41,112 bases of DNA from Planctomycetota bacterium (GTDB lineage: Bacteria; Planctomycetota; Phycisphaerae; Tepidisphaerales; Tepidisphaeraceae), in NCBI GenBank assembly GCA_039182125.1, contig JBCDCH010000032.1, positions 1-41,112 on the forward strand, read 5' to 3'. The notes beneath the pieces are model-generated. The model ran no database searches. It was not told where the DNA came from and saw nothing but the letters and a program-made list of their open reading frames with translations. The number at the start of each line of letters is the position of its first letter. Positions within the stretch are counted from its first letter, which is position 1. Below are positions 1-41,112 of this stretch, one piece after another. A program made the position numbers and the translations under genes.

Positions 1-35
1 GCCGGCCGGGGATCGACGTTGCATACGACCAGCAC

Positions 36-70
36 GGCGGGCGACACATCGTGTCGCCCGCCTTGCTTTT
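36..70 (+). terminator. Rho-independent terminator
   Basis: A perfect 12-bp stem (36-47 pairing with 51-62) closes a 3-nt ATC loop and is followed by TTGCTTTT. The T-rich tail lies on the plus-strand side, so it best serves a plus-strand gene ending left of the window. It sits about 40 nt beyond the stop of the minus-strand rhodopsin gene and may also help end that transcript, although no T-run follows it in that direction. Confidence 0.8.
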
Positions 71-75
71 CTGAA

Positions 76-91
76 CGGATGCTTCCATCCG
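76..91. repeat. Short perfect hairpin CGGATG-CTTC-CATCCG
   Basis: This 6-bp perfect inverted repeat has a 4-nt loop and lies between the terminator and the rhodopsin stop codon. The surrounding GAACGGATG resembles the arms of the 27-bp elements upstream of the two metH genes (14114-14140 and 19502-19528). It may be a weaker relative of that element or a chance match. Confidence 0.4.
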
Positions 92-102
92 ACGGTCGCT
101 GT

Positions 103-1041
103 CTAACTGTTAGCGGCGACGGGCTGATGCGCGTCGTCGAAACCGAGACGGTTGAGGCTCGCCTCGCTGTAGCCCTCCGCGTTGGAACGCAACACCGCGA
201 CGTAACCGATCATGATGCCGTAGATCACCTTCGACACGACGTCGGCCACGGTGTAGGCACCTTGACGGATGACCGCCGACTCCTGCGAGATGCTCACGGC
301 CGGCATCAGGTAGCCGACGAGGTACAGCATCCACGAACCGACCAGCGTCCAGACGACGGCCTTCATCCACGTCCGCGCGACCGGCGGCAGCTTGGAGAGG
401 TTGTCGGCCGAGAGCCCGACCTTGAGCACCAGTACGAGGATCCACGCGTAGAACACGCAGGACACCACGAACCACAACCAGTACGGCCACGGCTGGCCGA
501 CGCTTCCAACGGTGTTGCCTGGTGTGAGCACGCTCGGGTCGGCGGCGGCGATGGCCGCGAGATTGCTTGCCGCATCGGTCGGAACTGCTTCGAAGTACTG
601 GCCGATGTAGCCGGTGTAGATCATCAGCAAACCTGCGATGGTGAACTGGATGACCGGCGACCAGAACTTCTTGCCGACCAGGCCGAAGACCACCACGAAC
701 TGCGCGAGCAGCACCGGCACGTCGATCGACCAGTTCACGTAGCGATAGCCGTTGGAAAAGGCCGTGCCCGTGAGCGCCCCGAAGACGGTGCCGCCGGTGG
801 CCGACTCGACACCGCTCATGGTGCTCTTCCAGACGATGTACTGGTTACCAAGTTCCAAAGCGGCCGACACCATGACCACGGCACCGAGCCAGTTGGCGAT
901 GCGATACTTCGGCGCGATCTGCTTGGCCGTCACGATGAAGTAAAGCAGGCCCGCGAACATACACGCGGCCCCGAGGGACAGAACGTGCGCGATGGTTAGC
1001 TGCGCCCACGGGGCGAAGACGATGTAGTTCTCCATGACCAT
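103..1041 (-). CDS. NDQ-type sodium-pumping rhodopsin
   Basis: This is a seven-helix microbial rhodopsin of 312 residues, a light-driven inner-membrane ion pump using retinal. Helix C reads RYVNWSIDVPVLLAQ, placing Asn103, Asp107 and Gln114 at the three pump-defining positions. This is the NDQ motif of KR2-type Na+ pumps, not the DTE/DTD of proton pumps. Helix G reads ADVVSKVIYG, with Asp267 and Schiff-base Lys271. Other KR2 positions recalled from its sequence are kept: His19, Asn50, Ser59, Glu151, Arg259 and Gly279. Differences from KR2 are an N-terminus about 11 residues shorter, Thr instead of the interface Na+-site Asp102, and an extra roughly 30 residues in the extracellular D-E loop. 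The start at 1041 is preceded by AGGAG nine bases upstream; a second ATG lies at 1035. The gene overlaps the end of crtY-blh by 46 nt, so translation is probably coupled. Na+ specificity is inferred from the motif. Confidence 0.93.
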   Translation of the reverse strand: MVMENYIVFAPWAQLTIAHVLSLGAACMFAGLLYFIVTAKQIAPKYRIANWLGAVVMVSAALELGNQYIVWKSTMSGVESATGGTVFGALTGTAFSNGYRYVNWSIDVPVLLAQFVVVFGLVGKKFWSPVIQFTIAGLLMIYTGYIGQYFEAVPTDAASNLAAIAAADPSVLTPGNTVGSVGQPWPYWLWFVVSCVFYAWILVLVLKVGLSADNLSKLPPVARTWMKAVVWTLVGSWMLYLVGYLMPAVSISQESAVIRQGAYTVADVVSKVIYGIMIGYVAVLRSNAEGYSEASLNRLGFDDAHQPVAANS

Positions 1042-3215
1042 GACAAATGACTCCTGGCCGAAGCGGCCGGTTGGGGTGGGGGTGGAGAGTTGAAAGATCG
1101 AGTTCGTGTCGCCACGACGGCGACAAGGATCATGTGCGGGAAAGTCAGGCAACCGAGCGTGACGAACGCGACGCGCACCGCCGAAGAGGTCGCGGTTACC
1201 GACTGAATGTTCGATATGGCAAAACCGACGATCGCCGCGATGACGATCGGCGCGAGCGTCGCCGCCACCACCGGCGACCACGGACGACTTTCTCTGCAGA
1301 CCGCCGCAGGCGCATCGACGACATCGCTGAGCAAGTGCCGGGCGGAGTGCCAGACGGCAAAGTAGATCGCAAACGCGATCAGCGGTGGCGGCATGATCAA
1401 TGCGAATGTGACGACTGCGAGCTCAAGCGCCGACCACCATCGACGCATGACGAGCGAAGCCATCACCAGCATGAGAGCCGCGATGAGCGTCGGCAAGCCC
1501 AGCGTTGCGAGGACCATCGTCATGCTGCTCGCCGATGCCGCGCCGACCAGTACCGTCAGTGCCCAGGTCACCGCGTCAGGGTGCAACAGCGCCGGCAACG
1601 TCAATGGCATCGCCCCACGCACGGCCGACACCGCGAACTCACCGGGTCCACGCGGAAGTAACGCGGGAAGTTCGCCGAACCCGAAGTGCAGCCAAGCCAG
1701 AACGAAGAACGCCCAATGCCACACCGACGGAGCCAGCACGTACAACGCAAGCGCGACCAACGTCAGCGCCAGGTATCCGCCACCGAAGCGCAACCGCCCG
1801 GCACGGTCATCACCCAAAAGATCGCGTCCGAGCCAAACGTCGGTCGCACCGTGTGCCATGCCGACCGAGGCCGCAAGCACAAGAAGGACCACCTGCAACG
1901 TGACCGGCAGTGTTGCGACAGCGGCGAGTACGGCCAGGACCAGCGTCGCAGCGACCGCAATCCTGCGATGTGACTGCCACGCATCACGCGGCGGAAACCG
2001 CTCGGCCAGACCACCGACGATCGCCTCGTGTGCAAACGGAAACTTCGGCATCGCGGCGATGACGGCCAGGCAATCCGACAGCTGCGGCACGTCACTCAAA
2101 AACCGCGCGAGCCGGTCAGGCCGAGTCCGTGCGAACAGGTCCGCGAACACTTTCGGGAAACTGGCCGGCTCACGACGCATGCGACGCAGAAACACCGCAT
2201 CCAGATAGCGAATCGCCGCAGGACGGCGGGGGACGGCTGTTGCCGTTCGTTGCCCCGCAAGTTGCTCGGCGATCGCCTTGGCCTGACGCTGAATCTGCAG
2301 AAACGCGTAGCCGGTCGAGGGCCTACACGCCCCGCCGGCGACGCCGAGACGGATCACGCCGTCATTGCTCGACACACGGTCGCTGGACGGCGACATCGGC
2401 AGCGTACCGGATTCGCAATGGCCCTCGGGCAACCGACGCCAGCCCGGCATCGACCGCGCGACCGCCGCGTCCAGCCGTGCCCAACCCTCCGTTGCCGACA
2501 CAGGCTCGGCGAGCATGCCCGTCCACTCCACGAGAGCCCTGCCCCGCCCTTGCGGCAACACGTAAAGAAACTCCACACACGGGCTTTCGCCCGACTGTTC
2601 GACCGCCTCGAAGTCCATCAACGTGGCGCAGCCGCCGTCGGCATCAGATCCGTCGATGTTCTCGTAATCCGCCCCGGCGAATTGTTGCACGACCTCCCCT
2701 CGCTCGACCGCAACCCGCGCGAACCCGTGCGGGTCGTAGTTCGTCGGTGGCCTGGTATCGACCACAACATCGCCCGACACACGCCGGCGCTCACCAGTCG
2801 GTGTCTCGATCATCACGCCGGTCGCATCGCTCGGTCCGACGGCTTGGGCATGCAAAAAACTGACGCGGTTACTCTTTTGCAACCGCGTCAGCATCAAGTC
2901 GTAGAACCGGTCGGCCGGCAGACAGCAGTACGCCAGCCCGTTCATGGATCGCTCGACCACACGTCCGTCGCGATCCACAACACGCCAACGGTCCCAACGA
3001 TCCTGGATGACATTCAACACGGCTCGCGGAACGTCGCGGCGTGTTTCGTCCGGCAACCAGAAGCACCACGTCCGGTCTCGTGTGTAAATCGTCCGCGGCT
3101 CGACGATCGTGATGGGCCCGGTGTCTTGATCGAGCAGCCTCCAAGCGAGGCTCAACCCGGCGCATCCTCCGCCGAGGATCAACACGCTCGATTCATGACT
3201 CGGGCCGTGATTCAT
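996..3215 (-). CDS. crtY-blh: Lycopene beta-cyclase / beta-carotene 15,15'-dioxygenase fusion (CrtY-Blh)
   Basis: One uninterrupted 739-residue reading frame carries two enzymes. Residues 1 to about 405 are a CrtY-type lycopene cyclase: dinucleotide-binding GGGCAG at 15-20, the RTWCFW motif near 48-53, and AGGACRPSTGYAF at 293-305 near the end of the fold. Residues about 417 to 702 form a multi-helix membrane domain of the Brp/Blh family. Its candidate iron-ligand histidines are in GMAHGATD (455), WLHFG (510), VWHSARH (623, 627) and FPHM (694). Expected reactions are lycopene to beta-carotene, then central cleavage to two retinals. In most rhodopsin clusters crtY and blh are separate genes. 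The last 35 or so residues are low-complexity, Pro/Ser/Arg-rich, and overlap the rhodopsin start in another frame. The ATG at 3215 has AAGGAAAGG just upstream. No crtE, crtB or crtI lies in the window, so lycopene must come from elsewhere. A sequencing error that joins two genes is unlikely, because both parts and the linker read cleanly in one frame. Confidence 0.9.
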   Translation of the reverse strand: MNHGPSHESSVLILGGGCAGLSLAWRLLDQDTGPITIVEPRTIYTRDRTWCFWLPDETRRDVPRAVLNVIQDRWDRWRVVDRDGRVVERSMNGLAYCCLPADRFYDLMLTRLQKSNRVSFLHAQAVGPSDATGVMIETPTGERRRVSGDVVVDTRPPTNYDPHGFARVAVERGEVVQQFAGADYENIDGSDADGGCATLMDFEAVEQSGESPCVEFLYVLPQGRGRALVEWTGMLAEPVSATEGWARLDAAVARSMPGWRRLPEGHCESGTLPMSPSSDRVSSNDGVIRLGVAGGACRPSTGYAFLQIQRQAKAIAEQLAGQRTATAVPRRPAAIRYLDAVFLRRMRREPASFPKVFADLFARTRPDRLARFLSDVPQLSDCLAVIAAMPKFPFAHEAIVGGLAERFPPRDAWQSHRRIAVAATLVLAVLAAVATLPVTLQVVLLVLAASVGMAHGATDVWLGRDLLGDDRAGRLRFGGGYLALTLVALALYVLAPSVWHWAFFVLAWLHFGFGELPALLPRGPGEFAVSAVRGAMPLTLPALLHPDAVTWALTVLVGAASASSMTMVLATLGLPTLIAALMLVMASLVMRRWWSALELAVVTFALIMPPPLIAFAIYFAVWHSARHLLSDVVDAPAAVCRESRPWSPVVAATLAPIVIAAIVGFAISNIQSVTATSSAVRVAFVTLGCLTFPHMILVAVVATRTRSFNSPPPPQPAASARSHLSWSWRTTSSSPRGRS

Positions 3216-3506
3216 GAAAGCCTTTCCTTGACCGCAGTAAGTGCGGCAGCAGCAACGACGCGACCGAACCTCGGCCGTCCGACGTGTTGTACGAGGCCGG
3301 GAAAGTGATCAACAATGCCGAAACAATCGACTTTCGTTTCATCAGAAAATCACGTTGTTCCACGCCATTCGCGGATGAACGCTGCTTTCGAAAGTCATGT
3401 CTTCACGGAACAAATGAAAGACTTCGGACAGGACGGGTGACGACATCGAGTGCTGCATGAAGGCAGGCTTCAGTCCGTGAGATCGAACGCCGATAATCAT
3501 GAACAG
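3216..3506. other. Divergent intergenic region
   Basis: This AT-richer stretch separates the minus-strand crtY-blh operon from plus-strand rfbD and should hold the operon promoter. The best minus-strand candidate is TTGTTG, 18 nt, TACAAC, read from about 3315 down to 3286; it is weak. For rfbD, GATAAT at 3492-3497 ends nine bases before the ATG. A small palindrome CTTTCGAAAG lies near 3385. No convincing coding sequence was seen. Confidence 0.4.
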
Positions 3507-4388
3507 ATGCTCGGCCCGGACACACCCATCCTCGTCCTCGGCGGTAATGGCATGCTCGCCTACGCCCTCAAGCGCGCCCTCTCCCGGCGTCGGCTCACCT
3601 GCACCAGCGTCGACCGCGAGGACACCGACCTGACCGACCGCACCGCCGTCGACGCGTTGTTTGATCGAGTCCGTCCCGCCGTTGTCTTCAACTGCGCCGC
3701 ATACACCGCCGTCGACAAAGCCGAGCAGGAGCCGGCCGTCGCCAACATGGTCAACGGCGAAGCGGTGGGCAACATCGCCTACGCGGCGAAGCGTTCCGAC
3801 GCCAAGCTCGTTCACGTATCGACCGACTACGTCTTCGACGGTACCGCGACCGAGCCGTACAAGGTCGATCATCCCGTCGGACCGGTCAGCGCTTACGGTC
3901 GGAGCAAACTGCTCGGGGAACAGGCACTGCAAAAACAAAGCCCGCCCGGCTGGTGCATCGTCCGCACGGCTTGGCTCTACGGACCCAACGGCCCGAGTTT
4001 TCCGAAGACGATGGTGACCCTTGCACGCAAGGGTGTTTCACTGAAGGTCATCAACGACCAGCGCGGCACGCCGACGTTCACCTACGACCTCGCCGAAGCC
4101 TTGCTCAACCTCGTCGACGCCGACGCGGAAGGCATCTTTCACGCGACCAACGCCGGCGAGACCAACTGGCACGATTTCGCCGCGGCCACCTTCGACGTGT
4201 TCAATGTCGAAGCCGATCTCACGCCGACTACCGCCGCCGAGTACGCCGCCGACAAACCCGACGCCGCCCATCGCCCCGGCTACAGCGTGCTCGACCTGTC
4301 CGCCTATGAATCCGCCACCGGGAAGCACATGCGTCCTTGGCGCGAAGCCCTCCAAGACTTCCGCGACGTCACCGGCGGCGAACCGTAA
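3507..4388 (+). CDS. rfbD: dTDP-4-dehydrorhamnose reductase
   Basis: This 293-residue short-chain dehydrogenase-type reductase would catalyse the last step of dTDP-L-rhamnose synthesis, NAD(P)H reduction of dTDP-4-dehydro-6-deoxy-L-mannose, supplying rhamnose for surface polysaccharide. Evidence is the N-terminal Rossmann motif GGNGMLAYAL, NCAAYTAVDKAE, STDYVFDG, the catalytic YGRSK (Tyr-x-x-x-Lys) and RTAWLYG, in the usual RfbD order and length. The start at ATG 3507 places the Rossmann strand close to the N-terminus. A longer form from 3450 would add 19 residues unlike the family. The other dTDP-rhamnose genes (rfbA, B, C) are not in the window. The stop codon overlaps the -10-like hexamer of the next gene. 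Confidence 0.9.
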   Translation: MLGPDTPILVLGGNGMLAYALKRALSRRRLTCTSVDREDTDLTDRTAVDALFDRVRPAVVFNCAAYTAVDKAEQEPAVANMVNGEAVGNIAYAAKRSDAKLVHVSTDYVFDGTATEPYKVDHPVGPVSAYGRSKLLGEQALQKQSPPGWCIVRTAWLYGPNGPSFPKTMVTLARKGVSLKVINDQRGTPTFTYDLAEALLNLVDADAEGIFHATNAGETNWHDFAAATFDVFNVEADLTPTTAAEYAADKPDAAHRPGYSVLDLSAYESATGKHMRPWREALQDFRDVTGGEP

Positions 4389-4391
4389 AGT
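4386..4391 (+). promoter_or_regulatory. -10-like hexamer TAAAGT (leaderless start)
   Basis: TAAAGT begins at the rfbD stop codon and ends six bases before the ATG at 4398, with no Shine-Dalgarno between. It fits the TANNNT-N6-start pattern seen across the window. No clear -35 is visible. Confidence 0.45.
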
Positions 4392-4397
4392 CCCCGA

Positions 4398-4688
4398 ATG
4401 GACGATCGCTGCGAACTATGCGGCCGAACCGTGCCGAAGAAGATGATCACGCTCCATCACCTGCGCCCCAAGTCGCGCGGTGGCGGTCCAGAGGAACGCG
4501 TGCCGACGTGCAAGCCGTGCCACAAGCAGATACACGCGACGTTCACCAACAAGCAACTCGCGGCCGACTACGCCGACATCCAGGCCCTGCGCACGGCGGA
4601 GAAGCTCCAACCGTTCCTCGCGTTCATCCGCAAACAGAAGCCCGAACGGAACATCACCGTCCGCACCATTCGGCGTCGCCGCCGCTGA
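4398..4688 (+). CDS. Small HNH-type zinc protein
   Basis: This 96-residue protein has an HNH-nuclease layout: CELC (CxxC) near the N-terminus, HHLRPKSRGG in the position of the catalytic beta-hairpin His pair, then CKPCHKQIHATF (CxxCH) with the closing His. The two CxxC pairs would bind a structural zinc. The C-terminal third is basic and ends in a run of five arginines, consistent with nucleic-acid binding. Small stand-alone HNH proteins like this are common in bacterial chromosomes and their role is mostly unknown; restriction, repair or mobile-element roles are all possible. The stop codon lies at the edge of a large inverted repeat (4687-4770), which may end its transcript or be a separate repetitive element. 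Confidence 0.8.
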   Translation: MDDRCELCGRTVPKKMITLHHLRPKSRGGGPEERVPTCKPCHKQIHATFTNKQLAADYADIQALRTAEKLQPFLAFIRKQKPERNITVRTIRRRRR

Positions 4689-4770
4689 ACCGCGTTGCGG
4701 AGCAACGCAGCTCGGCGCACTGCGATACATGAATCAGTACGCGCAGCTGCGTTGCTCCGCAACGCGGTTC
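4687..4770. repeat. Perfect 26-bp inverted repeat with nested hairpins
   Basis: Bases 4687-4712 and 4745-4770 are exact reverse complements, separated by 32 bp. Each arm contains its own hairpin, GCGTTGC-GGA-GCAACGC. This layout resembles paired REP elements (a BIME) or a small non-autonomous repeat. There is no T-run, so it is not a classical terminator. It fills the gap between the HNH gene and the promoter of the M16 peptidase. Confidence 0.85.
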
Positions 4771-4779
4771 GCACCGCCG

Positions 4780-4785
4780 TACCAT
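4780..4785 (+). promoter_or_regulatory. -10-like hexamer TACCAT (leaderless start)
   Basis: TACCAT ends seven bases before the ATG at 4793 and directly follows the inverted repeat. No Shine-Dalgarno sequence is present. Confidence 0.45.
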
Positions 4786-4792
4786 CCCGCCT

Positions 4793-6013
4793 ATGTCGCT
4801 CTCGTTCCACGCACACACGCTGCCCAATGGACTGCAGATCCTCGCCGAGCACAATCCCTCGGCCCACTCCGTCGCCGCCGGCCTGTTCGTCAAGACCGGC
4901 TCGCGCGACGAGTCACCCGATATCAACGGCGTCTCCCACTTCCTCGAGCACATGATGTTCAAGGGCGACGACACGCTCGGCTGGGAGGACGTCAATCGCA
5001 TCTTCGACGAGATCGGCGCACGCTACAACGCGTTCACCAGCCAGGAGATGACCGCGTACTACGCGCAAGTGCTGCCGAAGTTCACCGACCAGGCGCTCGA
5101 CATGCTCGGGCACCTGCTTCGTCCGTCGCTACGCGACGATGACTTCACGACCGAGAAGAACGTCATCCTCGAAGAAATCGCGATGTATCAGGACGACCCG
5201 GGTCATCGCCTCTACGAACGCGTTATGGCCGAGCACTTCGGGCAGCACCCGCTGGGCATGAGCATCCTCGGACCCGCCGAGCGCATCGAGGCACTGACGC
5301 GGGATCAGATGAAGGGCTACTTCGACAGCCGATACGGCCCGGGCAACATGGTGCTGAGCGTGGCGGGCGCATTCGACTTCGACCACATCGTCGCCGAGGC
5401 CGAGCGGTTGTACGGACACTGGCCACGGGTGTTTCCGGACATGCGGGAGGCATCGTCGAACGCCGCCGAGGATCGCCGGGTGGTCGTGACGGACGAGAAG
5501 CTCAACCGCAGCTATACGATGGCCCTGACCGCCGGCCCGACGCAGCAAGACGACGCCCGTTTCGCCGCCCGGGTGCTCAGCGACATCCTCGGCGACGACG
5601 AAGGCTCGCGGCTGTACTGGGCGCTGGTCGATCCGGCCATCGCCGAGGAGGCCGACTTCGGCAGCTACCCCCACGACGGCGTCGGCAGCTTCTACCTCTC
5701 GCTCACCACCGCCCCCGACCGCGACGGCGAGGCGTTCGACCTGGCCCGCAAAGTCCTCGCGGACGCGCGCGGCGACATCACTAACGACGAACTTCAACGC
5801 GCCAAGAACAAGATCGCCGGCAGCCTCACGCTCCACGGCGAGTCGATCATGGGCCGCATGCGCAGCCTCGGCGCGACTTGGCTCTACAACGAACAGTACC
5901 GAAGCCTCGAGGACGACATGCAGACGGTGCAGGCGCTGACGCTCGACGACCTGCACGCGGTGCTCGAGGAGTTTCCGCTTACGCCGATGACGGCGGTGGC
6001 GCTGCGGCCGTGA
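4793..6013 (+). CDS. M16-family zinc peptidase (processing-peptidase type)
   Basis: This 406-residue protein matches the length of mitochondrial-processing-peptidase-like M16B enzymes. It has the inverted zinc motif HFLEH (HxxEH) near residue 49, inside GVSHFLEHMMFKG, and the downstream acidic ligand in the EEIAMYQDDP region about 75 residues later. The N-terminal HTLPNGLQI and the Arg/Tyr-rich second half (NRSYTMALTAGP, DDEGSRLYW) are also typical. Such enzymes degrade or process peptides; no signal peptide was seen, so it is probably cytoplasmic. The start is the ATG six to seven bases after a TACCAT hexamer. The stop nearly touches the panB promoter hexamer. Confidence 0.9.
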   Translation: MSLSFHAHTLPNGLQILAEHNPSAHSVAAGLFVKTGSRDESPDINGVSHFLEHMMFKGDDTLGWEDVNRIFDEIGARYNAFTSQEMTAYYAQVLPKFTDQALDMLGHLLRPSLRDDDFTTEKNVILEEIAMYQDDPGHRLYERVMAEHFGQHPLGMSILGPAERIEALTRDQMKGYFDSRYGPGNMVLSVAGAFDFDHIVAEAERLYGHWPRVFPDMREASSNAAEDRRVVVTDEKLNRSYTMALTAGPTQQDDARFAARVLSDILGDDEGSRLYWALVDPAIAEEADFGSYPHDGVGSFYLSLTTAPDRDGEAFDLARKVLADARGDITNDELQRAKNKIAGSLTLHGESIMGRMRSLGATWLYNEQYRSLEDDMQTVQALTLDDLHAVLEEFPLTPMTAVALRP

Positions 6014-6019
6014 TACCAT
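6014..6019 (+). promoter_or_regulatory. -10-like hexamer TACCAT (leaderless start of panB)
   Basis: TACCAT ends six bases before ATG 6026 but only three before GTG 6023. The regular spacing seen elsewhere in the window therefore favours the ATG as the panB start. Confidence 0.45.
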
Positions 6020-6025
6020 GGCGTG

Positions 6026-6814
6026 ATGTCACTGCGGACCCTCCAACAGGCCCGGCGAGACGGCGCGTGCGTGCCGATGCTCACCTGTTACGACGCGACC
6101 TACGCCGCGTTGCTCGGCGAGGCCGGTGTCGACCAGCTGCTCATCGGCGACTCCGCGGCCAACGTTCTCCACGGGCACCGCACCACGCTCCCGATCCAGC
6201 AAGCAACGCTCAGCGACATGGCCAACGCCGCGCGACGCGGCAATCCCGACGCCTTCGTCATGCTCGACGTCGCTTTCGCGGCGACTGCCCAGGACGTGCT
6301 CGATGCCGTGAAGGCGACCGACTGCGACGCGGTCAAACTCGAAGCGGCCGCGAAGCACTTGGACGTCGTTTCAACGCTCGCCGACCACGGCGTGGCCGTC
6401 TTCGCGCACCTGGGCCTGACGCCGCAAACGGTGATGCGCGACGGCGGCTACCGCTATCGTGGCCGGACCGACGCCGAGATCGCCGCGCTGGCCGCGGATG
6501 CCGAGAACTGCGTCGACAGCGGTGCGGTCGGCGTCCTGCTTGAAGCCACCACCACGGCCGCGACCGATGCGGTACTCGACGCGGTGGACGTCCCGGTCAT
6601 CGGCTGCGGTGCCGGGCCGGGCTGCACGTCGTATGTCGTGGTGCTTCACGATCTGCTCGGCCTCACCGCCAAGCCGCCGAAGTTCGTACCGCGCTTCGAC
6701 ATTGAGGAAAGTGACGTTCGCGCCGCGACGATGGCGACGGTGAACCGTTGGCGGCTCGCCGTCGAATCCGGCGACTATCCGGCCGGCGAGCACATTTACG
6801 GGGAGCAGCAATGA
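6026..6814 (+). CDS. panB: 3-methyl-2-oxobutanoate hydroxymethyltransferase
   Basis: This is the first committed enzyme of pantothenate/CoA synthesis, using 5,10-methylene-THF to hydroxymethylate 2-oxoisovalerate to ketopantoate. It has 262 residues, the normal size. Recognisable blocks are MLTCYDA, LIGDSAANVLHGH (usually VGDSxxxVxxGH), MLDVAF in the position of the metal-binding Asp, VKLEAA with the substrate Lys, and GAGPGCTSYVVVLHDLLGL near the C-terminus. Several normally conserved positions are altered, for example CTS where DGQ is usual, so this is a divergent PanB. An isocitrate-lyase/PEP-mutase relative is less likely. Its last codon and stop overlap the htrA start as ATGA, so the two are probably co-translated. 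Confidence 0.85.
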   Translation: MSLRTLQQARRDGACVPMLTCYDATYAALLGEAGVDQLLIGDSAANVLHGHRTTLPIQQATLSDMANAARRGNPDAFVMLDVAFAATAQDVLDAVKATDCDAVKLEAAAKHLDVVSTLADHGVAVFAHLGLTPQTVMRDGGYRYRGRTDAEIAALAADAENCVDSGAVGVLLEATTTAATDAVLDAVDVPVIGCGAGPGCTSYVVVLHDLLGLTAKPPKFVPRFDIEESDVRAATMATVNRWRLAVESGDYPAGEHIYGEQQ

Positions 6815-8223
6815 CCTGGTGGACCGCGGCCCGACGTACGTTGATCCTCGTGAGCGGCTTTGTCGTGGGCGCGGCCATCGTGCTCGCGACACTCTGGTTG
6901 CTCGACGTCCGCGTTTATCGCCAGGCCCTGGCCGATGCAAATCAGGCCCGCGATCGTCTCGCGAGCATCGGTGACCTTTCGATCGTGTTCCGTGACGTCT
7001 CGACCGCCATCGAGCCGAGCGTCGTCGACATCATCACCCAGCGATCCGCGCCGATCCCCGGCGGTGGCCCGGTCGAGGTCGGCAACGGCTCGGGCGTGAT
7101 CATCGAGGTCGACGGCGGCCGCGGTTGGATCGTGACCAACAACCACGTCGTCGCCAACGCCACCGGCATCGTCGTCACGCTCGCCGACGGTCGGGAGTTC
7201 ACCAGCCCCGACGCCCAGGTCATCGGCACGGACCCGCCGACCGACCTCGCCGTGATCGAAATCTCCGCGCCGCGCCTGATAGCGGCGGACTGGGGCGAGA
7301 GCGAACGGCTGGGCAAGGGCGACTGGGTTGTCGCGTTCGGTTCGCCGTTCGGCTACGTCGGGTCGATGACGGCCGGCATCGTCAGCGAACTCGGCCGCAA
7401 CACGCTAGACCGCCGCCGTGGTCGGGCCGGTGTGCTGGGCCGTGGAAGTTACGAGGATTTCATCCAGACCGACGCGGCGATCAACCCGGGGAACTCCGGC
7501 GGGCCGTTGGTGGATCTCACCGGCCGAGTCGTCGGCATCAACACCGCCATCGCCTCGCGGTCCGGCGGGTTCGACGGCATCGGCTTTGCCATCCCCGAGT
7601 CGATGGCGCGCCCGATCGTCGAGCAACTCAAAGACATCGGCCGCGTCCGACGCGGCTGGCTCGGCGTAACCATCGACGCCGCCCCGATCAACGGTGCCTT
7701 CATCCGCACCGTCTACGCCAACACCCCCGCCGCCGCCGCCCTCGAAGCCGGCGACATCGTCACGGCCGTCAACGGCGAGACCATTTTCGAAGATCAAGAC
7801 CTGCGCAACCTCATTGCCTCGATGTCGCCGGGCACTGCGGTGACGCTCGAAGTCGTCCGCGACGAGCAACCGATCGAAGTACGGGTCACGCTCGGCGAGT
7901 TGCCGACGGACATGCTCAGCTTTGCCGCCCCGCCGGTGCCGAGCCGTGCGTTGAGCCCGCAAATGCTCGGGTTCGTTTTGGCGGACCCGGCGGCATTGCC
8001 CAATGTGCCAAACCGCCGGATCGTCGTCGGTGCGGTCCGCAATGCGAGCCCTGCCGCACGAGCCGGCCTTCGGCCCGGTGACGCCATCCTCGAAATCAAC
8101 GGGATCGAAATCGACACGCCTGACGAGCTACTCGGTCGCCTCGCGGACATAGCGCCCGGCGAGAGCATCAACCTCACCGTCGCCACACCCACCAGCGAGC
8201 GGATCGTGACGATCCGACCGTGA
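6811..8223 (+). CDS. HtrA/Deg-family serine protease with two PDZ domains
   Basis: This 470-residue membrane-anchored protease would degrade or refold damaged envelope proteins. One TM segment at about residues 9-31 anchors it. The trypsin-like domain carries the full triad: His112 in TNNHVV, Asp145 in TDLAVIE, and Ser229 in PGNSGGPL. PDZ1 follows at about 285-370 (RRGWLGV, AGDIVTAVNG) and PDZ2 at about 395-470 (ARAGLRPGDAILEING). The start is the ATG at 6811, with GGGGAG about nine bases upstream and a 4-bp ATGA overlap with panB. Co-transcription with panB is clear from the overlap, but no functional link is obvious. It ends 21 nt before the convergent tRNA gene. Confidence 0.92.
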   Translation: MTWWTAARRTLILVSGFVVGAAIVLATLWLLDVRVYRQALADANQARDRLASIGDLSIVFRDVSTAIEPSVVDIITQRSAPIPGGGPVEVGNGSGVIIEVDGGRGWIVTNNHVVANATGIVVTLADGREFTSPDAQVIGTDPPTDLAVIEISAPRLIAADWGESERLGKGDWVVAFGSPFGYVGSMTAGIVSELGRNTLDRRRGRAGVLGRGSYEDFIQTDAAINPGNSGGPLVDLTGRVVGINTAIASRSGGFDGIGFAIPESMARPIVEQLKDIGRVRRGWLGVTIDAAPINGAFIRTVYANTPAAAALEAGDIVTAVNGETIFEDQDLRNLIASMSPGTAVTLEVVRDEQPIEVRVTLGELPTDMLSFAAPPVPSRALSPQMLGFVLADPAALPNVPNRRIVVGAVRNASPAARAGLRPGDAILEINGIEIDTPDELLGRLADIAPGESINLTVATPTSERIVTIRP

Positions 8224-8243
8224 AGCAAAATGCTTTGGGGGGA

Positions 8244-8314
8244 TTGGCCCTCAGGGATTCGAACCCCGACTAAAGGTACCAGAAACCTTCGTGCTACCGT
8301 TACACCAAGGGCCA
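8244..8314 (-). tRNA. tRNA-Gln (anticodon CUG)
   Basis: Read on the minus strand from 8314, a 7-bp acceptor stem TGGCCCT/AGGGCCA encloses a D arm, an anticodon arm with loop TTCTGGT (anticodon CTG) and a T arm with GGTTCGAATCC. The anticodon decodes CAG (Gln). The first base is U, typical of tRNA-Gln. CCA is not encoded. gatB at 21869 suggests an indirect Glu-tRNA(Gln) amidation route may exist. Confidence 0.95.
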
Positions 8315-8389
8315 GTGCGGCAAGACTCTAGGCATCGTCCGAACGTGATCCAACGCTTCGGCAAAAGCAACTCGGTCTTGAACTTCTGC

Positions 8390-9523
8390 TCAAACCAAAC
8401 CGTTGAGACGATTGATCAGTTGCCGTAATCGGCCGTGATCCTTGCGGTTGAAGGTGAACGACAGACGGGTCAGGTGACGAAGGTCCGGCTCGTTGCGTTC
8501 GAGCCGCAGCGGGCCGCTCACACGCCAGTTCTGCTCCACCGCGATGTCGGCAAACGTCTCGGCGATCTCATCGAGTTGGGCATCGGTCGGCTTGTGCTGC
8601 AGACGTAGGAGCAACCGGTTGCGCGTGTAACGCAGCGAGTGGTAGTTCTTGTAAAACGCCTTGCACTCGTCGACCGCCTCTTCGACGTTGACGGCGATCT
8701 TGTAAAGGTGCAGGTCTTCGGGGCTGATCAGTCCGCCGGCGAGCAAGTGATCCCGGACGTACTCGTCCCAGGCTTTCCAGTACGAACCGCCCGGTTTCTC
8801 GAGCATCACGATCGGCACCGGCACGCTCTTGCCCGTCTGCACCAGCGTGAGTGCTTCGAAGCCTTCGTCCATGGTGCCGAACCCGCCCGGGCAGAGCACC
8901 ACCGCATGGCTCGTGCGCATGAACATCAGCTTGCGGGTGAAGAAGTACTTGAAGTCGACGAGCTTGGTGTCGCCGTCGATGACGGTGTTGGCCGACTGCT
9001 CGAAGGGCAGGGAGATGTTGAGCCCGAAGGAGGCGTCGGTGTCGGCCCCGACATGGCCGGCCTCCATGATGCCGCCGCCGGCGCCGGTGATGATCATCCA
9101 TCCCGCCGACGCCATCGCCCTGCCGAACTGTGCCGCAGTTTCGTAATCCGGATGCCCTTCGGGCGTGCGGGCCGAGCCGAAAATGCTGACCTTGCGTGTG
9201 TCGCGGTAGGGTCCGAAAACCCTCAGGGCGTAGCGGAGTTCCTTGAACGATTTGTCGATGAGTTTGATGTCGCCACGGTTGGTTTGGTCCCGCAACAGCT
9301 TGAGCGCGCTTTTCATCACGTCGCCGACGAGGTCGCCGTTGTTCAAGTCAGCCAACTCGGCCACGAGTTCGTCGACCAGTCCGCGAGCCTTGGCCAAGTC
9401 CTCGTCGCGTACCGGCTGGTTCCGCTCGATGGTCTCTTGAGTCGCCTCCGCGTTGGCGCGAGTGACGGTGTTGCGTCGCTTCTGCGACTGGGCATCGGAT
9501 CGATCGTGCTTGCGTGACTGCAT
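8390..9523 (-). CDS. LOG-family Rossmann-fold protein (long form)
   Basis: This 377-residue protein carries the two LOG/TIGR00730 signatures: GAGGGIMEAG (phosphate-binding glycines) and PGGFGTMDE, the PGGxGTxxE motif of nucleotide-5'-monophosphate nucleosidases and cytokinin-riboside phosphoribohydrolases. Such enzymes split AMP or other NMPs to base and ribose-5-phosphate. The core (about 115-290) is extended by an N-terminal helical region and a C-terminal region of about 85 residues, longer than typical 180-230-residue LOG proteins and closer in size to PpnN-like proteins. The exact substrate cannot be read from the sequence. ATG 9523 follows a TATCCT hexamer by six bases. It is divergent from the RCK_N gene. 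Confidence 0.85.
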   Translation of the reverse strand: MQSRKHDRSDAQSQKRRNTVTRANAEATQETIERNQPVRDEDLAKARGLVDELVAELADLNNGDLVGDVMKSALKLLRDQTNRGDIKLIDKSFKELRYALRVFGPYRDTRKVSIFGSARTPEGHPDYETAAQFGRAMASAGWMIITGAGGGIMEAGHVGADTDASFGLNISLPFEQSANTVIDGDTKLVDFKYFFTRKLMFMRTSHAVVLCPGGFGTMDEGFEALTLVQTGKSVPVPIVMLEKPGGSYWKAWDEYVRDHLLAGGLISPEDLHLYKIAVNVEEAVDECKAFYKNYHSLRYTRNRLLLRLQHKPTDAQLDEIAETFADIAVEQNWRVSGPLRLERNEPDLRHLTRLSFTFNRKDHGRLRQLINRLNGLV

Positions 9524-9529
9524 TCAGGA

Positions 9530-9535
9530 AGGATA
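9530..9535 (-). promoter_or_regulatory. -10-like hexamer TATCCT (leaderless start)
   Basis: On the minus strand TATCCT ends six bases before the ATG at 9523. A TTCATC lies 17 bases further upstream as a possible -35. Confidence 0.45.
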
Positions 9536-9595
9536 GGCCCGACCGGATCACCGATGAAAGCCGGCGTGTGAAGGTTGCATGTGGGCCCAAACGCT

Positions 9596-9601
9596 TACGA
9601 T
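9596..9601 (+). promoter_or_regulatory. -10-like hexamer TACGAT (leaderless start)
   Basis: TACGAT ends six bases before ATG 9608. This spacing supports 9608 over an in-frame TTG at 9575. Confidence 0.45.
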
Positions 9602-9607
9602 GGCCCC

Positions 9608-10039
9608 ATGCAGTCGGAGGAGCACGCCAACCCGAAACACGCCATCATCGCCGGCTTCGGCGTGCCGGGACGGATGGCTCATGAAGCGCTGTGTCTGGCC
9701 GGCTGGGAAGTTTCGGTGATCGAGCGTAACGCCGTCACGGTGGAGCGGTGCAAGTCGGGCATGGACATACGCCTCGGCGATGCGACCGAGCTCGACACGA
9801 TGCGTGACGCGGGGCTCGAGTCGGCCGACTTGGTCGTGATCGCCCTGCCCGACGAGGCGAGCGTGATGCGGTGCATCGACACCGTTCATCAGGCCAAGCC
9901 GGACATTCGTATCGTGGCCCGGACGTACTTTACGAGCAGCGCCTACGAAGCCCGACGCCGCGGCGCGACGGACGTGGTCATCGCCGAGCAGGTCATCGCC
10001 GCGGCGATGGGCGACTTGGTCAAGCAAGCGGTGAAGTGA
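9608..10039 (+). CDS. Stand-alone RCK_N (TrkA-N) NAD-binding regulator
   Basis: This 143-residue soluble protein consists of one Rossmann fold with IIAGFGVPG at its start (GxGxxG), an acidic residue ending strand 2 (VIERN), GDAT and VIALPDE, the order of RCK_N domains that gate K+ channels and CPA2 antiporters. It has no RCK_C domain and no membrane part. It resembles the C-terminal RCK_N domain of the CPA2 antiporter at 14206 (AGFGPAG, SGDATKAEVLEHAGL, TLPDP), so the two probably share ancestry. It might regulate a separate channel encoded elsewhere. The target is unknown. Confidence 0.85.
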   Translation: MQSEEHANPKHAIIAGFGVPGRMAHEALCLAGWEVSVIERNAVTVERCKSGMDIRLGDATELDTMRDAGLESADLVVIALPDEASVMRCIDTVHQAKPDIRIVARTYFTSSAYEARRRGATDVVIAEQVIAAAMGDLVKQAVK

Positions 10040-10058
10040 CGAAACGCTGCCCCGCTGC

Positions 10059-10919
10059 TCAGGGGTTTCGACGCATGTGCTCGAGGATGACCGGAAGCGC
10101 TTGCGTGGTCGCCGCGAGGAACGGCACCTTCGCGCCGCGGTAGTCGGTGACGTCGTACGGAAACACGTCGTTGCCGACGAAGTCGGTGACGCGCCCGCCA
10201 TTGGCCAACACCAGTGCGCACGGCGCGACGGCATCCCAGAGCTTGCCGTTGACGGTGATGGCGGCTTGCGCGGTGCCGGCCGCGACCATCGTTGCCTCCA
10301 GCGCGGCGGTGCCGAGGATGCGGACCTTCAAGTCGGTCTGGCTCAGGAACGTCGTCGCCCAGCCGGGGGCTTTGCCGTGGCGATCGAGCAGGTTGCTCGT
10401 CATCATCAGCACGCTCGCCTTGCTGACGTCCTCGCAACACAGATCGATCGGCTCACCGTTGACCATGACGGCCGAACCCTTGGCCCCGGCGTACAGACGA
10501 TCGCGGGACACGTCGAACACCACGCCGACGACCGGTTCGCCATCGACGAGCAGACCGATGCACACGGCATAGTTGCCCAGGCCGGCGATGAAGTTGTTGG
10601 TGCCGTCGATCGGATCGATGACCCAGTTACGCCCGGCGGGGTCGTTGATGTCGGCAGTGATCGCCGAGCCGTCTTCGGACTCTTCGCCGATGATGCCGTC
10701 GGTCGGGAAATGCTTGCGGAGTGTCGCGACGACGATGGCCTGTGCCTCGCGATCGGCGATCGTGACGGCTTCGTCGGTCGTGGCTTCGTGAGTCTTGGTC
10801 AGCCGCTTCACGCCGTCACACGCATGCTCGGCCACACGGGCCCCGGCCTCCCGGGCAGCGGCGATGGCAATTTCAAGATCGACGGCAAACGGACTTCCCT
10901 CGGGCATCTGGTCGGACAT
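10059..10919 (-). CDS. Inositol-monophosphatase-family phosphatase
   Basis: This 286-residue Mg2+-dependent phosphatase has the family signatures in order: GEES, the metal-binding DPIDGTNNF, and C-terminal LWDAVAP (WDxAxP). The family includes inositol monophosphatase, histidinol-phosphatase HisN, fructose-1,6-bisphosphatase type IV and CysQ; the sequence alone does not separate these. The start was placed at ATG 10919 because the family helix (LEIAIAAAREAG) begins shortly after; an upstream in-frame ATG at 10961 would add 14 residues of unlikely sequence. It is the first of three consecutive minus-strand genes with the DUF4190-like protein and metH, but the gaps of 60-90 nt do not prove an operon. 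Confidence 0.88.
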   Translation of the reverse strand: MSDQMPEGSPFAVDLEIAIAAAREAGARVAEHACDGVKRLTKTHEATTDEAVTIADREAQAIVVATLRKHFPTDGIIGEESEDGSAITADINDPAGRNWVIDPIDGTNNFIAGLGNYAVCIGLLVDGEPVVGVVFDVSRDRLYAGAKGSAVMVNGEPIDLCCEDVSKASVLMMTSNLLDRHGKAPGWATTFLSQTDLKVRILGTAALEATMVAAGTAQAAITVNGKLWDAVAPCALVLANGGRVTDFVGNDVFPYDVTDYRGAKVPFLAATTQALPVILEHMRRNP

Positions 10920-10979
10920 GGCGGTAGGCCCCGCGACTGCGGGACTAAGAGCATAGCCCATCCGCGAAGCACGGGCCGC

Positions 10980-11408
10980 TCACTCCGCGGACTCGAAGTC
11001 GAACTGGAACTCGCCATCGTTCTGGGAAGCGGCTTCGGCCTCTTCGAGCGCTTGCTGGAAGCCATCGGAGTTCCACACCGACACGCCGACGATCACCACG
11101 AGGATGATGCCGATGACGATCAGCGCGAGGTTGATAATGCCGAGGATCAAGCCGGTCTTGGCCATGCCGCCCCCATCGGCCTCGCCGCGGGCGACGGCCT
11201 TGAGCGCGACGGTGCCGAAGATGATCGCGAGCAACGCACAGATCGGCGCGATGACCCAGTTGAGATACGGAATGCAACACCCCGGCACAAACGCACAGAT
11301 GCCCAGAACCATGGCGGTGATCGCCATGCCCTTGGGCTTGCCCGGGCCCTGCGTCTGGTAGTTCATCGGCTGTCCGGCGGTCCCCTGATCTTGTGGCGGC
11401 TGGCTCAT
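10980..11408 (-). CDS. DUF4190-like small membrane protein
   Basis: This 142-residue protein has a Pro/Gln/Gly-rich cytosolic N-terminus (about residues 1-27) followed by two hydrophobic spans (about 29-67 and 80-107). They flank the sequence LKAVARGEADGGGMAKTGLILG. That AxxGxxxGGxGxAxxGxxLG pattern is the hallmark of DUF4190-type proteins found in actinobacteria and planctomycetes. The C-terminus is acidic. Function is unknown. ATG 11408 was chosen over 11447 because the extra N-terminal residues lack any family resemblance. Confidence 0.75.
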   Translation of the reverse strand: MSQPPQDQGTAGQPMNYQTQGPGKPKGMAITAMVLGICAFVPGCCIPYLNWVIAPICALLAIIFGTVALKAVARGEADGGGMAKTGLILGIINLALIVIGIILVVIVGVSVWNSDGFQQALEEAEAASQNDGEFQFDFESAE

Positions 11409-11499
11409 ACGTGCGTTATGCCGGATCGGATCGGTGAATGCAAGCAAGTTGTTCGCAAGACTTGATCACCGTGCCCATATTCGTCGGAACTGAGCCCGG

Positions 11500-14079
11500 T
11501 CAAACGTCGAAGTACTTTGCCTGCGGGTGATGCACGACCAGGGCGTCGGTGCTCTGCTCGGGGACGAGCATGTACTCCTCGGAGAGCGTGACGCCGATGG
11601 CATCGGGGTCGAGCAGGTCGAGGACCTTGGTGCGGTCTTCGAGGTTGGGGCAGGCGGGGTAGCCGAAGGAGTAGCGGGAGCCGCGGTACTTCTGCTGGAA
11701 GAGCTTGCGGACGTCCGAGTCGTCCTCGGACGCGAAGCCGAGCTCGGCCCGCATGCGCTTGTGCCAGAACTCGGCCAACCCCTCGGCGCATTCGACGCCG
11801 AAGCCGTGCAGGTACATGTAGTCCTGGTAAGCGTTGTCCTTGAACAGCTCGGCGGTCATCTCGCTCACCGCGTGGCCCATGGTGACACACTGCAGGCCGA
11901 GCACGTCGTACTCACCCGACGCGGTGTTTCGGAAGAAGTCGGCGATGCACAGATTGCGCCGACCGTCCTGACGCGGCAGGTTGAACCGTGCGATCTCGAC
12001 CGGCTTGCCCTTCGGCTCACGCGAGCCCTTCTCGAAGTCGGCGGGGTCGTAGACGATCACGTCATCGCCCTTGGACTGCACGGGAAAGTAGCCGAATGTC
12101 ACGCCGGGGTGCAGGAAGCCTTCGGCGAGGGCGCGTTGTTTGAGTTGCTCGAAGACCGGGTCGGCCTTGTCGGCAAGGGTCGCCTCGTACTGCTCGTTGG
12201 TCAGGCCCTTCTTCTTGAAGCCCCACTGGCCGGCGTAGAGCGCAACGGTGTTGACGTAGCCGAAGATCGTCGGCAGCGGGATGTCAGTCGCGGTGCGCTT
12301 GCCCCAGAACGGCGGGGTCGGCACCGGGTTGTCCTTGGCGACATCAACGGTTTTGCCCTGCTTGCTCTGTGGCTGTTTCGCCCCGGCCTTGAGCTGCTTA
12401 CGCTTCTGAGCGCGGTCGACTTGTTCGTTGAACATCGCGTCGAGGCGGTGCTCGGCGATGGCGTCCATGACGTGCAGGCCGTCGAAGGCGTCCTTGCAGT
12501 ACATGACTTTACCGCCGTAGAGCGTGGCGAGATCGTCCTCGGCGTAGTCGCGGGTCAGGGCCGCACCGCCTAGCAGGACGGGCACGTCGACGTTGCGCTG
12601 GTTGAACTCGCCGAGGTTGTCCTTCATCACCGCGACCGACTTCACGAGCAGCCCGCTCATCCCGATCGCGTCGGCCTTGAGTTCGTTCTGCTTCTTGAGG
12701 ATGTCGTCGACGGTCTGCTTGATGCCGATGTTGTGAACCGTGTAGCCGTTGTTGGTGAGGATGATGTCGACGAGGTTCTTCCCAATGTCGTGGACGTCAC
12801 CCTTGACGGTGGCGAGGACGATGCTGCCCTTGGTGGTGCCTTCGACCTTTTCCATGTGCGGCTCGAGGTGGGCGACCGCCGCCTTCATCGTCTCGGCACT
12901 TTGCAACACGAACGGCAACTGCATCTCGCCGCGGCCAAAGAGATCACCGACGACTTTCATGCCGCTGAGGAGGATGTTGTTGATGATGTCGAGCGGCGCA
13001 TGGCCCTCACCCATCGCGGTGTCGAGGCGTTTGGTCAGGTCGCGCTTCTCGCCGTCGATGATGTGCTGCTTGAGCGCTTCGTCGACGGCCAAGTCGTCGA
13101 GCGACGGCCCGGCCGCAACGTCAGCGCCGGCATCCTCTGGGAAGACACTGATGAAGTTCGTCAGCGGGTCTTCGTGCTTGTCGCGTCGGTCATACATGAC
13201 ATCGAGCGCGGCATCCCAGAACTCGTCGGGGATCTTGTTCTTCGGCAGAATCTTCGAGGCGTGGGCGATCGCGCCGGTCAGGCCGACCTCGCGGAGCTCG
13301 TGGAGGAAGACGGAGTTGAGCACCTGCCGGGGGTACGGGTTGAGACCGAAGCCGACGTTGGACAGGCCGACGACGGTCTGGCACTCGGGCAGCTCCGCCA
13401 TGATCCGCTTGGTGCCGGCGATGGTTTCGAGGGCGTTGCGACGGTCTTCCTCGATGCCGGTGGAGATCGGCAGCACGAGGGGGTCGAACATCAGGTCGCA
13501 GTCACGCAGGCCGTACTTCTCGACGGCGAGGTCGCGGATGCGGTGGGCGATGTCGATCTTCCGCTGCTCGGTCCGGCCCATCGCGTTTTCCGGATCCTCG
13601 TCGATGCAGCCGGCGACGACGGACGCGCCGTACTTCTTGGCGAGCTTGCAGATCTCGGCGAGCTTCTCCTCGCCCTCCTCGAGGTTCATCGAGTTGATCG
13701 CGCAGCGCCCGCCGGCGAGCTTCAGGCCCGCCTCCATCACCGCCGGGTCGGTCGAGTCGAGCATCAACGGGACAGGGATCTGTCGGACGTACCGGCTCAC
13801 CACCTCGTGCATGTCACGCACGCCGTCACGACCGACAAAGTCGACACAGACATCGATCATCATCGCCCCGCCCTTGACCTCGTCACGGGCCATCGACACC
13901 AGGCCGTCCCAGTCCTCTTCCTGAAGCAGGCGCTTGAACTGGCGGGAGCCGTTGGTGTTGGTGCGCTCGCCGACGATGAGGTACGAGTTCTGCGGCTTGG
14001 CGTCGGCGGCCTGGGTCAACGACGAGAACTGGTCGATCGGCGTGACCTCGCGACCGATGGCGTAGCGATTGGCAGACAT
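11500..14079 (-). CDS. metH: Cobalamin-dependent methionine synthase, folate/B12/activation part
   Basis: This 859-residue protein holds the pterin-binding, cobalamin-binding and reactivation modules of MetH but lacks the N-terminal homocysteine-binding barrel. Residues about 30-300 are the methyltetrahydrofolate domain (VGERTNTNGS, DVCVDF, LMLDSTDP). The B12 cap and Rossmann domain at about 330-560 includes DVHDIGKN (428-435), with His431 as the lower cobalt ligand. The activation domain at about 610-859 includes RGSRYSFGYPACPNL, the SAM-binding RxxxGYPACP signature. The missing module is encoded by the gene at 18472-19482 on the same strand. The two proteins would have to act together to methylate homocysteine to methionine. 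The ATG lies eight bases after TAGGAT, and a palindromic element lies at 14114-14140. A PduO-type corrinoid adenosyltransferase (25807) shows the cell handles cobalamin. Confidence 0.95.
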   Translation of the reverse strand: MSANRYAIGREVTPIDQFSSLTQAADAKPQNSYLIVGERTNTNGSRQFKRLLQEEDWDGLVSMARDEVKGGAMMIDVCVDFVGRDGVRDMHEVVSRYVRQIPVPLMLDSTDPAVMEAGLKLAGGRCAINSMNLEEGEEKLAEICKLAKKYGASVVAGCIDEDPENAMGRTEQRKIDIAHRIRDLAVEKYGLRDCDLMFDPLVLPISTGIEEDRRNALETIAGTKRIMAELPECQTVVGLSNVGFGLNPYPRQVLNSVFLHELREVGLTGAIAHASKILPKNKIPDEFWDAALDVMYDRRDKHEDPLTNFISVFPEDAGADVAAGPSLDDLAVDEALKQHIIDGEKRDLTKRLDTAMGEGHAPLDIINNILLSGMKVVGDLFGRGEMQLPFVLQSAETMKAAVAHLEPHMEKVEGTTKGSIVLATVKGDVHDIGKNLVDIILTNNGYTVHNIGIKQTVDDILKKQNELKADAIGMSGLLVKSVAVMKDNLGEFNQRNVDVPVLLGGAALTRDYAEDDLATLYGGKVMYCKDAFDGLHVMDAIAEHRLDAMFNEQVDRAQKRKQLKAGAKQPQSKQGKTVDVAKDNPVPTPPFWGKRTATDIPLPTIFGYVNTVALYAGQWGFKKKGLTNEQYEATLADKADPVFEQLKQRALAEGFLHPGVTFGYFPVQSKGDDVIVYDPADFEKGSREPKGKPVEIARFNLPRQDGRRNLCIADFFRNTASGEYDVLGLQCVTMGHAVSEMTAELFKDNAYQDYMYLHGFGVECAEGLAEFWHKRMRAELGFASEDDSDVRKLFQQKYRGSRYSFGYPACPNLEDRTKVLDLLDPDAIGVTLSEEYMLVPEQSTDALVVHHPQAKYFDV

Positions 14080-14087
14080 GTCGCTGC

Positions 14088-14093
14088 ATCCTA
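14088..14093 (-). promoter_or_regulatory. -10-like hexamer TAGGAT upstream of metH
   Basis: On the minus strand TAGGAT ends eight bases before the metH ATG (14079) and lies just downstream of the 27-bp palindromic element. Confidence 0.4.
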
Positions 14094-14113
14094 CCCGACG
14101 AACCGTCCCGCAT

Positions 14114-14140
14114 CCATCCGTTCAGCCGGATGAACGGATG
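14114..14140. promoter_or_regulatory. 27-bp palindromic element, copy 1 (upstream of metH)
   Basis: CATCCGTTC near one end is mirrored by GAACGGATG at the other; the right side contains CGGATGAACGGATG (14127-14140). The full 27 bp match the element at 19502-19528 at 24 positions, counted by eye. Both copies lie just upstream of a part of methionine synthase, 34 nt from the ATG here. It could be an operator for a methionine or SAM/SAH-responsive repressor, or a dispersed repeat. Confidence 0.6.
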
Positions 14141-14193
14141 CAGGCCGGCTGGACAACCAACAAGTGCGATCTTGGGGATCGGCGGCGTCACGC

Positions 14194-14199
14194 TACCCT
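14194..14199 (+). promoter_or_regulatory. -10-like hexamer TACCCT with TTGGGG -35
   Basis: TACCCT ends six bases before ATG 14206. TTGGGG at 14172-14177 lies 16 bases upstream of it as a possible -35. Confidence 0.5.
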
Positions 14200-14205
14200 C
14201 GCCGC

Positions 14206-15921
14206 ATGCCGTTGCCCCTCATGCTTGCCGCCGGTGAAGTCAGCGGCTGGAACGTCCTGTTCATCGTTCTGCTTTTACTCGGGTCGGCGTTGGTGTTGGG
14301 GACGGTTGCGGAGCTTTTCAAACAGTCGGCGATCGTCGGGTACCTCGCGGCGGGGATGTTGGTCGGGCCGAACATGCTCGGGCTCGTCGGCGACAGCTCC
14401 ATGGGCGACGTGGATTTGATCGCGGAGATGGGCGTGGCCCTGCTGCTGTTCACAATCGGGCTCGAGTTCTCTTTCGCCCGGCTGCGAAAGCTCGGCTCGA
14501 TCGCCCTGCTCGGCGGCACACTGCAAATCGTCGTCACCGCGACGGTCGTGTTCGCCACGACGAGTGTCATCGGCCTCCCGCCGAAAGCCGCCCTGGCGAT
14601 CGGGTGCATGATCGCGCTCTCGTCAACGGCGACGGTCCTGCGGCTTCTCGTCGACACCGCCACGATCGAAGCCCCGCATGGCCGCAACGCGACGGGAATC
14701 CTTCTCGTGCAGGACGTCGCGGTGCTGCCCGTCACGCTCACCGTCAGCGCACTCGCGTTGGGAGGCACCGCGACCGAGATGGCGTTTTCGCTCGGTAAGA
14801 CGCTGCTCTTCGCGGCGATCCTTGTCGGCGGGTTTCTCCTGCTGTTCAACTTCGTCGTGCCCAAGCTGCTCAACCTCAAGGAGTGGGCACGCAACCGGGA
14901 GTTTCCGATCCTGCTCGCGGTGGTGCTCGCGTTCGGAAGCGCGGCCGCGGCGCACACCATCGAGATCAGTCCGGCGATCGGGGCGTTCCTCGCGGGGGTG
15001 TTGATGGCGGGCTCGCCGTTCGCGACACAGGTTCGGGCGGACATCGCGTCGCTCCGCACGGCGCTGGTCACGTTGTTCTTCGCGGCGGTCGGGATGCTGG
15101 CCGACCCGCTGTGGGCTTTCGCGAACATCCACTTGGTTGCCGGGGCGACGCTCGCGGTGCTCGTGGGGAAAGCGGCGGTCGTGTTCGGCATACTGAGCCT
15201 GCCGACGAAGCTGCTCAAACAAGCGCCGATCCCCGCCGCGCTCACCGGCTTCGCGATCGCGCAGGTGGGTGAATTTTCGTTCGTGCTGGCAAAGATCGCG
15301 CGCGGGCCGTTGATCGACGAGCAGGCGTTCAAGCTGATCGTCAGCGTGACGGTGGTGACGTTGTTCGCAACGCCGTACCTGGTGAAGTTCGGCCCGACGC
15401 TTGCGTTGAAGCTGCGACGCCGGCAGTCGGACGAACACGAGTCGATCGAACCCATCGAGCCGGTCGCGGAGTCTGAACGGAAAGTGATTCTCGCCGGCTT
15501 CGGTCCCGCGGGTCAGCTCGTCGCCGGCGACCTGATCAATGCGTATAGCGATCGCATCACCGTGCTCGACCTGAATCCCAAGGCCCGCTCGACCGCCGAG
15601 CAGTACGGCTTGTCCTTCCAGTCCGGCGACGCCACCAAGGCCGAGGTTCTCGAACACGCTGGCCTGCAAGACGCGGCCGCGTTCATCGTCACGCTGCCCG
15701 ACCCGGCGATCGTGCGACAGGTCGTTCACGTTGCACGTCAACTTTGCCCGCACGTCATGATCATCGCCCGCAGCCGTTATCACGCGGCCCGCTGGGAGAT
15801 CATGCTCGCCGGGGCTGAAGTCGTCGTTGACGAAGAGGAACAGGTCGGCCGACGCCTCGCCGTCGAGGCACGTCGCGCGTTGGGCGTGGCACGATCAGAT
15901 GCGGACGAGCCGGCCGATTGA
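14206..15921 (+). CDS. CPA2-family K+/Na+:H+ antiporter with C-terminal RCK_N domain (KefB-like)
   Basis: This 571-residue inner-membrane transporter has about 12 hydrophobic spans over residues 10-400, typical CPA2 segments such as GYLAAGMLVGP, GLEFSF and ISPAIGAFLAGVLMAGSPF, and a cytosolic RCK_N domain at about 425-550 (ILAGFGPAG, NAD-binding). This layout is that of KefB/KefC and related cation/proton antiporters. The transported ion cannot be told from sequence. The KefC glutathione-gating residues were not checked. The start at 14206 follows TACCCT by six bases; an alternative ATG at 14221 would shorten it by five residues. It is divergent from metH. Confidence 0.9.
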   Translation: MPLPLMLAAGEVSGWNVLFIVLLLLGSALVLGTVAELFKQSAIVGYLAAGMLVGPNMLGLVGDSSMGDVDLIAEMGVALLLFTIGLEFSFARLRKLGSIALLGGTLQIVVTATVVFATTSVIGLPPKAALAIGCMIALSSTATVLRLLVDTATIEAPHGRNATGILLVQDVAVLPVTLTVSALALGGTATEMAFSLGKTLLFAAILVGGFLLLFNFVVPKLLNLKEWARNREFPILLAVVLAFGSAAAAHTIEISPAIGAFLAGVLMAGSPFATQVRADIASLRTALVTLFFAAVGMLADPLWAFANIHLVAGATLAVLVGKAAVVFGILSLPTKLLKQAPIPAALTGFAIAQVGEFSFVLAKIARGPLIDEQAFKLIVSVTVVTLFATPYLVKFGPTLALKLRRRQSDEHESIEPIEPVAESERKVILAGFGPAGQLVAGDLINAYSDRITVLDLNPKARSTAEQYGLSFQSGDATKAEVLEHAGLQDAAAFIVTLPDPAIVRQVVHVARQLCPHVMIIARSRYHAARWEIMLAGAEVVVDEEEQVGRRLAVEARRALGVARSDADEPAD

Positions 15922-15932
15922 CTGGAAAACAC

Positions 15933-15960
15933 TTGACCCGGTTCGCTGTCCTGATACAAC
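15933..15960 (+). promoter_or_regulatory. Sigma70-like promoter for the PEP-CTERM gene cluster
   Basis: TTGACC (15933-15938), a 16-nt spacer and TACAAC (15955-15960) lie about 75 nt upstream of the first PEP-CTERM gene, which has a normal Shine-Dalgarno site. Confidence 0.5.
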
Positions 15961-16035
15961 GAATCGTCAACCGCAAACCCAAGCGATACGCCCTGGAAAC
16001 GTGTGTCGCGGAGAGAAAGGCAACGAGGAACCCAC

Positions 16036-16878
16036 ATGAAGTTTTGCAAGAATGCCGCCGTTTTGGCGGCCGGATGTGCCGTGGCATGGACACTCGCTGG
16101 CAGCGAGCAGGTCCACGCCCAGCAGGTGACGCTCAGTGTCGTGAGCAACGTCGATAACGAACTCGGCGGTGTCACGTTTACCGATGAAGACGCGATCGAT
16201 TACAACATCGCCACCGACATCGGAACGAGCTTCTTCTCCGTCGAGGCGGGCGATCTCGACGCGTTTCACCTTCTACCCAACGGCAACGTGCTCGTGTCGA
16301 CCGCGTTCAACGGCAGCTTCAACGGCGTCACGTTCGACGACGGCGACATCGTGGAGATCAACCCGACGACACTCGCAGTCACGACGGTGTTTTCGAGTGA
16401 CAGCGTCTTCACCTCAACGAGCGAAGACGTCGATGCGGTAAGCGTGGCACCGAACGGTGACCTGCTCCTGAGCGTTCAGTCGGACGCGAGCATTGGGAGT
16501 GAGGACTTCAGCGACGGGGACATTCTCCGTTTCGTGCCCGGGACCAGCACGCTTTCGGTCGAGGTCGCCGAATCGGACATCTTCCTGTTTCCTTTGGCGG
16601 ACCTCGACGGCATCCATTTGCTCAATGACGGTCGTTTCGCGCTCTCGACGGTGGCGGACGAGACCGTCGGCAGCGTGGCCTTCGAGGATGGCGACATCTT
16701 CATCTACGACCCCGTGGCAGACACCGCGACGTTGTTCTTCGACGAGGACAGCTTCGGCGGCACGACCGATCAGGACGTGAACGCACTGTTCGTCTCCGCG
16801 ATCCCCGAGCCGGCGACGCTTGGGCTGCTCGCCGTTGCAGGGCTCGGGCTCTTGCGTCGTCGCGGGAGTACTTCGTGA
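16036..16878 (+). CDS. PEP-CTERM secreted protein with internal repeats
   Basis: This 280-residue exported protein begins with a signal peptide (hydrophobic core about 8-24, Ala-x-Ala-like cleavage near VHAQ) and ends with a PEP-CTERM sorting tail: PEPATLGLL, hydrophobic segment and RRRG. Such tails are recognised by exosortase. The body contains about three or four degenerate repeats built on D-x-D-x-(F/I)-HLL-x-NG followed by DGDI, suggesting a propeller-like or repeat beta fold; this is inference. It is very acidic. ATG 16036 is preceded by GAGGA at good spacing; the longer form from 16003 has no signal peptide at its start. Its stop overlaps the next start as GTGA, so the two are co-translated. 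Confidence 0.85.
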   Translation: MKFCKNAAVLAAGCAVAWTLAGSEQVHAQQVTLSVVSNVDNELGGVTFTDEDAIDYNIATDIGTSFFSVEAGDLDAFHLLPNGNVLVSTAFNGSFNGVTFDDGDIVEINPTTLAVTTVFSSDSVFTSTSEDVDAVSVAPNGDLLLSVQSDASIGSEDFSDGDILRFVPGTSTLSVEVAESDIFLFPLADLDGIHLLNDGRFALSTVADETVGSVAFEDGDIFIYDPVADTATLFFDEDSFGGTTDQDVNALFVSAIPEPATLGLLAVAGLGLLRRRGSTS

Positions 16879-17801
16879 AAGTTCTCATCTCCTGCGCGGC
16901 CGTCACCCTGATCGCCACACCGGCCCTCGCGGCCCAGCGGCTTGTCGCCTCCACGCCGGGGGCGGATGTCACCATCGATGCGCCGAGCGTGTCCGTGGTC
17001 GACGTTCCGTTCACGGCGACCGAGACGATCAGCGGCGTCGGCGTCACGGCACAGTGGTTTCCGCTTTCCGGCGACTTCGACGGCGGAACGTTCCCGTTCT
17101 CCATGGAAGTTGCCGCCGACGTCGTCAGCCCAGACGGGCAGACCATCGCCTGGGGCATCAACGAAGGCCCGCCCATTGCCGGCGAGATGTCCATCGCGGA
17201 CTACCCGTTCGCGGATGTGCAGGACGGATTTGTCGATGCCGTCGGCACCGGGTCGTTCAGCTTCCAGTGGTTCGACGCCGGCAACACCCCCGGCATAAGC
17301 CAACTGACCGATGTGACGTATCACCTGCTCACCGACGCGCCGGACGTGGTGACGACGTTGACCAGCGACGTATCGAGCGGGCCGCAGTGGGATCGCCCGT
17401 TCTCGATCGTCGGCGTCAGCGGCCTCGGGCCGACGTTTTTCGACGTGGTTCCTTTCAGCCCGGAAGTCTCCGGCGGCTACATCTTCGACAGCACCGTCAG
17501 CGATGGCGACGGATTCACGTTCCTGTACGAAGGCAGCTTCGACCCGACCGACCCGACGGCCAATCTGCTGGACCTCGGTCTGGGCAATGGCTTTGCGAGC
17601 AACGGCGCGGCCGACGGTCAGTCGATCATCGAAGCGCTGCTCTTCGAGGACACCGATTACTTCTTTGTCACCAGCCAGTTCGCCGCCAGCAGCGGGCCGC
17701 AGTCATACGTGACGACGGTCACCGGCCCTGGACTGATTCCCGAGCCGACGGTGCTTGGTCCGCTCGCGATCGGCCTGCTCGCGCTACGCCGCCGACGCTA
17801 A
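16875..17801 (+). CDS. PEP-CTERM-like secreted protein
   Basis: This 308-residue protein has a signal peptide (KVLISCAAVTLIATPALA, cleavage after ALA) and a C-terminal IPEPTVLGPLAIGLLALRRRR-type sorting tail. The first gene ends IPEPATLG; here Val follows Thr, a small variation. The body is acidic, rich in Gly, Ser, Thr and aromatics, and probably all-beta. No enzymatic motif was seen. Translation starts at GTG 16875 overlapping the stop of the previous gene by four bases, so the pair is an operon. Function is unknown. Confidence 0.82.
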   Translation: MKVLISCAAVTLIATPALAAQRLVASTPGADVTIDAPSVSVVDVPFTATETISGVGVTAQWFPLSGDFDGGTFPFSMEVAADVVSPDGQTIAWGINEGPPIAGEMSIADYPFADVQDGFVDAVGTGSFSFQWFDAGNTPGISQLTDVTYHLLTDAPDVVTTLTSDVSSGPQWDRPFSIVGVSGLGPTFFDVVPFSPEVSGGYIFDSTVSDGDGFTFLYEGSFDPTDPTANLLDLGLGNGFASNGAADGQSIIEALLFEDTDYFFVTSQFAASSGPQSYVTTVTGPGLIPEPTVLGPLAIGLLALRRRR

Positions 17802-17839
17802 CAACTCGCATCCCGACCCTCTCAGCAAGGACATTGACC

Positions 17840-18466
17840 ATGCAGAAAATGCAGACTCTTACCGCGCTCGCCGCCATCGCGTTTGCCGTGCCGGCCTTCG
17901 GGCAGTTCGTCATCTTCTCGACCGACGAGGCGACGTTCACCGGTTCGCTCCCCAGCCCCGTTGTTGAAGACTTCCAGGACGAAGTCGACGGCCCGCTCGA
18001 CCAAACCGTCGCGACGCCTTTCAATGGCTTCAGCCTCACCGCGAACGGAACGAGCACGTTCGCAACCGACTACGAAATCGACACCGAGTTCTTCGGCTCG
18101 ACCAACCTCGAGCTCGACCTGTTTCTCGATAACACCGGCGGTTTCATCCCGAGCGTGACGTTCACCTTTGACCAACCGGTCACCAACTTCGGCTTGCTCA
18201 TCGATGACATCGACTTCAGCGGTGAGTCGACGTTGGACTTTCTCGGAAGTTCGGTATCGCTGGAGTCGCTCATTTCGGACACCGACGACGAGGTGTTCAT
18301 CGGCGTGAACAGCTCGGCCGAAATTTCCTCGTTCACGCTCTCGGTCGCTGCCGGAGAGACGGACGGCCTTTCGATCGACAACATCGTCTCGCAGCCGGTG
18401 CCAGAGCCAGCGAGTCTGGGGCTTCTCGCGGCCGCAGGTCTCGGACTGATCCGTCGCCGACGTTAA
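17840..18466 (+). CDS. PEP-CTERM secreted protein
   Basis: This 208-residue exported protein has a signal peptide (about residues 5-21, cleavage after AFG), an acidic beta-rich body with DFQDEVDGPLDQ and FTFDQPVTNFG, resembling PEP-CTERM proteins with a carbohydrate-binding-like jelly roll, and the sorting tail VPEPASLGLL with a terminal RRRR. It follows the previous gene by 38 nt and has AAGGAC about nine bases before the ATG, so it is probably the third gene of the same operon. The reading frame is open far upstream, but the part before 17840 is antisense-like shadow of the other PEP-CTERM genes. Confidence 0.85.
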   Translation: MQKMQTLTALAAIAFAVPAFGQFVIFSTDEATFTGSLPSPVVEDFQDEVDGPLDQTVATPFNGFSLTANGTSTFATDYEIDTEFFGSTNLELDLFLDNTGGFIPSVTFTFDQPVTNFGLLIDDIDFSGESTLDFLGSSVSLESLISDTDDEVFIGVNSSAEISSFTLSVAAGETDGLSIDNIVSQPVPEPASLGLLAAAGLGLIRRRR

Positions 18467-18471
18467 CCCAC

Positions 18472-19482
18472 TCAGCCGAGCTCGACCAGACCGTCGAGCA
18501 CGGCTTTCAGGTGCGGCACTTTCGTGCCGCAGCAACCGCCGACGATGTTGATGTCGAACTCGTCGACGAATCGCAGCAGACCCTTGGCGAAGTCGGCCGG
18601 CCCGAGCGGGAACTCGCTCTTGCCATCGACCATGATCGGCATCCCGGCGTTGGGCAGGCACGAGATATACCGCGGCCAATGTCGGCTGAAGTAGCGGATA
18701 TGCTCGGTCAGTTCGACCGGGCCGGTGGCACAGTTCAGGCCCAACACGTCGATCTGGTCATACGGCAGCAGCGCGGCCAACGCCGTCTGCGAATCGCTGC
18801 CCATGAGCATCGACTGGCCGGCGTTGAGGTCCATGGAAAGCTGCACCATGATCGGCGGCCGGTCGCCGCCCTCGATCGGCAGACCGGTCAGCCCGCGCTC
18901 CTCGCAAGCGCGATCGATCGACGACAGGCAGCACTTGATCTGCAGCAGATCTTGGCACGTCTCGATGAGCAGCACGTCCGCCCCGCCGTCGATGAGGCCG
19001 AGCACGTTTTCGTAGTACGACTGCTCCATCTCTTCCCACGTGCAGTTACCCAGCGAGATGAGCTTAGTGCCCGGGCCGATCGAGCCGACGACGAAGCGCG
19101 GGCAGTCGTCGGTTTCGTATTCGTTGCAGGCGTCGCGCGCGATCTCGGCACCAAGCCTGGACACCTCGTACGCCTTGTCGACCATGTCGGCCTCGGCCAT
19201 CACGATGCGGTTGCCACCGAACGTGTTGGACTCGACCGCGTCACAGCCGATCTCGAGAAAGCCTTTGTGGATGTCCTTGATAACGTCCGGGCGGGAGAAG
19301 TTGAGTACCTCGCTCATGTTCTCCTGGCCCATCCAGTCCTTCTCGAGATCAAGATCAAACTCCTGAAGCGCCGACCCCATCGCGCCGTCCATGACAAGCA
19401 CGCGCTCGGCGAGCACGTCGAGGAAGCGCTTGCGGCCGGGCTTGAGTCGCAGCGGCGTGTCTTGCTGAAGCGTCGCGGTCAT
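18472..19482 (-). CDS. metH: Methionine synthase homocysteine-binding subunit
   Basis: This 336-residue TIM-barrel protein is the homocysteine S-methyltransferase module of MetH as a separate gene. It contains MDGAMGSAL, ESNTFGGN, GLNCATGP with Cys251, and GGCCGT with Cys317 and Cys318: the three zinc-binding cysteines that activate homocysteine. It would work with the 859-residue folate/B12/activation protein encoded at 11500-14079. A BHMT- or MmuM-type stand-alone methyltransferase is possible, but the matched upstream element and the missing barrel in the other protein argue for a split MetH. Start 19482 is preceded by TATACT six bases upstream; the longer frame to 19605 reads through the promoter. 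Confidence 0.9.
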   Translation of the reverse strand: MTATLQQDTPLRLKPGRKRFLDVLAERVLVMDGAMGSALQEFDLDLEKDWMGQENMSEVLNFSRPDVIKDIHKGFLEIGCDAVESNTFGGNRIVMAEADMVDKAYEVSRLGAEIARDACNEYETDDCPRFVVGSIGPGTKLISLGNCTWEEMEQSYYENVLGLIDGGADVLLIETCQDLLQIKCCLSSIDRACEERGLTGLPIEGGDRPPIMVQLSMDLNAGQSMLMGSDSQTALAALLPYDQIDVLGLNCATGPVELTEHIRYFSRHWPRYISCLPNAGMPIMVDGKSEFPLGPADFAKGLLRFVDEFDINIVGGCCGTKVPHLKAVLDGLVELG

Positions 19483-19488
19483 GCGGGC

Positions 19489-19494
19489 AGTATA
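19489..19494 (-). promoter_or_regulatory. -10 hexamer TATACT (leaderless start of metH barrel gene)
   Basis: On the minus strand TATACT, close to the sigma70 consensus, ends exactly six bases before ATG 19482. Transcription would begin at or next to the A of the start codon. Confidence 0.6.
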
Positions 19495-19501
19495 GCACCT
19501 T

Positions 19502-19528
19502 CCATCCGTCCATGCGGATGAACGGATG
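19502..19528. promoter_or_regulatory. 27-bp palindromic element, copy 2 (upstream of metH barrel gene)
   Basis: This matches the element at 14114-14140 at 24 of 27 positions, including the identical 14-mer CGGATGAACGGATG (19515-19528). It sits directly upstream of the -10 hexamer, covering the -35 position, where a bound repressor would block or an activator assist RNA polymerase. Confidence 0.6.
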
Positions 19529-19606
19529 AAAGGGCCTTGAATGCGACCGTGCGTCGATTCCGGGCCTGTACGAACGCCAGCCCCACGGTGTGGAGGTTTG
19601 TCCACC

Positions 19607-19612
19607 TACCAT
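19607..19612 (+). promoter_or_regulatory. -10-like hexamer TACCAT (leaderless start)
   Basis: TACCAT ends six bases before ATG 19619. Confidence 0.4.
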
Positions 19613-19618
19613 GATCTC

Positions 19619-19942
19619 ATGCCGATCGAACTGGACATGATGTGCCCGGTCTGCCCGGGGAAGAAGCTGGTGATGGCCGAACGGTCGGGCGTCGAGATCG
19701 ACTACTGCCCGCAGTGTCGAGGCATCTGGCTCGACCGCGGTGAACTTGACAAGATCCTCGAGCGGGCCCACCACGAAACGTCACGCCAACCGGCCACTCC
19801 CCCTCCGCCGCCACAACCGACACATCACCAGCCGACGCACCACGCCCCGCCCCCACCGCCGGCCTACTACCCGCCCCCGCCGCACTACGACAAGAAGTAC
19901 TATAAGAAGCGCAAGCCGTGGTGGATCGACATCTTCGATTGA
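19619..19942 (+). CDS. TFIIB-type zinc-ribbon protein with Pro/His-rich tail
   Basis: This 107-residue protein starts with a zf-TFIIB (PF13453-like) zinc ribbon: CPVCPGKKL then YCPQCRGIWLDRGEL, two CxxC pairs and the GIWLDRGEL signature. Residues about 60-95 are almost entirely Pro, His and Tyr (PPPPPQPTHHQPTHH and similar), followed by a basic KKYYKKRKPWW end. Such ribbons occur in many small bacterial proteins of unknown role. The His-rich tail could bind metal. The longer frame from 19541 would lack family resemblance at its start. Confidence 0.8.
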   Translation: MPIELDMMCPVCPGKKLVMAERSGVEIDYCPQCRGIWLDRGELDKILERAHHETSRQPATPPPPPQPTHHQPTHHAPPPPPAYYPPPPHYDKKYYKKRKPWWIDIFD

Positions 19943-19974
19943 ACCATTTGCCGCGCCCGCGAACGCAACGTCAC

Positions 19975-19980
19975 TAGGAT
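19975..19980 (+). promoter_or_regulatory. -10-like hexamer TAGGAT near the CaCA start
   Basis: TAGGAT overlaps the first two bases of ATG 19979 and ends seven bases before an in-frame TTG at 19988. If it is the promoter, the TTG is the true start. Confidence 0.35.
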
Positions 19981-21130
19981 GCCGGCCTTGGACGCGTTGA
20001 CGATCATTCTGATGTTGGTTGGCTTCCCGGTGTTGATCATCGGTGCCGACGTGCTGGTTCGCGGTGCGTCGGCGATCAGTCGAGCATTGGGGATCTCGCC
20101 GCTGGTGGTCGGGCTGACGGTCGTGTCGTTCGGGACCAGCGCGCCGGAACTGGCGGTGAGCGTGAAGGCGGCGGCCGACGAGAAAGGCTCGCTCGCGCTG
20201 GGCAACGTCATCGGCTCCAACATCTTCAACGTGTTGCTCATCCTTGGCCTGTGCGCGGTGATCCGGCCGATGCGGGTGAAGCTGCCGATCGTGCGCCGCG
20301 ATGTGCCGTTGATGATCATCATGGCGTTCGCCGTTTGGGTGATGGGTCTGAACGGGCTCATCAGCACCTGGGACGGGCTGATCCTCGTGGCGGTTCTCGC
20401 GGCCTACCTGCTACGGCTGTACATCCAAGCACGACGCGGCAAGTTCGAGGTCGCCGCCGACGAAGACATCCCCGAGGCACCCAAGACGTTCGCGCAGGTC
20501 GCGCTCAACATCGGCCTCGTCGCACTAGGCGTGCTGATGCTCGTGGTCAGTGCGAACATGCTGGTCAACGGCGCGGTGGCGATCGCGGAGTACTTCAAGA
20601 TTTCCGAGTTGATCATCGGGCTGACGATCATCGCGGCGGGCACCTCGCTGCCGGAGGTCGCCGCGTCGGGCATGGCGGCGTTCAAGAAACAAGGTGACCT
20701 CGCCGTCGGCAATGTCGTCGGCTCCAATCTGTTCAACATCATGGCCGTGCTCGGGATCACGTCCGTGGTCGACCCGCAAGGCATTCGCGTCCCCACCGAA
20801 GCACTCTATTTCGACATTCCCGTAATGGTCGCGGTCATGGTCGCGTGCTTTCCGGTCTTCTTCACCGGCTTCAAGATCACACGCTTCGAAGGCAGCATCT
20901 TCCTGTTCTACTTCGTCGCGTACATGCTCTTCCTGGTGCTAGACGCCCAGCAGCATGATGCGTTGCAAACGTACACGTTGGTGCTGAGTACGGTGGTGAT
21001 TCCGTTGACGGTCATCGCGTTGACGGCGCTCATGGTCAACTCGATCCGCCGGCAGTACCGCCGCAAGCGGCTGGCGAAAATGGCCCGTCAGGTGAAAGTC
21101 GCTCGCGACTTGTTGCGAGTGGACGCCTGA
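19979..21130 (+). CDS. CaCA-family Na+(K+)/Ca2+ exchanger (YrbG-like)
   Basis: This 383-residue inner-membrane antiporter has the two internal alpha-repeats that define the CaCA superfamily: GTSAPELAVSV with GNVIGSNIFNVLLILG in the first half, and GTSLPEVAASG with GNVVGSNLFNIMAVLG in the second. The conserved acidic residues in the two GTS(A/L)PE motifs bind the exchanged ions. The protein would use the Na+ gradient to expel Ca2+ or a related cation, a plausible consumer of the gradient built by the NDQ rhodopsin (inference). The C-terminal 50 or so residues are basic. The start may be TTG 19988, three codons later, because a -10-like hexamer overlaps the ATG. Confidence 0.92.
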   Translation: MPALDALTIILMLVGFPVLIIGADVLVRGASAISRALGISPLVVGLTVVSFGTSAPELAVSVKAAADEKGSLALGNVIGSNIFNVLLILGLCAVIRPMRVKLPIVRRDVPLMIIMAFAVWVMGLNGLISTWDGLILVAVLAAYLLRLYIQARRGKFEVAADEDIPEAPKTFAQVALNIGLVALGVLMLVVSANMLVNGAVAIAEYFKISELIIGLTIIAAGTSLPEVAASGMAAFKKQGDLAVGNVVGSNLFNIMAVLGITSVVDPQGIRVPTEALYFDIPVMVAVMVACFPVFFTGFKITRFEGSIFLFYFVAYMLFLVLDAQQHDALQTYTLVLSTVVIPLTVIALTALMVNSIRRQYRRKRLAKMARQVKVARDLLRVDA

Positions 21131-21156
21131 CCGCTGCAGGTCGGCCCCGACATCGC

Positions 21157-21162
21157 TACACT
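21157..21162 (+). promoter_or_regulatory. -10-like hexamer TACACT (leaderless start)
   Basis: TACACT ends seven bases before ATG 21170; CTGCAG lies 17 bases upstream as a possible -35. Confidence 0.45.
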
Positions 21163-21169
21163 GCGGGCA

Positions 21170-21829
21170 ATGAGCACGCCTCTCGAACTCGTCACGTTTG
21201 CGACCGCCGCGGTTGACCCGACGGTCATGGAGCGTTTCCTCGGTTTCGTCGCCGACAACGGCTGGCTCTTCTGGGTCATCGTCGGCGTCATCGCGGCGGT
21301 CGGCATCTTCCTCGGCTACAAGCTCGGACACTGGGCCGGCGCACGCGGCCAAAAGGCGTACGTCCAGTCGCGTGAGAAGGAACTGTTCGACGCCCAGCGC
21401 GGCTTCAAGCTGGTGTTCGACGAGGAACTCAAGGACCTGCGCACCGAGAACGACGACCTGAAGTCGAAGATCGACACCATGACCGACCGCATCGAGGAGT
21501 ACCGCAAGAAGGCGGCCGGCTACGGCGGGCTCTTCAGCAACTCCAAGAACGCCGACGCCATGTACGCCCTGCTGCTCGAGAACGAGGCACTTGAGGAAGC
21601 CCTCTACGGCCAGAACGAGAAGCTCCGACAGGAACGCACCGACAGCGTCAAGGAACAGCTCCGCGCCGCCGGCTACCGCCGCGTGCTCATGTCCCAGCTC
21701 ATGGAAGACGAACGCTTCAAGAAGCACGTCGAGGAGGTCTACGGCGAGGACGGCGAAACGCCCGGCAACCTCCGCTCCGACCGCGCTTTGCCCAACAAGC
21801 GCCAAGCCGTCGAAGGCGAGCACGCGTAG
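21170..21829 (+). CDS. Membrane-anchored coiled-coil protein of unknown function
   Basis: This 219-residue protein has one TM segment at about 30-48 (WLFWVIVGVIAAVGIFLGY) with a short N-terminal part. Then comes a long charged helical region at about 60-160 (RTENDDLKSKIDTMTDRIEEYR and ENEALEEALYGQNEKLRQER) with heptad-like spacing, and an acidic C-terminus. It looks like a single-pass protein with a cytosolic coiled coil. No family was recognised. It lies 39 nt before gatB, which has its own promoter-like sequence. Confidence 0.75.
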   Translation: MSTPLELVTFATAAVDPTVMERFLGFVADNGWLFWVIVGVIAAVGIFLGYKLGHWAGARGQKAYVQSREKELFDAQRGFKLVFDEELKDLRTENDDLKSKIDTMTDRIEEYRKKAAGYGGLFSNSKNADAMYALLLENEALEEALYGQNEKLRQERTDSVKEQLRAAGYRRVLMSQLMEDERFKKHVEEVYGEDGETPGNLRSDRALPNKRQAVEGEHA

Positions 21830-21833
21830 CGGA

Positions 21834-21862
21834 TTGCTCATCGCCCCGGCAGTTCGTAATGT
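21834..21862 (+). promoter_or_regulatory. Promoter for gatB, leaderless type
   Basis: TTGCTC (21834-21839), a 17-nt spacer and TAATGT (21857-21862) are followed by six bases and the gatB ATG at 21869. Confidence 0.55.
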
Positions 21863-21868
21863 CGCGGC

Positions 21869-23344
21869 ATGCCAGACAGCGCCCGCCAGGTCAAGGACTA
21901 CAAAGTCCTCGTCGGTCTCGAGATTCACGTCCAGCTCGCCACCGAGTCCAAGATGTTCACCGCCGCAAAGAACGGCTTCGGCGGTGACCCCAACACGCAG
22001 GTTGATCCGGTCGTTCTCGGCCTGCCGGGTGTGTTGCCGGTGATGAACAAGAAGGCCGTCGAGTACTCGATCAAGGCCGGGCTCGCGCTCGGCTGCAAGA
22101 TCGCCGAGCACTGCAAGTGGGATCGCAAGTCGTATTACTACCCCGACCTGCCCAAGAACTACCAGATCAGCCAGTACGATCAGCCGCTCTGCGGCGAGGG
22201 TGTGTTCGAGCTCGAAGTCGATGGCGAGGTCCGACCCATCCGCATCCGCCGTGCGCACTTGGAAGAAGACGCCGGCAAGCTGCTGCACGACGCACCCGGC
22301 GGCTACGAGATCGACTTCTCCATCGTCGACCTCAACCGCGCCGGCACGCCGTTGCTGGAGATCGTCACCGAGCCGGACTTCAGCACCGCGAAGGAAGTCG
22401 CCGCGTTCGGTCAGGAGTTGCAACGCCTCGTCCAGTTCCTCGGCATCAGCCACGGCCAAATGCAGATGGGCCACATGCGCTTCGAGCCGAACATCAACGT
22501 TCACATCACCGACGCCGACGGCAACGTTCATAAAACCGCCATCACCGAGATCAAGAACCTCAACAGCTTCAACGTGCTGGAGAAGGCGACCGACTACGAG
22601 GTGCGGCGGCAGATTCAGACCTGGCTCGAGACCGGCGACCTCGGCCGTAAATCGACCTACGGCTGGGACGCGGACAACGAGCAAACGGTCTTGCAGCGCG
22701 AGAAGGAAGAAGCCCACGACTACCGCTACTTCCCCGACCCGGACCTCATGCCGGTACGCGTGAGCGAGCAGTGGCTGCACGAGATCAAGGCGAGCATTGG
22801 CGAACTGCCGCGGCAACGCCGCGAGCGTTACGCCAAGCTCGGCCTGCCGCCGGAGTCGGCGCAGGTGATCGCATCGGACAAATCCGCCGGCGACTACTTC
22901 GACGCGATCGTCGACGCCGGTGCCGAGCCCAAGCGGGCGCTTGCGCTGATCGACACGATGCGCGAGATCGCCGGCAACCGCCGCGAGGAGTTGGCCGACC
23001 TTCCGCTCACGCCGGCCCGCGTCGCCGAGGTCGGGCTGCTCGTGCAGGAGGGCAAGGTGCAGGCGAGCAAGGAGACCGGCCGAAAAATCCTCGAAAGTCT
23101 GATCGAAACCGACCGCCCCGCCGAGACCGCCGCGACGGATCTGGGCCTGATCCAGTCCAACGACACCGGCCCCGTCGACGACGCCATCGACAAGCTCATC
23201 GCCGACAACCCGCAACCGCTCCAAGACTACCGCGGCGGCAAACAAGCCGCCTTCGGCGCCCTCGTCGGCATGGTCATGCGCAACGGCAAAGGCCTGAACC
23301 CGAAGCTGGTGCAACAGCGGTTGCGGGAGAAGCTGATCGATTGA
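21869..23344 (+). CDS. gatB: Asp-tRNA(Asn)/Glu-tRNA(Gln) amidotransferase subunit B
   Basis: This 491-residue protein is the kinase/transamidase subunit that phosphorylates the misacylated Glu or Asp on tRNA and amidates it with ammonia from GatA. Signatures are VGLEIHVQL at the N-terminus, LGLPGVLPVMN, DRKSYYYPDLPKNYQISQYDQP, RAHLEEDAGKL, DLNRAGTPLLEIVTEPD and RFEPNINVH. A C-terminal YqeY-like tail domain follows at about 330-491, ending in GLVQQRLREKLI-like sequence. Length is normal. gatA and gatC are not in the window. Its presence suggests that Gln- and/or Asn-tRNA are made indirectly in this organism. The stop codon overlaps the -35 of the hicAB promoter. Confidence 0.97.
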   Translation: MPDSARQVKDYKVLVGLEIHVQLATESKMFTAAKNGFGGDPNTQVDPVVLGLPGVLPVMNKKAVEYSIKAGLALGCKIAEHCKWDRKSYYYPDLPKNYQISQYDQPLCGEGVFELEVDGEVRPIRIRRAHLEEDAGKLLHDAPGGYEIDFSIVDLNRAGTPLLEIVTEPDFSTAKEVAAFGQELQRLVQFLGISHGQMQMGHMRFEPNINVHITDADGNVHKTAITEIKNLNSFNVLEKATDYEVRRQIQTWLETGDLGRKSTYGWDADNEQTVLQREKEEAHDYRYFPDPDLMPVRVSEQWLHEIKASIGELPRQRRERYAKLGLPPESAQVIASDKSAGDYFDAIVDAGAEPKRALALIDTMREIAGNRREELADLPLTPARVAEVGLLVQEGKVQASKETGRKILESLIETDRPAETAATDLGLIQSNDTGPVDDAIDKLIADNPQPLQDYRGGKQAAFGALVGMVMRNGKGLNPKLVQQRLREKLID

Positions 23345-23368
23345 CGATTGCATAGCTTTCGCTATACT
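23341..23368 (+). promoter_or_regulatory. Sigma70-like promoter for hicAB
   Basis: TTGACG (23341-23346), a 16-nt spacer and TATACT (23363-23368) form the most consensus-like promoter in the window. It lies about 185 nt before hicA, giving a long leader with hairpins. Confidence 0.6.
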
Positions 23369-23389
23369 TCTTTGGCTCAGTAACAGGTT

Positions 23390-23439
23390 GCCTGCCCACG
23401 CAGGCGCGACGCATCTAATTTCGCCCGCACACGCGGGCG
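23390..23439 (+). promoter_or_regulatory. Tandem hairpins in hicAB leader
   Basis: GCCTGC-CCAC-GCAGGC (23390-23405) and CGCCCGC-ACAC-GCGGGCG (23422-23439) are two perfect short hairpins with similar loops, 16 nt apart. No T-run follows, so simple termination is unlikely. They may affect mRNA stability or protein binding. Confidence 0.45.
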
Positions 23440-23517
23440 CGGATCGGAATCATTCATGGAACTACTGAGCGATGAGTGGCCCACAGCGGGTAGGCCACCG
23501 ATGTGTCGTGTTGACTC

Positions 23518-23536
23518 CAGTTTCAATGTGAAACTG
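23518..23536. promoter_or_regulatory. Palindrome CAGTTTCA-ATG-TGAAACTG, likely HicB operator
   Basis: This perfect 8-bp inverted repeat with 3-bp spacer lies 16 nt before the hicA ATG. TTGACT at 23511-23516 sits beside it and could be the -35 of a second promoter. HicB antitoxins autoregulate by binding such palindromes. Confidence 0.6.
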
Positions 23537-23552
23537 CCCATGAGGATTCTGT

Positions 23553-23765
23553 ATGCCATCGCCTGTTCGCTTCGCCGTTGTACGGCGGATGTTGGAAAAT
23601 GCCGGTTGGACATTTGAACGAATCTCCGGCTCGCATCACAACTTCACCAAGCCCGGGCGTCGGACCTACCCGGTACCGGTGCATAAAGGAAAGGTTGATC
23701 CGGTTTATGTCCGTGCAATCGAAAAGCTCATCGCGGAAGACCAAGCCGACGAAGACGACGCCTGA
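23553..23765 (+). CDS. hicA: HicA-family toxin (mRNA interferase)
   Basis: This 70-residue protein has the double-stranded-RNA-binding-like HicA fold. Signatures are a short N-terminal helix with RMLENAGW, then RISGSHHNF with the conserved catalytic His (residue 28 or 29; usual motif GSHxxF), and PVHKGKVDPVYVRAIEK. HicA cleaves mRNA and stops growth until HicB neutralises it. ATG 23553 has GAGGA six bases upstream. The acidic C-terminal end overlaps hicB by 59 bp. Toxin-first order is normal for hicAB. Confidence 0.92.
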   Translation: MPSPVRFAVVRRMLENAGWTFERISGSHHNFTKPGRRTYPVPVHKGKVDPVYVRAIEKLIAEDQADEDDA

Positions 23766-24147
23766 GGCTGAAGAAGCTTGGCTGCGCCGACCGTTTTCAC
23801 CGAAGGTCCTTCGGCAGGCCGAGACCTTAGCGAATGAGTACCAGATCACAATTCAGTTCATCGATGGTCGCTATTACGGCTTCGGCACGGAGTACCCGTC
23901 CCCGCTCGGCGACGGAAAAACACCGCAAGCGGCGTTCAAGATGGCACGTGAGGGTCTCGTTACGCTGGCGGCGACAGACTTGGAACGCGGCGTCGCACCA
24001 CCGCGACCGATCTCCGAAGCCCGGGACCGACAAATCAACATCCGTGTGAGTGGCTATGAGAAGCAGGCGCTTGAGCGTGCTGCTAAGCAAAAAGGCTTCC
24101 GTGGTATCGGTGACTTTGTCCGCCATGCCGCGCTTTCCAAGGTCTAG
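23707..24147 (+). CDS. hicB: HicB-family antitoxin with ribbon-helix-helix tail
   Basis: This 146-residue protein has a central partial RNase-H-like HicB fold (DGRYYGFGTEYP, GDGKTPQAAFKMAREGL) and a C-terminal DNA-binding part, RQINIRVSGYEKQALERAAK, that looks like an Arc/MetJ ribbon-helix-helix. It should neutralise HicA and repress the operon, probably at 23518-23536. ATG 23707 overlaps hicA by 59 bp; a shorter start after the hicA stop has no ATG before the fold begins, so some overlap is real. It ends convergent with serA, sharing four bases. Confidence 0.85.
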   Translation: MSVQSKSSSRKTKPTKTTPEAEEAWLRRPFSPKVLRQAETLANEYQITIQFIDGRYYGFGTEYPSPLGDGKTPQAAFKMAREGLVTLAATDLERGVAPPRPISEARDRQINIRVSGYEKQALERAAKQKGFRGIGDFVRHAALSKV

Positions 24148-25769
24148 CGCCCCGGCAGCGTCACCGCCTTCACACGCTTGACGTTCGCGCGTGAGCGGAG
24201 CGTATCCATGACTTCGCTGCTCGGAACGCCGTCGGTCTTGAGCACCATCAACGCCTTGTCGCCGACGCGGCTGATGACCATGTCGGCGATGTTGACGCCG
24301 GCTTCGCCGAAGGTCGCGCCGACGTGGCCGATGACGCCGGGCTGGTCGTCGTTCTCGATGAGAACCATCGGGCCGGCGGGGATCATGTCGACGTTGAAGT
24401 CGTCGAACCGCAGCACGCGCGGCAGGCGGTCGAGGTACGCGGTGCCGAGGATGCGGTGTGACTCGCCATCGGTGCTATCGACGCGAACGCCCACGATGTC
24501 GCCGACGAGGCCGTTGGGCGGGCTGGGCTCGTGGTGCATGTTCAGCTCGATGCCGCGATCACCGGCGAGCTTCTCGACGTTGATCACGTTGGTCGGCCCG
24601 GCCATGTGATCGCGGAGCAGCTCAACGGCCGCGAGGCGGAGCATCGTTTGCAGGTGCTTGGGTGCCTTGGTGCCGCTGGCGCGGAGCGTGATGCTCTTGA
24701 TCCCGCCCTTGCCGTACGCGCTGAGCAACCGACCGATGCGGCTCGCGAGTTCGAGCAGCGGCTGCTCGTCGGCCGGCACGTCGAGTTTGATCCCGCCGGC
24801 GTTGACCGCGCCGCGGATCTCCCCACTCTGCAGGTAGGCGACGAGCGCTTTGCACGCCTCGACACTCACGGCCGTCTGGGCTTCCTCCGTCGACGCCCCC
24901 AGGTGCGGCGTGAGCACGACGTTGTCCAAGCCGAACAACGGGTGGTCTTTTTGCGGCGGCTCGGTCGCGTACACGTCCACCGCCGCGCCGGCGATCTTCT
25001 TCTCCTCCAAAGCCTCGGCCAACGCGAACTCATCGAGCACCTCACCGCGTGCGTCGTTGACCACCAGCAGGTTGGGCTTCGCGACTTCGAACAGACGACG
25101 CTTGTCGAGAAGGTGCTTGGTGCTGTCGCCGCTGGGGACGTGGAAGGTGATCACGTCGAGCTGAGCGAGGAACTCGTCGAAGTCCTTGACGATTTTCACC
25201 TTGCCGTCGAGCGCGGTGTCGGCCGGGAAGAAGGGATCGAAGCCGACGACGTTCATCTCCATCGCCAACGCACGAACGGCGACGGTCTGGCCGATGCGGC
25301 CGAGGCCGACGACGCCAAGGGTTTTGCCGGCGAGTTGGGTGCCCTTGAAGCTGCCCCGCTTCCACTCGCCGCCACGAACATGTGCGTCGGCGGCGGGGAT
25401 CTTCCGGGCCAAGGCGTACATCAGCGCGATGGCGTGCTCGGCGGTCGAGAGCGTCGAGGCAGCCGCGGTGTTGAGCACGAGCACGCCCTGATTCGTCGCG
25501 GCGTCGAGGTCGATGTTGTCGACACCGACGCCGGCACGAGCAACCGCCTTGAGCTTACCCTTGGCCCCGGCTTCGAGGACCGGTGCCGTCACCTTGATCC
25601 CCGACCGACACGCGATCGCGTCGTAGTTCGGTGCCTCGGCGATCAGCCCGGCCTCGTCGAGCCCGGTCTTCACGTCGTAGGAAACGCCCGATTCATTGAG
25701 AAATTCGAGACCTTCTTCGGCGAGCTTGTCGGCAACGAGGATGCGTTGGTCAGCGGTGTTGTCGGCCAT
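24144..25769 (-). CDS. serA: D-3-phosphoglycerate dehydrogenase
   Basis: This 541-residue enzyme makes 3-phosphohydroxypyruvate for serine synthesis. It has the long type layout: catalytic and NAD-binding domains (VVGLGRIGQ Rossmann motif near residue 155, NDARGEVLDE, and LTPHLGAST with the active-site His), an intervening allosteric-substrate-binding-like domain at about 320-450, and a C-terminal ACT domain (MVLIENDDQPGVIGHVG) that usually binds serine. The loop TAAASTLSTAEH departs from the common NAPxGNxxSxAEH. The start at 25769 follows TACGAT by nine bases. It shares its last four bases with convergent hicB. Confidence 0.96.
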   Translation of the reverse strand: MADNTADQRILVADKLAEEGLEFLNESGVSYDVKTGLDEAGLIAEAPNYDAIACRSGIKVTAPVLEAGAKGKLKAVARAGVGVDNIDLDAATNQGVLVLNTAAASTLSTAEHAIALMYALARKIPAADAHVRGGEWKRGSFKGTQLAGKTLGVVGLGRIGQTVAVRALAMEMNVVGFDPFFPADTALDGKVKIVKDFDEFLAQLDVITFHVPSGDSTKHLLDKRRLFEVAKPNLLVVNDARGEVLDEFALAEALEEKKIAGAAVDVYATEPPQKDHPLFGLDNVVLTPHLGASTEEAQTAVSVEACKALVAYLQSGEIRGAVNAGGIKLDVPADEQPLLELASRIGRLLSAYGKGGIKSITLRASGTKAPKHLQTMLRLAAVELLRDHMAGPTNVINVEKLAGDRGIELNMHHEPSPPNGLVGDIVGVRVDSTDGESHRILGTAYLDRLPRVLRFDDFNVDMIPAGPMVLIENDDQPGVIGHVGATFGEAGVNIADMVISRVGDKALMVLKTDGVPSSEVMDTLRSRANVKRVKAVTLPGR

Positions 25770-25778
25770 GGGGCAGCG

Positions 25779-25784
25779 ATCGTA
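25779..25784 (-). promoter_or_regulatory. -10-like hexamer TACGAT upstream of serA
   Basis: On the minus strand TACGAT ends nine bases before ATG 25769, with no Shine-Dalgarno. It lies inside the 37-nt gap after the adenosyltransferase gene. Confidence 0.4.
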
Positions 25785-25806
25785 GGCCGGCTGTTGAGCG
25801 GCCGAT

Positions 25807-26385
25807 TCACTCGTCGAACAGCGGCGATTTGCCCTCGGCCGCCTGCTTGTCCCAAGGCACGTCGGGGTGCCCTTCGAGGTGGTTGGCCAGACGGGCGTGA
25901 ACGAATAGCCAGTCGCTCAGACGGTTGAGGTAACGCGGGATCAGTTCGGCAACCGACTCGCTGCTGGCGAGATTCGTGACGACCCGCTCGGCACGACGGC
26001 ACACCGTTCGGGCCAAGTGAAGCCGGGCCGACGCCTCGCAGCCACCGGGGAGGACGAACTGCGTCAATGGCGGAAGCTGGCCCTCGGCCTCGTCGATCTC
26101 GCGCTCCAACCGCTCAACCAACACCTCGGTCAGCGGCGGCATGCTCACGTTGGCCGGCGCGTCGGTATCGAGCGCGAGGTATGCACCGAGATTGAACAGC
26201 ACATGCTGTTGCCCGGCGAGCGTAGCCCGCATGGATGCCAGCGCGGCGACCGCAGCCAACCCGAGCGTGGCATTGAGTTCGTCAACCGTGCCGTACGCGT
26301 CGAGGCGTAACGCATGTTTCTCGATCCGCTTCCCGCCGATGAGTCCGGTGGTGCCCTCGTCGCCGGTGCGTGTGTAAATCTTCAC
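25807..26385 (-). CDS. pduO: PduO-type ATP:cob(I)alamin adenosyltransferase
   Basis: This 192-residue helical-bundle enzyme converts cob(I)alamin to adenosylcobalamin. Signatures are the N-terminal YTRTGDEGTTGL (ATP binding), DAYGTVDELNA, FVLPGG, CRRAERVV and YLNRLSDWLF, all in family order. It is normal in length and has no extra domain. Translation starts at GTG 26385, six bases after TAACGT, with a TTGAAC 18 bases further up. It provides coenzyme B12 for B12 enzymes other than MetH, which uses methylcobalamin; none of these is in the window. Confidence 0.95.
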   Translation of the reverse strand: MKIYTRTGDEGTTGLIGGKRIEKHALRLDAYGTVDELNATLGLAAVAALASMRATLAGQQHVLFNLGAYLALDTDAPANVSMPPLTEVLVERLEREIDEAEGQLPPLTQFVLPGGCEASARLHLARTVCRRAERVVTNLASSESVAELIPRYLNRLSDWLFVHARLANHLEGHPDVPWDKQAAEGKSPLFDE

Positions 26386-26391
26386 GCCCGA

Positions 26392-26397
26392 ACGTTA
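26392..26397 (-). promoter_or_regulatory. -10-like hexamer TAACGT (leaderless GTG start)
   Basis: On the minus strand TAACGT ends six bases before the GTG at 26385, showing the same spacing at a non-ATG start. TTGAAC lies 18 nt upstream as a possible -35. Confidence 0.5.
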
Positions 26398-26471
26398 GTC
26401 GCGTCAGTGGCGGGTGTTCAAAGAACGGCCTTCGCCCAGCCCTGGAGGCACAGGCTGAAAACCGTTGGCAT

Positions 26472-27677
26472 TCACTTCACCAACGCCGCGCTCTTGCCCT
26501 TCTTCTTGATCTGCCTCGTCACGGCGAGGTCGGCAAAGAAGTCGCTGCCCTTCTTCAACGCGATGTCGTTCGCCCAGATGCGGCCGTAGAAGTCGACCTT
26601 GCCGTCGAGTTCGATTTTGCCGTAGGGGTTATACAAATCGGCAAGCATCTCGTGTTCGTTGGACGTGTTGTGCGGCGCGGTGATGTCGATGTCGGCGTTG
26701 GCGGTTTGGACGATGCGCAGGTTCTTGGGGTACATGTCATGTGTCTCGACCCGGCCGTCGATCTGGGCGTGACCGGTGAGGTAGATCGTGACATCACCGG
26801 TCGTTTTGAACTTGGCATCACGGTCCAGGTCGAACGAGCTCATGATGTACGTGCCGCCGCTGAGCGTGTAGGTGCCGGAATCGACGTCGACGCTGCCGAG
26901 GTCGGTCGCGTGGCCGGGGATGACCGGCTCGACGAACTCGATGTCGTAGTCGATCACGCCTTGTTGACCGCCGGACTTGAACATGTTGCTGGGGATCGAG
27001 CCGACCGACGACGGTCCGGAGTAGAAGTCGCCCCAGATTTCGACGCCGCTCTTGAGCGTGATGTGTCCGTTGGTGCCGCCTTCGAACTCACGGTCACCCG
27101 AGCCGTTGGACCCGGGGAAGGTGCGGCGTTCGTCGGAGTCGTAGCTGTCGAAGTCAGCCGTGCCGTCGGCGTAGATACTGTCCTTGGCCAGGAGTGCGTA
27201 GTAGAGGTGATCCTCCTGGAACCCGATCTTGGGCGTGGCGACGGCGGACGCGGTTAGCGTGGTGCTCTGGAATCCGAACAAGGATGCGAAGTAGGTCGGC
27301 GATTGTGCCTCGACCGTCACGCGGACTGCCTGGACCTCGTCGGCAACTCCGGTGGCGGTCTTGCTGAACGTTCGCGCGTTCGGATTCCAGAAACCGAGCG
27401 TCACGCCATCGGCGGGAATGGTCGGCTGGAATCTACCGTTGGCGTTGTCAAGAACGAGGTTGGTCGCGTGGTTTAGCCAGGCGTTGTTCGACATGCCCGA
27501 AACGGCAGAGAGTGCCGCGGCGTCGGCGGTCGACTGCAGTTGGGCACGCGTCGACATCAGCCCGCCACCGTCGACGGCGATGACCGCGCCGAGAAACATC
27601 ACGGGCATCGCCACGGTTGCGTAGATCAGCGCACCGCCGCGTCGCCGAACGTTCGAGAGCCTTGTGTTTCGAGTCAT
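26472..27677 (-). CDS. TadG-like pilus/surface protein with C-terminal beta-repeat region
   Basis: This 401-residue protein begins like TadG/TadE-type proteins: basic RNTRLSNVRRRGG, then a hydrophobic pilin-like segment (about 15-35, ALIYATVAMPVMFLGAVIAVDGG) and the STADAAALSAV sequence of the Tad domain. Residues about 195-380 contain short repeated beta turns (HITLKSGVEIWGDFYSG, SGGTYIMSSFDL, GKIELDGKVDFYGRIW) that suggest a right-handed beta-helix, as in other Tad-associated proteins. No other tad genes are nearby. It is the last gene of the minus-strand secretion cluster, 125 nt after the LEPR-XLL gene, and may be another exported substrate. ATG 27677 was chosen because the frame to 27797 lacks a signal. 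Confidence 0.8.
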   Translation of the reverse strand: MTRNTRLSNVRRRGGALIYATVAMPVMFLGAVIAVDGGGLMSTRAQLQSTADAAALSAVSGMSNNAWLNHATNLVLDNANGRFQPTIPADGVTLGFWNPNARTFSKTATGVADEVQAVRVTVEAQSPTYFASLFGFQSTTLTASAVATPKIGFQEDHLYYALLAKDSIYADGTADFDSYDSDERRTFPGSNGSGDREFEGGTNGHITLKSGVEIWGDFYSGPSSVGSIPSNMFKSGGQQGVIDYDIEFVEPVIPGHATDLGSVDVDSGTYTLSGGTYIMSSFDLDRDAKFKTTGDVTIYLTGHAQIDGRVETHDMYPKNLRIVQTANADIDITAPHNTSNEHEMLADLYNPYGKIELDGKVDFYGRIWANDIALKKGSDFFADLAVTRQIKKKGKSAALVK

Positions 27678-27802
27678 AGGTGCATTCTCACGTACGAGTC
27701 CGCCCAGCCCATCCCTGCATCGGCAGGTCCGGGGAGCAACAGTCGAACAGTCACGTACGCAAATGCGTTTGGCAAAGCCCGATAATGAACCACGCAACGG
27801 AA

Positions 27803-29203
27803 TCAGACATTCTCGATGCTGTCGAGAATGTCCTCGGGGCCAACGGTGGCTGTGTCATTGCCAACCCCGCCCTCGACGCTGTCGGCTTGGCCGTCGTTGT
27901 CGGCGATGAACAGGTCGTCGCCGGAGAAGCCGCGGAGGACGTCGTTACCGGTGCCGCCGAAGAGGACATCGTCGGAAGCAGTTGAGCCCAGCAGCGTGTC
28001 GTCGCCACCGTTACCACGCAGGACGTGTCGCCCCGATCCACCGCGGCTATCCAGGAGATTGGGGCCGCCATCACCGATGAGCGTGTCGGCCCCGCTGGAG
28101 CCCAGGATATTCTCGATGTTGAGCAGGTTGATCGTGTCGCCGAAATCGACGCGACCGTCATTCGCGATGCCGTCGAGACTGGCAAACACCCGGTTGAACG
28201 TATTGAACTGAACGATGTCCCCTTGAATCTCGCTGCCGCCGTCGAGGACGTCGGTCTGTGCGGTACTTCCACCGATGACGGAGAAGATGTCATCGCCGCC
28301 TTGTCCGAGTACCACATTGTCGCCAAAGCCGCCTGTGAGCGTGTCGTTTCCGGTACCGCCCTCGATCGAGTCATCGCCGGACTCGCCATCAAGCTCGTCA
28401 CTGCCGCCAGCGCCGAAGATCGTGTCATTTCCGGAGTCGCCGAGGATCTCGTCATCACCGCTGCCACCGTCGAGGAGATCATCGCCGGAATCGCCGAGAA
28501 GCGTATCGGGGCCGCCGAGCCCAAAGATAGTGTCGTTGCCACCGGAACCACTTTCTAGACGGTTCGCGCCGGAGTCACCGATGATGGAGTCATCCTCCAC
28601 CGTCCCTCGGACGTTCTCGATGGCGATGAGCTGGGTTGTTTCGGTGTCATTGGTCGCGACACCCAGAGCAAGGTTGACCGTGATCCCGGCGCTGCCCACC
28701 CCGCGGAGCAGATCAATACCACTCCCGCCGTTCATGGTGTTGTTATCGGTTTCTCCTGGGTCCGGCGGGGTGCCGATAAACGACAGATCGTCGTCACCGG
28801 CCTGACCGAGCACGATGTCATTGCCAAAACCACCTCCGATGGTGTCGTTACCGCTACCACCCGCGAGCGTATCGTTGCCCGAACCACCCGACAGGCTGTC
28901 GTTACCACCAGCAGTGCGGATGAAATCGTCACCTTCGCCAGTTCGCACGAAGGCCCGAATACCGCTGTCAACGGTAACGATGTCGTCCCCGTCGTTAGTC
29001 TGGATGTCAAAGCGTCGGACACGATCGGGATCAAATCTTGTGACTACACCATCAGCATCGACGGCCAGTACATCCGTGCCGTTTTCGTAGAAGATGTTGA
29101 TCACGTTTCCTAGATCGTCGCCGATGATTTCGAGCCGACCAGTGACTTTCAGCTCAACGGTGACAGCGAGCAGACGGCGGTTCTCAAGTGGTTCGTAGTG
29201 CAT
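27803..29203 (-). CDS. LEPR-XLL surface protein with RTX-like calcium-binding repeats
   Basis: This 466-residue protein starts with HYEPLENRRLLAVTV, a LEPR-XLL-type N-terminus (ExLExRxLL) typical of planctomycete secreted proteins. Most of the rest, from about residue 100, is degenerate RTX nonapeptides (GGSGNDTLAGGSGNDTIGG-type) that fold into calcium-binding beta rolls. No enzyme domain was found. It is very acidic, suited to Ca2+-rich seawater. It lies 43 nt after the SecA-like ATPase gene on the same strand, so it is the best candidate substrate of that cluster. RTX proteins normally leave by type I secretion with an ABC ATPase, which is absent here. ATG 29203 was chosen as the start because it places the LEPR-XLL motif at the very N-terminus. 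Confidence 0.85.
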   Translation of the reverse strand: MHYEPLENRRLLAVTVELKVTGRLEIIGDDLGNVINIFYENGTDVLAVDADGVVTRFDPDRVRRFDIQTNDGDDIVTVDSGIRAFVRTGEGDDFIRTAGGNDSLSGGSGNDTLAGGSGNDTIGGGFGNDIVLGQAGDDDLSFIGTPPDPGETDNNTMNGGSGIDLLRGVGSAGITVNLALGVATNDTETTQLIAIENVRGTVEDDSIIGDSGANRLESGSGGNDTIFGLGGPDTLLGDSGDDLLDGGSGDDEILGDSGNDTIFGAGGSDELDGESGDDSIEGGTGNDTLTGGFGDNVVLGQGGDDIFSVIGGSTAQTDVLDGGSEIQGDIVQFNTFNRVFASLDGIANDGRVDFGDTINLLNIENILGSSGADTLIGDGGPNLLDSRGGSGRHVLRGNGGDDTLLGSTASDDVLFGGTGNDVLRGFSGDDLFIADNDGQADSVEGGVGNDTATVGPEDILDSIENV

Positions 29204-29246
29204 GCATACGAACTGTCGCCGACATCGGGTACTTTGTTCCAAGAAA

Positions 29247-31184
29247 TCAGAACGGCAGCGACTTGTCCATCCAGTCGTCGGCCTTGAGCACCTGTTTGCG
29301 GTTGAAGCGGGCGATCGACTCGGCTCGGGCCTGGGCGATGCGGATGACGCGGGAAGCGCCGATCACGCGCCACTGCTTGATAAGGTTCTTGGCGTGGCGT
29401 TTGAAGAGGTCATCGTCAGCAGCGGCGAAGAGTTGGGCGCAGCCGGGGTCACCCTGGCGGGCGGCGCGGCCGTAAAGCTGGCGGTCGACCCGGGCCGAGC
29501 CGTGGGGCTCGGTGGAGATGACGTGCAGGCCGCCCATCTCGGCGACACCTCGGCCGAGCTTGATGTCGGTACCGCGGCCGGCCATGTTCGTCGCGACGGT
29601 GATCTTCCCCTTGTTGCCGGCCTCGGCGACGATGTTCGCCTCCTGCGCGTCTTGCCGGGCGTTGAGTACGGAGTGCGGTCGGCCCAGTGCTTCGAGCCGC
29701 TTGCTCACTTCCTCACTGCTCCACACCGATCGCGTACCGACGAGCACCGGCACGCCCTTGTCGTTGAGTTCGCAGATGCGCTTCGTGACCGCGTCCCACT
29801 TCTGGTCGGCCGTCGCGAAGAACCGCAGCGGTAGCTGCTTGCGGATGTTCGGCTTGTTGGTCGGGATACGAACGACGGCGCGGAGGTAGATCTGCCAAAG
29901 CTCGCCGGACGACTCCCACGCGGTACCGGTCATGCCGGCCATCTCGGGGTACTGACGGAAGAAGCGCTGGAAACTCAGGCGGGCGAGGTTTTCCTTGTCG
30001 GCGGTGACGGCAACGCCTTCCTTCACTTCGACGGCCTGGTGAAGACCGCCACGCCAGGAGCGGTCGGCCATCGTGCGGCCGGTGAACTCGTCGATGATGA
30101 CGATCTTGCCCTCGGGGTCGATCAGGTAGTGCTCGTCGAGGTGAAAACAGTGCAGAGCGGAAAGCGCTTGAACGACGACTTCCTCGCGGCGCCGGGCGCC
30201 TTTCCAGAAACCATCGTCGTCGCCGCAGAGTTCGGCGAGTCGGCGTCGGCCGCGTTGGGTCATCTCGACGTGGCGGACCTGCTTGTCGACGGTGAAGTCG
30301 CGCTTGTTTTCGAGTTGCTTCGCCAGCTCGTTCGCTGCTCGGTAGAGCTTTTCGTTGGGGTTGTCGTCGGGGCTGTTGGAGATGATCAGCGGCGTGACGG
30401 CTTCGTCGATCAGCAGCGAATCGGCCTCGTCGACAAGCGTGCGGAACAGGCCGGGGATGAGCAGCTTGCCCTGCTGCCCGCCGCCGAGCAGCGCGACGGC
30501 GGTCTGGCTGCTGGAGCGCATGTTGCCGAGCATGATCTGATCGCGCAGGAAGTCGGCGACGAGTTCTTTACTCGTGACGTAGATGACGTTGCGGCGGTAG
30601 ATGTCTTGGCGCTCGATCGGCGTGGTCTCGTGAACGACACTGCCGCCGGTCATGCCGAGCAGATTGAACAGCGGTTCGTTGAGCTCGGCGTCACGGGCGA
30701 CGAGGTAGTCGTTAACCGTGATGACGTGGACGGGCTTGCCCTCCCACGCCATGATCGCCGCGGCAACGGCGGCGGTGAGAGTCTTGCCTTCACCAGTCGC
30801 CATTTCAGCGATGTAGCCGTGGTGCATGGCGAGCGCGCCCATGATCTGCACCGGATACGGTCGCAGGCCCAGCGATCGGTTGGCCGCCTCGCGGACCAGC
30901 GCCATCGCGAAGTTGAAGGATTCGCCCTGCAGCTTTCCGACGCGGGCGAGATCGCGGAACTCGTTGGCGCGCTCCTTGAACATCGACGAGCCGAGGTCTT
31001 TGACCTGGGGTTCGAGGCGTTCGATCGCGGCGGCCTGCTTCTTTATCCGACCGAGGATCGGCAGGCGATTGCGCACCCAGCCGGTGGCCGCGTTGACGCC
31101 CTTGTCGATGTTCTTCAGCTCGGGGGCCTTGACCCGCCGGGCGTGGAAGATGTCGTGAAGTTCTCCGACGGTCGACATCGTCAT
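29247..31184 (-). CDS. Short SecA-like translocation ATPase
   Basis: This 645-residue protein is a SecA homologue shorter than housekeeping SecA (usually 830-900). It keeps the motor: Walker A MATGEGKT (128-135), Walker B VDEADSLLIDEA (251-262), PPXD-like region (about 270-355), IDEFTGRT (364-371), AGMTGTA (416-422) and ATNMAGRGTD (531-540). The last helicase motif reads RVDRQLYGRAARQGDPG (565-581), where SecA usually has RIDNQLRGRSGRQGDPG. After it only about 65 residues remain, so most of the helical scaffold, the wing domain and the zinc C-terminus are missing. A 65-residue N-terminal extension is unlike SecA. It starts four bases after the M50-HlyD gene stop, so it is co-translated with it. 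This suggests a dedicated accessory translocase rather than the general SecA. Confidence 0.9.
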   Translation of the reverse strand: MTMSTVGELHDIFHARRVKAPELKNIDKGVNAATGWVRNRLPILGRIKKQAAAIERLEPQVKDLGSSMFKERANEFRDLARVGKLQGESFNFAMALVREAANRSLGLRPYPVQIMGALAMHHGYIAEMATGEGKTLTAAVAAAIMAWEGKPVHVITVNDYLVARDAELNEPLFNLLGMTGGSVVHETTPIERQDIYRRNVIYVTSKELVADFLRDQIMLGNMRSSSQTAVALLGGGQQGKLLIPGLFRTLVDEADSLLIDEAVTPLIISNSPDDNPNEKLYRAANELAKQLENKRDFTVDKQVRHVEMTQRGRRRLAELCGDDDGFWKGARRREEVVVQALSALHCFHLDEHYLIDPEGKIVIIDEFTGRTMADRSWRGGLHQAVEVKEGVAVTADKENLARLSFQRFFRQYPEMAGMTGTAWESSGELWQIYLRAVVRIPTNKPNIRKQLPLRFFATADQKWDAVTKRICELNDKGVPVLVGTRSVWSSEEVSKRLEALGRPHSVLNARQDAQEANIVAEAGNKGKITVATNMAGRGTDIKLGRGVAEMGGLHVISTEPHGSARVDRQLYGRAARQGDPGCAQLFAAADDDLFKRHAKNLIKQWRVIGASRVIRIAQARAESIARFNRKQVLKADDWMDKSLPF

Positions 31185-31188
31185 CGCG

Positions 31189-33396
31189 TTATCCCTGTGC
31201 CTGTGCGGTGCTTTGCGACTGGATGACCTGCAGCAGCTTGCGCCAGCCCTGCACGATGAGCGGCTCTTTGTCGACACGGGCGCGGACATAGGTCCGTTGG
31301 CCGGTGACGATGTTCTCGCCGGGGTTGCGGAGGGTCATGCGCATGACGTAGAGGTCTTCGCTGGTGCCGCGGCCGGTCTGGTCGGTCGGGTCGTTGGCGA
31401 ATGCGCCGCCGCCGGCGACGGTGAGGATGGAACTCTCGACGGAGTTGACCGGAGCCTGATCGACCTGCCAATCGACGGCGGCGAGCGTGACACCGGTATC
31501 CGCGGCGGGCCGGACCTGAACCCATCCGTTGGCGACGGCTTCGGGCGTCGGCTGGACGGTCATCCGGTCGCGCGACTGCTGATCGATGTACGCGATCACC
31601 TCAAGCTCATCGCGTTGGTCGATGCGGCCCAGTTCCTGGCCGAGTTGCATGTATGCGCCGATGTAGTTGCTCGGATCTTGAGCAATGAATCGGCCGGCGA
31701 TCGGTGCGGTGATGGACAGTTCCTCGAAGTCGGCACGGGCTTTCTTGAGGGATTCTTCGCGGTACTCGGCTTGGCGTTCGAGGGCCTGGAAGTTGGCCAT
31801 GTTCTCCATCATCGCGGCGCGGGATTCGATCTTGGCGGCTTGGTACTCGGCCTCGGCTTGGCGTAGGGCCAACTCAAGGTCGGGGTTGGACAGGCGGGCG
31901 ATGATCTGGCCGGCTTCGACGTTCTCGCCGTTGCGGACGAACACTTCCTCGACCCGTCCGGGCGCTTCGACACGCACGGTCTCCCGCAGCGCCGGTTCGA
32001 TGACGCCTTCGCTCCAGACATAACTCGGGAACTGGATCAACCCCACGAGCAGAACGATCGCGCCGAACGCCGAGAGCGTCCAAACCCATGCTTTGGCCCG
32101 CTTGCGGTGCAGCTCGGGATCGGTGAGCAGGTACTTGATCAGCTTGAAGATCGGCACGATGAAGAACGTCGTGATCGCGCCCAGGCCCATGATCAGGCCG
32201 ACGACCTTGACCTCTTCGGGCAGCTGATAGAGCACCATCAGCATGATCGCGAAGCCGATGAAGATGCGGTAGACGCTCGATGTGATGTTGAACAACACGA
32301 GCTGCCAGCGCTGGCTCTTGGGCGGCAGCGGCTTGGTCTCCTTCACGCGGTAGATGTACCGCCGCACCAAGCCGAGCGTGTACTCGCGGGACTTGTGCTG
32401 AAGGTTGGGGATCTCGAGCCAATCCGACAGGATGTAGTAACCGTCGTAACGCAGCAACGGGTTGGCGTTAAAGAGGATCGTGCTCACGCCGGCCACGAGC
32501 ATCACGTTGTACGCGAGTTGGCTGGTGAGCGAGGTCTCGTCGGTGAAGAAGAAGATGATCGCAGCGATGGCGGCGCAGAAGATCTCGGCGATCATCCCGG
32601 CCGCGCCGACGAAGATGCGCTTCCACTTGTTCGGGAAACCCCAAGCCGTCGACGCATCGACATACGGACAGGGGAAGAGCACCAGGAACATGATGCCGAC
32701 CTCGTGGCACTCGCCACCGAAGCGCCGACAGCTGAACGCGTGGCCCATCTCGTGGATGAACTTCACCCCGACGAACGTCAGGCCCAGCAACATCCACTTG
32801 ACCGGATCGCCGCCTTGGAAAAGCGCGGACGTCTGATTGCCCAGCTCTTCCCACTTGGGCAAGAGCAACGCGATGGCAACGGCCACGACGACCAGCCAAA
32901 CGATCATGCCGCCCCACGACATGATCGGCCCGACCGCCGGGAGCCAACGCCTCAGGAAGTTGTCGGGGTCCCACAGCGGAATGCGCGGGAACAACAGGTT
33001 CATCAATCGGCCCTGCAGCTTCTTGGTCTTCTGCTGCTTGTGGCGACGCAGCAGAACCTGAGCGTCGGGGCTGATGTTGGTTTCGACGAGGTTGGCAGCG
33101 TAGAGCTGCGTGAGAATCTGGATGACCTCCGGCTGCGTCGGGGCCATGTCGTCCATCTGGCCACCCACGATCTCCCACGCCTGGCCGACGGTCACGGAGC
33201 CGTCGAGCAGGCCGACGAATCGGTACGCGGCATCGGAGAGCCGGTGGAACTGGTTGCTCGCCGGGTCGCGGACGACGTACCAACGCTCCCCGCGGTAGTA
33301 CTGACGTGAGATCTGTGCGGTGGGCCGGAGGCGCAGCGACAGATCCTTGACGCGGTACCAGCTCTCGGAAAACGTCGGTCGGAGTTGGAGAGTCAT
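31189..33396 (-). CDS. PqqD-like / M50 metallopeptidase / HlyD fusion membrane protein
   Basis: This 735-residue protein combines three parts. Residues about 30-110 resemble a PqqD/RRE-type peptide-binding domain (GERWYVVRDPASNQFHRLSDAAYRF). Residues about 150-450 form a polytopic M50 site-2-type peptidase with HEMGH (215-219) and a second motif NPLLRYDGYY (312-321), the LLRYDGYY type seen in peptide-secretion proteins such as YydH. Residues about 480-735 are an HlyD adaptor: lipoyl-like half-motif (VEAPGRVEEVFVRNGENVEAGQ), a coiled-coil helical hairpin and beta-barrel. This layout suggests it receives a substrate, cleaves it in or at the membrane and passes it to an outer partner. ATG 33396 lacks a strong Shine-Dalgarno. 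It lies between the GAF-HlyD and SecA-like genes. Confidence 0.88.
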   Translation of the reverse strand: MTLQLRPTFSESWYRVKDLSLRLRPTAQISRQYYRGERWYVVRDPASNQFHRLSDAAYRFVGLLDGSVTVGQAWEIVGGQMDDMAPTQPEVIQILTQLYAANLVETNISPDAQVLLRRHKQQKTKKLQGRLMNLLFPRIPLWDPDNFLRRWLPAVGPIMSWGGMIVWLVVVAVAIALLLPKWEELGNQTSALFQGGDPVKWMLLGLTFVGVKFIHEMGHAFSCRRFGGECHEVGIMFLVLFPCPYVDASTAWGFPNKWKRIFVGAAGMIAEIFCAAIAAIIFFFTDETSLTSQLAYNVMLVAGVSTILFNANPLLRYDGYYILSDWLEIPNLQHKSREYTLGLVRRYIYRVKETKPLPPKSQRWQLVLFNITSSVYRIFIGFAIMLMVLYQLPEEVKVVGLIMGLGAITTFFIVPIFKLIKYLLTDPELHRKRAKAWVWTLSAFGAIVLLVGLIQFPSYVWSEGVIEPALRETVRVEAPGRVEEVFVRNGENVEAGQIIARLSNPDLELALRQAEAEYQAAKIESRAAMMENMANFQALERQAEYREESLKKARADFEELSITAPIAGRFIAQDPSNYIGAYMQLGQELGRIDQRDELEVIAYIDQQSRDRMTVQPTPEAVANGWVQVRPAADTGVTLAAVDWQVDQAPVNSVESSILTVAGGGAFANDPTDQTGRGTSEDLYVMRMTLRNPGENIVTGQRTYVRARVDKEPLIVQGWRKLLQVIQSQSTAQAQG

Positions 33397-33407
33397 AGGT
33401 GAAAATC

Positions 33408-33488
33408 GGAAGGCGGAGTGCGGAAAGCGGAAGGAAGAAAATGCGGGTACCGGTTCACTGGACTTCCGACTTCCTCACTCCGCTTTCC
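33408..33488. repeat. Imperfect 27-bp inverted repeat in the secretion operon
   Basis: Bases 33408-33434 and 33462-33488 are reverse complements at about 22 of 27 positions, with a 27-nt loop. The arms are built from GCGGAGTG and GGAAAGCGG-like tracts. It fills the 100-nt gap between the GAF-HlyD and M50-HlyD genes and could form a long mRNA hairpin. Its purine-rich arms resemble dispersed repeats seen in other planctomycete genomes (recollection, not checked). Confidence 0.65.
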
Positions 33489-33497
33489 ACCTTGCTT

Positions 33498-35426
33498 TTA
33501 GATCCACAGCTTGATGCGGATGAAGTCGATCAGACGGTGGGTCAGCACCCAGGCGTAGGTGGCATCGCCGGCATCGACCTTGGCTTGACCTTGTTGGCCG
33601 GTGTACCAGTTGGTGCCCGGGTCGTCGACGATCTTGGCTTCGACGCGGTAGCGGCTGGCACCCTCCATCGCGGCGGGTTGTTCGATGATGTCTTTGACCT
33701 CGAACGTGAACTTCTTACCTGGCTCGCCTCGGGTGGCGAGTTGGCCGGTCATGCCGATCTCGACATCCTGGATGTCGCGTTCGTCGACTTCGAGGACGGC
33801 ATGAAGATTGGACTTCTCGCCCTGGGCGATGACGAACATCTGCTGATAGGCCTGCACGACATCGCCGCGCCGGTCACGGTAATCGCCGGTCAACACGACA
33901 CCGGCTTGCGGGGCGCGGAGCGTGGCGTTTTCGATCTTGCGCTTGAGCAAACGGGCTTCGGCTTCCGACGCGTCGGCGCGTTGGATGTAAGCCCGTGACT
34001 GGGCTATCCGACCCTCGGCCTCAGCTTCGGCGGCTTGGGCACGGAGCGAAGCGGCCTGCTTTTCGGCGGCGAACTGTTGGTCACGCAACTGCCGCGTGTC
34101 GAACGTCAACAACGGATCGCCCTCGGCCACTTCGGCACCGGGCAGCACGTGGACCGTCTCGATCTTGCCCTCAATGGGCGTGGAGACAATGGACTTGGTG
34201 ATCGGTTCGAGCGTGAACGGCGCGGTGACGTTGTGGTCGGCGAGGCCGGGGATGAACAGGAAGACGATCAGCGCCAATCCGCAGATGGCGATGAGCTTGC
34301 CGAGCATGTACTGCGGCCCGATGATTTTGCCGGTCAGGTCGCGGCCGCTGAGAATCGACTTGGTGATGAGCCAGCGGTCGTTGTCGTAACGATCCTTGAG
34401 CTGCGGTGCGAGTAGTTCGGCAGCCACGGCAAGGGTCGTGGTTTCCTGCGTGGTGGACGGGCGCTCCTTGGGGAACTCGAGCGTGACGACGCCGCGGATT
34501 TCCTGATCCTGACGCAACGGAAGAGAGACGACACGCGTGCCGCCTTCCATTTGCGAGAGCTTGGCGGCTTCGCGGGTGGTGTTTTCCGTCGAACGGCCAG
34601 CCGGGTCGAACTGGACAATCTCTTCCTGGTCGTAGCACTCCTCCATGGTGCGGACCAACTGAACCGAGAGTTCCTGCTTCTTGTCGAACTCCTCCGTGTG
34701 ACTGATCGCCTGGAGGACGATGTCGCGTCCTCTGAACAAGCCCTTGATCCAGCCGATGGACACACGGGTCGCCCCGGTCCGGCCGGCCAGTTCGTTACAC
34801 AGCGCCGCACCGCCCTGCTGGAAGCCCTCGGCGTTGGCCAAGGAAGACGCAAGTTGCAACACGTCCTGGTGGCTCTTGGCCACCGACTTCGATTGCTCGT
34901 GGCTGCGACGAAGTGTGTAGAGATCAAAGTATCCGGCGACGAGTTGCATCGCCTGCAAGCGTTGAGCGGCGAGGTCTTCGTTGCGGCAACGACAGATCAC
35001 CGCACTGACCGCGACCACGGCAGACTCGTTACGGAGCAAGGTCACCAAGCAATACTGCTGCCCGTCGGGGTCGCTGTCCTCGCCGACCTGGATCGCCCCG
35101 TCTTTGCCCTGCTCGACGCAGGGTTGGATGATTTGCTTGAACGCGTTCTGTGCGGCGACCCGGACATCGCGGGCGGCGTTGTCATTACGGATGTGCTGGA
35201 CGAGCTTGAGCGCGGACCCCTCGGGCGACGGTTCGATGACGAACGCGACGGCCTCGGTGCCGGCGACGACGGCCGCCTGGGTGCGGGCGAGTTCGGCCAT
35301 GAAAGCCGGCAGGTTCGCGCCCGAACCGAGCAGCCGTTGTACGAGACGGTTGTGCGTGATCTCGTGCTGCTGCTTTTGTTCTTCTTCGAACGTTTTCTGA
35401 TCGGATGGCTGTGCGACGGTGCTCAA
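33498..35426 (-). CDS. GAF-TM-HlyD membrane-fusion protein
   Basis: This 642-residue protein has a long cytosolic N-terminal part. Residues about 190-345 are GAF-like (QLASSLANAEGFQQGGAALCNEL, VSLPLRQDQEIRGVVTLEF), preceded by another alpha/beta region at about 35-175. One TM helix (377-394, LIAICGLALIVFLFIPG) follows, then an HlyD-type periplasmic adaptor at about 405-642 with lipoyl halves (TPIEGKIETVHVLPGAEV and APQAGVVLTGDYRDR) around a coiled-coil hairpin. A sensory domain fused to an export adaptor is unusual and may gate export. The frame starts at TTG 35426, with AAAGGCAAG just upstream; the next Met is at residue 43. A promoter-like sequence lies at 35492-35519. Confidence 0.82.
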   Translation of the reverse strand: MSTVAQPSDQKTFEEEQKQQHEITHNRLVQRLLGSGANLPAFMAELARTQAAVVAGTEAVAFVIEPSPEGSALKLVQHIRNDNAARDVRVAAQNAFKQIIQPCVEQGKDGAIQVGEDSDPDGQQYCLVTLLRNESAVVAVSAVICRCRNEDLAAQRLQAMQLVAGYFDLYTLRRSHEQSKSVAKSHQDVLQLASSLANAEGFQQGGAALCNELAGRTGATRVSIGWIKGLFRGRDIVLQAISHTEEFDKKQELSVQLVRTMEECYDQEEIVQFDPAGRSTENTTREAAKLSQMEGGTRVVSLPLRQDQEIRGVVTLEFPKERPSTTQETTTLAVAAELLAPQLKDRYDNDRWLITKSILSGRDLTGKIIGPQYMLGKLIAICGLALIVFLFIPGLADHNVTAPFTLEPITKSIVSTPIEGKIETVHVLPGAEVAEGDPLLTFDTRQLRDQQFAAEKQAASLRAQAAEAEAEGRIAQSRAYIQRADASEAEARLLKRKIENATLRAPQAGVVLTGDYRDRRGDVVQAYQQMFVIAQGEKSNLHAVLEVDERDIQDVEIGMTGQLATRGEPGKKFTFEVKDIIEQPAAMEGASRYRVEAKIVDDPGTNWYTGQQGQAKVDAGDATYAWVLTHRLIDFIRIKLWI

Positions 35427-35491
35427 GGCTTGCCTTTGGCTTGGGTAGGGTCACGTCGCCGTCAAGCCGGTGAACCGACCGGCGACACCCG

Positions 35492-35519
35492 ATTGTATTG
35501 ATTACGACGTTGTAAGTAA
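35492..35519 (-). promoter_or_regulatory. Candidate internal promoter before the GAF-HlyD gene
   Basis: On the minus strand TTACTT (35519-35514), a 16-nt spacer and TACAAT (35497-35492) lie in an AT-rich stretch about 65 nt before the TTG start. It could drive the last five genes separately from the first HlyD gene. Confidence 0.4.
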
Positions 35520-35540
35520 GCCGAATGTTACGCAGATTCG

Positions 35541-36482
35541 TTAGAATCCGCCGAGGCTGCCGTCGGCCAGGGCGGCGACTTCCGGCGGCAGTTTCAACTC
35601 GATACGGCGGCCGGCTTCGAGGCCTTCGGGGTTTTCAAGCTCCAGTTTCACGAAATGCCGGCCGCTGGCGAAGTCGACTTTCGGGTCGATGAACGTCAGC
35701 TTCGCCGTGAGCCAATCACTACGCCCTCCGGCACCGTCAGCATATCGGACCTCCATCGCTTGCCCCAGTTCCAGCTTCGAGACCTGCGCCGGGGTCAAAT
35801 CGTTGACGCGAACTTTGAGCGGATTGTTCTGCACCACGATGACGGCCGGGGTCCGTTCATCGACCGCTTCGCCGAGTCCGATGGCGATGTCGCGGACGAT
35901 CCCGTCCACCGGACTGCTCACGAGCAACTGGTCGATGATCACCTTCGCCGCCTCGACTTCGGCCTCTGCGTTCTGGAGAGCGATCCTTTCGAGCTCGAGG
36001 TTGGTCTTGGCCTCTTCCACGGCGATCGTGTACTCGGCGATTTCGTCGGCGTTAAAGACCGGGCCGCGGCGTTGTTCCTCGGCCATCTTGTTCTGTTCGA
36101 GCCGCTTGTTCAGGTCGAGCTCCGCCTTGTCGAGCTGCAACTCCCGGAGCGCGATGCGGGTCGGAACTTCGCTTTCCATCGCCATCATGGCCTGCTTGTA
36201 CTGGACCTGCTGCGTCCGGTCGTCGAGGCGGATAAGCGGCTGGCCGGCCTTAACGATCTCGCCGGGCTTCACGAGCACTTCTGTCACACGGCCACGAGTC
36301 GGGAACGCCAGTTCCAAATCTTCGTTCGGCATGGTGGTGCCGATCACGACCGGGGCGGCCTCGTTCTCGGACGCGGCCTGAAATGCATTCGCAGCGGGGA
36401 TGGCGCGATCGGCGATCAGGACACCGCCGGTCAGGACGGCGGCGATCAGTGCGGAACGGGTCAGTTTGGTTTGAATCGGCAT
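35541..36482 (-). CDS. HlyD/RND-type periplasmic adaptor
   Basis: This 313-residue protein has an N-terminal signal/anchor (about 9-28, ALIAAVLTGGVLIAD) and an adaptor fold. Its first lipoyl half is FPTRGRVTEVLVKPGEIVKAGQ, followed by a long helical hairpin rich in Glu, Lys and Leu (about 95-190) and a second half SSPVDGIVRDIAIGLGEAV; a beta-barrel part completes it. It is the first gene of the minus-strand secretion cluster and, with the two HlyD-containing fusion proteins, makes three adaptors in one cluster. The ATG has GGAG about 11 bases upstream. A heavy-metal-efflux role is possible but no RND pump is present here. Confidence 0.88.
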   Translation of the reverse strand: MPIQTKLTRSALIAAVLTGGVLIADRAIPAANAFQAASENEAAPVVIGTTMPNEDLELAFPTRGRVTEVLVKPGEIVKAGQPLIRLDDRTQQVQYKQAMMAMESEVPTRIALRELQLDKAELDLNKRLEQNKMAEEQRRGPVFNADEIAEYTIAVEEAKTNLELERIALQNAEAEVEAAKVIIDQLLVSSPVDGIVRDIAIGLGEAVDERTPAVIVVQNNPLKVRVNDLTPAQVSKLELGQAMEVRYADGAGGRSDWLTAKLTFIDPKVDFASGRHFVKLELENPEGLEAGRRIELKLPPEVAALADGSLGGF

Positions 36483-36607
36483 GGTGTGTGTCTCCGTCCG
36501 GTCAACGCTATTACGGCGTTGCGGGCTGGTTGTTCGTCAAAGTGTCTCGACTTTCATCGGCGAGACGCCATCATGGGCTAATAAGTTTCACCGTCCGACG
36601 CTACCGG

Positions 36608-36988
36608 CTATCCGTAACCAAGTCGCGTCAGGTCATCCTCGCCGAGGCCAAAGTAATGACCGATTTCGTGCAAAAGCGTGATCGTCACCTGATCGACCAA
36701 GTCGTCTTCGTTCTTGGCGACATTCATGATGTCGTCTCGGTAGAGAAAAATCACGTCCGGAGCGCGCGTCGGTGGTTCGACGCCCCGCTCAGTCAGCGGA
36801 ATGCCGTCGTAAAGCCCGAGCAGCAGCTCGTCGGGTTCCATCTCCATCGACCGCAGCAGTTCCGGCGTCGGCCGGTCGCGAACCTCGACTCGAACATCGG
36901 CGAGGGCTTTGGCAAACTTCGGCGGCAAAAGCCGGATCGCTTGCTCGACCAGGGCGTTGAACTCGGACTCTGAAACCGTATGCGGCAC
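36608..36988 (-). CDS. Zincin-like metallopeptidase (PF06262-like)
   Basis: This protein ends with LLHEIGHYFGLGEDDL, the HExxHxxGxxED zinc signature of a family of small, poorly characterised bacterial metallopeptidases of about 120-140 residues. The N-terminal helix SESEFNALVEQAIRLLPPKF also matches the family. The start is uncertain. GTG 36988 gives 126 residues, the usual length, and lies five bases after TACGGT. ATG 37042 would give 144 residues but overlaps the divergent sppA start codon. No signal peptide was seen, so it is probably cytoplasmic. It lies upstream of the secretion cluster on the same strand, but a 125-nt gap separates them. Confidence 0.85.
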   Translation of the reverse strand: MPHTVSESEFNALVEQAIRLLPPKFAKALADVRVEVRDRPTPELLRSMEMEPDELLLGLYDGIPLTERGVEPPTRAPDVIFLYRDDIMNVAKNEDDLVDQVTITLLHEIGHYFGLGEDDLTRLGYG

Positions 36989-37040
36989 AACCAACCGTAT
37001 GCGGTTGCAAGGCCGGACGCCCTCGACGACAATCGGCCAC

Positions 37041-38012
37041 ATGCCGAAATGGATGTCGCCCAGCCTGTTGATCGTGGGCTTGTTCCTGTTGGCCGGTTGT
37101 TCACTGCCGAGCTTCCTGGTCACGCCGATCACCAACCCGACGGGGTTACAAGAGTCGGTCGTCGACAAGGGCGGCCGGGACAAGATCGTGGTCGTCCCGG
37201 TCGAAGGGTTGCTCGTCAATGCCCGGGCCGGGGGCGGACCGATCGGCGGCCCCGGGGAGAACAAGGTCTCGCTCATCGCCGAGCAACTCGACCGGGCGGC
37301 CAAGGACAAACACGTCAAGGCCGTCGTCCTGCGTGTCAACAGTCCCGGCGGCACCGTCGCGGGGTCCGACGCGCTGTATCACCTCGTCGCCGACTTTCGC
37401 ACCCGAACCGGCAAGCCCGTCGTCGCCGCGGTGCAGGAACTGGGCGCGTCCGGTGGGTACTACGTCGCCCTTGCCGCCGATGAGATTTACGCCCAACCGA
37501 CGAGCCTGGTCGGCTCGGTCGGCGTGATCATCCAGACCTTCGACGCCACCGGCACCATGTCGCTGCTGGGCCTTCAACCACGGGCTTACACCTCCGGCGA
37601 TCTCAAGTCGATGGGCTCGCCGCTGGAGGAGCGCACCGCTGATCAGGATGCGGTGTTCGAAGGTTTAGTCGACGAGATGTTCGACGAGTTTGCGACGAAG
37701 GTTCGGCAGCGGACACTGTCAACCGATGCGTGGGACACGATTTCCAGCGGGCGCATCTTCACCGGCAAGACCGCAGTCGATCTGGGCATGATCGATGGGA
37801 TCGGTCAGCTCCAGGTTGCCATTGATCGGGCCTCGCAACTGGCCGGCGTGACGAAGCCGACGGTGGTGATTTACAAGCGACCGTTCGGATACGAGGGCAG
37901 CGTTTACGCCGCGGCCGAACCGATCCGACCGATGAGCAACGGATCCCCGATCACCTTGCCGGAGACCTTGCAACCGCTGCCCGGTGGTGCGTACTACCTG
38001 TGGCGACCATGA
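37041..38012 (+). CDS. sppA: SppA-like signal peptide peptidase (S49), lipoprotein
   Basis: This 323-residue protein has a lipoprotein signal peptide: Lys near the N-terminus, hydrophobic SLLIVGLFLLAGC with lipobox LLAGC, so Cys at about residue 23 is lipidated. The S49 fold follows: RVNSPGGTVAGSD, catalytic Ser in ELGASGGYYVALAAD, YAQPTSLVGSVGV, and the catalytic Lys in SGDLKSMGSP. It would cleave leftover signal peptides or other membrane peptides. The short SppA type (one domain) is expected at this size. An alternative ATG at 37053 keeps the lipobox. GACAAT ends seven bases before ATG 37041. Confidence 0.93.
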   Translation: MPKWMSPSLLIVGLFLLAGCSLPSFLVTPITNPTGLQESVVDKGGRDKIVVVPVEGLLVNARAGGGPIGGPGENKVSLIAEQLDRAAKDKHVKAVVLRVNSPGGTVAGSDALYHLVADFRTRTGKPVVAAVQELGASGGYYVALAADEIYAQPTSLVGSVGVIIQTFDATGTMSLLGLQPRAYTSGDLKSMGSPLEERTADQDAVFEGLVDEMFDEFATKVRQRTLSTDAWDTISSGRIFTGKTAVDLGMIDGIGQLQVAIDRASQLAGVTKPTVVIYKRPFGYEGSVYAAAEPIRPMSNGSPITLPETLQPLPGGAYYLWRP

Positions 38013-38034
38013 TGTTCCGACAGCCCACCGTCGC

Positions 38035-38985
38035 ATGATCGAGCTGACCTGCACCAACTGCAACGATCGAATGGAGATCGACGACGCCTTCGCCGGTGGC
38101 GTGGTTCGGTGCCGGCATTGTGGTGCGATTCAGACCGTTCCTAGCAAGCACAAGTTGGGTAAACCCAAAAACCCGACGCCGCAGCCGGTCCGGACGCCTT
38201 CGACGCTTCACCAACCGACGTTCGGCTCGGGAACGGGACTCGACGAGTTGGGCGATCTCGTGAGCAGTGGCAGCATGGGCACCGGCTTACGACAGCGCAC
38301 CCGCAAACGAGCCAAGCAGGCCAGGCCAACCGATCCGGCGAAACGATCGACACGTTGGCTGGCGATCGCCGTGGCTGTCGGATTGGTGACGGCGGGGCTG
38401 ATCGTCGGCGGCGCCATCGTCGCGACCTCCGGCGAGGCGGCGGCCGACCGTGACCCGATGGTGCTCGAGTTGTTGCTGCCCGAGGATGGCCCCGTGGTGT
38501 ACGTGCTGGATGTCGGGCCGAGCTTCGCCGAGCATCGCGAGGAGTACGCTCGACTCATCCGCAAGAGCGTTCAAAGCCTCGACGAGCAGCGGCCGGTGCA
38601 AATGGTGCTCGCCGGCGAGACGCCGGAGCTGGTGTATCCGGTCGCCCCCACGCAATGGACGCGGTCCACGGCGACGGACTTGTACGACACCGTCATCGAC
38701 CTCGACGCTGGCCCGGCATCGGACCTGCCCGCGGCACTGGCCATCGCGGAAACGGCGGCCGGCGGTTTGGTGCCGACGGGAACCGTCGTGCTCATCAGCG
38801 CCAAGGCTTGGCAGGTACCCGGCGATGCGTTCGGAGAGCGTCCACACACGGTCTCGGTACCGGTCTTCACCGTCGCGGTCGGCAGCGATCACTTCGACGG
38901 AACGTTCGAGAACCTGGCCAAATCCACTGGCGGGCGATCGATCACGATCTCCCCCGCGGAGTTGCAGCGACTCGTTCGCCCCTGA
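38035..38985 (+). CDS. Zinc-ribbon / single-TM protein with a VWA-like extracytoplasmic domain
   Basis: This 316-residue protein begins with a zinc ribbon (CTNCNDRMEIDDAFAGGVVRC with CRHC), as in many planctomycete membrane proteins. A Pro/Thr/Arg-rich linker and one TM helix (about 104-127) follow, then a domain of about 180 residues with VYVLDVGPSFAEHREEY and later strands GTVVLISAKAW and VFTVAVGSDHFDGTFENLA. These are reminiscent of a von Willebrand A fold, but the usual MIDAS DxSxS reads DVGPS, so metal binding is doubtful. It starts 22 nt after the sppA stop and may be co-transcribed. Function is unknown. Confidence 0.8.
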   Translation: MIELTCTNCNDRMEIDDAFAGGVVRCRHCGAIQTVPSKHKLGKPKNPTPQPVRTPSTLHQPTFGSGTGLDELGDLVSSGSMGTGLRQRTRKRAKQARPTDPAKRSTRWLAIAVAVGLVTAGLIVGGAIVATSGEAAADRDPMVLELLLPEDGPVVYVLDVGPSFAEHREEYARLIRKSVQSLDEQRPVQMVLAGETPELVYPVAPTQWTRSTATDLYDTVIDLDAGPASDLPAALAIAETAAGGLVPTGTVVLISAKAWQVPGDAFGERPHTVSVPVFTVAVGSDHFDGTFENLAKSTGGRSITISPAELQRLVRP

Positions 38986-39130
38986 GCCGACGTCCGATCA
39001 CCTGCCGCGCTGGCGAAAATCTGGCGTGCGCTTGGCACAGATTCCGATTCCACTACAACAGGGCAACATCCGGTTATCGGACGGATCGCCACGGACGTCG
39101 ACCTCGTACACACCTGCCGCAGGATTCTCG

Positions 39131-39358
39131 ATGCAGCCAACCCGACAGATCACGGTGTTTTTTTCGTTTCTGGCCGTTTTGACCCTGACGGGCGGGCTGT
39201 TACTCGCCTTGGAGCCGGAGCCGCTTACGCCCGTCGATCAGGCCCCCGTCCTCGTGGTCGCCACCGACACCACGACCCCGTCATCGCTCGGCAACACACT
39301 CGACGACACCCCTTCCTTGACCGGCGGCAGTCCGACCGTGATCACGACGCGCCGGTAA
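39131..39358 (+). CDS. Small single-pass membrane or secreted protein
   Basis: This 75-residue frame has a strong hydrophobic segment near its N-terminus (TVFFSFLAVLTLTGGLLLAL, about 8-27) after a short basic start, then a Pro/Thr/Asp-rich tail ending in RR. AGGA lies eight bases before the ATG. The larger frame running from 38450 overlaps the zinc-ribbon gene and is a shadow. The protein resembles no family known to me. Compositional fit and the ribosome-binding site argue that it is real. Confidence 0.6.
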   Translation: MQPTRQITVFFSFLAVLTLTGGLLLALEPEPLTPVDQAPVLVVATDTTTPSSLGNTLDDTPSLTGGSPTVITTRR

Positions 39359-39696
39359 CGCACGGGTCGATGAACCATCGACGATTGGACACGGATCGGA
39401 TTGGTCCGTAACTTCGCTGGAATGCGGTGTGTATGCGGCCAAAACCCTGACGCGGGTGCCAAGACAGCACGTATAATGCGATTCGTGCGTTGTCTTTCCC
39501 CCCTCCCGATTGAGGCCGTCGCCGGCCATTTGCTCGCTCATCCGAGCCCGGCTGCTTATCACACCCCGGCGGACGACCGATGAAGATGCCTGTAGCGGGC
39601 CAATGCCACATCTCGCCCCGTCCGGCCCGTGTTGATGCCGTCCGCCCGCGGATGTTCGTACCTGTCTCAACCCCGTCCCTGTCGAAGTAACGCCCG
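39359..39696 (+). other. Intergenic region upstream of the kinase gene
   Basis: No convincing coding sequence was seen in these 338 bp. The main feature is a promoter-like TATAAT at 39472-39477 with CTGACG at 39447-39452, about 220 nt before the kinase start, giving a long 5' leader. Confidence 0.5.
39447..39477 (+). promoter_or_regulatory. Candidate promoter for the kinase gene
   Basis: CTGACG (39447-39452), a 19-nt spacer and a perfect TATAAT (39472-39477). The long spacer lowers confidence in the -35. Confidence 0.5.
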
Positions 39697-40551
39697 ATGT
39701 CTCAGCGTCTGCTCCACTACGACATCATCGAGCGACTCGGCGAAGGTGCCGGCAGCACGATTTACCGCGCCCGGGACAGCCGCACGGGCCGCGAGGTCGC
39801 CCTCAAGCACGTCGTTCGCCACAACCCCAAGGACATCCGCTTTGTCGAACAGATGGAGGCGGAGTTCGAGATCGCCCGCCAGTTCAACCACCCAAACCTG
39901 CGCCGGACCTTCGATCTGAAGATCAGCAAGTCGATGCTATTGAAGATCACCGAAGCATACCTGATTCTCGAACTGGTCGAGGGGCACTCGCTCGACGTGA
40001 AACCACCGCAGTCGATGCTTGAGGCGCTCGACACCTTCATTCAGGCCGGTCGTGGCTTGCAGTACATGCACAACCTTGGCTATGTGCACTGCGACATGAA
40101 GCCCAACAACATCATGCGCGACACCGAGGGCATGGTGAAGGTGATCGACTACGGCCAGTCATGCCCGATCGGCACCATCAAGGACCGTATCCAGGGCACG
40201 CCCGACTTCATCGCCCCCGAGCAGGTGCTTCGCAAACCCGTCGACATCACGACCGACGCGTACAACTTCGGAGCAACGCTTTACTGGGCACTCACCGGTA
40301 CCCATATCCCCACGGCTTACACCGTCAAGAAAAAGGGTGGCGACAACGCCTTCCTCGTCGACAGCCGCATTCAGACCCCGCAAGACCTCAACCCGCGCGT
40401 CCCGCCGGTGGTCAGTCAGGTCGTCATGGAATGTGTCGCCAGCAAGCAGAGCAAACGGCCCGGCAACATGGAGTCCGTTGTCCACAAGCTCGAGATCGGC
40501 CGACACATCCTCACCCGTGACGAGTCGACCTACGAAGACTTCGAGGTCTGA
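39697..40551 (+). CDS. Soluble serine/threonine protein kinase
   Basis: This 284-residue protein is a bare Hanks-type kinase domain with all catalytic elements: glycine loop GEGAGSTIY (15-23), Lys37 in VALKHV, a C-helix Glu near 57, catalytic loop HCDMKPNN (131-138), metal-binding DYGQ (151-154, DFG variant), and TPDFIAPEQ (APE). No TM helix, PASTA, WD40 or other sensor domain follows, unlike many planctomycete kinases. It may sit in the cytosol with a partner. Its target is unknown. The C-terminus is acidic. The gene has a long leader and is convergent with the partial gene at the right edge. Confidence 0.95.
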   Translation: MSQRLLHYDIIERLGEGAGSTIYRARDSRTGREVALKHVVRHNPKDIRFVEQMEAEFEIARQFNHPNLRRTFDLKISKSMLLKITEAYLILELVEGHSLDVKPPQSMLEALDTFIQAGRGLQYMHNLGYVHCDMKPNNIMRDTEGMVKVIDYGQSCPIGTIKDRIQGTPDFIAPEQVLRKPVDITTDAYNFGATLYWALTGTHIPTAYTVKKKGGDNAFLVDSRIQTPQDLNPRVPPVVSQVVMECVASKQSKRPGNMESVVHKLEIGRHILTRDESTYEDFEV

Positions 40552-40559
40552 CGCCGCAA

Positions 40560-41112
40560 TCAAGCTGCGAGCAACAGACCGGTCTTCTCGCCCCACTTCA
40601 CTTTGCGATACGGCAGCAGTTCGACCTTGCCCGAGGCGACCAGCGGCTGCAAGGCCGAGGCGTCTGCGCGGCGGTGGGCCACGAGCAACATCAGCACCGG
40701 TGAGACGTCAGACCGGACGGCCAGTTGCGGCAATGCCTGTGCGATCAGCCCGGCCGACTGTTGGATCCAGTGCAGCGCCGTCGCATGCTGTTCCAGGTCG
40801 GCGAGGTGCTCGTCCGCGACACTCAGCAGCGCGAGCCGACCGTCGCGTCGAATGGCCAGACGGCCCACGTTGCCCGGCACGTCAATCTTACAGGCGATGA
40901 GGTCAGGCCGAGACTCCAACACCGCCGCAACCACATCACCGCCCACCGGTAGATCGACAACCGATTCCGACTCGTCTTCCGGCACCATCGACAACCGCAG
41001 CGCCGGCTCGGGTGCAGGTTGGACATCGGGCGCTTCGACGGGCTGAGCGAAGGCTTCCTCCTGCACGGGGGTCGGAGCGGGTTCCTCAACCGGCACTTCA
41101 ACAACCTGTTCC
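40560..41112 (-). CDS. Partial gene at right edge, unknown function
   Basis: The frame is open to the window edge, so only the C-terminal 183 or so residues are visible. The first part is a Pro/Glu/Val-rich linker (EEPAPTPVQEEAFAQPVEAPD). It is followed by a compact alpha/beta domain of about 130 residues (LIACKIDVPGNVGRLAIRRDGRLALLSVADEHLADLEQH) ending YRKVKWGEKTGLLLAA. No family was recognised. The GTG at 41094-41096 is more likely an internal Val codon than a start. Confidence 0.7.
   Translation of the reverse strand, partial: EQVVEVPVEEPAPTPVQEEAFAQPVEAPDVQPAPEPALRLSMVPEDESESVVDLPVGGDVVAAVLESRPDLIACKIDVPGNVGRLAIRRDGRLALLSVADEHLADLEQHATALHWIQQSAGLIAQALPQLAVRSDVSPVLMLLVAHRRADASALQPLVASGKVELLPYRKVKWGEKTGLLLAA

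Follow-up and report, generated by a model that had tools for sequence, protein, structure and literature searches.

A rare in-frame fusion of a CrtY-type lycopene cyclase and a Blh dioxygenase beside a rhodopsin gene in Planctomycetota

Retinal is needed for rhodopsin phototrophy and is also made in engineered microbes. Fungal CrtYB is a bifunctional lycopene cyclase/phytoene synthase and, like the protein described here, joins a lycopene cyclase to a neighboring pathway enzyme; it differs, however, in its partner, in its CrtYc/d-type cyclase, and in having no retinal cleavage. Separate crtY and blh genes of rhodopsin or carotenoid clusters in many phyla belong to the same families and have the same order and short spacing as the two halves of the planctomycete gene, but they encode two polypeptides rather than one chain. 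The protist Thecamonas trahens has a CrtI-CrtB-CrtYc/d-Blh protein (XP_013761525.1) that was described as a possible, genome-derived retinal route (PMC10016063). This protein also carries a lycopene cyclase and a C-terminal Blh in one chain, yet it is eukaryotic, its cyclase is of the unrelated CrtYc/d membrane type, and CrtI and CrtB are part of the same polypeptide (PMC10016063). By contrast, the fusion reported here is bacterial, consists of only two domains, and has a FAD-dependent CrtY-type cyclase. The joining of a cyclase to Blh is therefore already published in a eukaryote, and the idea is not wholly new. The open-access literature yielded no description of a FAD-type CrtY-Blh fusion in bacteria (most subscription journals lay outside the search); the bacterial fusion is real, conserved, and rare.

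One frame encodes a cyclase and a Blh domain

The analyzed stretch of DNA (hereafter, the window) comprises 41,112 nucleotides of a contig of a planctomycete genome. Its minus strand holds a single open frame of 739 codons that starts with ATG (996–3215; coding part 999–3215, stop codon 996–998). Pfam hmmscan of the 739-aa product returned PF05834 and PF15461 only, plus a weak FAD-binding match; the CrtI, CrtB, and CrtYc/d domains that accompany Blh in the eukaryotic multifunctional CrtIBY-Blh chain are absent. A sequence-only reading of this DNA had proposed that CrtY and Blh share one frame with their key motifs kept, and this was borne out: each domain matched its own Pfam family above the cut-off, and the motifs were recovered in the comparison below.

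The N-terminal domain (aa 11–395; 2031–3185, minus strand) matched PF05834 (Lycopene_cycl) over profile positions 2–376 of 380 (E = 1.7e-42, 146 bits against a cut-off of 23.4). It scored below the NCBIfam cut-offs of TIGR01789, an equivalog model (39.4 against 215.2 bits), and TIGR01790 (74.4 against 209.5 bits). Since the CrtY equivalog cut-off was missed, the exact ring product is uncertain, and we assign the domain to the CrtY family with a product that is predicted. Motifs were compared with those of 87 further cyclases and of 80 further Blh domains drawn from the surveyed loci. In an alignment anchored by both fusions (see below) and three in-frame read-through pairs, the checked motifs aligned correctly. 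The window cyclase has an intact GGGCAG dinucleotide-binding motif (GxGxxG; G15/G17/G20), DRTWCFW (D47–W53), and the catalytic-type acid E230, which is Glu in 87/87 other cyclases; GACRPSTGYAF (TGYAF; G302–F305) is also kept relative to these 87 proteins.

The C-terminal domain (aa 447–700; 1116–1877, minus strand) is assigned to the Brp/Blh beta-carotene 15,15'-dioxygenases. It matched PF15461 (BCD; E = 4.8e-35, 121.9 bits against a cut-off of 28) and passed the NCBIfam cut-off of TIGR03753 (blh_monoox; 131.4 against 95.25 bits). H455, H510, H623, and H694 are each matched by His in at least 78 of the 80 other Blh sequences, and H627 in 76. We noted a clade-specific A454 in both fusions where the Blh PHG motif usually has Pro. 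Neither domain had a convincing match among solved structures in a PDB sequence search.

In an AlphaFold model built on a 29-row alignment (mean pLDDT 79.6, pTM 0.60), an alpha/beta FAD domain leads into an all-helical one, the latter mostly with pLDDT 85–98, and confidence breaks at aa 400–408 and aa 718–739 (both pLDDT <50). Foldseek matched the first part of the model to FAD-enzyme folds, among them those of geranylgeranyl reductase and flavin monooxygenases. The second break lies in the C-terminal tail (aa 705–739; 999–1103, minus strand), which is poorly conserved, predicted to be disordered, and runs out of frame over the leader and start of the rhodopsin gene. The codon-position GC pattern is gone in its last block, and only 5 of 19 aligned residues are common to the second fusion. 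The last ~30 residues are thus probably a non-functional run-on over the rhodopsin leader.

A second fusion in another genus and the question of an artefact

In our survey, the order to which the window genome belongs is represented by 26 species of one family. Two of these 26 encode a BCD protein, namely the window species and one of another genus (genome G012), and in both it is fused to CrtY. The two fusions are about 50% identical over aa 10–704, and a rhodopsin gene lies directly downstream in each genome. At the position of E230, the G012 fusion (L002:1447–3684) has Asp instead of the otherwise invariant Glu; the cyclase of G012 could be weakened or altered by this change.

One objection would be that an assembly or sequencing error joined two adjacent genes that are in reality separate, as is the case in almost every other bacterium. 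Separate crtY and blh genes, adjacent or overlapping, are indeed the norm, and the window genome is a draft of 131 contigs. However, G012 has the identical architecture at the above level of divergence, and the linker between the domains (aa 396–446; 1878–2030, minus strand) is conserved and varies synonymously. Between window and G012, 22 of the 44 aligned codons of aa 396–440 encode the same amino acid, of which 16 are synonymously changed, and the difference rates at codon positions 1, 2, and 3 are 0.41, 0.30, and 0.75, respectively. Such third-position bias is as expected of constrained coding sequence. GC by codon position also stays regular across the domain junction, and the window linker has no internal start codon with a Shine-Dalgarno sequence; candidates from aa 440 onward would cut the first Blh helix. 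Codons 405–417, singled out in the sequence-only reading as the place where a frameshift might lie, gave no indication of one. A frameshift artefact is excluded by the in-frame G012 fusion, the conserved linker, and the continuous codon-position signal; more broadly, G012 has already largely refuted assembly error, to which we assign hardly any probability.

The rhodopsin neighbor and the carotenoid supply

A rhodopsin gene (103–1041, minus strand; 312 aa; PF01036, E = 4.3e-29) directly follows the fusion on this strand, in agreement with the neighbor originally proposed for the fusion. Its ATG at 1041 is overlapped by the final codons of the fusion frame, and a Shine-Dalgarno-like AGGAG (1051–1055, minus strand) precedes this ATG by 9 nt. 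The G012 fusion ends 17 nt ahead of the rhodopsin start and does not overlap it. We also noted a GC-rich inverted repeat (GGCCG CTT CGGCC, 1056–1068, minus strand) within the fusion tail, abutting the rhodopsin Shine-Dalgarno sequence.

The window and G012 rhodopsins are 74% identical. The best PDB match of the window protein was 8QLE (1.7e-54), which we take to be ErNaR, and alignment to 8QLE placed an NDQ motif at N103/D107/Q114, an additional Glu at E63, and the Schiff-base lysine position at K271. The G012 rhodopsin shares the NDQ residues and this Glu and likewise has 8QLE as its nearest PDB entry. An NDQ sodium-pump subgroup with an additional Glu counterion has been described (PMC11006869). 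The window rhodopsin has the N-D-Q positions and the extra Glu of this ErNaR subgroup in common with it (E63 corresponds to E64 of ErNaR; PMC11006869), and it is thus probably a light-driven NDQ sodium pump of the same subgroup. That paper names neither Planctomycetes nor blh (PMC11006869), whereas the rhodopsin reported here is planctomycete and lies beside a fused retinal enzyme.

Apart from the fusion and the rhodopsin gene beside it, neither genome has any PF05834 match, BCD, or rhodopsin. Other contigs of the window genome encode two desaturases that pass the cut-off of the CrtI-family model, four polyprenyl synthases, and one gene of the phytoene/squalene synthase family, which scored 240 bits with HpnD and 229 bits with cyanobacterial CrtB, below both cut-offs. 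As the sole member of its family, this synthase cannot form an HpnC/HpnD pair, making phytoene synthase its likelier role. A C40 supply in the window genome is therefore probable, judged from gene content.

A predicted lycopene-to-retinal enzyme and its alternatives

We propose, with a probability of roughly 85%, that the gene encodes a single bifunctional lycopene-to-retinal enzyme that is membrane-tethered, serves one rhodopsin, and stems from one fusion event. The N-terminal FAD-dependent CrtY domain would cyclize both ends of lycopene to give beta-carotene at the cytoplasmic face of the membrane. The multi-helix Blh domain, held by the short linker, would then cleave beta-carotene at the 15,15' bond, giving two retinals for binding by the product of the next gene downstream, a rhodopsin that is probably a light-driven sodium pump. 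The linker includes a conserved basic WQSHRR directly N-terminal to the first Blh helix, which suggests, by the positive-inside rule, a cytoplasmic N-terminus and fits a cytosolic CrtY. As the fusion is single-copy, the genome probably makes no other cyclized carotenoid via PF05834, the cyclase family covered by the search, and the product of this sole PF05834 cyclase would be committed to retinal. We infer the reactions, the membrane orientation, the dedication of cyclized product to retinal, and any kinetic gain through fusion.

Fusion implies equal stoichiometry and co-location of CrtY and Blh, and would thereby fix the two activities at 1:1 and keep them together in the membrane. The 1:1 ratio suggested in the sequence-only reading follows from a single chain and agrees with the lack of an internal start with a Shine-Dalgarno sequence in the window linker. 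The low-confidence stretch of the linker (aa 400–408), together with a pTM of 0.60, suggests a flexible tether between cyclase and Blh, and the model gives no evidence of a tunnel. We regard it as unlikely that beta-carotene passes from the CrtY site to Blh without entering the bulk membrane, in a cell whose single cyclized carotenoid is the source of retinal for one sodium-pump rhodopsin.

The same stretch and the lack of a confident domain interface would also be expected if the polypeptide were cut after translation, or if the domains acted independently, the fusion then providing co-expression alone with no channeling or tether effect. Separate crtY and blh genes suffice in other bacteria, in keeping with this alternative. 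On the other hand, the linker is conserved rather than drifting freely, and no protease site was identified. We consider cleavage or independence somewhat unlikely.

Alternatively, only one domain of the fused protein might be active; for example, Blh could be active beside a degenerate cyclase, with an altered product pathway. Both domains lie on long branches in their trees and G012 carries E230D where all 87 other cyclases have Glu, two points against a bifunctional enzyme, and the cyclase also falls below the equivalog cut-offs. However, the window cyclase retains every strongly conserved residue that was checked, E230 among them; the genome has no second PF05834 cyclase from which beta-carotene could come; and change is constrained in the linker as well as in both domains. 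We consider a protein with one active domain improbable. A bifunctional enzyme thus remains the preferred reading, with a function that is readily predicted and readily tested. As a natural single-chain enzyme from lycopene to retinal, it would offer a clean test of whether tethering a cyclase to the dioxygenase raises flux, a question that two diverged copies in a single-copy setting make directly testable. As a Rosetta-stone link, the fusion would also support the view that CrtY and Blh cooperate physically in bacteria where the genes are separate.

Distribution and origin of the fusion

PF15461 passed its cut-off in 21 of the 397 genomes sampled from the class and in 15 of the 392 sampled from the phylum, together about 29 different genomes. 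The fusion is present in 2 of these roughly 29 BCD-bearing planctomycetes. We further scanned species-representative genomes with two short cyclase patterns as the query. The best 80 matches listed, from many phyla, included no fusion; in most of them, crtY and blh are two neighboring genes, consistent with the initial view that separate genes are usual. Viral contigs, phages, and plasmids yielded no fusion either, the plasmid matches being cyclase alone on Streptomyces-type plasmids.

Among the matches listed, crtY lies just before blh in 58 close pairs (a few of these loci are near-duplicates); relative to crtY, blh is in the -1 frame in 45 of them, in the +1 frame in 9, and in the same frame in 4. 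In at least 33 of the 45 -1-frame pairs, the blh start overlaps the crtY stop by 4 nt (e.g. L045, L058, and L097). Such 4-nt overlaps across phyla probably reflect translational coupling, and tight pairing of crtY and blh is hence not special to the fusion. Three pairs from actinobacterial genomes leave no gap: blh starts, in frame, right after the stop codon of crtY (TAA GTG, TAG ATG, and TAG GTG; L038:1643–1648, L039:3448–3453, and L042:6225–6230). With one stop codon between the genes, a single substitution would fuse such a pair. Overlapping or abutting pairs being the norm, the natural route to a fusion is a small indel at the overlap or loss of the stop.

The fusion probably arose only once in this lineage, out of crtY and blh genes that were adjacent or overlapping. 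Both domain trees group the window and G012 proteins as sisters on long stems (SH-aLRT 99 and 100), as fits a single fusion origin, and the sparse distribution fits loss or limited transfer after that one origin.

Three other long frames were rejected as candidates. A 769-aa frame around Blh in another planctomycete (G239) is a chance high-GC frame over a rhodopsin gene, without a cyclase, and the long CrtY frames in L040 and L092 carry no further domain and represent chance N-terminal extensions. At the G239 locus (L020), a separate Blh gene lies right after a rhodopsin gene, with no adjacent crtY in the stretch examined. Lastly, a LOG/lysine-decarboxylase-like gene (65% identical) is found near the cassette in both fusion-bearing genomes (window 8393–9523, minus strand; G012:C8:28379–29383), but on opposite sides, suggesting shared descent with rearrangement.
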